Shown here in pieces: positions 1-64,000 of a DNA stretch of 64,000 nucleotides; positions within the stretch are counted from its first letter, which is position 1; every line of letters begins with the position of its first letter. A program made the translations under genes and the position numbers. The notes beneath the pieces were generated by a model that saw only the letters and a program-made list of their open reading frames with translations, was not told where the DNA came from and made no database searches. Location: positions 434,001 to 498,000 of the forward strand of contig VCMS01000021.1 of NCBI GenBank assembly GCA_022539475.1, in the 5' to 3' direction. This stretch comes from Gracilaria domingensis. Lineage: Eukaryota; Rhodophyta; Florideophyceae; Gracilariales; Gracilariaceae.

Positions 1-340
1 CGCGCGATACGTCGGCACCGCACGCGTGCCAATCTCGCCACCGTCACGAGTTCGGAAGCCAGCATCGCTCGGCGCGGTAAGCCAATCGCTCCATCGCCTC
101 GCACCGCCACCGCCCTCCCCAATCGCCCCAACTCCTCCGCCGCACTCGCGACTTGCAGTCCATCACCCCTCCTCTACGGCACCGCTCCGCCTCGTGTCGC
201 CTCCCGTCGGTTCTCTCACCACTGCCGGCCCTTCCGCTTGTGCCTACGTGCTCCGCTCTCCGTTGCTCCCGACCGCCCCCGTCTGCCTTGCGTCCGCCTC
301 GCGTTATACCTCGTCCTCGTGCTCCGCGCTCGCTCGCATC
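1..340. other. GC- and CT-rich leader upstream of the RING-H2 gene
   Basis: This stretch is pyrimidine- and C-rich. It stays open in the reading frame of the downstream RING gene right back to the window edge, but contains no in-frame ATG. It would encode only a Pro/Ser/Ala-rich low-complexity peptide. It is either 5' UTR and promoter or the end of a longer N-terminal extension starting outside the window. Confidence 0.5.
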
Positions 341-1252
341 ATGCCTTTCCGCCGCATCTTTCCGGGCGAGGACTCCTTCCCGCACCGCGGGCGGCGCCCG
401 CGCGTCTCGTTTCGTAACTCCTATCGCCAGGGCGTGCATCATCGTCGCCATTCCGCTCTTACAACAGCACAAGTCTCTACGCATCCGTACTCTGATACCG
501 CAGCCCATCTCAAGCCAATATACATTTACCCCGGGCTGTTGAGAATTGTGCGCGAGAAGGCTATTGCCCTGGACAACCAATGCCCAGCAGTGCACTACAA
601 ATGCCAAAAGTGCACCGAGCAAAACCCGAACTCGTCGCCGACACATCAATGCGAACATAGTGTGTGCTGCTCCATCTGTCTCGAAAAGTTCCATAGCAAG
701 GACTTGGTGCGAAAACTGCCGTGCGATGCCAATCATATGTTTCATTCCAAATGCATTCTAGATTGGTTCGCCTTTCAACAACGATGCCCTCTTTGCAACG
801 AACATGTGTCCAACAGTCTGCAAAGGCCCGCCCCACTCCGCGCAGAGTCGCCCGGCCTTCCGCTCGATTTTCGGCGACGCTTTGACGACCGTAGAGACAT
901 TTGCCAAAGAGTTTTGCGGTTTCTGGGCGTTGATACCGACCTTGCACGTGGCTCAAGAGAAATCAGAGACGCACCTCCGGCCGATCGCCCACTTCGCGCC
1001 GATGTTGGTGATATCTTTTGCCCATCTGCTTCCAATCCCGAGCAAGATCGATTCCAGTCAAGCCCGGATATTGGACACGAACTTCACCAACAAGACGAAA
1101 GGGAAAGCTCTGAACATAGCAGAGCGTCTGGCACGAATTCGACGTCTTCGGATACTAATAAGTGGCAACAGAGATCCAAAGGGCCTCGAACATATTCGTA
1201 TATCGTGCACGATAACGTTCGAATGGAAATGAACGCCCGTATTCCTGTATGA
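341..1252 (+). CDS. RING-H2 zinc-finger protein, probable E3 ubiquitin ligase
   Basis: The protein has 303 residues if started at the first in-frame ATG (341). A RING-H2 finger lies at about residues 110-153: it opens with CSIC, has the central HMFHSKC block that gives the Cys-His-His-Cys ligands, and closes with CPLC. That C3H2C3 arrangement is the signature of single-subunit E3 ubiquitin ligases, so binding an E2 enzyme and passing ubiquitin to an unknown substrate is the likely role. A further Cys-rich stretch (CQKCTEQNP, then HQC) sits just before the finger. The rest is Ser-, Arg- and Asp-rich and looks disordered; I see no membrane segment. The reading frame is open upstream to the window edge, so the N-terminus could be longer. 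The substrate cannot be guessed. Confidence 0.8.
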   Translation: MPFRRIFPGEDSFPHRGRRPRVSFRNSYRQGVHHRRHSALTTAQVSTHPYSDTAAHLKPIYIYPGLLRIVREKAIALDNQCPAVHYKCQKCTEQNPNSSPTHQCEHSVCCSICLEKFHSKDLVRKLPCDANHMFHSKCILDWFAFQQRCPLCNEHVSNSLQRPAPLRAESPGLPLDFRRRFDDRRDICQRVLRFLGVDTDLARGSREIRDAPPADRPLRADVGDIFCPSASNPEQDRFQSSPDIGHELHQQDERESSEHSRASGTNSTSSDTNKWQQRSKGPRTYSYIVHDNVRMEMNARIPV

Positions 1253-2631
1253 CCGAAAAGTTAATTCAAGTATTCCTTCTGAAACCGTATCATCTTCTTT
1301 TCTATCTTGGCACAGCTTGCCTCTTACGATTCACTTCAGTGTAATGAAGAATTCCTCTTGTGTTCTTTCTAGTGGTTGTTTTATCTATGGTTGTTGCATG
1401 ATGCGAGACTCGTCAAACTCCTTGTGTTGTACAAATACTACTGCGACAGACTTGCACAGGACAGGCACTGGGTATCGACATCACCCAGTGCTATGATGTC
1501 GGAATTGCTGTTACCTCTCTCTCATCGTGGAGCTTCCCACGATTGCCCTGCAGTGTTCGTACCTTGAGCAACTGTTCGTAAGTACTTGTCCTTTTTCTCG
1601 CGAGCAATCATTTACCGACGGCGGGCTCAGAGAACAAAAGTGTAAAGCTTTAGGTGGTGACAAAGATTAGGCAGCTTGTTGACGACAACGCAAATGTCGT
1701 ACATCCGCATTTGTCTGACACTGCTAGGGTCTTCAACCTTCCAGATGCATCAATAATGTTGGAAATGAGAAAATGTTGCATACTATGGTTCCACTTCCGA
1801 GCTGTTGCGTGTTACTGTCTGCGAAAGAGGCCACGTTGATCCCTCTCGATCTTTTGGCCTCACTATGCGACGCGTGGTGCGGAGCTATGAGGCCACTTTT
1901 CAGGTCGCAAGACCGGACTATAAGTATCGCACGATGATTGTGCTATCTATGTGAGCGGTGGTAACATTCCATCAACGCGATAGCAAGACAACGTTGGTGC
2001 ATGGGACCATCATGAGGAGTGAAGTCATCGCTCAACCGAACGACAAAGAAGAACTTTCGACCTGAACAACTTGTCAACGAGTTTACCATGAACTGTGTCA
2101 GACAGTAGAGCACGAAGGTTATCAACTGAACCTGTAATAGTTTATAGTTCGCGTTCTATAGGGCATCGCAATTCCTAACAATAGGCATTCACTCCCCTAC
2201 ATGCAACAAATCTCAATTCCAGAAGTCGTAGGACAGAAAATCCTTCTTTAGCAGGAGCTCACCCTTGACAAACGGACTTTGATGCAGAAGCGCGATCATA
2301 CCCGTCAACCCTTCTCCGCTTGCGATCATCGTCCCTTCTCCTCTTGCGTCCTGCAAAATGATTATGCACGACGCAAGCGGAGAAGGGACGATGATCGTCC
2401 TCACATTCAGATACAGGTAACACGAATGAAACCTGGCCCAGATTTAGACTGGTTTCCAATCTATCGACACACTATGGGTGATCACGACAGAAATATCTAG
2501 GTTATCAATCACAATGTCGGCTAACTTTCCTGATTGGTTTTGAGTCCGACCCATACACGACAACGGAAGACCAGCCAAGAAGGTAAATTAAGACGATCTA
2601 TCTCAGAATCCCAAACCAGAACTCTGTCTCT
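1253..2631. other. Intergenic region between convergent genes
   Basis: The spacer between the convergent RING-H2 and coiled-coil genes is AT-richer than the flanking coding DNA. Only short open frames without recognisable similarity occur in it. Its one clear structure is the long inverted repeat at 2323-2397. Confidence 0.6.
2323..2397. repeat. Long inverted repeat (33-base arms, 9-base loop)
   Basis: Bases 2323-2355 pair with 2365-2397 with two mismatches around a 9-base loop (2356-2364). Another copy of the arm start (CCCTTCTCCGCTTGCG, from 2309) lies just before the left arm, so the right arm could also pair with that copy. It lies in a convergent intergenic region, so a transcript reading through from either side would fold into a strong hairpin. 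Confidence 0.85.
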
Positions 2632-4359
2632 CTAGTTATCGCGCATCAAAGACACGCCGCTCTCTCGACAAGCCTTAGGAGGCATACCATTGGAGCTGTT
2701 CTTCAGAATGTCTGTCGCCGCCGATTGCCTGCCCGTCGCAGCCATTATCTTTTCCATTTCCAAGCGCTTTTGAATTTCGCTCCTCATGCCTTGTTCAAAA
2801 GTGTTAGAGAGCTTGACAGCGTCGCGAAGCTCGTACTGAAGGTGGTGTATCTCCTGTTGTTTAAACTCGAAGACGTCTTGCAAAACCCCAAAATTCTTCT
2901 CCAGCACTTCCAATGTCTTTGAAATGAACTCCATTTTCTGCGGATCACTACTAGCCGGCAAGGGCCTGTTACGCTCTGCGCGGATACCCTTAGAAAAGAC
3001 GCGCTTGAAGTCAGGCAGCCTCGAGTTCGCAGAGCTCGGACCATCCGCTTCGCGGTCTCCATCAGCGTGGACTCTTTGGTCATTGTCGGCGGTGCGTTTG
3101 GCATTCAGAGCTCGCGTATCATGAGCCTCAGATCTACTCCGCTCCCCGTTTGCCTCGAGTCGTACGCGGCTGGTTATTTTGCGGAGTAACACAGGCTGAG
3201 TTCGGCCTCCGTTCCGGCTTCTTTGGTTCGATAGCAAGCCCAAAGACCACTTCTTCCCACTATTCGGGGTTGACGCTTCGTCCACGTTCGAGTTGGCATA
3301 TTCACCCGTCATATGCAGATTCGCTTCTTCCTCGCCATCCCCATTTCGGCCAACTCCGTGCTTGTCACGAGAATCCCAGACCGCGAATCTACTTAGCAGT
3401 TTTGAACTCTTGTGTACTAACAATTCAACTTGGCCCCCTACCCAGTTCGTCTTTGCCTGTTCCGAGTCGTTAACAGATGTGTTGAGAATCGTTGTGATTT
3501 CGTCCAAATCCCTTTCAAGCTCTTCCATACGTTCGTGAATCCATCTCGAAGAAGTTTCAGCGTTCTTCAGCTGTTCATCCAATTTCCTGCTTTGCAGCGA
3601 GGCTTGCTTCGCGACTAGTTCAGACATTTCGACTTTGTGTAACGCTCGAAGCAACTCCACTTCGCAGGCGTTCTTTTCTGCGTATAGTTGTTCGACGTCA
3701 GCCTTTGCATTCTTTACGGTTTTCACTAAAGAGCTATTCTCAGTTCGAAGTCGTTTGCATTCTCCCTCAACCTGGTTAAATAAACAGGAGATGTTCCTGC
3801 GTTTGTCTTCGTTCTTCTTGTGTTCATGTTCCAATTCGTATTCCAATCCGTAATTCTCCTTGATTGCGAGCTGTAGAGCTTCCCTTGCATTTCTGGCCTC
3901 CTCTGATTTCTCCCGAAGGCGGCGCTGTAAGGAATTGATAGCAGCTTGTTCTTTGCTAAGGATGTGGCCCTCTTTCCCATTCTTATTGCCAAGTACAACA
4001 TGGGCGGTTTCCAAAATAGCGATTAGTTCACGTTTGCATACTTCTTGTTCCACGTTGACCGTTTCTTGTTCCTTCAGGTTCTCGCCGGCAGTGCAGAAAA
4101 CACGACCTGTTCCATTGGGCTTGACCTCTTGCGCGTGACTCAATAGTTCATTCCACAAGTCACTAACCATCTTCTGCAATTCTGCTGTTGCTTTAGGCCC
4201 CAAAAGCGAAGCGGGATCCCTTCCGGGTCCTAATCCATTCATGCAATACTCAAGGGATTGATTTTCATTGCCCTCAGCTTTCTTCTGGCGAGTTTCCATG
4301 CGAGAATCTTTCTCGAAGAACGCAGTTAACCGTGAAACCGACGGTTTCCAGGCTGACAT
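2632..4359 (-). CDS. Coiled-coil protein of unknown function
   Basis: An uninterrupted 575-residue frame starts with a true ATG at 4359. I do not recognise a family. The sequence is rich in Glu, Lys, Leu and Gln, with heptad-like stretches at about residues 120-320 and again around 470-550, so extended coiled coils are likely. Between them is a Ser/Arg/Asn-rich, probably disordered segment. No membrane segment, signal peptide or zinc ligands are visible. The length and coding-like composition make it very likely a real gene. Proteins of this kind are usually structural or scaffold components of cytoskeleton, centrosome or membrane tethers, but nothing here decides between these. It is convergent with the RING-H2 gene and divergent from eIF3i. 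Confidence 0.75.
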   Translation of the reverse strand: MSAWKPSVSRLTAFFEKDSRMETRQKKAEGNENQSLEYCMNGLGPGRDPASLLGPKATAELQKMVSDLWNELLSHAQEVKPNGTGRVFCTAGENLKEQETVNVEQEVCKRELIAILETAHVVLGNKNGKEGHILSKEQAAINSLQRRLREKSEEARNAREALQLAIKENYGLEYELEHEHKKNEDKRRNISCLFNQVEGECKRLRTENSSLVKTVKNAKADVEQLYAEKNACEVELLRALHKVEMSELVAKQASLQSRKLDEQLKNAETSSRWIHERMEELERDLDEITTILNTSVNDSEQAKTNWVGGQVELLVHKSSKLLSRFAVWDSRDKHGVGRNGDGEEEANLHMTGEYANSNVDEASTPNSGKKWSLGLLSNQRSRNGGRTQPVLLRKITSRVRLEANGERSRSEAHDTRALNAKRTADNDQRVHADGDREADGPSSANSRLPDFKRVFSKGIRAERNRPLPASSDPQKMEFISKTLEVLEKNFGVLQDVFEFKQQEIHHLQYELRDAVKLSNTFEQGMRSEIQKRLEMEKIMAATGRQSAATDILKNSSNGMPPKACRESGVSLMRDN

Positions 4360-5627
4360 TCTATTGAAGATTATCGAAAGTCTGTGTGCGATAAGGACCG
4401 TATTCTAAGATTGGAGATTGTCGCTCTTTGGACTGTATCTTTATATTGCCCCACCGGCAAGTAAACTACTCTGACTACTGCATCTCAGTAGGCGAGTTCT
4501 ATCATTTATAGTGTTTTATCCAGCCATTTCTGACATGCTAAGTTTTAAACGCAATGAAAGAGAGAGAGAGGAGAGGGCCGCACATGAAGAAGGGAAAAAT
4601 CATACGGTCAAACGCGGTAACACGACGTTTCTGAGCAAATTCATATAAACTGCTGAGAAACTAGTTATCCTGAGTGATATCCTAAGGATAACCTTCTACC
4701 TGTTCAAAATTCACTTGAAGTAATTATTTGAAAGAGGCTTGCGGGTACAGGGCAGTCTCGCACAGTCAGTTAACATGCTTTACCTTTCTTCTATGAAGTG
4801 AAAAATGAGATAATGACTATTAGAAGTCATTCCGATTCCGTTTGACCGTGTGAACCCCAGATACGTAATCGAAGCAGACGCAACGCCTGTTCGGATTAAG
4901 AACGCAAACTGACTCGGAGCGAAACGAATGGCTCTCGAATGCAGCACCGGTTTTGAGCACAGACGACGCAATTGTGGATTCGTTTTCGAGTTCTGGACGT
5001 AGTCGCGATTAATTTATACAGAAGAAACTCTACTTTTATAGCGTCTTCCTCGCTCTACAAAATTGCACTCGCAATGCGAGTCTCGCAATGTTTACATATC
5101 TGCCTCATACACCAGTAATTTACCGATCACCCCAAGGCTTAAATGGATGCCGACGTACATTTGCTAGATGAGAAATATTGAACTACTAAGGGTATTTGAC
5201 ATGAAAATGTTGATCTTTGAAGTCTTTTCTCACTTATTGAAAAGAGTTCCCAGAGGAATTGCTCCTCGGTTTCAAATTGCCATGATCTCAGTGAGATAGC
5301 ACAGAAATATGTCAAGCTCTCGTTTTCTGATGCTAAACAACTACCAGAAAGCCACGAAACGTACGTTTTGCAACAGCGCTAAGCTTGACTAGCTGAAATT
5401 CAGGATATGTGAGCACACCCGAGACGCAATGGTGCATTTTTTGAGCTGCTTGAAGTTGCTGTTTAAAGTCCGGAGGTTTGGCTACAAGCCAAACCTCGGG
5501 ATGGAAGGGCCGAATGGAAGCATCAGCAACGAGTATCATCTTCACTGGAGGAGATATATACCTCATGGCCCTCAGAGACGGACGAACGAACGAAACCTTT
5601 ATTTATGAGATTTAAGAACACGTTGCA
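4360..5627. other. Intergenic region
   Basis: I see no gene here. It contains a short GA-rich run at about 4557-4578 and the short palindrome at 5473-5497. Small open frames on both strands show no similarity I recognise. Confidence 0.55.
5473..5497. repeat. Perfect palindrome, 11-base arms, 3-base loop
   Basis: Arms 5473-5483 and 5487-5497 are perfect reverse complements (GAGGTTTGGCT / AGCCAAACCTC) around ACA. It sits in the divergent spacer between the coiled-coil gene and eIF3i. Confidence 0.8.
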
Positions 5628-6095
5628 CTAAGTGGACACGCCGTAAAACGCAGTGTCAGTCGTTAGGCGTCGTCGGTTGACGGCCGCTGCAGTGAACTGG
5701 AGCACCGTTCTCTCCAAGCTGAGTATGAACGTGTGATATTCGGTGATAGGATTTGTGCCGCGAACGCCGCTGACATATTCGGCGATACGGTGGGCGAATT
5801 GTTTCGCTGACTCTCCCAGACCGCCGTGGACATCAAACGCGAACGGCGCGAACTCGACGTTGTTCGTCGTACACAGCGCTGAATACTTTGCGCATTTGGC
5901 AGCTTCCGCCTTCGAAGCCGCCGCTCCTGCTGTACGTGATGCCGCCAGCGCAAAGTTTCTGCTGCTGGGGCTTACAACAGTAACATCGACGCCACAGGGC
6001 TTTGGACTGAATCCAATGTCGTCGATGACAAGATCTAGACGCCATTGCTGGCTTTCGGGGAGGTGCTGAGACGGAAGCTGAAAGAAGAGCTGCAA
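5628..6095 (-). pseudogene. Truncated retroelement polyprotein tail (relic)
   Basis: A 155-codon open frame without an ATG start; the same frame has a TGA just upstream. The translated block (DDIGFSP, CGVDVTVVSP, an Ala/Glu-rich stretch with KCAKYSALC, then FAPFAFDVHGG and a helical end) follows the pattern I know from the region behind the reverse transcriptase domain in many retroelement proteins: a Leu/Val-Asp-Val-Thr-Val-x-x-Pro strand, an AE-rich helix with Lys, then a F-x-P-x-x-x-x-x-x-G-G strand. No reverse transcriptase motif (such as YxDD) is found upstream. I therefore read it as a 3' scrap of an inserted element rather than a host gene. The assignment is by pattern memory, so only moderate. 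Confidence 0.55.
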
Positions 6096-6479
6096 CAGAG
6101 CCAGTCAACAGAAATCTGTTCAGATTTTCTCTGGAGTTTTTTATTTTGACTAAAAATCATTTTCATCGCGGCAAATCTGCCACAGTTTTTCCTTTCGCCG
6201 TCGCAAATCGTAGTTTCTCTGGCTCTGTTCATGCATCCTGTACCAGTTGAGAGTACTCGTACTGCTGACCAACTTTTCCGGCCGGTCTCTGTCTGCTTTT
6301 GTCGTGAGTGGCAACTACCTAGGTGAAGCATTCATTACCGATATCGGATCGCCTCGAACGGAGTATTGCTCAGTCTCCGGAATCATAAACACCGATTGAT
6401 CATTTCTTGCTCTTTTGCAAGTTCTTATTCATTTTGCTACCTGAGAGTGTTTGAACTACGAAGCAAATTCTCCATTACC

Positions 6480-7463
6480 ATGAGACCGTTTCTTCTTAAA
6501 GGTCATGAAAGGCCTTTAACCCAGGTTAGGTTTAATCGAGAAGGTGATCTGCTCTTCACTACTGCTATGGACAAATCGCCTACTTGTTGGCGTGCTAGTA
6601 ATGGTGAGCGGGTCGGTACTTACAAGGGTCATAACGGTGCTGTGCGAGATATTGCTATTACCTACAACACAGAGAGAGTGGTAACAGCTTCGGCTGACAA
6701 CTCTGCGATGCTCTGGCGTGCAGGCACCGGGGAAAGGTTGCATGAGTGGCGTTTCAAATCTCCATCCCGTGCTGTCGCGTTCAGCCCTGACGATTGTTAC
6801 ATTGCAGTTGCTACCATGAAGCTTATGGGGCAGCCGTCACTAGTCCATATATTCGAGCACGATAAGCTCTCAAATGAGCAGAATGAAGAACCCGTAATGG
6901 TCTTGGATGGTCATGACGCAACAGTGGTCACTTTGGATTGGTATCCCACTGGGGAGTATTTGCTAACTGCTTCAGATGACGGTACGGTTCGGAAATGGGA
7001 CACGGAAACTTGGGAGGAAATTGACTGTGTGGCAGCGCATAAGCAAAACATCACCGATTGTCAGCTTTCTCAAGACTGCACCATGTTTATCACTTCGTCG
7101 AAAGACCACACAGCCAAATTATGGAGCTTCCATGATTTTGAGTTGTTGAAGACATACTCTGTAGATCATCCGGTGAACTCGGCTGCTTTGTCTCCGATAT
7201 TCTCACATATTCTGCTGGGGGGTGGTCAAGAGGCTAGTATGGTGACGACAACAACTGATCGACAAGGGAAATTCGAAGCAAAAATCTTTCATCTCGTGTA
7301 CGAAGAGGAGCTCGGAAGAGTCAAGGGACATTTCGGTCCTATCAATACTGTAGCATTCTCTCCGGACGGACGAATGTATGTTTCTGGTGGAGAAGATGGA
7401 TTTGTACGGTTGCATGAATTTGACGAAGAGTATTTCGTGAAAGGGAAAGAAGATACAGTCTAA
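6480..7463 (+). CDS. EIF3I: Translation initiation factor eIF3 subunit I (WD40 propeller)
   Basis: A 327-residue WD40 protein matching eIF3i (TIF34/TRIP-1), which is usually about 325 residues. It opens with MRPFLLKGHERPLTQ, the characteristic start of this family, and carries repeated GH...LWR/W-type blades across its length, including KDHTAKLWSF and the last blade at GHFGPINTVAFSPDG near residues 280-310. It belongs to the eIF3 complex that promotes 43S recruitment to mRNA in the cytosol. The frame is open 38 codons further upstream, but the family start argues for the ATG at 6480. No intron is needed. Identification is strong. Confidence 0.95.
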   Translation: MRPFLLKGHERPLTQVRFNREGDLLFTTAMDKSPTCWRASNGERVGTYKGHNGAVRDIAITYNTERVVTASADNSAMLWRAGTGERLHEWRFKSPSRAVAFSPDDCYIAVATMKLMGQPSLVHIFEHDKLSNEQNEEPVMVLDGHDATVVTLDWYPTGEYLLTASDDGTVRKWDTETWEEIDCVAAHKQNITDCQLSQDCTMFITSSKDHTAKLWSFHDFELLKTYSVDHPVNSAALSPIFSHILLGGGQEASMVTTTTDRQGKFEAKIFHLVYEEELGRVKGHFGPINTVAFSPDGRMYVSGGEDGFVRLHEFDEEYFVKGKEDTV

Positions 7464-7598
7464 TAGAACGTGCGGACCTCATGAAACTAAACCTTGTCAC
7501 TTTTGACTTTGTGATGTTGAACTTGTTGTGTTTCGTTTTATCTTTGCGTGACGAAGTTTTGGATAGGAAGTGAAGAACACATAGAAAGCTGCACTGCC

Positions 7599-8242
7599 TC
7601 AGTCATCTTCTGGCACAAAGCCACCCCAGTCGACACCACCAGACTCGAAAGAGGAACCGAATTGCTTGACGTAGACTTCGTCCTCATCCTGAAGAACACA
7701 GTGTAGGTCGCTCAGAGGGTAACTGACGCAAAGTAGTGCATAGCCGTTCGCTCTCATTTCCTTCAGCAGTCCTAGCGCCTGATCTTGTTGAACCTGGCCG
7801 CTTTTTACCTTAACGGCGCATGTTGTGCAGCAACCGTGGCGACACGACGCCGGGATATCTGCGCCCTGATCAGTCATGCTATGCCACACGTAGCGATCCT
7901 CTGGTACGGCATATTTGTGCACAACACCCTTATGAGGATCTTCAACTGTTACCTGATATGTTTTAGCATCTGGTCTCTAAGAGTGGGGTGGGTGGAGAAG
8001 CAAAAACGAGAAAATTGTGAGCAACGTGATCTCGTTTCGAACGGAACGGGAAAGAGTGTAGACAGAAAGGAAGGTGAGGAACGTACGCCTGGCAACGAGC
8101 CCTCTCTTCTGCGATTAACGAACTTTGGGGGAGATTTTGACGATGATGGAGGAGACGGTGGCTGTTGTACACATTTAGAAACTCGAGGCGTGGGTGTTCT
8201 GGAATGATGCGGCAGTAATGGGGATAAGAAAGCAAGATTCAT
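7599..8242 (-). CDS. FDC2: FdC2-type [2Fe-2S] ferredoxin, plastid-targeted; two exons
   Basis: complement(join(7599..7952, 8087..8242)), 169 residues. Exon 1 encodes a Ser/Pro/Arg-rich leader (start MNLAFLSPLLPHHSRT) typical of a plastid transit peptide. Exon 2 encodes the ferredoxin fold, starting at VTVEDPHKGV. Cluster ligands are CRHGCCTTC (C-x4-C-x2-C) followed by a fourth Cys in ALLCVSYP. The CRHGCCT core and the C-terminal QDEDEVYVKQFG extension are features of FdC2, the long-tail ferredoxin of plants and cyanobacteria, rather than photosynthetic PetF. The intron (134 bases) has a GTACGT donor and the AG in CATATCAG; joining is in phase 0. FdC2 is an electron carrier of the plastid stroma whose partners are poorly known. 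It is convergent with eIF3i, 135 bases away. Confidence 0.9.
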
Positions 8243-8571
8243 GGCGGACGAATATGCGTGCAGACGAGGCGACACGTCACTTGAACGATGAAACGCGCAG
8301 GAGTATTGGATGAAGTGTGTCGGTGCGCTGCGCGGGATCAAGGTTACGGTTTTGCAAATCGAAGCAGTCGCTAGCAAGCGCAAGGAAGAAGGCTGAGCTG
8401 TTTCAGCGGCATGCTCCCGTAAGCGAATCGATTTCAATCGTTTGCTCAGAGTCAAAGCGGCGAGCCGGCGGCAGCATCAACTTGGGACGCGTGGTCAATC
8501 GGGAGCGACCAAGATGCCATTTTAGTTCGACAGGAGATCACACAAGTGTCCACGTGATGAGACCTCGATAC

Positions 8572-8590
8572 CACTGGTATCATACCAGTG
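8572..8590. repeat. Perfect 19-base palindrome with single-base centre
   Basis: CACTGGTAT, one C, then ATACCAGTG. Arms of this size are near what chance gives in 64 kb, so taken alone it is weak. Confidence 0.7.
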
Positions 8591-9075
8591 CGCTCACAGG
8601 AATCCGAATTGCGCACCAGAGAAAGCGACGTGAACTCGGTGCAGCCGGTGCCGGTGCAGACGGTGTCGGTGCAGTCGGCGCCGGTGCAGCACCGTGTGCG
8701 CTTCTCAGGTGCCGTTGGTTGTCCCAGCGTGGCTTGCCCGTGCCACACAGTTTAGGGCAGAACGAGCTGTAGCCCTAATCTGCTCTTGAGGAGCAGCTTT
8801 GTGCAGCAGCCAAGGTAGACGGCTACAACTAAGTGTTCCCGAGGTTGCCGCAGATATCTGCGTTGGAAAAGTCTAGCGGTTTGTCCAAGGATAAAGTTCG
8901 GGTGCTATTGGGCATGATAAAGCTGAGCGGCGAGGCACTGCAGTCATATAATAATGTTGATCTGGCCCAGATGCCGACGTAAAGATACCAAAGTTTATAT
9001 GCGGCAGTGGATCGTGTCCCGCTACAAAGAACTTGATGCTCGCTGTTCATGACGACAGCGTTCTGCCCGCTGCAA

Positions 9076-9098
9076 CCGGGTTGCACTGTGCAACCCGG
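9076..9098. repeat. Perfect 23-base palindrome with single-base centre
   Basis: CCGGGTTGCAC, one T, then GTGCAACCCGG. The 11-base arms are unlikely by chance. It lies upstream of the GC-rich island of the RING gene promoter. Confidence 0.8.
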
Positions 9099-9928
9099 CT
9101 GCGGTTCAATTACGAACAAAATTATAAGTGCGTTCGGAACGAATGGTGCTCCGCTCAGCTTACCGCATTATCGTGTACGCCAAACTTACCCCCGTATCCA
9201 ACATGCTTAGCGAAGTTTCCAAAAGCGATAGCCATTGATTGGCTGAGGACGTTTATATGATTTCAATAACGTTACAGACTTTTGTCTGTGGCAAACGTAT
9301 AAACTGTGCGGCTGTGTCCGTAACGAGTGCCTCATGATGCACTCGTTCAATGGTTATAAAGCCGGCTTTGCTCAAGCATGCTAGCTCTCAGGATATCCCC
9401 AAGGATATAAGGCTACCTTCGAATCGCGCTGTCGCGCCGCGGTCGGTGGCTGGAGGAAGAACAACAGCGCGCGCGAAAGTGCCATGCGCTGATGCTTGGG
9501 GCGATTGAGACTCTCGCGAGCCAACGCGCGGCAGCAGCAGATATATCTACGGGCCGCGGCGCGCGTGACGCGCGTGAGCGGCAAACGGGCGGCCGTGCGC
9601 CGCGCTTATTGGTTTTGCGTGCAGAAATCACGCGTGGCGCTGCGTGTGACGCGCGCCACTGGCGCGCGGAAGCGCGTTGCCGGGCTGGTTGAACGGCACG
9701 CACACGCCGAGTGCGGCGCGCAGCGGCGCGCGGGCAGCCGCCGCGAGATCCGCGCCGCCGCCTATCATACCGCCCGCGCAGCGCGTGGCTTGCCATGCGC
9801 CTGCGCGCCGCGCCGCCCGCCCCCCGAGTGCGCGCGCGACGCTGTCGGCCTGCGCGTGCTGCGCTGGGCGTGAGCGCCGCCCGCCCCCGCTTGTGCCGCG
9901 CCGCCCCGACTGCTTGCCGCCCCGCGCC

Positions 9929-10981
9929 ATGGCGCTCACCCGCAGTCATGCCTTCTGGGGCTTGCTGTGGCTCGTCATGTTCGCCGTCGCGCTGTCCGTC
10001 AATCTCGTGCGCTTTCCGTCCTACGAGGAGGTGCCGTGCCAGCAGAAGGGTGCTCCCGACTTTGCCATTGTGCAGTCTGCTCCCCCAAACTCCAATCGTC
10101 GCGACGTCTGCGTCCTCAAGGCCACCGTCACCGTCACGCAGCAGAGCGAACAGTTCGACACCGAGGCCAGGACAAAGCGCGTTCCGTGCGATGAAAAGCC
10201 TGCCGTCGTCGTTCGTCGATGCTGGCTTTCAGAGTCCAACCTCACGTTCATCCCCATCGATATGGACGATGCCAGGGACTACGAGCAAGCCGCCCGCGTC
10301 TTCTCGCGCTTGCGGCTGGCCTTCATTGTCTTCGCTGTTTTCTTTGCCTCCTTCTTCTTCTACGTTGTCCTTCGTTCATTCGATTTGCGCCTATTTAGTC
10401 GTTTCCATTCTACCTTTTCTTCCAGAAATGATGCACACAGTGCCAGCGATAATGAACCGTATGTGCGTCGTCCTTCGTCTAACTTTTCCGTTACAACCCC
10501 TCGTCATGAGATCATTGTTCCTTCGTCTACGCTTCAGCACCGAATCTCGCTTTTCATCCAGCAGCACTCCATGACCGCCGACCAGATCAGGGAGCTTGCT
10601 GATGAGCAGTGGACGTGTTGTATATGTCTTGAGCAAATTGCCGAGACTCTGCGGCTGCCCCACATCGTGCGCCTAAGGTGCTCTCACGCCATACACGCGG
10701 AATGTCTCCGCATGTGGCTGTCGAAAGGACGCGCTGTCTGTTGCATCTGTAACGCTTCGGTGTTTTCCGCTTCTATTCTAGATTGCAGTGACTCAGTAGC
10801 ACCAAGTTCACCGTCCGTCGTTGGCAGCCGTCCTCCAGACTCTCTTATTGTGGAAATAACTGAGTATTCTCCGTCGTCACCAGCAACCTCTGATGTCTTA
10901 CAAATCTCTCAATCGCAATCCGATACAAGTCCTGTGCAGCCCAGCTCTACACGAGATGATGAGTCGTCTGCCATTGTTTGA
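9929..10981 (+). CDS. Membrane-anchored RING finger protein, probable E3 ubiquitin ligase
   Basis: 350 residues from the ATG in GCCATGGCG at 9929. Residues about 8-30 (AFWGLLWLVMFAVALSV) form a signal-anchor or first membrane segment. Residues about 40-125 contain four Cys and could be a lumenal domain. A second membrane segment follows at about 128-150 (AFIVFAVFFASFFFYVVL). The RING finger occupies about residues 230-275: CCICLEQ, then CSHAIHAEC, then CCICNA, a C3H2C3-like pattern with Cys in place of the usual CPxC proline. The tail is Ser/Pro-rich. The layout suggests a hairpin in an endomembrane with the RING in the cytosol, as in membrane E3 ligases. The frame is open further upstream through the GC-rich island, but that part looks non-coding. 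Confidence 0.8.
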   Translation: MALTRSHAFWGLLWLVMFAVALSVNLVRFPSYEEVPCQQKGAPDFAIVQSAPPNSNRRDVCVLKATVTVTQQSEQFDTEARTKRVPCDEKPAVVVRRCWLSESNLTFIPIDMDDARDYEQAARVFSRLRLAFIVFAVFFASFFFYVVLRSFDLRLFSRFHSTFSSRNDAHSASDNEPYVRRPSSNFSVTTPRHEIIVPSSTLQHRISLFIQQHSMTADQIRELADEQWTCCICLEQIAETLRLPHIVRLRCSHAIHAECLRMWLSKGRAVCCICNASVFSASILDCSDSVAPSSPSVVGSRPPDSLIVEITEYSPSSPATSDVLQISQSQSDTSPVQPSSTRDDESSAIV

Positions 10982-11519
10982 CGAATCAGTCTTTCCTGTC
11001 ACTCCTTGCCATATACGAGCGCGCTTGTCATCTGCCACCGTGCGACACCTCTTTCGTCACCGAGCGACTAAACAACCTGGTTGTACTGCGAACGGACAGG
11101 TAAGATAGGTATATACAGAAACAACTGTTTTGAACATATGTTTCTATGCATAGCGGAATTGGGAAATTCAATTCTCCGTGGCCTTGCTTGTCTTGACACG
11201 AAATCAGGCCTCCGCACATGTGCGGGCTCCGCATGCATTCGTGTTAATTTCGAATGGACGTATCTATTTGATAGTACTGTTAAGGCTTTGAAAGCAAGTT
11301 TCGAATGTAACGCGAAAGCATTCACTCTTAAGGGAATAGCCCTCTTCGAAACGTGTTTGAGATTCTGTCAAGAAAGTGCTGGGCAGTGTGAACATACCTT
11401 TTGAAGAGCAAGAAGAGTTCGAGCATCCTTGACATGGGAAGGGGCATAGAATATTCTCAAGCCGTATACAGATAGTTTTCTTTTGGCTTTCGTAATCTGT
11501 TCTTCTTCGTCTCAGCGAT
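10982..11519. other. Intergenic spacer between codirectional genes
   Basis: No gene seen. It contains a perfect 14-base palindrome CCGCACATGTGCGG at 11212-11225, and otherwise unremarkable sequence that should hold the 3' end of the RING gene and the promoter of the kinase gene. Confidence 0.55.
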
Positions 11520-13493
11520 ATGGGGCTGTTCAGTCGTAAGGCTTCCTCGAGAAATATTGGACACCCAGACAAGAGTAATCAAGGTACAATATCCCCACGA
11601 AAGAATTCTTCGAAGCACAAGGCTAAACTCAATGATTTGTTTTCCGACGCTAAATCGAACAACGAAAGTCCTGGAACGCCAGTAACTGATGGTAATTGCT
11701 TTGATGGAGATATCTCAGCACCGACTGTTGCGTTAGATGAATTTGTTCAAGATTCAAAGGTGTCATCAGGTTTGGAGACTTCTGCACCTGTGAGTCCAAA
11801 TGTTGATGGCGACAGAATTTGCACCCTCTCTGATCGAAGGGACAGAAACCGGGCGAGTACGGCCCCTTCCAACCAAGACCGAGCGGGTCAAATATCGGAT
11901 TTGGCAAGGCGTAACTCAATCAAGCGTTCTGTGTCGAGAAAGATTGCGAGGTCTGAAAGCCGTCGGCAATTACTGAATATAAAGGATAGCAGTTTAAGCG
12001 AAGACCGTGTTACTACTAGCGCAATGGATCGTTCGTGCACTAAAAAGGTCAGTGTGAACGAGAAGAAGTTTTCTGTGCCAATGTCAAGATCAAGTTCATT
12101 CTCTGCACGCTTGCGAGCCCTGAACTCAAAGGATCGACCCTCGTCAGACGTGAACGTGGATGATACTTTGAATGCAATGGGTGTTATGGCGTTGACGGAT
12201 GACGTTGACGAGGAATTGGAAATTAGCCATAACAGCTTCCGTGACTTGTCGAAATTGGAAGAGGCGAGACACAATGAGGGTCAGGATTATGGCACCAGCC
12301 ACGAGAGTGTCGGGAACTCTGAGGCCTCTAGGCCATCATTCGAAAACCAGAATATGAAGGGTTCAAAGGCCAGGCGGCGACCTCCTCCTCTCCTGCCCAA
12401 GGAAGAAGTAAAGTCAGTGACAGATTCTACGACCGACTGGCCGAGTGGAAGTTTCTTTGGAAGTGATGGCGGCTTTGTCACGGGCGGTTTCCGAATTACC
12501 GCTGAGGGCATGCTTAACAAACCGCTTTCTGTGACACGTCAGGACTCAGATGATAACGAAGAAGGTGGAGTTCCTCAGTCACATCGAGTGATTGTTATAG
12601 CAAAAGGTCTGAAAGAGTTTCGAACGGGCCCCACTATTGGTACAGGAGCCGCCGGAAGGGTGTATATCGCAGAACATATACCTTCCAAAACTCCAATGGC
12701 AATGAAAGTAGTCAACGTATACGATAAGCATCGCAGGAATCAACTGCTGAAAGAACTTGAAACACTTTCTACTCACATCAGTCGGTATCTAGTTCGATTT
12801 TATGGGGCATTCTATGACGGTTCGGGGGCTGTGCATATTGCTCTGGAGTATATGGACCATGGATGCCTAGCCACATTTATTCAGCGAGTAGGACCTATTC
12901 CAGAAAGAGTTGTGCAAATGATTGCTCACGACTGTGTGAGAGGCCTACGCTTCTTGCATAGACATCATGTGTTGCATCGTGACTTTAAGACCGCCAATAT
13001 ACTTTTGTCACGACGACTATGTCGGGCGAAGCTCAGTGACTTTGGTCTGGCTCGAGACTTGAACCCTGGTGTCTCGAAGGTTGATACCTTTGTTGGAACT
13101 GTGGCGTACATGTCACCGGAACGACTGAATGGCAGCAAGTATACTTATGCTTCTGACATTTGGGCACTTGGAGTTTCTATCATGGAATGCCTCATGGGCA
13201 AATACCCCTTTGATCGTCCCCAAAACTACTTTGACTACATTGAGGCGACGATGACAGTCAACGTACTAAGCGGATTTAAGAGGGAATGTGCAAAGTTTTC
13301 TCCAGAAGTACGAGACTTTGTGGAAAAATGCACCTACACTGACCCTAAGCAAAGAGCCACAGTGTCGGAGCTCATGGAACATCCATGGTTGAAAGGAACA
13401 ACCAGAGACACCGAACTGTTCGGGTCATGGCTGGACGAATGTCGAATAATATCCATGCGCCCGGCACGTTCGCACACGCCTGGACGTAAGTAG
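11520..13493 (+). CDS. MAP kinase kinase-like protein kinase with long N-terminal region
   Basis: 657 residues. Residues 1-360 are Ser/Arg/Asp-rich and probably disordered. The kinase domain covers about residues 365-626: glycine loop GTGAAGRV, Lys in MAMKVV, catalytic loop HRDFKTANIL, SDFG, then SKVDTFVGTVAYMSPERL and a C-lobe ending in HPWLKG. The GTVAYMSPER block and the Ser-x3-Thr pair just before FVGT are typical of STE7-family MAP2Ks, where an upstream MAP3K phosphorylates those residues. The catalytic loop reads HRDFKTAN where HRDIKPSN is usual. All residues needed for activity are present. Its partners are unknown. The long N-terminal extension is larger than in most MAP2Ks and could hold docking or regulatory sites. 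Confidence 0.85.
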   Translation: MGLFSRKASSRNIGHPDKSNQGTISPRKNSSKHKAKLNDLFSDAKSNNESPGTPVTDGNCFDGDISAPTVALDEFVQDSKVSSGLETSAPVSPNVDGDRICTLSDRRDRNRASTAPSNQDRAGQISDLARRNSIKRSVSRKIARSESRRQLLNIKDSSLSEDRVTTSAMDRSCTKKVSVNEKKFSVPMSRSSSFSARLRALNSKDRPSSDVNVDDTLNAMGVMALTDDVDEELEISHNSFRDLSKLEEARHNEGQDYGTSHESVGNSEASRPSFENQNMKGSKARRRPPPLLPKEEVKSVTDSTTDWPSGSFFGSDGGFVTGGFRITAEGMLNKPLSVTRQDSDDNEEGGVPQSHRVIVIAKGLKEFRTGPTIGTGAAGRVYIAEHIPSKTPMAMKVVNVYDKHRRNQLLKELETLSTHISRYLVRFYGAFYDGSGAVHIALEYMDHGCLATFIQRVGPIPERVVQMIAHDCVRGLRFLHRHHVLHRDFKTANILLSRRLCRAKLSDFGLARDLNPGVSKVDTFVGTVAYMSPERLNGSKYTYASDIWALGVSIMECLMGKYPFDRPQNYFDYIEATMTVNVLSGFKRECAKFSPEVRDFVEKCTYTDPKQRATVSELMEHPWLKGTTRDTELFGSWLDECRIISMRPARSHTPGRK

Positions 13494-13693
13494 TGTGGTA
13501 GAAAGAGCTCAGTGGCACAGATTTGTTTCGAAGACATACAAGGTTTCTTTTATGATACCATATCCCGGTAGTTACAGAGGAGCTTTGCTGAGTACAGCGT
13601 TTTCTAATTTAGAATCCAACGCAAGGGACATGAGGGGCGCTACCAACCTCGTGTCGTAGCTGATGCGGTTCACTGTTTAAACTATTGATTCAA

Positions 13694-14335
13694 TCATTTC
13701 TTGACAAGTATGAAGAGGTTTCCCCGATTTCCCCTTGAGATGCGGAGGTTTTCATCGAGGTATGTGACTTCGAGCCACCCAGTGAAACGCTTGTTTTCTC
13801 TCACGTTGATTCTAAACAGATTGAACACGACAAATTGGACAAAGTTGACATCGAACTTTGTCGGTGACGCAGCAGAGAGCTCAAAATTGACGGCGTTGAC
13901 GAACTCGAAAGGTCCAAACTTGAACGTTTCGGCATTTCGTCCCTTTAGTTCCGCAGCGTTGATTTCCTGTACAATGCGTGAACTCTGCAGAAAAGCGGGA
14001 GTATCGACAGCTAGAATACTATTGGAAGTTGTGTAAATCATGTCCCACTCTCCTGACAAGTTTGGGTCTGTACCAGGACTGAGAGAACGATTAGTAGCCT
14101 CTACTTGACGTGCCAGGTCTTCGATTTCCTGTTGCTTGACTGGGTCTTTGGCTACTTGGCGCCCGAAGTTGAGAGGTTGCACAAGATCGAGGAGAGCTTC
14201 TTTGAAGGCGCTCGGCGCTTCGACATTCATTCTTGTTTGAGCAAAGCTTGGACGCGAAATACGTCGAGGTGAAACTTGCGGTGTGCAACGGTGGTTGGCT
14301 TTGAAGGGCAAGAGAGTTGGCGAGACGAATGCCAT
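13694..14335 (-). CDS. Plastid fibrillin / PAP-family protein (copy 1)
   Basis: 213 residues from the ATG at 14335. The first about 35 residues (MAFVSPTLLPFKANHRC onward, Ser/Arg-rich) resemble a plastid transit peptide. The rest fits the PAP_fibrillin (plastid lipid-associated protein) family: helix around AFKEALLDLVQPL, the family block LSGEWDMIYTTSNSIL, and the conserved C-terminal strand LDENLRISRGNRGNLFIL. Fibrillins bind lipids in plastoglobules, thylakoids or stroma. A second member lies at 44925-45695; the two share the same block order but are clearly diverged. It is divergent from YIPF6, and 200 bases from the end of the kinase gene. Confidence 0.9.
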   Translation of the reverse strand: MAFVSPTLLPFKANHRCTPQVSPRRISRPSFAQTRMNVEAPSAFKEALLDLVQPLNFGRQVAKDPVKQQEIEDLARQVEATNRSLSPGTDPNLSGEWDMIYTTSNSILAVDTPAFLQSSRIVQEINAAELKGRNAETFKFGPFEFVNAVNFELSAASPTKFDVNFVQFVVFNLFRINVRENKRFTGWLEVTYLDENLRISRGNRGNLFILVKK

Positions 14336-15096
14336 GATACTGGCAGAGCTGGAGAAGAAAGTGACGTCGTCCCTGTGACTTTGGGCTTGCAGAGGCAGAA
14401 GAAGAACGACAGCCTCGGGAGAAGTTGCAGACCAGCAGTTCGTGGTAAAGTCGTGTTGGTTAAGTCGTTGATTCAAGTACGTCGCAGATGCGCAAGTTGC
14501 TGAGTCGAAGGTTCGAATGTTAAACGGAATGTGGAAGCATGCAAGATTCCGCGCAGGTGGATCAAAGATAGTCCAAGCGGGGACGACGTCGGGTGGGCAA
14601 AATGCATACGCATCACGTATGGCCTCATGGGTGATGCAGATTCATCGCCGAACAGCCGCCGTGAAGAGCCTCGCCTGTTCGGTGGCCAATCATCGCAAGC
14701 GATGCATCCGCCGAAGGTGCAACGCCGCGCGGCGTGGAAAAGGGTGACGAGTCGTTAATCATGTACAGGTAGTCCATGCTGCGTCCAAAAGCCGTTTTCT
14801 ACCCTTCGTACGTATACCGTAAACGCTGCTCGCCACGCAGTGTCATGGTTTTCGCTGTCACGTCGCACCAACCTTTTGGTCACACCGCCTCCCTGCATCC
14901 TGTCGGCAGAGCCGCTACCGTCGTACTCGCGCCAACAGACCGAACAGTTCCTTCAAGTGTGCACCGGAAGTCATTCTAGCGAGCAAGTATTGGCTGCCTC
15001 TCGACGGCTTAGAACTCCTTTCTTACTCGAGTGTGCCCTGCGTACGTCCGGCGACATTTCGTTTGCTTATCATCGTCTGTCTTTAGATTCTTCACC
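14336..15096. other. Divergent promoter region (fibrillin 1 / YIPF6)
   Basis: Spacer shared by two divergent genes. Several overlapping open frames of 60-110 codons occur on the plus strand without similarity or consistent coding bias. I see no RNA gene; a GTTCGAAT run near 14509 is not part of a tRNA fold. Confidence 0.55.
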
Positions 15097-16170
15097 ATGG
15101 CCGATTTGGCTCAGCAATTCGGCGAGAATACGATCGATGAACCCATCTCAGAGACCATTTTTCGCGATCTTCGACTCGTAAGTGCATTCCTTTTATCGCA
15201 TCAAACTGCAAAGACAAAAGTCTAAAGCGTTTCTAACACAGTCTTCGCTAACTGTGTAATGCGGCTATGATAGGTCGGAAGACGTCTTCTTATGGTCATG
15301 ATTCCGTCAATAAGCTCCGTAAGTATATTCGTCTCATTGTTTCAACAAAAGACGGCCTATCTGGTGGATTCTAACATTCGTTCTAGAGTGAAAAGCGTGC
15401 AGAACTTCGCGACTGGGATCTTTGGGGCCCCTTGTTCCTATGCATGTCTTTAGCTGTCATGCTTAGCATTACCGCACACGACCAAGCTTCAGTTGTTTTC
15501 TCTGTCATATTTGTCATAGTCTGGGTCGGTGCGGCTGTTATAACTGTCAATGGACAACTTCTTGGCGGAAGACTGTACGTAATGGTCTTTATATCAAATG
15601 CTTTTCGTCTGCGAGATTACTTACGGCAATCATCATCTTCTTATGCAGCTCCTTTTTTCAAAGTGTTTGTCTCTTGGGCTATTGCATCTTTCCTATTTTT
15701 CTCAGCGCTGTTTCCTGTTGGCTCATTAACTCTTTTGTTAAGAACGACCTAGCCGTCATCTTTCGCTTTGTATCAGTTGCAGTATCGCTTCTATGGTCAA
15801 TATGGGGTAAGTTTTGCAATCGCTAGCTCGTGGACAAAATTCGAGTTGCGGCCGCAGTCAAACGTCTAACGCGTGTGGTGATGTTTCCTCGTTTGTTCTT
15901 TTTACATTCCCTCACGTAACAGCCTCCTCTAGTTTCATGACTGACGCGAGATTCCCAGAAGGCCGAAAGCTCTTGGCGCTGTATCCCGTTGTCCTGTTCT
16001 ATCTGTCTCTTGCATGGATTGTGCTTATTGGTTTCCAACGCGGGTCGGCTCCACATGCAGCTGTCGCTGAAAGTTCACTCTCGAGTAATGGAAGTGCCCC
16101 ATCCGCTTCTGAAGGAAGCCGCACCCTTTTGCATGATGACTATCTCGTTCTCACAGGTCGCCGACTCTAA
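15097..16170 (+). CDS. YIPF6: YIPF6-like Yip1-family Golgi membrane protein; five exons
   Basis: join(15097..15177, 15274..15318, 15387..15574, 15649..15806, 15923..16170), 239 residues. The assembled protein follows YIPF6: DEPISETIFRDLR, VGRRLLMVMIP, LRDWDLWGPLFLC, VIVWVGAAVITVN, LLGG, SFFQSVCLLGYCIFP, then LLALYPVVLFYLSLAWIVL. About five membrane segments fill the C-terminal two thirds. The four introns (96, 68, 74 and 116 bases) have donors GTAAGT, GTAAGT, GTACGT and GTAAGT; three have CTAAC branch sites (none is obvious in intron 3), and all phases agree. Yip1-family proteins bind Rab GTPases and act in ER-Golgi traffic. The last about 45 residues are Ser-rich and lack family similarity that I can see. 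This is the most intron-rich gene in the window. Confidence 0.93.
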
Positions 16171-16183
16171 ACCCACCTCTACA

Positions 16184-17041
16184 TCACTTTTCTCTACACT
16201 TCTTGGTTTCGAACGCCGTCTGACACAGTTTTAAGAGCGAAGCAGCTTTCATTTGCGGATCATTGGCGTTGGATAGCTCAGTGATGACTGCTACACCGTC
16301 TGCGTCATGGTCAATAACCGACGCCAAGTTATCTTCATTTATACCACCCACGCCGATAAGCATTGTGGCCTTCCCAACTACATTTCGAATCTCTTTTACC
16401 AGCCTTGGTCCTTCGGGTATCTTTCCGGGATGGCTTTGGGTTGAGTACATGGTCCCTACCTGTAGATATGAAGGTTCATGAATATCTTTCACTTGTCGTG
16501 CTGCCTGGGTTGAATGAACTGCACATCCAATTACACTTCCCCGCGGCATAACCTCTTTTGCCTCTGGGAGAAGTTTTCCAATGTCCCTTTCTTTGATATG
16601 GACTCCAAGTTGCCGGTCAATACCCACTACCTCATGCGGATCCATGCCATTAATCGCCAAAGTGTGTGCAGGGACACCGCCAGCCAAGAGAGCTTGAATA
16701 AGCTGTTTTACTTGAGGCGTGGTACTGTTCATATCTCGAACCTGTACTAAGGATACTCCTCCGCACAGAACGGCTTTCACTAGTTGCAGAGTCGCCCCGA
16801 TATTCTGACAAACATTATTAGGGGTAATAAATATAACTGATGGTTTCGATAGAGTTTTGGTATTGCTCACGAGTTTAGTCATACGTGGGGCTGAAACAAG
16901 GCGCTTCTTAGTTTCACAAGAACGAAGAAGGCTGAGCCTACCAAAGGAAGGAAAAGTAAATGATAAGCCCATTGGCGGCGGGAAAAATCTGTCGTCCGAA
17001 GAGCTTCGGTAGTGTGATCCTCTTTTAGTCGGGAGAAGCAT
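16184..17041 (-). CDS. Thiamine-phosphate synthase-like protein (ThiE/TenI fold)
   Basis: 285 residues from the ATG at 17041. The first about 75 residues are Ser/Arg-rich and probably a transit peptide. The remainder is a TIM barrel with ThiE/TenI landmarks: FITPNN, SLVQVRDMN, a LAING strand, GVHIKERDIGKL, IGCAVHST, YLQVGTMYSTQSHPGK, IGVGGIN and a final VAVIT strand. Thiamine-phosphate synthase couples the pyrimidine and thiazole precursors of vitamin B1. Most phosphate-binding and substrate blocks are recognisable, but the first reads QVRDMN instead of the common QLREK, and the strand before helix 3 lacks the usual ND pair. A TenI-like role (thiazole tautomerase) is therefore the alternative. 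It overlaps nothing and is 13 bases from the end of YIPF6 (convergent). Confidence 0.82.
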   Translation of the reverse strand: MLLPTKRGSHYRSSSDDRFFPPPMGLSFTFPSFGRLSLLRSCETKKRLVSAPRMTKLVSNTKTLSKPSVIFITPNNVCQNIGATLQLVKAVLCGGVSLVQVRDMNSTTPQVKQLIQALLAGGVPAHTLAINGMDPHEVVGIDRQLGVHIKERDIGKLLPEAKEVMPRGSVIGCAVHSTQAARQVKDIHEPSYLQVGTMYSTQSHPGKIPEGPRLVKEIRNVVGKATMLIGVGGINEDNLASVIDHDADGVAVITELSNANDPQMKAASLLKLCQTAFETKKCREK

Positions 17042-17300
17042 GTTCAGTTTCTCAATATGCACCGCGGAAGATTGAATACGGAAGTTTGGATAATTCGCCT
17101 CTGATGGTGAAGATTGAACCTGGTGGATATTGTGAAGTTGAAAGACTTCAGCGATGTCATATCACATCAATTCGGCTTCGCCATCATAGATCAAGGTCTC
17201 ATACACTAGAGTTTACGAATCTAGACACATTTAATCTCCCTGACAAATTTCGTTTTCGATCATGTTACAATCATCAAGCGTGATGCTCGTCATGATCATG

Positions 17301-17333
17301 AACAGGGATGATGTTGATGGCATCATCCCTGTT
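17301..17333. repeat. Perfect hairpin, 13-base arms, 7-base loop
   Basis: AACAGGGATGATG pairs perfectly with CATCATCCCTGTT around TTGATGG. Flanking bases are rich in ATGATC/GATCAT and extend the structure imperfectly. It lies about 260 bases upstream of the ThiE-like start codon. Confidence 0.8.
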
Positions 17334-17689
17334 GATCATCATCCTCATCATGATGGCCGGTTGTACCTGTTCATCTACCGAAGCCCTCTATGAGACTAAC
17401 TAGAGTTACAAAGCTTTGGAACCACGGCCAGCCACGCTATGTGTTAAGTTAGTAATACTGTATACCGAAGGGTACTCCTGTTTCTCTTCTTGAAGAAGTG
17501 CCCAACTCTAACATGTCAGACTATTGTAGGGATCAAAGGCTAGGAACTTGGAAAAGAACCCGCATCGTTGACAACAAGCCTACCTCGTGAAAATCATGAA
17601 GATTGCAGGGCACTCATTTTCAACATGATGTACTTTTTGTGGGTTTCCTTCTTCATGCCCAGTCGAAGTGTTCTTCGCTGCGTACATTG

Positions 17690-17847
17690 CATATATATAT
17701 ATATATATTTGTAGTATTCTAGCCTAAATCCGGCATAGCATAAAGCGTTCTCCGTGAAAGAAACGCTGTCTCACTAAAAAGGCCGGCACCTCCTCAGGCA
17801 TTGCGCGTATCAAACAGCCACAGGTGCGAATCTTCCAGACTAACCTC
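17690..17847 (-). repeat. Dispersed hairpin repeat, copy A2 (degenerate)
   Basis: Read on the minus strand, it holds the GGCTGTT block, a GCCTGAGGA block, an imperfect AGCGTTTC-type hairpin, ATGCCGGATTTAGGCTA and an AT-repeat tail. It is arranged head-to-tail with copy A1, to which it is clearly related but more diverged. Confidence 0.65.
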
Positions 17848-17985
17848 TGTACACACACACACACTCTCTCTCTCTAATACGGGCGCAGTAGTCTAATTCC
17901 TACATACTGCAGAGCGTTTCTGTTGAAAGAAACGCTCTTTCACTAGAAAACCCAGCACTCTATCGGGCCATTTAACCTCTGTACA
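17848..17985 (-). repeat. Dispersed hairpin repeat, copy A1
   Basis: The core is an 11-base perfect stem (17911-17921 with 17928-17938) with a 6-base loop. On the minus strand it is followed by GGAATTAGACTACTGCGCCC and an AG/TG microsatellite. Over about 75 bases it is roughly 85% identical by eye to the copy at 49211-49415. Confidence 0.8.
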
Positions 17986-17994
17986 CTGAGTGGT

Positions 17995-20900
17995 TCATAG
18001 TTTCGCAGAATTTTTGTTTCGGTTAATCTCGTAAACGGCTGCGGCTCCCATTCCAGAACCTATACACATGGAGACGACACCATATCGTCCCTGTCTTCGA
18101 CGAAGTTCGTGTATGATGGACACCGTTAGGCGAGCTCCAGTCATTCCTAGTGGATGACCTATGGCAATCGCTCCTCCCATGACGTTGACGATATCTCTGT
18201 TCAACCCCAATTTCTCAATACAGTATTCAGCCTGCGAGCCAAACGCCTCATTGATCTCGAAGAGGTCAATGTCATCTATACTCAATCCGGCTTTTTGCAG
18301 AACGGAAGGTATCGCTACGGCTGGCCCAATGCCCATGATAGCGGGATCAACGCCCACCACGCTGAAAGCCTTCAAAGAAGCTAATGGCTCTAGATTCCTT
18401 GCTTCCGCTTCGGATCGTTTCATTAGCATAACAAGAGCAGCTCCGTCACTAAGTTGGGATGAGTTACCTGGCGTCGTGCTTCCTCCCTTTCTGAAAACGG
18501 CCGGCAACTTTGCCAGCCTATCTATCGTGACGCCCATCCTTACGCCTTCATCGGCGTCAACAGTGATGTCCTTAACACCGGTAACTTTTTTCGTTGCTTT
18601 GTCCACAACCTTCACTCGAGTTCTTATAGGGACAATTTCATGACGCTGCCTCCCAGAAAGTTTAGCTAAAGAAGCTCGGGCATGACTGCAAACCGCGACC
18701 TTATCTTGTCTTTCACGGGAAATTCCGAAGTGTTCGGCAACATTCTCAGACGTTTGCCCCATTGTGAGATAACAACTGGCTGCTTCTGCTCTCTTCCGAA
18801 CCTTTGGATTGGGTCTTAGTTCTGTATTTGTCATAGATGCCATGCTCATGCTCTCTATGCCACCTGCAATTGCGATATTGTAGTGACCAGCCTGTATCGC
18901 AGCTGCCGCATCAACAATAGCTTGCAATCCCGACGAGCATAGTCTGTTGACAGTCTTAACAGGCACAGTCTCTGAAAGACCGGCAATCATTCCAGCTACG
19001 CGGAGCTGGACAACACCTGTATCACCACGTTGCAATGTGGTACCAGTGATTACGTCCCCTACTTCGTCCAAGCCGACACATGTTTCTTTTAGAATGCGCT
19101 TCAGCAAAGGAGTAAGAAGGTCATCGGGTAGAGTGTCTTTGAAGCCACCTCTCCCAGCTCGCCCAACAGCAGTGCGGTATGCGGAAACAACGACGATATC
19201 TTCCGGCATTCCTGGGAAGAGAATTGGGTTGGGAACACTTCCTAACGGCATGACGGCTGTTCCTGATCTTTGAAGGGCAAAAGACGGCCGGAAAAGCGGG
19301 AAACCATCCGAAAGCTCATAGAACATTTCAAGTCTCTTCTTCACACCAAGAGCACCTCCAAACTTCTTCTGCGCCCAATACATTAAACCACCTTTAAAAG
19401 CAGGGAAGGCCATGCCCATGATGGAGCACACATCTAAGTCAGCAGGGGATACTGCTACTCCCTCTGCCAAAATCCGACAACCTTCATTCACGCATGGAAG
19501 CAAAATCATGTCCACAATGTTTTCGTCTGAGAGACTTCCTGCTCTTCTACGTATCCTTTCAATGTAGCTCATGTCCAGCTTCTTACGTGCTTCGTTCAGG
19601 AATGGCGCGATTCCTCTTGGATCGGGAATTCCCATTTTAGCTCCCGGCTTATATGTGTAGACACCACTTCCCGACTTCTGTCCTTTACGCCCTGCTGCCA
19701 GCAACCCCTTCACCATCGAACTGGTTGCCACAGCTCTGTCTGCATACGACGCTTCGAAGACTCCCCCGACTGCAACTCCAATGTCCAGTCCCACTAAATC
19801 CAAAACTCGGAACGGACCTATCGGTATTCCAAATGTCTCTGCAGCACGGTCGATTCGATATGGATCGATGCCTAACTCCACGACTAAGAAACTTGCGACC
19901 ATGCTTTGAGGGAAATACATGCGATTCACGGCAAAACCTGGACAGTTGCCTACAAGTACAGGTATCTTCTTCGCTTTCTTCCCCAGAGCAACAACATCCT
20001 TTATAACTCTCGGGTTCGTTGAGTGGGAACGAACAATCTCAAGCAACGGCATTTTGTGTGCTGGAGAGAAAAAATGTGCTCCAACGATACGTCCTTCTCT
20101 ATGTGCTTGAGGTGCACCCATCCCAATGAGATCAAGATTGATAGTTGAAGTGTTCGTCGCAAGTATGCAATTTTTCTTGCAAACAGACTGAAGCTCCCCG
20201 AAAATCTTTTGCTTCAACATCGGATTTTCCAAAGCGGCTTCTATAACGATATCGACGCCCGCAAGTTGTGCGTACTCCGTTGTTACAGTTAGCAGTGCGA
20301 GTTTGGACGCATGCTTCCCAAGATTCTTCTCTACTCTCTTCTTGGCCGCTTGGGCAAGATTCTCATTAAGTTCTTTGATGACAACAGGAATATCAACAAG
20401 TAGCATCGCAGCCGCAATACCAGCACCCATAAAACCACCTCCAACAACACCAACAGACTTTGCTGGATCACCATCTTGACCAGGATAAGGATCATCTGGT
20501 ATACTGAATTTGGTAGTTCCCCTGGTGGCAAAGAACGAGTGGATTAGACCAAGTGATTGCGGAGATGTGACAAGAGCCATAAACACTCTAGCTTCTTCCA
20601 GTAGACCCTTTCGACCTCCATGACGTACACCGTACAACGAAACGTCAATAAGCGCTTGGTATTGTGCGAGATGCCCTCGGCGTGAAAGTTTGGGCGCTAA
20701 CTTCGAGCTTAATGTCCCTGCAATCTTGACACACTTAGCTTCGTGTTCCAATCTATCGTTCCGATCGATTGTGCATTGTCGTGGAAACGAACCACTGATT
20801 ATCCTAGCGGCAAGCTCAACAGCAGCAGCAACAGGGTCTTCTGCGACGACGTCAATCATTCCAAGGGATTCGGCTTCTCGCGCTTTAACAACAGTGCTGA

Positions 20901-21387
20901 GCAGCATCATTGAAACTGCCTTTTCAAAGCCGATAAGCCTTGGCAACCTCTGAGTTCCACCAAGGCCTGGAATAATACCGAGCTTCAACTCTGGCAATGA
21001 GAAAGTACTTCTCGGCGAAGCAACTCGCGCAGTGCAGCATAAGACAAGTTCAAAGCCCCCGCCAAAGCAAATTCCGTCAACTGCCGCAATGACAGGCTTC
21101 GGTCCATCTTCTGCGAGAGAATAACAACGAGAAGTCTCGGGTGAAAACGTGCTCTCAGCAGTCGAGGCAGAAGCAAATTCTGATATATCTGCCCCTGGAG
21201 AGAAGAAAGTCGCAGATCCAGTGGCAGTAATGACTACAGCCTTCGTGGATTCGCGATTCATCGCCATCGTCAGAGCCTCTGATAGTTTCGTTTGCATGAC
21301 TGACGAAAGTGCGTTCACAGGAGGGTTCTTAAACGTAACGATGGATATCCCATCGTTCCGATGATTGACAACAACTTCCGGCGTCAT
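17995..21387 (-). CDS. Trifunctional peroxisomal beta-oxidation enzyme: hydratase + dehydrogenase + thiolase fusion
   Basis: One uninterrupted 1130-residue frame with three enzymes in pathway order. Residues about 1-290 are enoyl-CoA hydratase, with both catalytic Glu (GGGFELVL at about 112, FSLPELKLGIIPG at about 134). Residues about 305-700 are NAD-dependent 3-hydroxyacyl-CoA dehydrogenase, with Rossmann loop VGGGFMGAG at about 312, catalytic His in AHFFSP at about 437, and NCPGFAVNRM. Residues about 727-1123 are 3-ketoacyl-CoA thiolase, with nucleophile Cys in VNRLCSSGLQ at about 816, NEAFGSQ, His in GHPLGMTGAR and Cys in MCIGSGMG. The C-terminus SAKL is a PTS1 variant, so peroxisomal. The first two parts equal the MFE1/FadB type; thiolase is normally a separate protein. 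All active-site residues look intact. It could carry out the last three steps of each beta-oxidation cycle. Confidence 0.95.
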   Translation of the reverse strand: MTPEVVVNHRNDGISIVTFKNPPVNALSSVMQTKLSEALTMAMNRESTKAVVITATGSATFFSPGADISEFASASTAESTFSPETSRCYSLAEDGPKPVIAAVDGICFGGGFELVLCCTARVASPRSTFSLPELKLGIIPGLGGTQRLPRLIGFEKAVSMMLLSTVVKAREAESLGMIDVVAEDPVAAAVELAARIISGSFPRQCTIDRNDRLEHEAKCVKIAGTLSSKLAPKLSRRGHLAQYQALIDVSLYGVRHGGRKGLLEEARVFMALVTSPQSLGLIHSFFATRGTTKFSIPDDPYPGQDGDPAKSVGVVGGGFMGAGIAAAMLLVDIPVVIKELNENLAQAAKKRVEKNLGKHASKLALLTVTTEYAQLAGVDIVIEAALENPMLKQKIFGELQSVCKKNCILATNTSTINLDLIGMGAPQAHREGRIVGAHFFSPAHKMPLLEIVRSHSTNPRVIKDVVALGKKAKKIPVLVGNCPGFAVNRMYFPQSMVASFLVVELGIDPYRIDRAAETFGIPIGPFRVLDLVGLDIGVAVGGVFEASYADRAVATSSMVKGLLAAGRKGQKSGSGVYTYKPGAKMGIPDPRGIAPFLNEARKKLDMSYIERIRRRAGSLSDENIVDMILLPCVNEGCRILAEGVAVSPADLDVCSIMGMAFPAFKGGLMYWAQKKFGGALGVKKRLEMFYELSDGFPLFRPSFALQRSGTAVMPLGSVPNPILFPGMPEDIVVVSAYRTAVGRAGRGGFKDTLPDDLLTPLLKRILKETCVGLDEVGDVITGTTLQRGDTGVVQLRVAGMIAGLSETVPVKTVNRLCSSGLQAIVDAAAAIQAGHYNIAIAGGIESMSMASMTNTELRPNPKVRKRAEAASCYLTMGQTSENVAEHFGISRERQDKVAVCSHARASLAKLSGRQRHEIVPIRTRVKVVDKATKKVTGVKDITVDADEGVRMGVTIDRLAKLPAVFRKGGSTTPGNSSQLSDGAALVMLMKRSEAEARNLEPLASLKAFSVVGVDPAIMGIGPAVAIPSVLQKAGLSIDDIDLFEINEAFGSQAEYCIEKLGLNRDIVNVMGGAIAIGHPLGMTGARLTVSIIHELRRRQGRYGVVSMCIGSGMGAAAVYEINRNKNSAKL

Positions 21388-22272
21388 TTTTCTGCTGTGG
21401 GCCAGGTCAACTTGGGAAGGGGAAAATGCTGCCGGTCAACGTAGATAAATCGATCGACTGAAGTGCTGAGAAGTGAGACTCTCAACTCTGCAGGCGTGAC
21501 AGTTTTTGTTCCAGAAACAAATGGAGCACTGCCTATCGAGCCTGTCTCGCAGATGAGCGCAAGATACAACAAACGTCTTTTGTTTGCATGCGTCTCTGAT
21601 AGTTGGCTCCCGTGCACCTTGACCCTCGGTGACCCAGAGAAATGAAATTGGGGCAGTGCTGAGTGGAATCTCTGATCTCAGATTCTTACTTGCTGTATCT
21701 ACTCCTGCAACTTTTCATCTCGCCATCATTGCACCTGAACTATGACGAGGGTGCATCGCCCCCTCGAAGGTATCTACCTTCGATATGATGGACACATGGC
21801 ACATCGTCATCACCCGCACAAGACAGCGCGAATGCAATCGTCTTTCGGCTGTGGAATCTGAGATGTGGATCAATCGATGAGGTTATCGTATCAAAATTCG
21901 GATCAAGGTCCTACACACCTCACTGAGGTGTGTAGGACCTCAGCTTGCATGCATCGGGATAGAGTAACACGTAGCCAGTAGCCTGCAGTAGCATACAGTT
22001 TGAATTCGTTGGCATCTGCAGTGCAGATTCTGCACCATGTTTTGAAATTTTAAATACTTTGCAGTTTCCGACCACGAGTACCGCGATGTTCTCCTACGAA
22101 CTCAAATGCAAAACGAGGGTGGTGCTAAAACCCCCAATCCGCGGAAAACGAAGCAGTTCTGACGACTCAATGCTCGAAAGGTCGTCCAGCTGTCGTTTCT
22201 TCGATTTCGCGAACTGAGCGCCTTTTCGCATCTGTCGGAGGCCGACCCCGAACTACCTCGTCCACCTTAGCA
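21388..22272. other. Divergent promoter region (trifunctional enzyme / SMC2)
   Basis: An 885-base spacer between divergent genes. It holds the long palindrome at 21906-21940; short open frames show no similarity. I see no RNA gene. Confidence 0.6.
21906..21940. repeat. Perfect 35-base palindrome with single-base centre
   Basis: Arms 21906-21922 and 21924-21940 are exact reverse complements (17 bases each) with only one base (C, 21923) between them. An arm this long is not expected by chance in 64 kb. A single-base centre would allow cruciform extrusion but hardly an RNA hairpin loop without opening a few pairs. Confidence 0.9.
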
Positions 22273-25200
22273 ATGTATCTCGAAAGGATAATCCTAGATG
22301 GATTCAAGAGCTATGCGTCTCGAACGGAAGTTAAGGATTTTGACTCTTCTTTCAATGCCATTACCGGTCTGAATGGCTCCGGCAAGTCAAATATTCTGGA
22401 TTCCATATGCTTCGTTTTAGGCATTACGAACTTGTCACAGGTTCGAGCATCATCATTGCAAGATCTCGTTTACAAAAGTGGGCAAGCCGGTATTACTAAG
22501 GCAAGCGTCACACTTGTGTTCAATAATGCTGATAAATCTACGTCACCAGTTGGGTATGAGAAGCCCGACCAACTCACAGTGTGTCGACAGATTGTCATTG
22601 GAGGCCGAAACAAATATCTCATCAATGGCATCAACGCTCAGCCGAGTCGGGTTCAGAATCTCTTTCATTCAGTTGGACTGAACGTGAACAATCCACATTT
22701 TCTCATTATGCAAGGGCGAATCACCAAAGTGATCAACATGAAGCCAGCCGAGGTCTTGGGGATGATAGAGGAGGCAGCTGGCACGAAGATGTATGAGAAC
22801 AAAAAGGAAGCTGCGCTACGAACGATTGAGAAGAAAGAGCGCAAAGTGGAGGAGATTAATTCCCTTCTTGTGGACAAAATCAATCCATCTATCGAAAAGT
22901 TGGAGCGCGAACGAAAGCATTACCTGGAGTGGAACACTAATAATAATGACATTGAAACTCTTAGGCGATATGTCACTGCGCACAAGTATTGGCGGGCCGA
23001 ACAATGGCTGGTCAGGAGCTCTGGGCAGGGTTCAGAACTGCACAAGAAGCTGAACGACGCTCAAGAATCCATTGATGACTTAGAAACGGCTCATAAAGAA
23101 GCTTCAGAGAGACTGAAACAACTGCTCAAGAATCATGAAAAGGACCGGCATGATGGGAGTTTAGAGTCAAAACAGGATAAAGTAGACGAGCTGAGCAAGA
23201 AAGTAGTTCAGGCACGAAGCTCTTGGTCTAATCAGAAGACAGCACTTGACTCTGAGCAGAGAAACGTGAAATCTGTTCAGGAAAATCTCTTTAGCCTGCA
23301 GCAAAAGCGCGATTCTCTTTGCGAAGAGATGGCGGCTGCAGAAAAAGAAATCCCGCTGGCTGAAAAGAAGGTGGAGGTAGCTAAGGAAGAATTGGAGTCT
23401 GCTGAAACAGCCATGTTGACTGGAGCAAGTACTCAAGGATCACAGGGATCAAGCGCTGGTTCCATTATTGATCAGCTCGAAGCTGCAAGAAGAGCTACAA
23501 GCAACGCGCAAGCTGAAATAGAGTCACTGCAACTCGAAAAGAGACATGTATCAGAAGAAATGGAAGTCAAGGCTGATCAGCTTTCCAAAGACCGGGCCAA
23601 TGTTCGCAGCTTGGAAAGCAAGAAGAAAAATGCCGAGAAAGCGATCTCAGACGCGAAATTGGCAGTTCATGAACTAGACTTCGACAGTCGAGAAGCGGAA
23701 ACTCTACAGCATCAGTTGCACCAGGAGAAGAGTCAAGTAGCAGCGCTAGAGGAGAAAGTAGACCAGTTTCGAGCTCGTTTGGGAGCATGCGAATTCCGTT
23801 ATTCAGATCCATATCCTAATTTCGACCGTAGAAAGGTACACGGACTTGTTGCGACGCTCATTCGAGTGAAAGATCCTAAATTGACCACAGCGATTGAAGT
23901 GACCGCGGGCGGAAGGCTGTATCAAGTTGTTGTGGACACAGACAGTACAGCGAATGATCTGTTGAAGAAGGGCCGATTACTTCGTCGGGTCACAATTTTG
24001 CCGCTTAACAAGATTAAGCATGAAGTTCTACCGGCCACCAAAGTTCATCGGGCGAAGCAAATCGAGAGGTCGGCGGAACTCGCTCTAAGTCTAGTTGGAT
24101 ACGATCATGAGGTCGTGAACGCTATCGAACATGTCTTTGGCCGCACTCTGATATGTCCAGACATGGATTCTGCGAGAAGAGTAACGTTTGATAGGGCGGT
24201 TAGGACTAGAACTGTTACCTTAGAAGGAGATAGTTATGACCCTTCTGGTACAGCTTCCGGTGGTTCTTCAACACATTCGCGATCTTCGGTCCTGGACCTC
24301 TTAAGCAGTCTCTCCCAAGCTGAATCGGAGTTGGAAACTCATCGTGGTAACGTAGCTCGTCTTCAGAATCGTGTAGACACGGTTAATGAGAGAGCACGGA
24401 GATATCGTCAGCTTCAGACGACAGTTCAGGTTCGCGAAGATGAGGCAAAGCTACTTGAAAAGCAATTAGAGGAGACATCAACTGGAAGACTTATGAAGGA
24501 AGTAGAGCTTTTGCGAAATCGAGTTACAGAGATACCGACCGCTCTAAAGAAGGCCAAAGAATGTCTTCGGGAGAACTCCACTAAAGTCCAGGAGTTAGAA
24601 CATGCTATGGAAGACCGAGAAAGCGCGAAAGAAAGGGAAAAGAAAGAAGCTGAAGCGGCCCTTGCTTCTATTCGTGGGACGTACGAGGAATCCATAGTTG
24701 TTCTTCAGAGCACAAAAGACAAACATTCGCGGCTTCTCGTTGAAATTGAAGCAACTGAGGAGGAGATTGAAAGACTTGAGAAGCACTTTACGGGGAATCT
24801 CCAACCTGCTTTGGAAAAGCTCCGTAGAGAAGTTCAGGTTCTGGAGTCCAAGGCAGTTGACATCAGTTCCATTCTTGAGGATGCAAAAGAAGAGCTGCAG
24901 AAAGAAAAAGATCGACTGGCTAGATCTAATAAGTCCCTAGGGATCGCTCGAAAGAATAGTGAGGAGCTTGCGGAAAAGATTGAGACACTCAATCTTGAAG
25001 TGGCACGGTTAATGAGTCAGGTGAAAGAGTCAGAGCGAGGAAGAACAAGTGCAGAGAAACTAGTAGCAGAATTGGACGCAAAGCATGCATGGATCACCCA
25101 AGAAAAAGATAGGTTCGGAGTTGAAGGTTCTGAGTACGAATTCTCAGAGTCGAAGCTCGCGTCCAGTTCGAAAGAACTCGAAGAACTTCAGAATCGACAA

Positions 25201-25926
25201 GAAAGTCTTTCAAAGAAGATAAACGCAAAGGCAATGCACATGTTCGAAACAGCCAAGGAGGAGTATAGGGGATTGCTGAACAAGAAGAGAATTATCGAGG
25301 AAGACAAGGAGAAAATTGAAAAAGTCATTTCCGGTCTGGACGAGAAGAAGATGGTTGCTGTGGAGAAAACATGGAAGAAAGTCAATGAAGACTTTGGAAA
25401 CATATTCTCGGATTTGCTACCAGGCACAAGTGCGAAGTTGGAACCACCAGAAGGCAAATCTGTAGAGTCCGGCCTCGAGATTCGTGTTGCTTTCGGTGGT
25501 GTGTGGAAAGATTCCTTGTCCGAATTGTCAGGTGGTCAGCGGAGTTTAATTGCACTTTCCCTCATTCTAGCGATGCTCCGGTTTAAACCAGCTCCGATGT
25601 ATATTCTTGACGAGGTGGACGCTGCTCTTGACTTGAGTCATACTCAGAATATTGGCAGAATGCTTCGACGTCATTTCACAGGTTCACAGTTTATTGTCGT
25701 TTCTCTCAAAGAAGGAATGTTCAGCAACGCTAACGTGATTTTCCGAACAAAGTTTGTCAATGGTCTCTCAACAGTGAAACGCACAGAAAACACTGCTGTG
25801 CGTGAAAACATGACATCTCCCAAAGTCCCGTCCAGAATTGCTCCGAGCTCGACATATGACAAGGAGAACATCGAAAACCAATCGAAAGAGAACACAAGAC
25901 GTCGAAAACGTTCTGTGCGGGATTGA
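22273..25926 (+). CDS. SMC2: Condensin subunit SMC2
   Basis: 1217 residues, single exon, ATG at 22273 (MYLERIILDGFKSYASRTEV, the standard SMC2 opening). Walker A is GLNGSGKSN at about residue 32. Coiled coils at about 170-490 and 690-1030 flank a hinge at about 510-680 that includes the DSYDPSGTASGGS loop. The ABC signature LSGGQRSL lies at about 1084 and Walker B PMYILDEVDAALD at about 1107. Length and motif order match SMC2/CAP-E, which pairs with SMC4 in condensin to compact mitotic chromosomes. SMC2 rather than SMC4 is supported by the short N-terminus and the FKSYA start. The last about 50 residues are Ser/Lys/Arg-rich. Confidence 0.95.
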   Translation: MYLERIILDGFKSYASRTEVKDFDSSFNAITGLNGSGKSNILDSICFVLGITNLSQVRASSLQDLVYKSGQAGITKASVTLVFNNADKSTSPVGYEKPDQLTVCRQIVIGGRNKYLINGINAQPSRVQNLFHSVGLNVNNPHFLIMQGRITKVINMKPAEVLGMIEEAAGTKMYENKKEAALRTIEKKERKVEEINSLLVDKINPSIEKLERERKHYLEWNTNNNDIETLRRYVTAHKYWRAEQWLVRSSGQGSELHKKLNDAQESIDDLETAHKEASERLKQLLKNHEKDRHDGSLESKQDKVDELSKKVVQARSSWSNQKTALDSEQRNVKSVQENLFSLQQKRDSLCEEMAAAEKEIPLAEKKVEVAKEELESAETAMLTGASTQGSQGSSAGSIIDQLEAARRATSNAQAEIESLQLEKRHVSEEMEVKADQLSKDRANVRSLESKKKNAEKAISDAKLAVHELDFDSREAETLQHQLHQEKSQVAALEEKVDQFRARLGACEFRYSDPYPNFDRRKVHGLVATLIRVKDPKLTTAIEVTAGGRLYQVVVDTDSTANDLLKKGRLLRRVTILPLNKIKHEVLPATKVHRAKQIERSAELALSLVGYDHEVVNAIEHVFGRTLICPDMDSARRVTFDRAVRTRTVTLEGDSYDPSGTASGGSSTHSRSSVLDLLSSLSQAESELETHRGNVARLQNRVDTVNERARRYRQLQTTVQVREDEAKLLEKQLEETSTGRLMKEVELLRNRVTEIPTALKKAKECLRENSTKVQELEHAMEDRESAKEREKKEAEAALASIRGTYEESIVVLQSTKDKHSRLLVEIEATEEEIERLEKHFTGNLQPALEKLRREVQVLESKAVDISSILEDAKEELQKEKDRLARSNKSLGIARKNSEELAEKIETLNLEVARLMSQVKESERGRTSAEKLVAELDAKHAWITQEKDRFGVEGSEYEFSESKLASSSKELEELQNRQESLSKKINAKAMHMFETAKEEYRGLLNKKRIIEEDKEKIEKVISGLDEKKMVAVEKTWKKVNEDFGNIFSDLLPGTSAKLEPPEGKSVESGLEIRVAFGGVWKDSLSELSGGQRSLIALSLILAMLRFKPAPMYILDEVDAALDLSHTQNIGRMLRRHFTGSQFIVVSLKEGMFSNANVIFRTKFVNGLSTVKRTENTAVRENMTSPKVPSRIAPSSTYDKENIENQSKENTRRRKRSVRD

Positions 25927-26205
25927 AGTGCTCAACTTTCTTTGCTAAAGACGAAAGTGCGAAGGAATAAACTGCACCATGTTCAACCAAAACTGAGTTA
26001 CCGGTATGAGTCAACTTGAACCTCGTAAGCGAACCCATGAGCTTCTTGCGATGTTCTATATTTGTTATGCATTTACAAAATCATACAGTGTGATTGAATA
26101 AGTTAAACCTGGTTTTTCCAAATCGTAGTATATGAAGATGAGCGATTCCTTCCCATGATTAACCACTCTCAGCCATGAGTAACATCTGTCTCGACACAGA
26201 GCACT

Positions 26206-27997
26206 TCAGAACCCGAATGTTGAGGCAATCGCAGGCAGATTGAGTGAATGCAAAGCGAGATAAGTGCCAATACCGGCGAAGAAGCCTGCAAGCGTCGGAA
26301 TACTGGCTTTCTTTGCATACCAGCCAAATTCTACTTTCTCCATTCCCCTGTTACGCACAAGCCGAATCAAATGAAAATAAGAGTGTTAGTCTTACGCATA
26401 CGCCCAACAACGCAATCTCTTCTCATGCATACGCAGAAGATGGAGGTCTTGGGCAAACTTACATAAACGCAACGCCAGCGGCACTTCCAATGATTAATAT
26501 ACTACCACCGGTTCCGGCACAGAATGCGATAAGTTGCCAAAGCAGTCCATCAGGTGGTATTTGATCCAGTGAATACATACCCATCGTTGCCGCTACCAGA
26601 GGTACATTGTCCACAATGGAGCTGAGTAGACCAATCGCAGTAGCAATTATCTCACGACTAGCAACATGGCTGTCGAGAGAATGAGCCAAAGTCTCTAGAA
26701 TTCCGGCTGACTCAAGACCGCCAACTGCAAGTAGAATGCCAAGGAAGAACAACACTCCAGATGTGTCTATGCGCTTGATAGCTGCTAGGCCGCGCAGAGA
26801 TTCTCTGTCTTCTCCAGCATGTAACACATCGGTCATGACCCACAAAAAGCCAAGCCCGGATAGCATACCAATGTATGGCGGAAGCCCTGTAACAGTCTTG
26901 AAAATTGGCACGGAAACCAGGGCAGCAAGTCCACTCCAGAACACTAACGGAGCACGGGGAGCAAGCTGGGACTGATCGTCATTGGGGCGTTCAAACTCAC
27001 CTTTTCCAATCATTGGGGTGAACATAGCGAGAGACACAACCATAGATACAAAAGATGGGAGGAAAAGGTCTGTCATTGTCTTGAGCGCGGAAATGTTTCC
27101 ATGCACCCAGAGCTGCGTTGTGGTAACATCACCAATTGGTGTCCACGCTCCACCGGCATTGGCAGCGATGACGACAGCAGCACCAAACAATAATCTTTCC
27201 TTGGGGTCGGCCACAAGCTTTCGAAGTAACGAAACGACAACAATAGTGGAGGTGAGATTGTCAAGCACGGCACTGACGAAGAAAGTGAGAACGCCAATAG
27301 TCCACAACAGAATCTTTCGATTGTTTGTGGTGATGTAATCCGTGACAACTTTGAAGCCGCGGTGAGCGTCTATTATCTCGACAATGGTCATAGCTCCAAT
27401 AAGAAAGAAAAGAATCTGGGAAATTTCGGCAATCTGATCGGACAGCAGTTCCTTCACTTGGTGAGCGGCCTCTACACTGGTAGCATCGGTCATGAGGACA
27501 GTCCAAACACCCACACCCATGAGAAGCGCCACACCAGTCTTGTCAAACGCAAGAGTCTCCTCCAGAATGATACCCAGATAGCCGAGAACGAAAATGCCGC
27601 TCATGGCCATGTCGCGGTGTTCAAGAACCCAGGTGTGTTGCAGGAGGGCGGCAACAATGGCGAAAAAGATGCCGACCCCTGCGGTGCGCCCAAAGTCAGA
27701 TGTGTGTGTTCCGACATCGACAACATCCTTGGCTGGGTCAGGGTGAATCATCTCAGGGGTTGGTGCATCAATTTCCAGATGAAGGACATCTGGCGCCTTC
27801 TGTTCGGAAGGCGGCAGAGGTGATGCTCCATTGGAAGACGACTTGACTTGCTCTGCTTGGCGCTCCGGAGCCACCATAGAAGCGGGAAAACGCTTCACCC
27901 GTCGCGGACATGACGATTGCGCAGAGCAATGGGAGAAGGTAGTTAGCGTAGTGCGAAAGGCGCTGGCACGGAGACCAACGGTGTTAATAAAAGCCAT
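26206..27997 (-). CDS. NHAD: NhaD-type Na+/H+ antiporter, probably plastid; two exons
   Basis: complement(join(26206..26347, 26463..27997)), 558 residues. The first about 75 residues from ATG 27997 (MAFINTVGLRASAFRTTL onward) look like a plastid transit peptide. About 12 membrane segments follow, with NhaD landmarks: FLIGAMTIVEIIDAHRGF, FFVSAVLDNLTSTIV, NAGGAWTPIGDVTTTQLW, SSIVDNVPLVAATMGMY and CAGTGGSILIIGSAAGVAFM. The last exon adds GMEKVEFGWYAKKASIP and the final helix, as in other NhaDs. The intron (115 bases; GTAAGT donor, ACTAAC branch) splits the Met codon AT|G. The frame is also open for about 190 codons upstream of 27997, but that part has no family similarity. Plant NHD1 at the plastid envelope exports Na+; the same role is likely. 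It is convergent with SMC2. Confidence 0.93.
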
Positions 27998-28702
27998 GTT
28001 CAGAGATGGAGAGAAGATGGACGCCGGCGACGGGTGGGCAATGCGACGGGAGGTGATGTTGCTCGACACGCAAGGTCCAAACAAGAGACGCTTATCACTG
28101 GTTATCAAATGCGGGCGATCGTCATACCGAAGGTAGATGGTGGCGCTGGCGCTGAGATGCACCACAGATTTGCGCGTTGTCGCTTCGGAACATCCGAATC
28201 GGAAGCTATCGGCCGTGACGGCGGCGGAGAGGGCACGTGTCCTGAATGGCGGCGGATGGCGCCAAAGATCCTCGCAACGGAAAACACTTGGACCAATCGT
28301 TCGCAGCCCACATTCGCCACATGCAAGCAACGACGCAAGCTGTTGCACGGCGAAGCCGTGAATTTCGGTTATTTTGCGCCGTGCTGCTGGCAGCGCCGGC
28401 ACGCGCAGGTCGAGCACAGTGTCGGCGAGCACCTTCCGCGGTGAAGACATTCTTGGAGCGCCATAAGATACCACGGAGCCCCATCTGGTCAGGTATGGCA
28501 CCAATACACCTTTGGTACTTTCCTCTCTTCTTCCCACATCGATGCCATCGAAATCATCAATCATTGGCTTGTGCACTCCTAACTACTTTTTAGCACGCGT
28601 TTGATCCCAGTTTTGTTGCACAAGACAACATCTGTTGCACGTCCAGGACAGCCACCGCACCCACGCCGTACATCTCTCTTTACATCTCTTTTCTGTGCCA
28701 AC
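27998..28702. other. Divergent promoter region (NHAD / mitochondrial carrier)
   Basis: A 705-base spacer. The NHAD frame stays open across most of it, but without family similarity, so I treat it as 5' UTR and promoter. No distinct repeat or RNA gene seen. Confidence 0.5.
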
Positions 28703-29861
28703 ATGATCAGAGCCAGGAAAACCCCCGCCGCCGTTCTTCTCTGTGACAACTCTAGGCGCGCGTCAGTGACACCCCGCCGAAGCATTCTTGCACAGCACTC
28801 TGATGCACAACTGGCTTCTACGTTTGCCGGCGTCACGAGTCGAATTCTTTTGCACCCCATTGACTGCGTCAAAACGCGGTTGCAATTCATTCGCGGTCGC
28901 CCCGGTTCTAACGATGCCTCGAGGCAGTTGATCCGCTTCATTGCATCTGAAGGACTGCCGGGCCTATATCGTGGCATCATTGGCGCACTGGCAGGAGTGC
29001 TGCCCTATTCAATGTGTGCGTTTTATTCTATCTCCAGCCCTCTTTTCTCTCTCCCACCTCATCCCTTCTGACTAACATCACCGGTTGTCTATATAGTATA
29101 CATGCCGAGTTACGAACTCGCTCAAATGCAGCTTTCACGTTTTGGCCAGGACAAGCTCCTCGGCATTCGCCATGTCGTTGCAGGTTCTTTTGCCGGTCTT
29201 TGTGGCTCACTTGTCAAGGTTCCTGTCGATGTGGTCAAGAAACGCCTACAAGCCGGCATGTATCCTCACGTAGGTGCAGCTGTCACGTCGATTGCTTCCG
29301 AAGGCATTGGTTTTGCCGGTGGATTCCGTCAGTTTTACACTGGCTGGCGGAGCTCTATTATATATGATGTACCATACAGCGCTATCCAGTTCACCGTGCT
29401 GGAGAATGTCAAGCAGTGCGTAAGACGTCTGAAGAGAAGCGAACTAGCGGGGGTCGACCACGTAATCGTTGGTGCGCTAACTGGAATGATAACTTCCGTA
29501 ATAACTGAACCAGTAAGTTGTCAAGTAGTTCACCAATATCTCAGACAACATGACTTGGCTAACCTACTATTCGTGAACAAAGCTCGATGTAATCAAGACC
29601 AGATTAATGACACAGCGAGTGAAAGGCGTTCGACCAGGATTAACAATGTACCGTGGATGGCTTCATTGTATGAAGACCATCGTGCATGAAGAAGGTCCAC
29701 TTGCGTTGTGGAAAGGAACGCTGCCCCGTCTCGTTTGGGTTGGCGCAAGTAGCGCAATTTGGTATGGCACTTATCAGGCCGTTCGCCAAAATATGAACCA
29801 GAAAAGGCAAATGGCAAGAAACGATGAAGAAGGTGGTTCGATATCGCGAGGAGTGAAGTGA
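28703..29861 (+). CDS. Mitochondrial carrier family protein, SAM carrier-like; three exons
   Basis: join(28703..29015, 29097..29512, 29583..29861), 335 residues. Three SLC25 repeats are each marked by a Px[DE]xx[KR] motif: HPIDCVKTRLQ, VPVDVVKKRLQ and EPLDVIKTRLM. Each is followed by the usual G-rich helix (GLPGLYRGIIG, RQFYTGWRSS, ALWKGTLPRL). The first 40 residues are basic and could be a targeting sequence. The second-repeat pattern and IYDVPYSAIQFTVLE resemble S-adenosylmethionine carriers (SLC25A26/SAMC), so SAM import into mitochondria or plastids is my best guess, but subfamily assignment is uncertain. Introns are 81 and 70 bases with CTAAC branches. The first donor is GTGCGT and gives phase 1; the second is GTAAGT in phase 0, placed exactly before the third signature. 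Confidence 0.88.
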
Positions 29862-31370
29862 TATTGTAGACAGCATGCTCTACTCGTACTTGACATGCGC
29901 ATACTTTGGGCAGGTTATGGATGTTGTTTTGCTCGTTGTCCAAGGTCAAGAACTTGTTTCGTTCACCCTGTCTGTCTGACTCCTATGACAAGAAAGCGAC
30001 CGGAAACAATTTGATGGTAAGCTTCGGAATTGTTCCTTGATTCGCAATGATTCTACTAGTTTCCCTGTGCCACAACCTCAACCCATGGTCCTCCACGCAC
30101 AGTTTACACTCTACGAGTTTGCAGCAGTCCTGAGATCCAATTTCATGTAGGTGTTATGCATCTGCCTCCAAAGATGACTGCGCGCTTGTGTTGTTTGTCG
30201 AAAAGTAAGCTGTCGGGTATAGGTTTCTGTTCAAATGGAGCAAATTGCTCTTCATGGGTACGCTGTATAGTGATTTCATTCTTTGGCGAACAAGATACTG
30301 TATTTCTTTTTTGACATGATCCAGGATTCGTGCGATATGTATGTAGCGAATAACATCTCAGAGTTGCACCTGTCATCTCACCCGTATGAGAATTTCATTC
30401 TCGTAAAACAACGCATGATTGCAACCGACTTAAGCTCTTAATCTACCACGATCTCTTTGTTTGACATGCTGTTTTATGTATTCGAGACTGCCGAAACAAG
30501 TTTGTGTGTCATCAGGAAAGCGAAGTTTGTATTCATAACTCCTTTCGCATTTGACCGTAAAAGAAGAAGGAAGGGTGAACAGGAAGATGTAACACGTTCG
30601 TCTAAGTTTGGCTCTTCCACTATGCTGATAAACTGCAGTTTGGTTGTTAACGAAACAGATCAATTTGATCATGTTCGTTTCGTTGCGGTCACGAAATGCT
30701 TCTTTACCTTCGCACTTTATTCTTTCCTTCTTATGAATTGGCCCCTAAAGCAGCCACAGAAACTTAGGCTTACAACTTGGTCTCTAGCCAATATGGATAT
30801 GGGGTCATCAAGAATTTTTGACCTTTAGGTTTGCCTTCTAGCTTGTCCAGGTCAAGTGATTCTTCTTTGGACAGAGTAACTGGTGCCATTCCCGCTCGTC
30901 AAACGTTGTGCAAGGGACTTCAAAAGCTTTCCAGTACCCAGCTAATACAGTACCACTCACTTCCATTGAAAATGTGTATCATTATCTGTTGTGTTCGTCA
31001 AATGAAACGAGAGTAGAAGGCTACTTTCTAATTGCAGGAAAAAGAAATTAATAATTTAATAAATGTGCACCATGCCATGCATTGTTTCTCCTTGTTCTAA
31101 CCTTACTGAAAGTGAGTCGCCACACCACTGGGTCTGGTGCTGCTTCCATAGTCATTCTTTTCCATGGCATATCATGATGATATAATCGCTACCCAACTCT
31201 GTACATCTCTTTACTTCGGAGAGAAAGACGAAAAGACGCGATAACCAGGTCAAGACTTGCTGGTTTGTCAAAGACGAGAAGTACATTCACGTGCAGGTGG
31301 ACAACCCTGCCTGAAGTACGACCTTGGTTTTAATTCAAGAGTGACGACATTCATCGCTTTGAGAGTCGAA
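29862..31370. other. Intergenic region
   Basis: 1.5 kb with no recognisable gene. A 123-codon frame at 30457-30828 has no ATG at its start and no similarity. A TTCTAACC at about 31094 followed by an AG about 40 bases later might mark a 5' UTR intron of the next gene, but I find no matching donor with confidence. Confidence 0.5.
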
Positions 31371-32525
31371 ATGAATTGGCCATGGCCAACCCCCCCACAT
31401 CCTGTTTATCCCCAACAACCGTTGGATACGCGTCCACCCCAGGTCCAGAAGCCTCCTACGCCATATTTGCCACCGCCCCCACCTATCGCACAACTGTTGC
31501 CGCCAGTCAATTTCTATGGGAACCTCCCGATCCCACCCCCACCAGCCTTCAGGCAGTTCCCCACACCATCTTCCCAAGTACACCAGATTGGTTATTGCAC
31601 TGCAAGCCCGCCTTATATTCCATCACACCATAATCCATCACCCCAACAGAACAGTTCCGAATTTCAACCAGGATATAACCATCAGCGTCGATGGAACCGT
31701 CATCAATCAATTCGTGTGAAAGATAGGAGGAGTCGGAACACTAACTTGTCTCGTGTGCAAGATGCCTCAAGAACTTCAATTTCCCAGCAACAAAGTAATA
31801 AGAAACAACACTGCGTTGACCAGGCTGCCGCCCAGGAGGTGCTGTCACGGTTAAATGCGAAGCTCCCTGGATCATCGCCTGCTGATATTGAAGCGTGGGT
31901 GAGCGCGAGGAAAGCCAACTGGCCAAGTAAGGCGAACGTAGAGCGAAAAAAAGCCGCCACTCTGAAGCGGCAGCAAGCTGGGGCGCTTGATACTACCTCT
32001 CGTAACGCATCACAGGTTAGGCATAAATCTGACTGCACGCAGCGTGATTTGGATGCATCTCGAAACGTCCTTTCACGACTCAATGCCAAGCTGCCGGGCT
32101 CTTCTCCACAAGAAATTGACACATGGGTGAAAGCCCGAAAAGCAAATTGGCCCAGCCGAAGGAATGTTGAGAGGAAATTATTGGAAGAAGCGCAGAAGAA
32201 CGAGACGAAAGAAAAGATAAATGAAGCCAACAGTGCTTCGGGAGCGATGGAAAAACTGGGTGACTACAGCAGTAGTGAGGATGACGATGAAAAGGTTGAA
32301 GATAAACAGAAAAAAGCTCATATTAATCGTGGGAAACGAACGCGAAAGAAGCAGGGAGGACGGGGCAAAGATAAGAATTCAAGGAGAAAGGTGCAGGTGC
32401 GAGCTTCAGATGGAAAGCCGACTTTACTAAGAATGCTTCTGGAGAGAGAGATTAGACAAGAGCAGTCAGTTCTGTTACAGGCATTTCGTTATATAATCAC
32501 CAAGAAGGCGTTTGAAATGAGTTAG
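31371..32525 (+). CDS. NUFIP1: NUFIP1/Rsa1-like snoRNP assembly factor with duplicated core motif
   Basis: 384 residues from ATG 31371. Residues 1-110 are Pro-rich (PPPPPI and similar). Two copies of a roughly 40-residue block follow, at about 153-196 and 228-272. Each reads VLSRLNAKLPGSSP, then [DE]I[ED][AT]WV.ARKANWPS and NVERK. The W-x-x-x-R-[KR]-x-x-[WY]-P-[ST]-x-x-N-[VI]-x-[RK]-K pattern is the NUFIP1/Rsa1 core, which binds SNU13/15.5K during box C/D snoRNP assembly with the R2TP chaperone. An acidic-then-basic linker leads to a C-terminal helix (LLEREIRQEQSVLLQAFRYI) that also matches NUFIP1-type proteins. Known family members that I recall have one core motif; here there are two. Nuclear location is expected. 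Confidence 0.8.
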   Translation: MNWPWPTPPHPVYPQQPLDTRPPQVQKPPTPYLPPPPPIAQLLPPVNFYGNLPIPPPPAFRQFPTPSSQVHQIGYCTASPPYIPSHHNPSPQQNSSEFQPGYNHQRRWNRHQSIRVKDRRSRNTNLSRVQDASRTSISQQQSNKKQHCVDQAAAQEVLSRLNAKLPGSSPADIEAWVSARKANWPSKANVERKKAATLKRQQAGALDTTSRNASQVRHKSDCTQRDLDASRNVLSRLNAKLPGSSPQEIDTWVKARKANWPSRRNVERKLLEEAQKNETKEKINEANSASGAMEKLGDYSSSEDDDEKVEDKQKKAHINRGKRTRKKQGGRGKDKNSRRKVQVRASDGKPTLLRMLLEREIRQEQSVLLQAFRYIITKKAFEMS

Positions 32526-33216
32526 AGAACCATTTCTCAGAATGCTGTATAGAACCGAAAGTTCAAGTGTTTTCTCAGTGCATAGAGATGTTTCATAATA
32601 GAAGCCAGACATTCGTAGCAGGCTGCGAGAGACCCAAGTTGTAGCGCTCCTTTTCAGCTTGTGGATGTGTCTCTTCACTATGCCCACCCTCCTCGTTTGG
32701 TTTCCTTCGTTCACCTGCGATCGAATGCCCCTCTAGGAGTAAAGAAAAGCTTCGAGCTTTTCATCCACCCCTACAAGCCCGCTTTCTTTCGAGGCATTCT
32801 TCCCGACGAGGACCCTTGCAAATACTAGAAGATAGAAAACCACGAGTTTGATCTTTGACGACTTGTGCTTTCCCGATGCCGCGGCACCAATACCGCACTG
32901 CATCACTGCCGCACTGTAAAGAAATTCAGTGTAATTTGAGTTTTTCCATGAAGTTGTTATGACTCTCTCCGCTTCTGCCTCTTCGTCAGAAATACTGACG
33001 GAAAACGATGCGAACGAGTAGCTCCCGTTGAGCAGCTCTCTCTCCCGCGCTTCGACACGTCTTCTAAAAACTGACGAGAGAATCAAGCGTTGCTAGAAGG
33101 AAAAGCACACAAAAGAACCAGAGAGAGATTTCAGATACCATCCTCGAGCCGAAGGACTGCATCGTTTCGAGAAGGTGTAGAGAAAGTTCGTTCCAAAGGG
33201 TTTAGAGACGTGAACC
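32526..33216. other. Intergenic spacer
   Basis: Between codirectional genes. A 117-codon minus-strand frame at 32733-33086 begins without an ATG, and its only hydrophobic stretch (LVVFYLLVFARVLV) is short. I do not call it a gene. Confidence 0.5.
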
Positions 33217-34512
33217 ATGGTAGCCTCTTCAATCTTCATTTTGGATTCTCGAGGGAAGACTATCATTTCAAGAAACTTTCGTGGAGATGTACCAATGGAT
33301 GTCATAAACATATTCAAACAGAGAGTCTTCGAAGCAGAAGATGACTCCCAAATAACACCATTCTTCAGAAACGAAGAGAAAGGAATAACCTTTATTCATG
33401 TCCGTCATGCTAACATTTATTTGGTCGCAGTAACCCGCCGGAATTCAAACGCAACCATGATCCTTTCGTTTCTATATAAATTAGTGCAAGTCTTCACAGA
33501 GTACTTCAGGGATGTTCATGAAGAATCTATACGAGACAATTTCGTGGTGATCTACGAGCTTCTAGATGAAATGATGGACTTCGGCTTTCCGCAAATATCT
33601 GAATCAAAAATCTTACGAAAGTATATCACTCAAGACTACAATGTGTCGGAGTCATTCGGTGCCTTACCAGTAGCAGCAACGAATGCAGTTTCGTGGAGAA
33701 GTGAGGGGATCAAGCACTCTAGAAACGAGGTATTCCTCGATGTAATTGAAAAGGTTAACATTCTCGTTTCAGGATCAGGGAACCTACTGCGTTCAGAAAT
33801 CGTTGGAAAGCTTGTCATGAAGTCTTATCTGAGTGGCATGCCCAACCTGAAGCTTGGCCTAAACGACAGGTTGCAGTTTGAGGCAAGTGCGGCCCGAGGT
33901 GGCCCGGAAAGGAAGGGAAAGTCCGTGGATTTAGAAGATATTAAGTTTCATCAATGTGTTCGACTTGCTAAGTTTGAAAACGATCGTACAATCTCATTCA
34001 TACCACCAGATGGCACCTTCGAACTCATGAGCTATAGGTTGAACACGCAGGTGAAACCGCCTATTTGGGTTGATGCAGTTATAGAACAAAGAGCTACGCG
34101 GGTAGACTACACTGTGAAAGCGCGGACACAACTGAAACCACGGGCTATTGCGAACAATGTCAAGATTGCAGTCCCGGTGCTTCCAGATGTAGTTTCGCCG
34201 AGCTTCAAATGCACATCTGGAAGAGCAAAGTACGCTCCTGAAAAAGATGCCGTGGTTTGGTCAATCAAACAGTTCAAGGCTGGAAGAGACGCTGTTATGC
34301 GTGGGCATTTCTCACTACCTAGTATTGGGAAGGCGACAGAGCGAGAGAATTCAACTAAGCGACCAATTTCCGTTGAGTTCGAGGTACCATACTTTACAAT
34401 ATCTGGTTTGCAAGTTAGATTCCTGAAGGTGATGGAGAAGTCTGGATATCAAGCAGCGCCATGGGTTAGGTATAAGATGATAGCAGGAGATTACCAAATT
34501 CGTATGTCATAG
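33217..34512 (+). CDS. AP1M: AP-1 clathrin adaptor medium (mu) subunit
   Basis: 431 residues, single exon, ATG in ACCATGGTA. The N-terminal longin-like domain (about 1-140) starts MVASSIFILDSRGKTIISRN, and NIYLVAVTRRNSNA is the family block. The mu homology domain (about 165-430) includes SWRSEGIKHSRNEVFLDVIE, FIPPDGTFELMSYRL, then YFTISGLQVRFLKVMEKSGY and PWVRYKMIAGDYQIR at the end. The SWRSEGIKHSRNEVFLDV stretch is typical of AP-1 and AP-2 mu, and overall the match is best to mu1. AP-1 sorts cargo with tyrosine-based signals between trans-Golgi and endosomes. Length equals the family norm (about 425-430). Confidence 0.93.
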   Translation: MVASSIFILDSRGKTIISRNFRGDVPMDVINIFKQRVFEAEDDSQITPFFRNEEKGITFIHVRHANIYLVAVTRRNSNATMILSFLYKLVQVFTEYFRDVHEESIRDNFVVIYELLDEMMDFGFPQISESKILRKYITQDYNVSESFGALPVAATNAVSWRSEGIKHSRNEVFLDVIEKVNILVSGSGNLLRSEIVGKLVMKSYLSGMPNLKLGLNDRLQFEASAARGGPERKGKSVDLEDIKFHQCVRLAKFENDRTISFIPPDGTFELMSYRLNTQVKPPIWVDAVIEQRATRVDYTVKARTQLKPRAIANNVKIAVPVLPDVVSPSFKCTSGRAKYAPEKDAVVWSIKQFKAGRDAVMRGHFSLPSIGKATERENSTKRPISVEFEVPYFTISGLQVRFLKVMEKSGYQAAPWVRYKMIAGDYQIRMS

Positions 34513-35138
34513 AAAAACTAATGACTGTATCGCAGTATACAGAGAGAGCAACTCAACATTGTTAGAACGATAGGACGCTCGCAGTCTTTGAGTCATTTGG
34601 CATCTGAGGACCGTGGAAGTACTGATGATCAAAACATTCCAGAGGTCCCAGTCACTGTAGATACCGCAACAACCTCATTTCACGCAAAGGAAAGCGCGGT
34701 CCTGTATACTTCGTATAGCATCAACCGTTTACTTCGAACTAAACAGCTAACAAGCAGGCATCGGATGCGTAATGCGAGATCTACTTCCATGTGGACACCA
34801 TGGCGCCAGGGGATGCAAAAAGAATGGCTTCTTTCGTCTTCGGACGCAAGATGCAGAGATACGCAGAGTTACGCATGTTTTCACTTCTAAAACCGTGGAG
34901 TTGCTGACCGAAACTTGGAAACAAACGCTGCGAGGCATTGCCACAGGCACCAAAAGACAGCTTTGCAACAAATGTGAGTGAAATACAGTGTGCGAAATAA
35001 GAATAGATCGAAAAATCTTTGTCGTTCGCAAGCCAAATGTCAGCAGCTGAGCCTGCGTTTTGGCTTGCGACCTGAACAAAGAGCCCCCAAACCGCACATA
35101 GACACAATGGGTTCATCCGAGAATTAACACTACCCCCA

Positions 35139-35173
35139 AAACTGTTTCGGGTCTGTCGGCCCCGAAACAGTTT
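35139..35173. repeat. Perfect hairpin, 13-base arms, 9-base loop
   Basis: AAACTGTTTCGGG (35139-35151) pairs exactly with CCCGAAACAGTTT (35161-35173). Confidence 0.8.
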
Positions 35174-35644
35174 CCCAAACGTTCTTGACATGTAAGCAAA
35201 AAGCATGTTGACGTTTATCTCGCATGTAAACACTTGTTTCCATGTGCGTGAGGATAGATATGACACCCTATCCTTCGAAAACTGTATGGGGTACCGGAAA
35301 CGTGTTTCCCATATTTTGTGACGATCACAAAAATTAAAAAACTTCTTGCGAAACATATGCTTTTTTGGGGTATGGATCAGCCACTTTGGACCTATGTAGA
35401 AAGCAAAGAATCATTCAACGTCGTTTTGTATTGCATCTTCTATCTACCAAGGAAGACGGAAGACAATCTGGGTTTTCCATATTTAGTCAATCAACTCGAT
35501 ATAGCGTACCCCATACTCGGTTCCCCATATTTCAAGAAAATTGGTAATGTTTTGTTATACGGATGTCTCTACAGTCATTTCCTTGATTTTTTAATAAAAT
35601 ATGGGCAATAATCTGGGTTCCCCATATCTTTCGGGGGCTATATC

Positions 35645-35800
35645 GGTGAGCGCACCTTGCCAGGGTGCACTGCACCTTCTGACAGGACTAGTGCACCCAG
35701 GGTGAGTGAGTGGGACCAGCGCACCCCGCCTCACCCAAAAAATTGTGAGGAAAATACCTCACCCTGGTGTCATGGGGCTAGTAAACAAGTATATGCCGCA
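35645..35800. repeat. Cluster of short GCACC / CAGGGTG direct and inverted repeats
   Basis: Within about 150 bases the words GCACC, CCAGGGTG, CACCC and CCTCACCC recur in both orientations, including CACCCAGGGTGAG and CCTCACCCTGGTG that can pair. It lies 170-320 bases upstream of the next start codon. The role is unclear. Confidence 0.55.
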
Positions 35801-35966
35801 CCCTTTGCAAGCCGTGAGCCGCTGCACAGTTAAGTCTTTTCAGCCTCCTCAAAGGTCCAACGACCTCGTTTTCCAAATTCCTTGGGAAGGTAGAGATTAA
35901 AACTTGTCACTGCACGTGCGAACTTTTCTCGTTTGCGATTGCTCTTTTGTTTCGTTCCGCGTCGTC

Positions 35967-36384
35967 ATGGGACCCGGGGGTCTGTTTGCCAGAGTTGCTC
36001 AATGGCTAGCCAATGAAATTATTGTCAAAGGCTTAGCGAACAACCCTGCTTTCCAACGTTTTGCCGTACGCTCGTCTCAACAAGCCAAAGAACTATCAAA
36101 GTCGGCGGCAGAAGCCGCAAAGAACATATCGGAAAGTGAGAGTTTTGTTCAAATAAGAAAGGTAAGACTTGTTTACTCCGTATAGAATAGACGTATTTTG
36201 CCCCAGTCAAATCCGATGTCGGTTTAATCTAACAACATTGCTTATTTCGCTTCGAATCCAGGAATCTGAGGCATTTCGGAACCAAGCCAAAGACTTCGCA
36301 AGTGCACTTCGAGAGGAAATTGAGGAGAGTGTTCGAAGAGCTGGACAGGGAAAAGATTCCCAAGCACCACCAACACGAAAGTGA
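35967..36384 (+). CDS. Small conserved-looking protein of unknown function; two exons
   Basis: join(35967..36161, 36262..36384), 105 residues. The intron is 100 bases (GTAAGA donor, TCTAAC branch, CCAG acceptor, phase 0). The protein begins MGPGGLFARVAQWLANE, then NEIIVKGLANNPAFQRFAV, followed by an amphipathic Ala/Lys/Glu-rich helix across the splice junction and a charged tail. From memory, short plant proteins of unknown function carry a similar EVIVKGLANS..FQRFAV block; I could not check this. There is no predicted membrane span beyond the moderately hydrophobic N-terminus. The clean intron with the local branch consensus supports a real gene. Function unknown. Confidence 0.7.
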
Positions 36385-37647
36385 AAATTGCGTCATTCAA
36401 CAACCTTGTCAAGTGGAACTTTCGAGCTTTTGCGATTCAATAGGCAGAGAAGATAATAACACAAGTGTTATGCGGATTCTATCGAATGTTTCAATGTCGT
36501 GCTCTTGATCCGCGCTGGATAGGGGTATTTCGGCTAATACAAACCATACCAAGTATGGGGATGTCTGACGGACGCTCGCTGGAAGACGCTAGTGAACCGC
36601 ATGCTTTGTGCTCTAATCCAATGTCTCCTGTGGGCAGTGTGTCATAGACCTCTGGGGTTTTTGTTCGACGTCATGATTTGGTTTACATTGCAACTCATCG
36701 CGGAACACCTTTCTGTCCTAGAACGGAAAGCAATCTGAATTTCAGAAACAAGGAGCCGCAAACATCCATCTAGATTGGTGCCAATTGAGTGCATGTAAAC
36801 CGAGTTTTTCTGTTCCTGATGTGCATGGGTGATGCTGATGCAATCAGCAGCTACGTGGGTGGTATTTACTGTTCTTCCGTGGGGGTTTTCTTATTCTATC
36901 CCGCTGTCAACAAGTGGCCTCAGCCGGGTTTAAGAGTTGTTTTCGTCTTCGCCAAAGTTCGCATAGACATTTGGATTTCGCACGAAGTGGGCTTGCGCTA
37001 GCCATACTTAAGCCGTGAAAATTGTACTTGACTCCTCGCCATAAACTCTGAAGACAACAGCGTATGACTTTTCTCTTGCTGCAGCAATATCCGTCCGGGC
37101 ATCAAGGGCCAAAGCATCCATCCGACTATGAGTAACGCCCTCTCTATCTTTTACGCGTGCAATTGTTCAATTACTACCTTGTGCAGTGAATATAGTTTAT
37201 TAGCCTCAGATTTATATCATGTTTGAAGAATATCTTATCTTAATCCAATGCAGAAGAGAGTCTCATTCTTTGTAGAGTTAATGAATCGAAGATGAAATTC
37301 TAGAGGAAGCTGCCTCGATACAAGGATTAATTGTCGAACTTGCCGTAATGATGTACAATCAACACAATATGCCAGTTCGACAAATAAACTATAGATCAAG
37401 TCGATTTCCATTTCCCTAGTTTCTGCATACGTTGCTGGATATTAGGTGCCGTCGGTAGTCAGTCTCATAAGGATTGGAGCGCGTCCGCTGAGGTCTTGCT
37501 GTGTCCACCAGGTAAGCCGCGCTTGCCAGGACCAACCTTTGCTTAATGCTCGTTCTCATCATGCACGCTGAGAGATAAACCCAAGACACCGGGACTACTC
37601 TTCTCGCAGACTGGATTACCTTTGCTGGCCGACACATTTTTCACGTC
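36385..37647. other. Intergenic region
   Basis: 1.26 kb, AT-rich, between codirectional genes. No gene, RNA or strong repeat recognised; the small open frames show no similarity. Confidence 0.5.
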
Positions 37648-40140
37648 ATGGTGCTGGTAGATATTGACGGTCTGCAGGTCGTCTTTCCGTACCCGTCTCT
37701 GTATCCAGAGCAGTACAATTACATGGTGGAGCTCAAACGAGCTCTTGATTGCGGTGGACATGCTCTTCTCGAGATGCCGAGTGGGACTGGGAAGACGATC
37801 ACGCTGCTTTCTTTGATTACTGCGTTCCTTTCGACGAGAAGCGCCGACAAGAGCGTTCGAAAGTTCGTATATTGCACGCGAACTGTTGAGGAGATGCAGA
37901 AAGTAATGGATGAAATGAAGATTCTCGTCGCCAGTAGAGAAAAGGAGCTTGGAGTTCCGAATGACCTTGTAACGGTTGGACTGGCCTCTAGAAGACACTT
38001 ATGCATTCACGAATCCGTCAGTCGTATGGAAGGTTCTGCAGTTGATAGTGGTTGTCGAGCCCTTACTTCTTCTTGGGTGCGCGAAAGAATGGAAGATGAC
38101 GAGGCAAGAACAGCACCTTTCTGTAAGTACTTCGAAACTTACGACCGTGAGGGTTTAGATCATATCCTCGCTCCGGGAGTGTATAATCTTGTGGACCTTC
38201 GTGTCTATGGAAGCCGTCGTCGTTGGTGTCCGTATTTTTTGGCTAGACATTCTATTATGATCGCTAATATACTGGTATACTCTTATCACTATCTCCTGGA
38301 TCCCAAGGTTGCGGGGGTCGTGTCTTCCGAACTTCCTCCCGAGAGCATAATTGTGTTTGGTAAGCAAAAAATCTTCCCCCATATCCCATCGAGACCGTTT
38401 ATCAAGTGTTTAACCGCGATCTGAATGACTACAGACGAAGCTCACAACATTGATAACGTTTGCATAGAAGCCCTTAGCGTGGATCTGGAGGAGCCCACGA
38501 TACGTAGAGCGCTTAGAAATATCACTCAGTTGAATTCAGCAATATATCGGGCAAAGGAATCGGCTGTGGAGAGATTGAAAGGGGAGTATCATCGTTTAGC
38601 CTCTGGTTTACCACTGGCTGAATTGAATGCTGAAGCTATTCGACCAGAAGAAGGTCATGTTTTCGCTGGTGGGGAAGAAATTCCTGCAGCTCCGGTTCTG
38701 CCAGGGGATGTGCTTCGAGAAGCAGTCCCAGATTCAATTCGTAAGGCGGAGGAATTTGTTGAGTTTCTGGACAGGCTGACAAGCTTTCTTGAGAAACGAG
38801 CGGATAGGGAAATTGTGACACAAGAGCAACCCATTCCTTTCCTGCGACAAGTTGCAATTGCATGTGGTGTAGAAGACAAAAAAGTCTTCAAGGCTACGTA
38901 CGATCGTCTAATATCTCTGTTAATGACAGTTCATGTTGCGAGCTGGTCTGACTTCAGACCTTTGCTAACGGTGGGAGACTTCATTACTCTACTTGCTACC
39001 TATGAAAAGGAGGGAATGGCGGTAATAACAGAACCGTACAATGATTTCACAGGAGATTACGAGCCAGTGTTGCGGTTGGCTTGTCTTGATGCATCTTTGG
39101 CAGTCCGTTGGGTTATGAACCGTTTCAGGACAGTGGTAATCACATCAGGAACTCTGAGCCCTCTCGATACATATCCCCGTATGCTTAACTTTTCCGTCGC
39201 CGTTTCGGCAAGTTTCAACATGTCCTTGGAAAGAAGATGTGTATGTCCGTTGATCATGACACGAGGATCAGATCAACTGGCACTTAGCTCGAAGTATAGT
39301 GCTCGCCAAACCTCCGATACTTCTCGAAATTACGGGCATGCCTTGATTGCCCTTGCAGGGTCTGTACCGGATGGCATCGTTGTGTTTTTTGTGAGCTATG
39401 TTTTTATGCAACAAGTGGTAAAGGTGTGGACAGAAGAAGGAAACCTTCTCGACGAAATACGAAGATTGAAGCTTTTGTTCGTGGAAACTCAGGACCCTGT
39501 GGAAGCATCGCTTGCAATCAAAAACTACAAGGATGCCTGCGATAGCGGACGAGGAGCTATTTTGCTTAGTGTGGCAAGGGGGCGCGCAGCAGAAGGCATA
39601 GATTTTGATGGACAGTACGGACGGGCAGTGATACTTTTTGGGGTCCCTTTCCAATATACCGAGTCCAGAGTGCTAAAAGCTCGGCTACGGTTTCTGGCAG
39701 AAAAGTACCAGATACAGGAGGACGACTTCCTTGTTTTCGATGTAAGTTTCGTCTTAATCTTTTTTCGAAGTCGTTTTCCAAGCTGCTGTGATGTGTTACG
39801 AGGGGAGATCTAACAGGTGGTTAATCAAATATGATAACAGGCAATGCGCCAGGCTGCTCAGTGTGCTGGGCGTGTGATCCGGAACAAGAACGATTACGGG
39901 ATCGTTATCTTCGCGGACAAACGATTTACGCGCGCCAAACTAAGAGGCAAACTTCCAAAGTGGATTTCACAGTTTCTTTCTGTTGAATCCTTGGACCTTG
40001 ACCTCGGCACCGCTATTGCGGAAGCACGTAATTTTTTGCTTGAGATGGCGCAACCAACGGCTGCAAAGTCCCGAGCGGAAGGGAGGCCACCAGAGAACTA
40101 CGAATTCATTGGAAGCCGGGCAGCAGAAGACCACGCTTAA
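37648..40140 (+). CDS. ERCC2: TFIIH helicase XPD/Rad3 (ERCC2); three exons
   Basis: join(37648..38359, 38435..39741, 39841..40140), 772 residues (XPD is usually about 760). Walker A is EMPSGTGKTITLL. The four Fe-S cluster cysteines are in order: RHLCIHES, SGCRALT, PFCKYFE, RRWCPYFL. The first intron splits the Asp codon of the DEAH box (G|AC), giving IIVFDEAHNIDN. Helicase domain 2 has TSGTLSPLDTYPRML, ARGRAAEGIDFDGQYGRAVI and DAMRQAAQCAGRVIRNKNDYG; the last lies after intron 2. Introns are 75 and 99 bases. XPD is the 5'-3' DNA helicase of TFIIH, used in nucleotide excision repair and as a structural part of the transcription factor. All catalytic motifs are present. Confidence 0.95.
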
Positions 40141-40523
40141 AAGAAAGGTAACACCCTACAGCCCTTACAATGTTTAATGAATTCGTTTATATGAGCGTCT
40201 ATGATGTGGAAACGCCCGTCGACGAACTAATTATAATTTGCAAACTTACTACAAGGAACGAATCACTCCACAGCAGTAAATCACAAGGACGATATCTCTT
40301 TTTTCGCTCTTCGTACAGTAGCGGGAAGATGCCATCAATGATCCCCAGGAACAAAAACTGCCGGCAATAACTCTTTGACCCAGCGGCAGCGTGGGCCGAG
40401 AAACCAAATTATGGGTTGACAGATTACTCCAAAGCGGACTGCACATTCTGTGACAATGGATACACCAAATGAAGATGCTTAACGTATAGTACGTGCACTC
40501 ATCGTAGGCGTACCAAAACCAGC
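40141..40523. other. Intergenic spacer between convergent genes
   Basis: 383 bases between the ends of XPD and UGP. No gene or structured repeat recognised. Confidence 0.55.
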
Positions 40524-42035
40524 TTAATGAGGAATTACATGCAGAGAACCAAGGACAACCTTGTTCTCAAGGACTGAGCCATCCGGAATCATGATAGTGT
40601 TTCCAGGGTTTGCTACGACGATTACGGTTCCTTTTAGAGTAGTATTAGCTCCGAAGTAGACATCACCTGAGACAGTGAGATGGTCAAGCTCCAAGATATC
40701 TGGAATGCTTCCCAGACGCTCAAGATATTGCGCGACCTTCTTAAACTCCTTCCCAAGCTTAATCACAGGAGTTGTGGCAAATTGGCGAGCAGGGTTCATG
40801 ACAAGCGATCCAGATTTCAGGTTATACATGTTGCTCTGAATGAGCATGAGATCGGAGGTGGACTTGACAGGAAGGAAGCGAGAACGAGGAACGTTGACAC
40901 CGCACGCATTGTTGAAGTATCCAATGGCGGCACCAATTGCCGTTTCGAGCTGGATGACTTTAGTTCCCTTGACTTCCTTGTTGTTGACGATGATATCAAG
41001 TTTCATTTCGCCGGACTGCATGACGCGCTTGATTGCTCGCAGAGAGACCCAAATGTTGTTGGTGTTAAACACCTTGAACTTGGAAACCGACTTGAATTCT
41101 TCAATGTACTTGCTTGGGACCTGGGCGACCTCCAACAGGGACACTTTGCCATCATACGAGATAATGGTACCACCCTTGATATCAGCACGGGTCTTGTCTG
41201 TGAGTTCCATGCAGTACTCGACTTCGCGATCAACAAGGTTCTTGAGAATGTTGAGGTCGACAGTAGCGCCAAGATTGTCAACGTTAGAGACAAATATATA
41301 TTCCTTGCCTTGTGCGAGAAGGGTATCAACCAAGCCCGAGGAGTAAATGGACTGGAAGAAATCGCCATGACCTGGTGGGTACCAGTCCTCATGGGCATAG
41401 TTTTCGTGCGTGAGCGGCATCGGCTCGAGAGACTCCTTGACGATCCTGGGGTAGCGAGACTGCTGGAAGGTAGTGATGGTAACACTGGTGTCCTGGTACT
41501 TGCGGATGATCTTTGCGGTCTCAGAATCAGTGTTAAAGGAGTTCATGAGCAGGAGCGGAACGTTGGCCTTGGGATGGTTCTTGTTGAGCTGACCAATCTG
41601 CTGAACAATGAGGTCCAAGAAGGTAGTGTCGTCGCGCACTTCGATGACGCTCTTGGGCCCCTTGCAGCCCATGGAGGTTCCAAGGCCGCCGTTGAGCTTG
41701 AGCACAGCTAGCTTGGACAGCAGGTTGGCTTGCTCCTCGTCTGTGGCAGGCTGTGGCAGCGTGTCATACTTCTGTAGCATGTTTTCACTGGGCTGCTCGA
41801 TGAGATCCCACTTGATTTCGGCCTTCTTGGAGCGTTCGCTCATGTAGCGGCCGTACAACTCGACGAAACCGACGGTCTCAGAGTCGGTCATCTTCTCGAG
41901 TTCAACGGCGGCCATCTGGTTCATGACGGTGAGCTTTTCGCTGACGGTGGAGGCGGCGGATTTGTCCATGACGCCTTTGAAGTCCTGCAAAGAGCTGGAG
42001 TCGCGGTTCATGGCTGCTTTTCCGTTGGGCATCAT
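40524..42035 (-). CDS. UGP: UTP-glucose-1-phosphate uridylyltransferase (UDP-glucose pyrophosphorylase)
   Basis: 503 residues from the ATG at 42035 (start MMPNGKAAMNRD). It matches the eukaryotic UGP family: KLAVLKLNGGLGTSMGCKGP is the nucleotide-binding loop with the family's Gly-Gly signature, then MNSFNTDSET, PPGHGDFF, FVSNVDNLGA, FNTNNIWVSL and a C-terminal beta-helix with GDVYFGANTTLKGTV. It makes UDP-glucose from UTP and glucose-1-phosphate in the cytosol, the precursor for storage and wall polysaccharides. The frame remains open upstream of 42035 through a GC-rich minisatellite; that part would encode Arg-Pro-Pro repeats with no family support, so I exclude it. Single exon. Confidence 0.95.
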   Translation of the reverse strand: MMPNGKAAMNRDSSSLQDFKGVMDKSAASTVSEKLTVMNQMAAVELEKMTDSETVGFVELYGRYMSERSKKAEIKWDLIEQPSENMLQKYDTLPQPATDEEQANLLSKLAVLKLNGGLGTSMGCKGPKSVIEVRDDTTFLDLIVQQIGQLNKNHPKANVPLLLMNSFNTDSETAKIIRKYQDTSVTITTFQQSRYPRIVKESLEPMPLTHENYAHEDWYPPGHGDFFQSIYSSGLVDTLLAQGKEYIFVSNVDNLGATVDLNILKNLVDREVEYCMELTDKTRADIKGGTIISYDGKVSLLEVAQVPSKYIEEFKSVSKFKVFNTNNIWVSLRAIKRVMQSGEMKLDIIVNNKEVKGTKVIQLETAIGAAIGYFNNACGVNVPRSRFLPVKSTSDLMLIQSNMYNLKSGSLVMNPARQFATTPVIKLGKEFKKVAQYLERLGSIPDILELDHLTVSGDVYFGANTTLKGTVIVVANPGNTIMIPDGSVLENKVVLGSLHVIPH

Positions 42036-42765
42036 CGTGACTCCAATAGACGGGCGGAATTGCGGCGGGAGTGCGGCGAGATCGCGGCAGAAGACTCCAC
42101 GGGTGAAGCTGATGGAAAAGGGGCAGGTACGAACTGGGGCAGGTACCGAACAGAGGGGTGGGTGGAAAGGCGCCGGTGCGGAAGAAGGGCGGGCTGGAGG
42201 GCGGGCTGGAGGGCGGGCTGGAGGGCGGACCGGAGGGCGGGCTGTGGCGCGGCGAGGTGCGAGGCGGGCGGCCACGGGCGCGGCACATATACCAACGGTG
42301 CCGAAGGTAGCGCCGCGCGGCATTGGCGCGCGCGCGCGCGGGGCTGGGCAGAGAGCGGTGGTGGGCGGAGCGGTGTCAGTCGCACGCGCCAGCCGCACAA
42401 ACGATTGGCGCGCTCTGCGCGTGAATCTTCCGATCTACCAGATCCGTGTCACGTCGCGCCGCTCGTGGCCACGTTGCGCGCGCGCCGTGAACAGGCGCGC
42501 GTGCTGGCGCGCGCGCTGGCGCGCGCGCGGAACAACGGCGCGCGCCGCGCCGCTTGGCGCGCGCGCATTGGCCGCGGCGCGTCGCGGCGCGGCGTGGCGG
42601 TGCTCGTGCCGCCGAAGCCGTCGATGATCCTCCGCATGCAGCCCGCATGATCTCGCGCCGCCGTTGCTCGCGCAGCCGTCGCGCTCGGCGCGTGTGAGTC
42701 GTGGCGCGTCGCCCCGGCCGCACATCGCCGCGGCGCATCGCTCCGCCCTCCACGCCCCCGCGCTC
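42036..42765. other. GC-rich divergent promoter (UGP / PPR protein)
   Basis: A very GC-rich block with many GCGCGC runs. It holds the 12-base tandem array at 42187-42244. Long open frames on both strands here are probably composition artefacts, because stop codons are rare at this GC content. Confidence 0.6.
42187..42244. repeat. 12-base tandem minisatellite, nearly five copies
   Basis: Unit GGGCGGGCTGGA repeated about 4.8 times with one variant unit (GGGCGGACCGGA). It lies about 150-210 bases upstream of the UGP start codon. Confidence 0.85.
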
Positions 42766-44871
42766 ATGGCCGCCTTCGTCCTCGCGCTGCCGCGGCCGCG
42801 CCGCCGCGCCCGCTGCGCGCCGCCGCCCGCGCTCACCTTCGCCGCGCCGCCGCGCTGTCTGGCCGCCGCGTCCTCCAAGTCGTCGCGCCCGCTGCCGCCG
42901 CCTTCCGACTTGTCGCAGGCCATTCGCGACCGTGTGCCGGCGCGCATACTGCCCCTGCTGGCGGCGCGCCTGAACGACGCGCGTCACCCCCTCACCCCGC
43001 AGCTGTGGCGCCAGGCGCTCAACGCCTGTCTTACCGCACGGAACCCCAATGCAGTCGCGGCCGTGCTGTTCCGCGGGCTCAACTCCCCGCTGGCAATGCG
43101 CTTGCACATATCTTTCTTTGTGCAGCCGCTCAGGTTTCTCGCCTCTACCTCCAAGTGGAATCTGGTCTTTCCGCTGCTTGATAGCATGTGGGCTGCCGCC
43201 AATGCAGTCGCCCCGGATGAGAAGCTCATCGTCAGTCTGGCCAATACCGCCGTCAATCGAAATAGTTACCGCGTCTCGCTCAAGCTCTTCGGTCTCATGC
43301 GTCACCACGGAATTGAAATGGGCCCGTTTTCGTACTCGGTGCTACTCAAGTCACATGGCCGCGCAAACAATGTTGTTGCCGTCAAGTCTGCGCTGGCAGA
43401 GATCAGTCACAGAGAGCTCCAAATGGATTCTGTGTTACTCAATTCCGCAATCGATGCTCTAGTGCGATGTAATGACCTTGCCACCGCCATGCGCATGCTG
43501 TCCGACGATGCCAACAAACCGCTGCTTGATGTCGCTAGCTACAACACCATCATCAAGGGCTTTGCGCGTCGCGGGCTCGTTGCAAATGCTTTCGGCGTCA
43601 TAGATACAATGAAAGCTACCCGCTGTTCTCCGAACCAGGTCACCAGGAACACGTTGCTTTCCGCTTGTGTTCAAGCTGGTGACTTTGACAGAGCATGGCG
43701 CCTCATCGACGACAAAGAAGCTGGCTTGCCGCCCATCAACTCTTCTCCTACTACCCCCGCGCTTGATGCCTCCCCTGCTCCTCCACAGCGGCGTAACGCC
43801 GAACAGAATGACTCCTCTTCATTACAGTTGACCATAGCAATGACTTCCTTGATGTCTGGACTGGCAGATGCCGGCAAGGTGGATGAAGCGCTTAAGCTGT
43901 TCAACCGAATGAAGGAAAAAAACATTCCGCCCTCTTCCATTACCTATGCCTCTATCATTTCGGCATGCTTCCGTAATAAGGAATGCGATCGCGCCAGGGA
44001 AATGTTCCAATCATTTGTTGATGATGACGTTATTTCGCTTGAAGTTTGCAATGCGTACATGTCTGGTCTCTGCAATTCTAGACAGGCGGAGAATGTGCAA
44101 CTGGCAGCAACTGTTCTAGGCGACATGCTTTCCCGAAAACTCCACGTGTTCCCTGACATACATAGCTTCAATTGCCTGTTGGACGGCTTGGTTGGCATCA
44201 GCAATTTTGAGCAGGCGGAGCATACCATGAAGCTCATGCATGCGAATAAGGTCCGTCCCACGATAGCATCGTTTACAATTCTAATGAAAGGTTACAGTGA
44301 TAGTGGTCAGTACGGACAAGCCAAGCGAACGTTTCGTGAGCTTTCGCGCCGGAGAGTTCGGCCTGACCGCATTGCCCTCAACGCGTTCATAAACGTTTGC
44401 GTGCGGTCTGGTGACATGGCTGCAGCGGAGCATGTTGTTGGTTACATGGAGCAACGGAAAGGGGCAATCAGCCCAAGTGTTCAGAGCTACGGCCCATTGA
44501 TTGCCTCATATATGCGTCACGGGAAGTTCGACCAGGGGTGGGAAAGTTACGAACGAATGCGTTCACAAGGAATTCCGCTGAACGAGTACTTAATGCAATA
44601 CATGACGATTCAGCTGTCTCAAAATGATGGGCGGGTAAGAACAAAACAAGTGCAAACTTGCGCACAGCTTTTGAAGGATGGCTTGACTGATGGGATCAGT
44701 GTTAAACTGCTCCGAAAGTGTCGAAAAAAAATGCTGGCTGAGCTAAAGAGTAGACGAAGTCGGGAGGCTCTCAACCAATTAGCCAACGAACCAGAATTCC
44801 GACCTCCCAGCGAGCAAATATTTGATAGACATGGATGGAATAAGATTGACTCTGGGTGGCGTGTATTATAA
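42766..44871 (+). CDS. Pentatricopeptide repeat (PPR) protein, organelle-targeted
   Basis: 701 residues from ATG 42766. The first about 60 residues (MAAFVLALPRPRRRARC, Ala/Arg/Pro-rich) look like an organelle transit peptide. PPR repeats of about 35 residues run from about residue 170 to 640. Examples are SYNTIIKGFARRGLVANAFGVID, ITYASIISACFRNKECDRAREMF and SFTILMKGYSDSGQYGQAKRTF. About ten or more repeats are recognisable, one interrupted by a Pro/Ser-rich insert near residue 360. PPR proteins bind single-stranded RNA in plastids or mitochondria and control processing, stability or translation. There is no SMR, DYW or other added C-terminal domain. It ends 53 bases before the convergent fibrillin gene. 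Confidence 0.88.
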   Translation: MAAFVLALPRPRRRARCAPPPALTFAAPPRCLAAASSKSSRPLPPPSDLSQAIRDRVPARILPLLAARLNDARHPLTPQLWRQALNACLTARNPNAVAAVLFRGLNSPLAMRLHISFFVQPLRFLASTSKWNLVFPLLDSMWAAANAVAPDEKLIVSLANTAVNRNSYRVSLKLFGLMRHHGIEMGPFSYSVLLKSHGRANNVVAVKSALAEISHRELQMDSVLLNSAIDALVRCNDLATAMRMLSDDANKPLLDVASYNTIIKGFARRGLVANAFGVIDTMKATRCSPNQVTRNTLLSACVQAGDFDRAWRLIDDKEAGLPPINSSPTTPALDASPAPPQRRNAEQNDSSSLQLTIAMTSLMSGLADAGKVDEALKLFNRMKEKNIPPSSITYASIISACFRNKECDRAREMFQSFVDDDVISLEVCNAYMSGLCNSRQAENVQLAATVLGDMLSRKLHVFPDIHSFNCLLDGLVGISNFEQAEHTMKLMHANKVRPTIASFTILMKGYSDSGQYGQAKRTFRELSRRRVRPDRIALNAFINVCVRSGDMAAAEHVVGYMEQRKGAISPSVQSYGPLIASYMRHGKFDQGWESYERMRSQGIPLNEYLMQYMTIQLSQNDGRVRTKQVQTCAQLLKDGLTDGISVKLLRKCRKKMLAELKSRRSREALNQLANEPEFRPPSEQIFDRHGWNKIDSGWRVL

Positions 44872-44924
44872 GGATGTTCTTCCACAGGAAGATGTTGTAC
44901 TGTTTACCAAACGGATCATACACA

Positions 44925-45695
44925 CTATGTATCGTTTCGATTACCTCCTGCTGTTTTCTGGAAAATGGCGACATTTCCCGTTTGGCCCCGTGTTATGCGT
45001 AATTCGTCATCGAGATACGTAATGTCGGCAATCTGAAAAGCGCGAAAGGTTTTCCAGTTATCTGCAAACCAGCTGAAGAAACCGCACTTCACATTTTCCG
45101 GCTCCCAGATTTGACGCTCTTCACTCGTGGCTCTTAGTCGCCCTTGTACTTGGATATCCAACGAGACTTCGTTTCCTATCACTGGAAGTTCGAAGGTAAC
45201 GCTTTCTTCAAACGTACTCGTTCCATCCTCGCCGACGATAGTTTGAGTTATGTCCCCGACAGTGGCGTTCGGCAACAAGCGCTGAAGACCTGTGACGCCA
45301 CCAAAGTATCTTGTGATAGCGCTAGATGTGTACGCTAGACTCCATTGCCCGGAAAGTCTTGGGTCTTCTGTCGGAAATTGCGGCGGATAGTTGTCCTCAA
45401 GCGCCTCTATCACTTCTTCCAAGTCTGCTTCTTCGGCAGTCATTGTCTCAGCGTCTGGATCAATGTCCAAACCTCGGTTGAAGCCTTGTAACCTATTGAA
45501 AAGTGTTTGCTTGAGGTCCGATACACTTGATTTGGGGCTTGGTGCGTCTTTCTGTTGAACGCAAACAATCCGTGGTGCAAGCGACGGTCTTGGACGACAT
45601 CGTACATACGCAAAAGTTTTCGCCGGACCGTCTTCTGTGCTTGGGATTTGCTGCTGGGGACGACAAATCTGTAAAGTCGGAACAAAACCTACCAT
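44925..45695 (-). CDS. Plastid fibrillin / PAP-family protein (copy 2)
   Basis: 256 residues from ATG 45695. A Ser/Pro/Arg-rich N-terminus of about 50 residues precedes the PAP_fibrillin domain: LSGQWSLAYTSSAITRYFGG, VTFELPVIGNEVSLDIQVQG and the C-terminal ADITYLDDELRITRGQTGNVAIF. The last block is the most conserved part of the family and parallels LDENLRISRGNRGNLFIL of copy 1 at 13694-14335. The two copies differ widely outside these blocks, so they represent different fibrillin subgroups rather than a recent duplication. Lipid-associated plastid role expected. Confidence 0.9.
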   Translation of the reverse strand: MVGFVPTLQICRPQQQIPSTEDGPAKTFAYVRCRPRPSLAPRIVCVQQKDAPSPKSSVSDLKQTLFNRLQGFNRGLDIDPDAETMTAEEADLEEVIEALEDNYPPQFPTEDPRLSGQWSLAYTSSAITRYFGGVTGLQRLLPNATVGDITQTIVGEDGTSTFEESVTFELPVIGNEVSLDIQVQGRLRATSEERQIWEPENVKCGFFSWFADNWKTFRAFQIADITYLDDELRITRGQTGNVAIFQKTAGGNRNDT

Positions 45696-46319
45696 TGTTG
45701 AAAGCAATGTACCAGAATGATATTGGGAAATATCTGTGTAGGCTGTAGATTAGTATTCCTTCTTATGCGTCTGGTTTCAGTTCGCGGCAGTACTGTCGAG
45801 GGAATGCAGATAGACACCAGCGTAACGTCCTGGATACCCTTCAACCTTTTCATGCACGGGACCAAATGGGTTCCTGCCAGGAACAATTGGGTGCGGTGGG
45901 CGCGATGTGCGCATGTGCGGAATCCGCGCTGCGGATCAGCGGATCCAAGGGCGACCTCGGAGCTCGAACTGGCTGGATCAAACCAATTTGACTAATCATT
46001 TGTTGTCACGTAGGTAATTACAAATTATGCTGAACTTGCTGTATTCTTGTCGATATTTGAATACAGAAATTTGAATTCGATCCGCTATCATCTTTGAATT
46101 GCACCTGAACCAGTGGGAGAATCTGCAAGCCGGAACGCACTTCATGTCATCATGAATGATACAATCAATCATCATGATGTCATGATCTGATTCCTGGTAT
46201 ACCCGCATTCGCAACCATGCACCTCAGCACGTTTCCGACTCACCAGTGAGCACGTCTTGCAAGTATCTGTCATTGGCATCGTTCAGCTTTCACAAAAATT
46301 GTACTGCCTGTTTCTGAAC
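45696..46319. other. Divergent promoter region (fibrillin 2 / small protein)
   Basis: Contains GCGGATC-type words near 45930-45952 and an imperfect inverted repeat at 46142-46185. No gene seen. Confidence 0.5.
46142..46185. repeat. Imperfect inverted repeat, 14-base arms
   Basis: TCATGTCATCATGA (46142-46155) and TCATGATGTCATGA (46172-46185) pair with one mismatch around a 16-base loop. Confidence 0.65.
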
Positions 46320-46487
46320 ATGGGTAACAACAGTTCTAAAGCTGACAAAGCTTCAGGTGATTCACAACCAATTGAGCAGGAAAACAAAGTTGCCCTTCCG
46401 TTCAGGATTCCGAATCCATTTAAGTTTGTATATGAAGTATTGCAAGCGTTTTTCAATGCTATGGCATGGGCCTTTAACGACTTCTAA
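46320..46487 (+). CDS. Candidate 55-residue N-myristoylated microprotein
   Basis: A complete ATG-to-stop frame of 55 codons. The N-terminus MGNNSSK fits the N-myristoylation pattern (Gly2, Ser6, Lys7). The middle is polar. The C-terminal third (PFKFVYEVLQAFFNAMAWAFNDF region) can form a strongly hydrophobic, aromatic helix. This would give a peptide attached to a membrane at both ends. No homologue recognised. Frames of this length arise by chance, so the combination of a clean myristoylation signal with a coherent hydrophobic helix is the only support. It lies between fibrillin 2 (divergent) and a repeat copy. Confidence 0.4.
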   Translation: MGNNSSKADKASGDSQPIEQENKVALPFRIPNPFKFVYEVLQAFFNAMAWAFNDF

Positions 46488-47207
46488 GGTGAAGGAAAGT
46501 CTATCGTCTATTTTGTGATTCAAAAGGAATGAATCTAGTATCGGATTTCAAACCAAAAACTGTGCTGACGCCCGGTCTCGAGTTGTTCGGTAAATTGATT
46601 CGATCTCTATTGCAGCACAGCTTTTTGTAAGGCATTCAACAGTGCTGCATGCTTCGGACACGCATCCTTAACCCAAAACACTTTCCATTACCTGCGGACC
46701 GGGAGTGCTGAATGCTGCTGAGCATTATATCTTGAGGAATCGAACTTTGTCGAAACGTTTATGTTCGTCAGCGATGCGCCACGGACAGGATTTGGCTGTT
46801 GGTGAAAACATCAGAAATTGGCCTGAGATGATACAGGTACTGACGTACTCGCAAAGGCTTTTCTAGCGAGAGAGCGTCTCTTTGACGAGAAGCGCTCTAT
46901 ATTACGCCGGAATTAGGCCGAAATACCCGTAGAAAGTGGCAAAGACAGAGAGAAGCACTGAACGCAATCTTTCTCTTCCCGTTTCTGTATGCCATCAAAT
47001 GTTAGTTCGATCTCTGGAAATCATGGAAGCGACCTTTTGTATCAATGAATCGCTTCTAAGTAGGAAAACCAGCACCTTTCCGAAACGATCAGTAGATTTC
47101 CTTGATGTCGGCAAATTCATGTCTTTGTTTAAACTATGAACTCTGATACTTCTTGCATTTCTCGTACCACGGTTTCGATAAGTTGATAACTTCAAAGGAC
47201 GCAGATG
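46488..47207. other. Intergenic region with dispersed repeat copy B
   Basis: Beyond the repeat at 46750-46955 I see no gene; remaining sequence is featureless to my eye. Confidence 0.5.
46750..46955 (+). repeat. Dispersed hairpin repeat, copy B
   Basis: Shares with copy C2, in the same order: CGTTTATGTT, CTGTTGGTGA, AGAAA-TGGCCTGA, a hairpin of the AGAGCG type, ACGCCGGAATTAG and a short purine-rich GA tail. About 65-75% identity by eye. Confidence 0.75.
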
Positions 47208-48455
47208 CTACGTTCTAACACGACAACAAGACTCAGCAGCAGAGAATCGCTTTGTCTCACTACTCCTCTGTGAAAAGCCGAGCATATAGCGCCTGTAAGC
47301 TCCAACGAACTGGAATTTCTCACACGGATTGAACATATGCCCGAGTTCTAAATCAGAGTCCGACAAAGGAAGTTTCGATCGCAGGAAATGCCCATCTGCG
47401 GAAACAAGCTGTGCTGCACAACCACGACCCGTGGCTATTGGCTCACACAGATTAAATACCCCACGAACATGAGGATGGCTCTTCTCTCTGTATCGTAGGC
47501 ACGCTTCCGTATGTGCGTCGCGCAACACCCGGTCCGAGGCACTGACGTAATGCAAACCAAGGTAATCGAGAATTGCCTGGCGAGGGACACCTTCAACCAT
47601 GTTTGCACCCGGCCACTCTGCATCTGGTACAATGTACAAGCTTATGAGTCGTCGCATCTCATCATGGAGAGGGAGGGCGTCAGAAATCATTGCCAAACCA
47701 TCGGCGGTCAAAGGTACGACTGGATGAGCAATCACAACTACATCACCATTGATATTCGCTTCAAAATTGACTAGCGAAAGTTCTTGCATCCTTTCTTCGA
47801 TTAAACGATCAACTAAAGCTTTTGATTCAGGACTCGGAAATACAGCAATGTACAAGCTGTTGTTCATCATAACTATCCATCGAATCATCACGAGAGTGTA
47901 ACACTCCAAGGGCAATCCATCGACGAAACAAGACGGTAGCGTCACGGACGTGGAAGTCACCATTTTCGGTCTCAAAGTTACCAATCATAGAGAGAGGTTT
48001 CTTGACGCATGTAGGAATCGGGGTGGTGTCATAAAAGACACATTTAAGGGTCGACAGTTTGACTTCTGAGATTCATTCAAAGATGAAAAGAGCTGTTTAG
48101 CACTCTTGAAGAACGTTTGAGCAATAATATCATCTGAAGTATCACGAGCAACCTTTTCAGCCAAAGAATATTGTTGTGTAAACGAATAGAAGAACTCAGA
48201 TGTAGCATGCCCAATATCAACGGGAAGAGAAGAGCGTAGTTCAATCTCACCAACATGATCTCCAACTGGATTAGAATGAAACTTTTGCGGAATGGAGTTA
48301 TCGTTAGGGAGTGGATCTACCGACTTGAAGTCCAAGCCAAGGTTGCCACGGGACTGGTTGCGAACACGGGGACGATTATTCCTGCGACGCCGAGCTCTTG
48401 TAACCTTAGGTTTGGGGGTAGAAGGTTGGTCACGGAAGGCTTGAAGTTTGGCCAT
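47208..48455 (-). CDS. Uncharacterised arginine-rich protein gene, interrupted by an in-frame TGA
   Basis: Two open frames lie exactly end to end in one frame: 47985-48455 (156 residues from ATG 48455, plus a further open stretch to 48689 without ATG) and 47208-47984 (about 258 codons). Only a TGA at 47985-47987 separates them. The first part begins MAKLQAFRDQ and has a very basic stretch (RARRRRNNRPRVRNQ), like nucleic-acid-binding tails. The second part has a mixed alpha/beta composition with strands such as NSLYIAVFPS and DVVVIAHPVVPL. Another frame is also open across the junction for about 50 codons, so a small indel, an unrecognised intron or a real stop are all possible. I do not recognise a family. 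Basic N-terminal arms occur in nucleolar proteins and in some capsid-like proteins; neither is shown here. Repeats B and C flank it. Confidence 0.45.
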
Positions 48456-49148
48456 TTCAGAGTTTAGTGAAAGGCAGTACAGAAAGAAAACTGGAAGATG
48501 GAAAACGATAGCGGAGAGAGCGGATTGAGCGGCGGTGGGAATGTAACCTTCTCCTGGGGTAGAAAAAGGGCGAACGTCCAATTTGTCGAGGGAGCAGAAA
48601 GTGGGGGACTCTACAAATGTTGCGCCGTGTTCGACGACGGCGGTTGACGCACTGGATGCGCTGCCGCCGCTGCCGCCGGCGCAGTACAAGGGTACGTGTA
48701 GTACTTCTCGAGCAACTTACAACTAGAAGTAAACTAATCTTTCTCAACGCCAGTCATCGACTGTACGCGACGCAGCTTCCCCTTGGAGCCGTAAGAGCCC
48801 GTTCCGCAAATGCAACCTACCACCGGGGCCGCCACTGTGCTCGCCAGCGATCGCGCGGGACACCAGCCTCACGCCGAGGCCGCGACACCGAGCACCGCTG
48901 ACACAGCTTGTCTAGTCCCACTCCGGGACCAGAACAAGCTTCTTCGACAGATCTCATCATAATTTTCGTACTCCATGTTTGCGTCCAGTTGGACCGGAAT
49001 GGTTCGCAACTGTTGATTTGATTGAACGATATTGATCACTTCCTTATTGCGAACTCCGAAGAGGACCGGGTGTAGGGGACGTTTTCTTCCTCTTCGTGAT
49101 TTGTTGCCAATGAGGCTAAGCAGATTTAACTTCAAACGCTCGTTTTTC

Positions 49149-49210
49149 CAGCGAGAGAAAGTTTCTTTTTAAAAGAAACGCTCTACACGTCGATGTAGTG
49201 TTCCCCCTTG
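49149..49210 (+). repeat. Dispersed hairpin repeat, copy C1 (truncated)
   Basis: Only the hairpin and the 3' end word GATGTAGTGTTCCC remain. The same end word follows the (GA)n run of copy C2, which fixes the 3' end of the element. Confidence 0.65.
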
Positions 49211-49415
49211 TCTAGGCGTTTATGTTTGCCTGCCCTAAGCGAAAGAAAAGGTCTGTCTGTTGGTGAGATAGTTAGAAAGTGGCCTGAAAAGGTTTTGGCC
49301 CTCCTGGTGAGAGAACGTTTCTTTCAACAGAAACGCTCTGTAGTATGCCGGAATTAGACTATTACACCCATAAACAGAGAGAGAGAGAGAGAGAGAGAGA
49401 TGTAGTGTTCCCATA
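49211..49415 (+). repeat. Dispersed hairpin repeat, copy C2 (fullest copy)
   Basis: Order of parts: CGTTTATGTT, CTGTTGGTGA, AGAAAGTGGCCTGA, hairpin ACGTTTCT-TTCAAC-AGAAACGCT, ATGCCGGAATTAGACTA, ACACCCATAAAC, (GA)n, TGTAGTGTTCCC. It lies head-to-tail behind C1 and ends 40 bases before the AP endonuclease stop codon. Confidence 0.8.
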
Positions 49416-49454
49416 AGCAAGGAGTACAAATGCATATTCCCGAATCTTTGACGT

Positions 49455-50801
49455 TCAAGTCGTAGCTTCATTGGAGTTGCTAGATACCTTGTAATCTAGA
49501 ATGACCGGATAGTGATCACTGCCCTCCACATCGGGTCGCACGAAGCAGTCACTAAGAACACCAAGTTCGAATGTCTTGCAGTCCATGAGATGATAATCTA
49601 ATCGCCAGCCTTTCCCAGCCTCCTTCAGACGGGTTCCAAACCTTCGAGAATAGTAAGTATATCCCGGATAGTCCGTGTAGAGATTCCTCCAGCAGTCTAC
49701 CCAACCAGTTCCACTCTCAAGTAAATGACCGAATTCCTTTCTCTCTTCCGGGGTATGCCCAGCACTTTTCTTATTTCCTTTGCTGTCGTGAATGTCAATT
49801 TCCTCGTGTGCAACGTTTAAGTCACCACAATACAAAACATTCCAGTCCTCCGCTGTGCGGTTGAGAAAGTCCCTCATCTTCGGCTCAAAGGTGGTCGTCC
49901 TGTAATCAAGACGCATCAACTTGCCGCCTGAGTTTGGAACGTACGAGTTTATGATTGCCAAGCGATTATTGAAGTACAGCGAAAGAACTCTTCCTTCCGC
50001 ATCAGCAACCTCGTCCCCCATCCCTTCCTCAACTCTCTCGACTTTCAAATTCAGAGAATTGATGTTATCGTTAATGAACACGGCGACTCCGGAGTACCCT
50101 TTCTTTGCCCGAGAGTGATTCCAGTGCACGTCGTACCCTTCGATGGAGGGGATTCCATTCATGGCTTGCTCACTCATTTTTGTCTCTTGAAGGCAGAGAA
50201 CATGTGGGTTCTCCTTTTCCAGATACGACTGGAACGCTCCAGACTTAGAAATTGTTCTAAAGGATGCAACGTTCCATGTCACGACACGTAAGACTCCTGG
50301 GGGAATCTCGTATGGCCTATTGCAGTGGTCCTCAGGATAGACAGGTTTTGGAAGAACAACCACAGAACCAGCCTTTTCGCAATCGACGACGTTGGAATCA
50401 ACTTCCTCGGCGCTTTTCTTCTGCTTCACGGTTTTGGAATTTGCCCTCTTTGACTCAGTCCCTATTCTGCGAGGCTTCTTGCCTTTAGGCTCGTTCTCTT
50501 TCAGCGACCTCGGTGAAATTGATTCTTTCGTGGAGCCCTGGGTTCCATTTGCGTTCCCTATTTCCAACTTCCCTTCTACATCTCTTTTTTTTCGCTTTCT
50601 GCCGGTTACCTTAGATAGTCCCTCGTCAGCGACAGAATCTGCGCTAGAAGACCCTTTTCGAAGGCATAGACGGGCACTGCGGCGCGGGGCTTGGGACATG
50701 CTTCGTTTGAGCACAAAAAGAGCTGATTTTGAATATCGTTGAACAGCAGGTCGCAAAGAAACACAAGGAGCCCGTAAAGAAATGAACAAAATACTGTGCA
50801 T
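49455..50801 (-). CDS. APEX1: AP endonuclease of the ExoIII/APE1 family
   Basis: 448 residues from ATG 50801. The first about 40 residues (MHSILFISLRAPCVSLRP, then basic/Ser) could be an organelle presequence; a second Met (MSQAPRRSARL) could start a nuclear form. Residues about 45-170 are Lys/Ser-rich. The catalytic domain has all landmarks: VVTWNVASFR, CLQETKM (metal Glu), SGVAVF, INSYVPNSG, YCGDLNVAHEEID (catalytic Asp and Asn), WRLDYHLM and GSDHYPVI (Asp-His). It cleaves DNA at abasic sites in base excision repair. Single exon. Divergent from MED9. Confidence 0.94.
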   Translation of the reverse strand: MHSILFISLRAPCVSLRPAVQRYSKSALFVLKRSMSQAPRRSARLCLRKGSSSADSVADEGLSKVTGRKRKKRDVEGKLEIGNANGTQGSTKESISPRSLKENEPKGKKPRRIGTESKRANSKTVKQKKSAEEVDSNVVDCEKAGSVVVLPKPVYPEDHCNRPYEIPPGVLRVVTWNVASFRTISKSGAFQSYLEKENPHVLCLQETKMSEQAMNGIPSIEGYDVHWNHSRAKKGYSGVAVFINDNINSLNLKVERVEEGMGDEVADAEGRVLSLYFNNRLAIINSYVPNSGGKLMRLDYRTTTFEPKMRDFLNRTAEDWNVLYCGDLNVAHEEIDIHDSKGNKKSAGHTPEERKEFGHLLESGTGWVDCWRNLYTDYPGYTYYSRRFGTRLKEAGKGWRLDYHLMDCKTFELGVLSDCFVRPDVEGSDHYPVILDYKVSSNSNEATT

Positions 50802-51417
50802 GAGAATAGCGAGCTCCTTCGAAGCCTGCAAAACCTCAAGGTATTCGCTTTGTTTGACGATGAAATTCGATGCTGCGATGTTGGAGATGGAGCATCATCA
50901 GGATGATCCACACGAGCTACAAGGGTATATAGCTCCAAAAGATCGGATCTTCTTTTGAAGTCGTCTTTCCACAATATTGTCGTGAGACTTTTGCGGCATT
51001 TAATGTATATTTGCATTGCAACTTGCAATTTGCAAGTGTACACGTAGTCAATGCTTACGAGTATGTGTACTGCACATTGTGTAGGTCCCCATCTCGAGAT
51101 GCACGTAAAAAACGATTAAGATGTTTAAAATATCTGAAATAATTTTAAGACGTTTTAAACCATTGTAAAATCTCCATCTCATCAGTATTACTGATTCAGT
51201 ACTGCTCGCACCTTTGGTGCCGTCAGAAGTTCTGACTCAGAACCGACGGTAGGTAAAAGTTCCCTGGGGAGTGATAGAGACAGCCAAAGGCTGTCTCGCT
51301 TCTGCAGCCAGAGCGCTCTTCTGCTTGGTGGAAACTGAGCCGAAAGAGATAAAGTTTTCTTTACCGTCAGAGCAACACAACGCATCGCCTTCTCTCACGC
51401 AGCCCGCAGGTGACAAT
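50802..51417. other. Divergent promoter region (AP endonuclease / MED9)
   Basis: Two small odd-centred palindromes: ACTTGCAA-T-TTGCAAGT at 51021-51037 and ATCAGTA-T-TACTGAT at 51181-51195. Arms of 7-8 bases are within chance expectation. No gene seen. Confidence 0.5.
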
Positions 51418-51867
51418 ATGGCCACCAAAGAGCACAACACCGAGTCGTCTGAGAAAGAACTCGAGTTTGTCAAACAGTTTCGTTTCATGGACATTGTAGC
51501 CCACGCCTTGCAAGAAGTGCAGGAAGGAGCTGACGAAACAGCCATAACGTCCGCATTGCGAACGCTTCAAGACAAGTTTGTCAGCTGCGACTCCACTCTC
51601 AAGGCTTTACCAGGCGGAAATTTAACTCAGCGGAACCAGATTGCCGAGATTAAACGTCTCAAGGAGAACCTTGAAAATAAGCAGTTTCTGTTGCAGCAGT
51701 TGTATAGCAAGCACGACCTCATATCTCGAGTACTGGCTCAGCGAGCAATTCCAGAGGCAAGGCCTGTCGATGGCGTTGATACAGAACTCGTTTTCCCTTC
51801 TCAAGAAAATAATGAAGGATTGGCAGTTGTAACGGAGGATGATCCTATGATGGGGCTGGGCATGTGA
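51418..51867 (+). CDS. MED9: Mediator complex subunit 9-like protein
   Basis: 149 residues from ATG 51418; the frame is open further upstream but without an ATG. The central part reads FRFMDIVAHALQEVQEG, then LRTLQDKFVSCDSTLKALPG, then a helical EIKRLKENLENKQFLLQQLY. This fits the short MED9/Cse2 domain: a helix, the ..A...L..LPG turn, then a Q-rich coiled helix ending in LL..Y. MED9 sits in the middle module of Mediator and helps couple activators to RNA polymerase II. The acidic tail ends in MMGLGM. The family is short and diverged, so confidence is moderate. Confidence 0.68.
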   Translation: MATKEHNTESSEKELEFVKQFRFMDIVAHALQEVQEGADETAITSALRTLQDKFVSCDSTLKALPGGNLTQRNQIAEIKRLKENLENKQFLLQQLYSKHDLISRVLAQRAIPEARPVDGVDTELVFPSQENNEGLAVVTEDDPMMGLGM

Positions 51868-52345
51868 GGCTGGTGACAAACAAATGCTCAAAACAATTTG
51901 CTCGCTTCGCTGTTCACACTTTGGGACTCGTTTTTCGGGGCGATGTCGATGTCAGGGTTTTGCCGAACGTTTTACGCAAGGAAGATGTGTATGATCGTGC
52001 TTCCCGAAAGCTTCCCTCGGCCGTTGATCCATTACTATGCTGAACGGTTACATGCTAGCAACTTTTCACCTGTCGATCCTTGCTCATAACCAGTCGGTGC
52101 ATTCTTCCAACTGCGTGAACCAAAGGTACTCTATTGAAACTAAACCTACGAAAACTAATGGACAGTATTTGGAAGGGTTGGGTGTGTTTCACAACTCTAG
52201 TCAATTTGTCGCTTTGAAGGAACGGAGCAGTATCTCATTGTAACAACACATGTCGGTCTCGACTTTTCTACAAAACATGCGAGGGGGCCTTGCCGTACAA
52301 TAAGATGGATTTTATACTCATCACGGAATACAATCGATTCTGTGA
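51868..52345. other. Intergenic spacer between convergent genes
   Basis: 478 bases. Small open frames only; nothing recognised. Confidence 0.5.
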
Positions 52346-54799
52346 TTATACTAATCTGATTCTGTGTTCGGAGGTGTCATAAACCCAAATGTCCAAATCT
52401 TCGTATTGCTCAATCGTCTTGACGAGATCATCCCGTGAAAACCCGTGCTCGTCGCATAACTTTTCAGCGGCGTCTATGTCGATCACTGTTCTGTTGTCCT
52501 TTTCCATGTGTTCACTGACTAGAGTATACAGCCTCCATATCCTACTATCCTCACTGTCGTCGCCTCCCATGTTCCTTTCCATGAAAAGGTCATCATCATC
52601 ATCGTCTTCCTCCCGTCCTCTCTTCCCTTTGTTGCTCCCATCCTCTAACGAAGCCTGACTCGCGCTCATCAGACGAAGCGCCTCATGCAGGTCCTCCAGC
52701 TCAACTCGCTCACAAAGCCTCAGGCGGCAGAGCGCTTGGGCGAGGCGAAGGATGCTCAGCAGTTTTCTTGGTGAGGTGTACCCCTGTGCATCGCGCCCGT
52801 CTTCCACATCCTCCCCGCGCATGGCGACGTAGTTGTTCACCAAAAAGTCAGTTATTCGCCCGTCCTTGGGCACCACGGGGTTCACCTTTCGGGCAGCCGC
52901 AATGTGGGCACGAATAACTTTGGGGCTGATGGCTTCAAAACCTAGAGGAGGATGGGCGCCAGTTCTGTGCACATGGGTGACATGCCTCGCAAGGTGAATG
53001 TCATGCTCATAACTCGGAGCGTCAAGAAGAAGAAAGAGAAGGTCGAAACGAGAGAGCAGAGCAGCTGGGAGATTGATGTTCTCCGCAGGCGTTTTCGACT
53101 TGTTGTAACGCCCGTACGCAGGGTTAGCAGCGGCGAGAATGGAAGCCCTCGCATTGAGACTGGTGGTGATGCCAGCCTTGGCAATGGATACGGTCTGTTG
53201 CTCCATGACTTCGTGAATGGCGGTACGGTCCACCTCGTTCATCTTGTCGAACTCATCGATGCACGCGATGCCCATGTCGGACAGCACAAGCGCGCCACCC
53301 TCGAGCATGAGCTCGTTGGTGACGGGGTCGCGCATGATGGCGGCGGTGAGCCCGACGCCAGAGCTTCCCTTGCCGTTTGTGTACACGGCTCGCGGCGCTA
53401 CCTTGGCAATGTGTTTGAGCAGCTGTGACTTGGCCACACCAGGCTCTCCCATGAGGCAGATGTGCAGGTCTCCTCGCAAGCGCATGCCGTCCGGCAACTT
53501 TTTTGGCGGCGCGCCGAGTAAGAGTAGCAGCAACGCCTTCTTCACATCCACGTTGCCAAAGATCTCCGGGGCAATGGACTTGGCCAACTTGTCGTACACA
53601 TCAGTATCATCGCGAAGCGCAACTAGAGCGGCATTGGTGTCGTCGTCCAGTTCAGTATCGTCATATGTCTTCTTCCGTTGAATGACGTGCGTGGCCTGCA
53701 GAAAGGTGTTTGCCAAAAAGCCTGCCTTGAGCGCCATATAGCCCGTAAACGGAGCCGGCAGAAAGATACCCGACACATCAATAGAATCGCCAGACGTACA
53801 GGTGCGCGTCAGTTCGGCATTAAGCTTGACATTGATTGTCCGCGGAATGCTTCCGATGGGCACCTGGTCGGCCGGTTCCTGCAACTTGAGCTCCTGATAC
53901 TTGACAAACTTGCAACCTTTGTAGTTGGGAATAAGCTCCGTATTCTGCCCCGGCTGATGGTTTGGGGTGGGACACGATAACACAGGCATGTAGGTCTTGC
54001 CACCAACTTCTTGATACACCTCATAGCCGCACGAATGACAGGTATAGGTGGCGACCTGCACGCGCGGTTTGACCTCGGTGATACGCGTGACAATGCCCGA
54101 AACGGTGAGCAATCGTCCCACGTGCTGCGAGCGTACCATGCGCACCGGTACGGACTTTTCGGCGGGCTGTGGAATGAGCAAGGTGTCAAACAGTCTGGTC
54201 ATGGTAGCCGGCACTAGATTTCTGGGATCTGCGGCCGGTCCCGCTGGACGATTGACGTCCTGCACATCGGTGGCCGCCAAGGCAGCATTCTCACTCCTTT
54301 GCTGCGCGTCCCGAAACTGTTCCTCTCTCAAACGCCTGGTCTCCAACAGGGCGTCGACTCGATCACGTGCGCCGTGCAATGGGTTAGGATCAGCGGCTCG
54401 AAGATCTGCCAAGATTTCGTCGGCGGCTTCTGCAAACAGGTGGGTGTATCGAGTGGCATTGGCGACAATCTCTTCATGCAGCAAGGTGGAAATGCCGCCA
54501 GAATTGGCGGGCGCAAAGTTGGAAGCATCCAAACCCCATTTGTAAACGTCGTCGACAAAGATGACGAGCGAGCGTCGCGAGCGCTCGTGAATTTGGTTGA
54601 GCTGCGTCATGTACTTGAGATTGGAGCCGGAAGTGAAATCATCGTCTGCAAAGCTCTTGAGAAACTCTTTGAGGCGTTGACGAATGATAGCGTAGTCCAG
54701 CGCGGCGGACGCGGGCGGCTGCGAAGCGGCGCCCGGGCGGCGCGCGGCGGCGCCGGCGCGCGTGGGGGTGGGCGTGAGCGTGTTCATGGAGGCCATCAT
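52346..54799 (-). CDS. MCM7: DNA replication licensing factor MCM7
   Basis: 817 residues from ATG 54799 (MMASMNTLTPTPTRAG), single exon. The N-terminal domain contains the zinc-finger start CHSCGYEVYQ and the OB-fold block KFVKYQELKLQEPADQVP, typical of MCM7. The AAA+ core has Walker A GEPGVAKSQLL, KGSSGVGLTAAIMRDPVTNE, Walker B LVLSDMGIACIDEFDKM and arginine finger SRFDLLFLLLD. A very acidic loop (EEDDDDDD) precedes the C-terminal winged-helix region. MCM7 rather than MCM2-6 is supported by the SSGVGLTAA and QDQ-like NPAYGRYN regions and by the length. It forms part of the MCM2-7 replicative helicase. An E2F-type palindrome lies about 170 bases upstream. Confidence 0.93.
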   Translation of the reverse strand: MMASMNTLTPTPTRAGAAARRPGAASQPPASAALDYAIIRQRLKEFLKSFADDDFTSGSNLKYMTQLNQIHERSRRSLVIFVDDVYKWGLDASNFAPANSGGISTLLHEEIVANATRYTHLFAEAADEILADLRAADPNPLHGARDRVDALLETRRLREEQFRDAQQRSENAALAATDVQDVNRPAGPAADPRNLVPATMTRLFDTLLIPQPAEKSVPVRMVRSQHVGRLLTVSGIVTRITEVKPRVQVATYTCHSCGYEVYQEVGGKTYMPVLSCPTPNHQPGQNTELIPNYKGCKFVKYQELKLQEPADQVPIGSIPRTINVKLNAELTRTCTSGDSIDVSGIFLPAPFTGYMALKAGFLANTFLQATHVIQRKKTYDDTELDDDTNAALVALRDDTDVYDKLAKSIAPEIFGNVDVKKALLLLLLGAPPKKLPDGMRLRGDLHICLMGEPGVAKSQLLKHIAKVAPRAVYTNGKGSSGVGLTAAIMRDPVTNELMLEGGALVLSDMGIACIDEFDKMNEVDRTAIHEVMEQQTVSIAKAGITTSLNARASILAAANPAYGRYNKSKTPAENINLPAALLSRFDLLFLLLDAPSYEHDIHLARHVTHVHRTGAHPPLGFEAISPKVIRAHIAAARKVNPVVPKDGRITDFLVNNYVAMRGEDVEDGRDAQGYTSPRKLLSILRLAQALCRLRLCERVELEDLHEALRLMSASQASLEDGSNKGKRGREEDDDDDDLFMERNMGGDDSEDSRIWRLYTLVSEHMEKDNRTVIDIDAAEKLCDEHGFSRDDLVKTIEQYEDLDIWVYDTSEHRIRLV

Positions 54800-54966
54800 C
54801 GCGACTGACTGACGACACAAGAAGAAGCGCAAGCAAGATCAAGACAGCCGCTCGCAGCGGAGATAGGTGTGTAGCCACGACGCAGTCACCGAGCAGGGGC
54901 GATTGAAGAGTATGAGCATCGAGTACGAGCGGCAAGCGCCCGTTCAACGTTTGCCGCGTTTCGGCG

Positions 54967-54980
54967 TTTTGGCGCCAAAA
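54967..54980. promoter_or_regulatory. E2F/DP-type binding site upstream of MCM7
   Basis: TTTTGGCGCCAAAA is a perfect palindrome and a perfect double match to the E2F consensus TTTSSCGC. It lies about 168 bases upstream of the MCM7 start. MCM genes are classic E2F targets in plants and animals, so S-phase regulation is the natural reading. Confidence 0.72.
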
Positions 54981-55115
54981 AGAACGCCTTGCGATTTGCC
55001 GCCATTTTTGGTCTTACAGTGAAATGGCCCTGTTTCGCAGTTCGGCCGTCCGCCTTGGACGTGCGCGTGACGCGTGAGCTTTTCAAAATGCAGCGCGCCT
55101 GTGTTGATCCATTAT

Positions 55116-55140
55116 TACGACTCGTAATTTACGAGTCGTA
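55116..55140. repeat. Perfect 25-base palindrome with single-base centre
   Basis: TACGACTCGTAA, one T, then TTACGAGTCGTA. The 12-base arms are not expected by chance at this centre spacing in 64 kb. Confidence 0.85.
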
Positions 55141-55918
55141 GCCTACGTAGGTCGTCGTTTGCGGCGCGACGCGATCTGAGGCACCACGTTCGTGGTTCGA
55201 CACCCAGTGGCGACGTCCGTCCCCGTCGCCGCGGAGCTGGCGCGCAGGCACCGGTAGCGCCGCCGGTCGATCAGACACACAAGCTGCGCATATTCTGCGC
55301 AGAAGGTGACGAGCAATTGACATGATGGCAGCACATGATGGCCGGCGGGACACCAGCTCTGTCACATACGGAACGTTTCTATATTTGTACACACAGTCGG
55401 ATAACAGTACACAGATTGGACAGATAGAGCGTTATCATTTACGGCAAACTGCTTAGAAGATGATAAGAAGAGAACGTCACCAAATCTCCTAAGAACGATG
55501 ACCACGGGTTACAAATGTCAGATTTTCATGTAAAGTCTAGTCTGTCTTGTTGTCTCGGTGAGCACTTGAAAGACATGATATGCGACATGCTCTTTCAAAA
55601 CAAACTTTAGGCCGTGAAGCCCATAGATACCATAATCTTCACCTGTCTGTCGCAAATTCGAACATGGAATCCGAAAATGGAATCCGCATCCTTTTTCACC
55701 GGATCACTGATACTAGCCAACTGATCACCTGCTTATTTGCAGGTAGCGTGAACTCGACCTTTTGAAAGGGTAAAGTCTAAATAGACGAGGTTGCAACACT
55801 GTACCGCGTGAGCCGTCCGTGATAGAGCGCCGTGACATGCAATGAGGCGCATAATTTAGATCTTAGCTTGACCATACTTAGTGAATCGATTTGCTGTCTC
55901 TCTAGCACCGCTTAGAAC

Positions 55919-57154
55919 ATGGAGGACCGCTCTTCAGCAAAGAAGGTCATGGCTACAGATTCGGGAAGCAAATGTATGTCCTCGTTTCCTCTTCGTGCGG
56001 CTTTCTTCTTGGCTATCGCTCACATCTTTTGCACTGCTTCTGCGGCCTACCCTGCAAACAGGAGAGCTTCAATTACCACAAAACACGCCGATGTTCCAAG
56101 TTCACCCTCAGCCGTCTCTCATCGAACTATAGATCCCAGCAGAGACCCATGCGTTGGAAGGCCCACTCCAGTCCCTGTACCAACGAATCTATCTCGACCA
56201 CCTTCTCTCTTCTTCCTACACATCCCGAAGACGGCGGGTACTTTAGTGTACAACATCGCCATTCAATACGCAAACAAAACGAAAGGCCTAGCCTGCCAGT
56301 TTCTGTTTGACGGAAATCGATATTCATATGATCAGTATCAGCCCAGCTTCACTCCGGTTCCAGAATCGGCCACAAAGTCCCTTGAAGGACAAGCTTTGCA
56401 GGCATGGAAAGACAAGGATATGGTGTTGAAGACAGATTTGTACAAACAAGGAGCCTGCAGGAGCATTCGTGGACATGTGACATACTCTTTGCGTGACGTT
56501 ATTAAGAAGCCCGTGGCGTCGATGACAGTTATGCGCCACCCTTTGGAGCGACTGGTGAGTATGTTTGAGTTTGCCCTGATGATGATTGAAACTCAACCAA
56601 ACAAGAGTGGATGGGATTCATGGCTGTCGGGAGTTACGCTAGAACATGAACTTGCCAATGCATCTTCAATCCTCAACAGAGGTTTCTATGATCAAAATGG
56701 GGAATGGATTGCGAAGGACAATATTGGGTTTTCCTTTCACTTCTATGGTGTGCTTCACCAGCTTTCTGGAATGCAGCCTGTGTTTCGAGATGTCGGGAAA
56801 CCTAAATCATTCCGCATATCAAACGCAAAAGAGATGGCCGAGAAGGCCAAAGATAACTTATGTTCCACACATATTCTCGGTGTTCAGAACAACATGAACG
56901 CCACACTGGACGTCATTTTCGATTACTTGCACCCTTACGCCCGGTGGAGTTCCGAAGAGAAGGAAACTGCAAAGCATACCATTGTGAACCGGAACAACCA
57001 CAAGCGAGGCTCGCATATAACAGACTACGTTCCCAGGTCTGCTCTCAGGGAGCTCGAAAGGCGTCTCGGACACGAGATCGAAGTATATCATTTCGCTGAG
57101 GCTATTTTTGCGCATCGCCAATGGTTGCGCGATAGCAAGCAGATGAAATCGTAA
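55919..57154 (+). CDS. Golgi-type carbohydrate sulfotransferase
   Basis: 411 residues, single exon. A hydrophobic stretch at about residues 25-44 (LRAAFFLAIAHIFCTASAA) suggests a signal anchor or signal peptide. The PAPS-binding sites of the sulfotransferase fold are clear: 5'-phosphosulfate loop FFLHIPKTAGT at about 98-108 and 3'-phosphate site MTVMRHPLERLVSMF at about 202-216. The HIPKTAGT form and overall length place it near the heparan-sulfate O-sulfotransferase-like family (Sulfotransfer_2/3). It would transfer sulfate from PAPS to a polysaccharide or glycoprotein in the Golgi lumen, fitting an alga with sulfated cell-wall polymers. The acceptor is unknown. Confidence 0.86.
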   Translation: MEDRSSAKKVMATDSGSKCMSSFPLRAAFFLAIAHIFCTASAAYPANRRASITTKHADVPSSPSAVSHRTIDPSRDPCVGRPTPVPVPTNLSRPPSLFFLHIPKTAGTLVYNIAIQYANKTKGLACQFLFDGNRYSYDQYQPSFTPVPESATKSLEGQALQAWKDKDMVLKTDLYKQGACRSIRGHVTYSLRDVIKKPVASMTVMRHPLERLVSMFEFALMMIETQPNKSGWDSWLSGVTLEHELANASSILNRGFYDQNGEWIAKDNIGFSFHFYGVLHQLSGMQPVFRDVGKPKSFRISNAKEMAEKAKDNLCSTHILGVQNNMNATLDVIFDYLHPYARWSSEEKETAKHTIVNRNNHKRGSHITDYVPRSALRELERRLGHEIEVYHFAEAIFAHRQWLRDSKQMKS

Positions 57155-57360
57155 GCCTGCGTCCCTTCTGCGGCGAGCCTTTCTTAAGACAGAAGCAGAC
57201 CCTCTGCCAGGAGATGTTGCGTCTCTTCCTCCAAATCATCGAAGAGCATATGGTTTTCAAGAACGTTATTGTCGAAGTTGGACGACCTAAGGACTGGGTC
57301 GATCTTGTTAACGCCGTTAGTCGAAAGTGAGAGAGGTGGTTATTGTCACTTTTTTATGAA

Positions 57361-58751
57361 TTAGGAGTCGCCACTGTTCTCATAGACTCGAACAAGGTCA
57401 TCCATTGTAGCAGGAGCCAAGGTAACGGGACATTTCTGTGTTCTTTGTAGCTGGGATACGATGCAGAGGTAACAGAACACATATCCTGAGGTTGCCTGAG
57501 GATCGAGAGTACAAGAGTCGCAGGAGGTTAGATATTGTCTGCGGATGGAGAAAAGCTCGTGGGAAGCTTATCAACGTACGCATGCGGTGGGATTCGTTCG
57601 ATCTTGACGGCATATTGGACACTTTCCAGGTGCCGTTGCAAGTTCATGGCTGACATCAGTTGCAGGTTCAAGCGGAGCGGGCGGTGGAATAACTGCACTC
57701 ATATCTCTTGGCGCAGCAGCCTAATCATGCATAAGCATCGCATCAATCATAATGTAGTGGAAGAGTTGTTGGTTAGAAATCTCTTTGTAAAACAAACACA
57801 ACTATTCGAATGTCATCACCGTACCTCAGCTGCATAATAGTACTGAAGAAAGCGAAATCCAAATATGCTTACAAAGAATGCAATTCGAAGTACACCCATA
57901 ATCCTTCCGAAGAAACTACCGATCATATGCAGGAAGGTTGTCTTTGGGCGACCAGAAGAGTCCAGGGCTACTATTGATAGCCGCAGAAGATCCGTTGCGC
58001 TTACGCGTCTCAGAATGAGGCCCTGTAACGCTAGGGATAAGTTGTAGTATTTCGTATGCCCGTATAAATAGGAGATGCCAAATACCATGTTGATCGCATC
58101 TACAACGGTGCGAATCTTTGGATAGTACATCATTACCTGTTGTTTAAACGCATCACTCCTTAAATAGCGAGGTGCTGCCTCTATGAAACGAATCAGAACT
58201 GCACGAAGACGCAGCAGACGTCTGAGAGCAATCGTAAGCTTAGAAATAGTTCTCTGCGCTCCTGATGAATGCGATCGAGCAGACCGAGAGGGGCTTGTCC
58301 TACGACTGTTTGCATTTCTTTCGTCGCCCAGAGGTTGAGAGAGGTGTAGCTCTTGCAGCATGGCGGCCGCAGCTCCCCCAGTTCGAAGAGAATACCAGTT
58401 ATCAAGTTTAGCGCGAATATGAGGCATGAGTACAGCACATACGACGCTACTCAGAATATGGCGAACTGAAAGCGGTGGATTATATACGTTTGGATCAAAA
58501 GAGGTTGATCTTCGAAGGGAGTAAAACGATTCAGAGAGGAGGGCAGCCTCAGTGCTTAACTGGAAGGTCTCCAGGATTATGAGCAAGAAAGAGAACAGTT
58601 CATCCGACCAGTTTGCCAGTCGGAGGAGAGCAGGGTTCCGCATTGATACCACCTCTAAAACGTAGCGGAAAGCTGGTCTCAAGGCATTGTCCAGTTGTTC
58701 AGCGGCATAAACTTCAAAGAATGAAGGTCTGACCGACGGTAGCTTGCTCAT
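57361..58751 (-). CDS. PEX12: Peroxisomal import ubiquitin ligase PEX12; three exons
   Basis: complement(join(57361..57495, 57580..57720, 57825..58751)), 400 residues. Exon 1 carries the Pex2/Pex12 membrane domain: RPSFFEVYAAEQLDNALRP, then LSESFYSLRR and several helices ending FGFRFLQYYYAAE. Exon 2 supplies the Pro-rich linker (VIPPPAPLEP) and the first zinc ligands CPICRQDRTNPTAC. Exon 3 continues ATSGYVFCYLCIVSQLQ, QKCPVTLAPATMDDLVRVYE. Together this is the partial RING of PEX12 (CPIC, then FCYxC, then CPVT). Introns of 104 and 84 bases have donors GTACGG and GTACGT and TCTAACC branch sites, all phase 0. PEX12 forms, with PEX2 and PEX10, the channel and ligase that recycles the PTS1 receptor PEX5. 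It pairs in function with the PTS1 enzyme at 17995-21387. Confidence 0.93.
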
Positions 58752-59483
58752 TGCAATAGCTTGCCTATTGATTGAGAACAGGATATCTCTTGAATGCACC
58801 AATTCGCCTCAATGTAGCGATGTCGCTCGCAAAGTTTTCTTCGCTCCGAACGATTAGGATAGATATGTTTGTACTACAAAGTTCGTACGGTATATGAATT
58901 CTTGTAGAGATCTAAGATAGGATTTTGATGGCATGGATGCTCTACAATGTAGAGCCTACATCGCGAAGTCTGCAATCTACCTACGTTACGTGCGCCCATC
59001 ATGTGGGTAATTATGGCCCGCTTTTGACCATTTTGCACCACACCAGTGCTTTGTGTCACGTGGCCACGATTGCATATTTGAGCTGCTGCTCAGTGGAGGA
59101 GCCCCAACCTTCTCTATGCATCTCCCAGGTTTTCACTCGAGTTGGACTAGGAGACGTCTTGAAACGTGATTTATCGCAGGTACGAAGGTAGTTCGCTCCC
59201 AAGCGAATTAGAGCTTGGTGCACAGAATACGGAGCCTTAGAAGCTTTCAACCGTGTACAATACATTTCATTGGGATACTCTGGCTCGCATTTTGTCTTTT
59301 TGGTTCGACGTTTCACCTGACTCTAGTTTGGCGCAGCTCTAGTTTTGGTCTTCAAGCGTGTGCGACCGTCTGTGTACACGGAAAGGGTTGAAAACGATTT
59401 ACACACAATCAAAGTAAGATTACATTGCATCAACATTATTTCAGCTTGGAATGGTTTGTTGGCGGATAAATCAGAGGTCCGAG
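58752..59483. other. Divergent promoter region (PEX12 / TatB-like)
   Basis: Contains an odd-centred palindrome GCTCTACA-A-TGTAGAGC at 58939-58955 (8-base arms, near chance). No gene recognised. Confidence 0.5.
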
Positions 59484-60305
59484 ATGGCCTTTGTTCCGTT
59501 CGTTGCCGTGTCGACTCAAGCTGCTGGTCTTCGGAAGTGCGGTCTTTGCGCTTGGCGTGGGGAACGATCTGTAATTGGGAAATGGTCTTCTTTCCGGGGC
59601 GAGACATTACCTCTGCATTTGCCTCCACGTCAATCACGGAAATCGTGGGATGTAGAGCAATTCCGAGTGGTTCCGACAGCTTTGCTCAGTGGCGGTGGCT
59701 TTCTAGGGGTGGGGACTTCGGAAGTTGTTGTCATTCTTCTCGTCGGATGGTTGCTGCTAGGACCAGAAAAACTGTTTGCTCTAGCCAAGGACACTGGAAA
59801 AATCCTTGGTGAACTGCGAAGGACTGCGGACAAGGCCAAAGAGCAGTTTAACGAAGCAGTCGAACTCGATTTACTAGAAGCAGAGATGAGGAACAACAAA
59901 AATATGAAAACTTCCGAGGCAAGCGAGAATGGGGTAGGTTCACCGAATGAGGCATACAAAGACGATGGCGAACCAGAGCCTCTGAAAACGGCAGAGCTGG
60001 TGAACGAATTAAGCTCGCCCGGCAGTCAAACGATGCAAGCTATCGGTCTGGAAGAGAAAAGCGAAGAGGGCGTGAGAAGCGACGAGGTGGTAAGCACCGC
60101 ATTTCTTGACCAACTGAAGCGAGTTGCCGACCCCGAGCAAAGCTCTCCCAGCGAAATTCCTGACCTGGAAATTGGCGAGGAGGAAGAAGTGAAGAGATTA
60201 GAGAAACAGTATTTGGAAGCCAAGCAACGACTGGAAAGGCGGAAAATCGAGGAACAGGATCGACCTGAGCAGAACGAAAACAAGTCGGTTGTTGGGGAAA
60301 GGTAA
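59484..60305 (+). CDS. TATB: Plastid Tat translocase subunit, TatB/Hcf106-like
   Basis: 273 residues from ATG 59484 (an in-frame ATG at 59451 would add 11). The first about 75 residues (MAFVPFVAVSTQAAGLRK onward) resemble a plastid transit peptide. The Tat core is GFLGVGTSEVVVILLVGWLLLGPEKL, a short membrane helix with an acidic residue at its start, followed by the FG/LGPEKL hinge and the amphipathic helix ALAKDTGKILGELRRTA. The Glu before the helix and the long acidic, coiled-coil C-terminus (200 residues, ending in EVKRLEKQYLEAKQRLERR) argue for TatB/Hcf106 rather than TatA. It would act in delta-pH dependent export of folded proteins into the thylakoid lumen. Confidence 0.87.
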   Translation: MAFVPFVAVSTQAAGLRKCGLCAWRGERSVIGKWSSFRGETLPLHLPPRQSRKSWDVEQFRVVPTALLSGGGFLGVGTSEVVVILLVGWLLLGPEKLFALAKDTGKILGELRRTADKAKEQFNEAVELDLLEAEMRNNKNMKTSEASENGVGSPNEAYKDDGEPEPLKTAELVNELSSPGSQTMQAIGLEEKSEEGVRSDEVVSTAFLDQLKRVADPEQSSPSEIPDLEIGEEEEVKRLEKQYLEAKQRLERRKIEEQDRPEQNENKSVVGER

Positions 60306-60729
60306 TTCAGAAGGGGGTTCTTTAGATGACGAAACATATTGAGAACAAGCTGCTGTTTGCTCTGTCTCTGTATATATTCGCATCCTATAATATGTATATA
60401 TCGAACTGAGGTCAAAAGTATTGGCAGGCTCAGGAAACTGGATATGAGTAAGAGGGCTAACCCTGGCTACGGTATAGCAGCGTGGGAAGATTAAAAGAAA
60501 TAGCGGACTACGATGGCACTTGCTCGAATTTTGCTCGTGTGCGGTGCTTTCTATTAACACCGTCTCATATTCAATCGCGATTATCGTTCTCCTAGAATAT
60601 CTTCTGCGTTTGATCCCAGTATGGACCACGCATGAGTGTGGCTGTGTGTTCCATAAAAGCTTGAGAAAACAGAACACGCCGTGCTGAGCGTTGCAGGTAG
60701 CGGTAGAACAGATGAGCTGGCACGCAAAA
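60306..60729. other. Intergenic spacer between convergent genes
   Basis: 424 bases between the TatB-like and BUD23 ends. No gene or clear repeat. Confidence 0.5.
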
Positions 60730-61566
60730 TCAAAATTGGACTCTTCGCTTCCTTCCCGTGTACTTGGAGTCAGGTCTGACCATATGACCCTGGCGCCGTC
60801 TTCTTTCCTTCTTCGATATAATCCAGTCCTTCTTAGTGACGGCATCGTTGGAGTATCTGTTTCCTTTCTTGCTCGACTTGCGATTGCCAACAGGCACGTT
60901 TTGATTACCCTCCACTCCAAGCGGCTTCGGCTGCACAGCGCCCTTAACTGGCGGACCCGCGGTCAAGCAGAGGTAGTACTTCTTGGCCTTGGCACTATTT
61001 GGGTAGTCAACCAACAAGCCGCCACTGAAACCGGCGCGCATGGCAGAGGCAACTAGCAGCTCAATCTGCGCAACATTCTCTGGATAGAACTGCAGCACAG
61101 CCCTTGCGCCGCGTCGCAACGTCGCATATAGCGAGGAGAAGAAGGCGTTAATTCGCTTGTGCGGATTATGATCCGAACGATCAGCATTGCACAACCACTG
61201 CACCGCCGAAACAGAAATGGCGCCGTCGTAGCACCCCATCCGAAACGCAACGCCATCACCGGCGTCAGCCAGGATCAAATCGCCGTCGACGTCGTTCTCC
61301 AGGGCGGTATCGAGCATGGCCTGAGACACGTCGAAGCCGACCCAGTGGTGGCCGGCCTGGGTGAGCACGTCGCCGGACAGACCTGTGCCTGTGCCGATGT
61401 CAAGTATCAGGCATGGTTCGTCGGCCGGCAGGGCGAGCAGCTCGACGCAGCGCTGCGCGAGCGTCTTCTGCACCGCGTTGATACGCGAGCTGGCGGCGTA
61501 CTTGGCCGCGCCCTTCGCGGAGTAGAACTCGGTGGCCGGCCCGGCGTGCTCCGGACGGCGAGACAT
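60730..61566 (-). CDS. BUD23: 18S rRNA (guanine-N7) methyltransferase BUD23
   Basis: 278 residues from ATG 61566 (MSRRPEHAGPATEFYSAKG). SAM-binding motif I is ILDIGTGTGLSGDVL, followed by VGFDVSQAMLDTA, GAISVSAVQWLCNAD and RAVLQFYPEN. The C-terminus KKDWIISKKERRRRQGHMV, then RPDSKYTGRKRR, is the hallmark of the BUD23/WBSCR22 C-terminal domain. It methylates a guanine of 18S rRNA (G1575 in yeast) in nuclear 40S maturation with TRM112. Length matches the family (about 280). Single exon. Divergent from PHGDH. Confidence 0.95.
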   Translation of the reverse strand: MSRRPEHAGPATEFYSAKGAAKYAASSRINAVQKTLAQRCVELLALPADEPCLILDIGTGTGLSGDVLTQAGHHWVGFDVSQAMLDTALENDVDGDLILADAGDGVAFRMGCYDGAISVSAVQWLCNADRSDHNPHKRINAFFSSLYATLRRGARAVLQFYPENVAQIELLVASAMRAGFSGGLLVDYPNSAKAKKYYLCLTAGPPVKGAVQPKPLGVEGNQNVPVGNRKSSKKGNRYSNDAVTKKDWIISKKERRRRQGHMVRPDSKYTGRKRRVQF

Positions 61567-62583
61567 GGCGCGGCACAGCGGCACTTGGGTGACGGGGGCG
61601 CGCCGCGGCGGGGGCGTCGACGGCGCGCAGCCGTGCTGTACCAGTAGCTGCTGACCAGTAGTGCAGCAACTTGCACTTCAGCCGCTGCACCACGTCGGCC
61701 ACGCGTGGGGATCAACGGCGGGCTACTCGCCGGGGCTACTCGCCGCAGCGACGCGTGCAAAATTTGCAAATGTTGCCGGCGAACGGTCACGTGTTTGCGG
61801 CGCGCGCGCGCCCGCAACGGCGGCAGCGGCGCACGCCATTGGGCGGCGCAGATACTCGCGCCATCGCGCGGCGCGGCAGCACATGCGCGCGTGCGCGCGA
61901 CGCGCGCAAATTTAGCGCTGAGCTCGCTGGACGGCGCGCCATTCGCGTGCGCCATTCACAAGTAGATACAATATCTGCGCGCTCGCGCCCTGCGCCGTTC
62001 TCCGCCGCGCGCCCGTAGATCGCCGCCTTGGTCGCGTCTTCCTCGCCGCACGCAGCCGCCTCATTGAGCCTTTTTTCGGGCGCGCCATTTGCGTTTGCGT
62101 CGCGTGGTATCTGCGGCACATTTGTGCGCCTCGCCGGCCCGCCGCCTCCCGCTGCTTTGCCTTGCGCTGAGGTTGTCCTCGCCGCCGCGCGTTGGAAGCA
62201 TTCCCCGCTGTATACGCACCTCATCCTCGCATCGATACAAGTCCTCGCTCCCCGCTATCGCGCTCTTCGTGTTGCTCTGCTGCAGAGAAGGTTGTCGCTG
62301 AAATCGCTTCGTCTTGTTCCCCGTCCCTTACGCGTCGCGTCCATTTCCATCCTCGTGTGCTCACAAGTTCACGTTCAAAGCCGGATACGCCCTTACCTGT
62401 CCTGAAACGCAAAGGGAGTGACCTTCGAGCCCCCTAAACTCGCCGCTGTTCCCACATCGCCCAATACCCCATCGCACAACTCTCGTCCGTTCTCAATCTG
62501 TTTCTCCTCATCGTCTCATCCTGTATCACTATATAGCCTTCCAACACCGTTACACTCGTGTTTTCCATCAATACCCCGTCATC
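61567..62583. other. GC-rich divergent promoter (BUD23 / PHGDH)
   Basis: The BUD23 side (to about 62100) is a GCGC-rich island similar to those at 9.4-9.9 and 42.0-42.9 kb. It includes a GGCTACTCGCCG-type short direct repeat at about 61720-61745 and a TTTTCGGGCGCGCC word at about 62073-62086 resembling an E2F half site. The right part is a CT-rich leader. The open frames are composition artefacts. Confidence 0.55.
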
Positions 62584-64000
62584 ATGCAGCTTTGTTTTCT
62601 TTCGCCGTGCAACCCATCTTTTCTTTCTTCAACACCCTCGCGCTCTTCACTTCAATCTCGCCGTCCGCTGCGCATACTCTCCGCTCCCAAAATGGTTGCC
62701 GTCCCCGAAAAGGTCCCCACTTCCGCTCCCGTAACCGCCGATTCCATGTCCATCCTCTTGCCAGAGAAACTTTCCGACGCGGGTGTAACGCTGCTTTCCA
62801 ACCGTTTCAACGTCGTCAAGAAGCTCGACCTTACCCCGGACCAACTGTTATCCGAGATTGCCAATCATGATGCCATTATCATCCGTTCGGGTACGCGCAT
62901 GACGCGCGAGCTCATCGAAGCCGCTTCGAAGCTCAAGGTCATCGGTCGCGCCGGTGTTGGCGTCGATAACATTGACATTCCCGCCGCCACTGAGCGAGGT
63001 GTTCTTGTCGTCAACGCCCCTACTGGAAACTGTGTCGCCGCAGCTGAACACACTATCGCTCTCTTGTGTGGTCTAGCTCGTTTGATCTCTCCCGCTGACA
63101 GTACCATCAAGAACGGCGGTTGGGATCGTTCCAAGTTTGTCGGTGTCAGTTTGGTGGATAAGACCTTAGGTGTCGTCGGCTTGGGTAGGATTGGCCGAGA
63201 GGTTGCCAAACGTGGACGTGGACTCGGTATGAATGTCGTCGCGAGTGACCCCTTTGCTAGCGAAGAGGTGGCGGCCGCTATTGGAGTCACCTTGCTACCG
63301 TTTGAGCAGGTGTTAGAAAAGAGTGACTTCCTCACTCTTCACATTCCTCTCATTCCGTCTACAAAGGGTATGATCAACTCCGAAGCGTTTGCCAAGATGA
63401 AGCCTGGCGCTCGCATTATCAACGCCGCTCGGGGTGGTATTGTGAACGAGACAGCTCTTCTTGAGGCTCTGGACTCTGGCAAGATTTCTGGAGCTGCGTT
63501 GGACTGTTTTGAATTTGAGCCCCCATCAAAACACCCTGACTCTATTTCTGCCAAGCTTGTGCAACATCCTGGAGTATTGGCCACTCCTCATCTTGGTGCT
63601 AGTACAAAAGAAGCACAACTAGATGTCGCAGTGGAGATTGCCACTGCAGTTCGGGATTCTCTGGATGGCGACGTTGTTCCTACGATGATCAACTGCCCTA
63701 ACATTGCTCCAGAGGTGTTGAAGGCTCTAAAGCCACGTGCTCTTCTGTGTGAGGCTTTGGGGCGCCTTGCCTATTTCGTTTCTGGACGCATGTTACACGG
63801 AGAGGCTGTTGTAGACTACTTCATCCCATCAGCAAGTGAGGATACTAGAATCCTGCGCACTGGACTTATCAAAGGACTCATGGAACCGGCGCTGGGTGTG
63901 AAAGTCACTATTGTTAACGCCGATAACGTAGCCAAACGCCACAACCTGAAGATAACAGAGACAAATCACTTTTCGTCTGAAAGCATGGACAGCGAAGTAA
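62584..64000 (+). CDS. PHGDH: D-3-phosphoglycerate dehydrogenase, plastid-type (3' end outside the window)
   Basis: Open from ATG 62584 to the window end (472 codons seen). Residues 1-36 (MQLCFLSPCNPSFLSSTP, then Ser/Arg-rich) look like a plastid transit peptide; MVAVPEKVPTS at 62692 would be the mature start or an alternative start. The substrate and NAD domains show IIRSGTRMTRELI, VIGRAGVGVDNID, NAPTGNCVAAAEHTIAL, VVGLGRIGREVAKRGRGLG, NAARGGIVNE (catalytic Arg), a Glu in CFEFEPP, and TPHLGASTKEAQ (catalytic His). The intervening ASB domain has begun before the window ends, so this is the long form with a C-terminal ACT domain expected. It catalyses the first step of the phosphorylated serine pathway, NAD-dependent oxidation of 3-phosphoglycerate. 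Confidence 0.94.
   Translation, partial: MQLCFLSPCNPSFLSSTPSRSSLQSRRPLRILSAPKMVAVPEKVPTSAPVTADSMSILLPEKLSDAGVTLLSNRFNVVKKLDLTPDQLLSEIANHDAIIIRSGTRMTRELIEAASKLKVIGRAGVGVDNIDIPAATERGVLVVNAPTGNCVAAAEHTIALLCGLARLISPADSTIKNGGWDRSKFVGVSLVDKTLGVVGLGRIGREVAKRGRGLGMNVVASDPFASEEVAAAIGVTLLPFEQVLEKSDFLTLHIPLIPSTKGMINSEAFAKMKPGARIINAARGGIVNETALLEALDSGKISGAALDCFEFEPPSKHPDSISAKLVQHPGVLATPHLGASTKEAQLDVAVEIATAVRDSLDGDVVPTMINCPNIAPEVLKALKPRALLCEALGRLAYFVSGRMLHGEAVVDYFIPSASEDTRILRTGLIKGLMEPALGVKVTIVNADNVAKRHNLKITETNHFSSESMDSEV

Follow-up and report, generated by a model that had tools for sequence, protein, structure and literature searches.

A putative PTS1-imported single-chain enzyme for steps 2-4 of beta-oxidation in the red alga Gracilaria domingensis

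Peroxisomal 3-ketoacyl-CoA thiolases (KATs) typically, if not universally, carry an N-terminal PTS2 presequence. How thiolase, a textbook case of PTS2 import, came to use PTS1 in red algae was called "yet unknown" in the relevant passage of a 2020 paper (PMC7710942). A locus of G. domingensis, located in a stretch of 64,000 nucleotides of contig VCMS01000021.1 (the window), in which enoyl-CoA hydratase (ECH), 3-hydroxyacyl-CoA dehydrogenase (HAD) and thiolase are joined in one frame, raises the question of what such a protein is, where it works and how it arose. The product is very likely a PTS1-imported single-chain enzyme for steps 2-4 of peroxisomal beta-oxidation, and the fusion thereby offers a concrete answer for the thiolase, which would be imported as the C-terminal module of a PTS1 protein. 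The fusion itself is already known; what is new is the recurrence of PTS1 ends on the red side, the fused proteins outside red algae, the contrast between PTS2-like and PTS1 signals, and a genome without a recognised second 3HCDH, KAT-type thiolase or PEX7. The wider comparison of fused proteins is more interesting than the single gene.

Domain layout, structure model and known relatives

The coding sequence occupies positions 17995..21387 on the minus strand as a stop-free open reading frame of 1130 amino acids plus stop, from an ATG at 21387 to a stop codon at 17995-17997, and its product terminates in ...NKNSAKL. The preliminary description had given these coordinates and the three enzymes in one chain of 1130 residues correctly and omitted the strand. 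The enoyl-CoA hydratase domain (residues 10-198; 20794..21360; Pfam ECH_1, E 3.5e-43) is followed, all on the minus strand, by the 3HCDH_N domain (residues 312-481; 19945..20454; E 2.6e-45), the 3HCDH domain (residues 484-579; 19651..19938; E 1.1e-22), the helical C-terminal part of the MFE module (residues 580-705; 19273..19650), recognised by its match to AtMFP2 (PDB 2wtb) and by helices in the structure model, and the junction between the MFE and thiolase modules (residues 706-728; 19204..19272), delimited by comparison with relatives. The rear of the chain is formed by the N-terminal (residues 731-992; 18412..19197; Thiolase_N, E 4.3e-65) and C-terminal (residues 1000-1119; 18031..18390; Thiolase_C, E 6.3e-48) thiolase domains, and the protein closes with the PTS1-type tripeptide AKL (residues 1128-1130; 17998..18006), as previously noted. 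All five Pfam domains score far over their cut-offs, and their order in one chain, ECH_1, 3HCDH_N, 3HCDH, Thiolase_N, Thiolase_C, is that of the red-algal three-domain MFP.

Judging by family roles, the catalytic positions are presumably E113 and E133 in the hydratase, S414, H438 and E450 in 3HCDH_N, N488 in 3HCDH, C817 in Thiolase_N, and N1046, H1078 and C1108 in Thiolase_C. These ten residues are identical in 15 of the 15 fused proteins of alignment A2 (G. domingensis and 14 others). In the 50-row alignment A3 (G. domingensis and 49 other fused proteins) the first seven, E113 to C817, are invariant and N1046, H1078 and C1108 are conserved at 90% or more, row P0125 being broken upstream of them. 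Domain order and conservation agree with the earlier reading of pathway-order domains with catalytic residues, and the chain is predicted to have all three activities.

The AlphaFold model of the whole chain has a mean pLDDT of 91.4 and a pTM of 0.89, with values below 50 for the last four residues (1127-1130), as for a free tail. By sequence, the closest solved structures are peroxisomal, namely AtMFP2 for residues 7-706 (2wtb; E 6e-149) and AtKAT2 for residues 729-1120 (2c7y; E 1.2e-126), and rat MFE1 matches residues 14-708. Foldseek retrieved 2wtb (TMt 0.91) and the sunflower KAT 2wua (TMt 0.96); among the 50 matches listed there was no chain spanning both modules (best TMq 0.57), and a viral fold library gave no useful match to the model. 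The thiolase half passes NCBIfam TIGR01930, the acetyl-CoA C-acyltransferase subfamily (407.1 versus a cut-off of 240.55), and the chain may dimerise through this module.

The front of the protein thus resembles plant AtMFP2 and AIM1 and animal MFE1 in its hydratase and dehydrogenase modules, catalytic residues and fold, while the thiolase half, with its Cys, His and Cys residues, resembles peroxisomal KATs, with AtKAT2 as the nearest solved structure by sequence. In contrast to AtKAT2, which is of the PTS2 type, the G. domingensis chain has no N-terminal PTS2 presequence and bears a PTS1 at its C-terminus. Bifunctional green-lineage MFPs stop close to the point at which the thiolase starts in the fused chain: P0128, P0083 and P0117 terminate in their own PTS1 28-32 residues past the shared motif (four examined, the pattern missing P0196). 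The same three reactions are performed by bacterial FadB-FadA and by the mitochondrial trifunctional protein, but there they are divided between separate alpha and beta chains. Membership of these alpha-chain families was rejected by NCBIfam scores well below those needed (FadJ 409.8 versus 869, FadB 384.6 versus 870, mitochondrial alpha 314.4 versus 964.65).

The preliminary description knew of no peroxisomal protein with all three activities. As a claim of novelty this falls, because the same architecture, with ECH, HACDH and KAT domains joined into a single chain in the same order as in G. domingensis, had already been described in Cyanidioschyzon merolae (CMR380C) and Porphyridium purpureum (Mori et al., 2016; PMC4928187). 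In the parts of that paper considered here, three successive reactions in one chain are suggested and the architecture is regarded as a likely red-algal feature; none of the GFP constructs made with the C. merolae protein was peroxisomal and no targeting signal was found in it, whereas the G. domingensis protein ends in AKL. Besides the fusion, C. merolae possesses separate KATs and a mitochondrial set (PMC4928187), in contrast to the G. domingensis genome, where the search yielded neither a second 3HCDH nor another KAT-type thiolase. A search of the open-licence PMC literature returned no report of recurrent PTS1 on red-algal fusions outside the C. merolae and P. purpureum report, of the fusion in jakobids or amoebae or of the PTS2-like versus PTS1 contrast, or of a florideophyte genome yielding neither a further 3HCDH nor a further KAT-type thiolase.

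Recurrence of the fusion and import signals

The same domain order, which the preliminary description proposed to look for in related algae, was found in Agarophyton, Chondrus, Hildenbrandia, Porphyridium, Pyropia and others among the best 120 of 3911 database hits. The nearest named relative among the matches listed is Agarophyton chilense, also of the Gracilariaceae (83% identity over 97% of the query), followed at greater distance by Hildenbrandia rubra (56% over 100%), Porphyridium (52-54% over 99%, with 52% for P0054 of P. purpureum) and a homologue with an id suggestive of Galdieria phlegrea (51% over 99%); the models of Chondrus (68% over 77%) and Pyropia yezoensis (53% over 85%) are incomplete. 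Together with the best 120 of 7883 hits of a second search, at least 74 fused proteins were collected, 64 on the red side, most of them called red by tree position, and 10 others. This count includes the fragments P0005, P0065 and P0069 and also P0125, which has a broken thiolase end, and leaves out P0061, P0062, P0073, P0075, P0122 and P0123, for which no thiolase domain is listed, and the fragments P0218-P0221 and P0247. The ten fused proteins off the red side among the matches listed come from a jakobid (Andalucia godoyi), the amoebozoan Balamuthia and others; the gene id of P0126, also fused, we take to be Cyanophora-like.

Import signals differ between the two groups. A strict PTS1, defined as [SAC][KRH][LM], ends 50 of the 64 red-side proteins, and a PTS1-like tripeptide, [SACGP][KRH][LMI], a pattern chosen after the ends were inspected, ends 61 of the 64. 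The weaker or unproven ends among the latter are GKL (n=7), AKI (n=2), SKI (n=1) and PKL (n=1), and the residues preceding the tripeptides vary. Three red-side proteins, P0060, P0063 and P0064, end without PTS1 (AML, AAL and AAL) and form their own branch in the tree. P. purpureum P0054 ends in SRL, an end that goes unmentioned in the parts of PMC4928187 considered here.

Off the red side, neither the strict nor the looser PTS1 occurs in any of the 10 fused proteins, of which 9 are informative since P0125 breaks off short of its genuine C terminus. Conversely, a motif R[LQTIMAVR]x5HL in the first 40 residues is present in four of these ten (P0072 of Balamuthia, P0074, P0124 and P0125), where shuffling expects 0.022, and in 0 of the 64 red-side proteins, G. 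domingensis included. P0124 belongs to A. godoyi by its locus prefix (PMC7050145). The pattern was widened for Arg at position 2 after the sequences were inspected, only P0125 matching without it, and the stricter Petriv pattern fits none of the four N termini; these motifs are thus PTS2-like rather than proven PTS2. As P0074 and P0124 are close relatives, the cases amount to about three independent ones; P0070 and P0071 are possibly incomplete at the N terminus. With a looser PTS2 pattern and the first 60 residues, one red-side protein matches (P0021), within the hydratase region. In line with the earlier remark that thiolases are often PTS2 proteins, 100 of the 120 best listed stand-alone-length thiolase hits, a few of which are fused fragments, carry a PTS2 pattern in their first 60 residues, and 99 of them match the motif used for the fused proteins there.

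Genomic context and rival explanations

The G. domingensis genome (77.9 Mb in 680 contigs) was searched for further components of the pathway. The 3HCDH_N and 3HCDH profiles each have one match, both in the fusion gene, and no second 3HCDH locus was recognised with them. Thiolase_N and Thiolase_C both point to two loci, the fusion gene and one other, which is acetyl-CoA acetyltransferase-like, ends in -ASDTK and shows by eye no PTS2 at the apparent N terminus of its provisional gene model. No second KAT-type thiolase was found with these two profiles, nor the separate PTS2 thiolase gene whose discovery, together with proteolytic splitting of the product, the preliminary description had named as an argument against its reading. 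ECH_1 has 13 matches, so that the hydratase is not unique, and acyl-CoA dehydrogenase matches lie at three places, one of them an acyl-CoA oxidase (ACOX), one with internal stops and one stop-free (C150); given these further loci, beta-oxidation steps may also take place elsewhere in the cell. Two ACOX loci end in the PTS1-type sequences -SRARL and -SRSRL, and one Pex14_N match supports the presence of peroxisomes in this alga.

PEX7 has been reported absent from C. merolae (PMC7710942) and from Galdieria sulphuraria (PMC8172628), as far as the passages considered here go. In G. domingensis, a query with an approximate AtPEX7 sequence, which scores 204.6 bits against yeast PEX7 from the PDB, gave 134 genome matches, all at or below 70.9 bits, and no PEX7 was recognised among the 125 of 282 candidates scored exon by exon without a positive-control genome; with this coverage and query, absence is not proven. 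The best match is beta'-COP and the second WDR5, and for a frame matching PEX7 residues 25-305 there was no PEX7 among the 60 listed of 503 PDB matches.

Three other explanations of the locus have to be weighed. That an assembly or annotation artefact fuses two adjoining genes, for which nothing speaks but the caution of the preliminary description, has a negligible probability, because many separate genomes show the fusion, some of the entries (P0005, P0050) derive from transcript assemblies, and the junction is alike: the G. domingensis sequence LFRPSFALQRSGTAVMPLGSVPNPILFPGMPEDIVVVSAYRT has a counterpart of equal length and near-equal letters in A. chilense P0002 and in the assembled transcript P0005, which makes a hidden splice site or misassembly at the dehydrogenase-thiolase boundary, considered in the preliminary description, very unlikely. 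It is also improbable that a single precursor, once imported, is cleaved at or close to the junction to give separate working enzymes. A peroxisomal protease, cf. Tysnd1, does process PTS2 thiolases in other organisms; against such a cut stands a junction that is short, confidently modelled (mean pLDDT of 86-93 in the ten-residue blocks 701-730) and of kept length, the distance between the motif that closes the MFE module and the first thiolase residues being 32-33 residues in those 9 of 13 red-side proteins examined that the pattern caught and 32 in one red-algal fragment, P0060 being an exception with five residues more than the G. domingensis protein.

The remaining explanation, a real trifunctional enzyme that is cytosolic, as proposed for C. 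merolae, and whose AKL end is incidental, draws on the report that no construct of the C. merolae MFP localised to peroxisomes and that no targeting signal was identified in it (PMC4928187). However, this explanation likewise deserves little credence in view of the PTS1-like ends of nearly all red-side proteins, which recur behind residues that vary, and of the PTS1-type tripeptides on both ACOX frames found in the genome. Moreover, the PTS1-less P0060, P0063 and P0064 stand apart on what is inferred to be the C. merolae group, and if so the C. merolae result need not carry over.

The preferred reading is therefore that of a conserved, real trifunctional enzyme, probably located in peroxisomes, in which a hydratase/dehydrogenase module of MFE1 type, like that of plant MFPs, runs on into a 3-ketoacyl-CoA thiolase like the plant KATs. 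In the proposed pathway, acyl-CoA oxidases with PTS1-type ends would produce 2-trans-enoyl-CoA, which the fusion enzyme would hydrate; it would then oxidise L-3-hydroxyacyl-CoA with NAD+ and cleave 3-ketoacyl-CoA with CoA. The whole chain would enter the peroxisome via PEX5 by its C-terminal -AKL, an import route predicted from sequence, and its thiolase would then need neither PTS2 nor PEX7. Three consecutive enzymes on one organelle chain are a natural test case for intermediate channelling, which may occur within the protein.

Evolutionary history of the fusion

Separate quick trees were built for the two halves from 18 of the 64 red-side rows, all 10 others, 12 bifunctional MFPs, 30 stand-alone thiolases out of 120 rows and 7 or 14 bacterial rows, with P0247 added to the thiolase tree; some branches are weak, the bacterial branches are long, and the trees contain no split enzymes of animals, fungi or most protists. 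The 18 red-side rows, including the named red-algal members, form one clade in each half-tree (support 100 and 99), as do the 12 green-lineage MFPs (95) and the 30 stand-alone thiolases (86), and, rooted on bacteria, the latter two groups both nest among fused proteins. An exclusive clade of all fused proteins is not the best tree for either half, yet it is not rejected (AU p 0.122 and 0.262), nor is it once P0074 and P0124 are removed, along with L043 for the thiolase half (AU p 0.329 and 0.195). The half-trees thus permit a single old fusion, and the nesting fits an old fusion with a later split in the green line, several key branches being weak; repeated fusion or gene transfer may be an alternative history. 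A bacterial origin of the fusion was rejected, no plus-strand frame of at least 350 aa matching both halves in the 80 loci listed from 595 matched stretches; the one apparent full-length bacterial match, L029, consists of two frames with a stop between them.

A tentative and rather doubtful proposal is that the trifunctional single chain dates far back among eukaryotes instead of being a red-algal invention, and that red algae swapped to PTS1 as the PEX7/PTS2 route was lost. The PTS2-like relatives outside red algae make this history of signal swapping testable. The separate plant MFP (PTS1) and thiolase (PTS2) may then be products of a later gene split, which, if true, would reverse the usual fusion story.

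Putative peroxisomal signals on other enzymes of the genome

Both acyl-CoA oxidase loci listed from the genome that contains the window have open frames with PTS1-type ends, -NSRARL at L019 (contig C216) and -NSRSRL at L020 (contig C26). The same genome also encodes a nuclear MenB (1,4-dihydroxy-2-naphthoyl-CoA synthase) on contig C111 (locus L021, positions 1300-2301), which scores above the NCBIfam cut-off and terminates in the PTS1-like sequence -RRAHL. In plants MenB is targeted by a PTS2, so the algal enzyme may be a second cargo shifted to PTS1.

Other fused and long proteins

Among the fused proteins outside the red-algal side of the tree, P0066, P0067, P0068 and P0126 have no PTS1 and no clear PTS2-like motif on sequence check. 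Three plant entries of about 1500 amino acids (P0061, P0062 and P0122) have no thiolase among the domains listed for them, and look like adjacent genes joined by annotation rather than trifunctional proteins.

Genomic surroundings of the trifunctional gene

The trifunctional gene (17995..21387, minus strand) is surrounded by ordinary nuclear genes, as judged by a Pfam scan of 10 window frames: eIF3I (6366-7463, plus), an adaptor medium subunit (33217-34512, plus) and an MCM helicase (52346-54832, minus). Downstream and on the same strand lies a thiamine monophosphate synthase-like frame (16184-17062, minus; Pfam TMP-TENI). Divergent from the trifunctional gene is a single open frame for an SMC protein of 1217 amino acids (22273-25926, plus; Pfam SMC_N and hinge), which resembles condensin SMC2.
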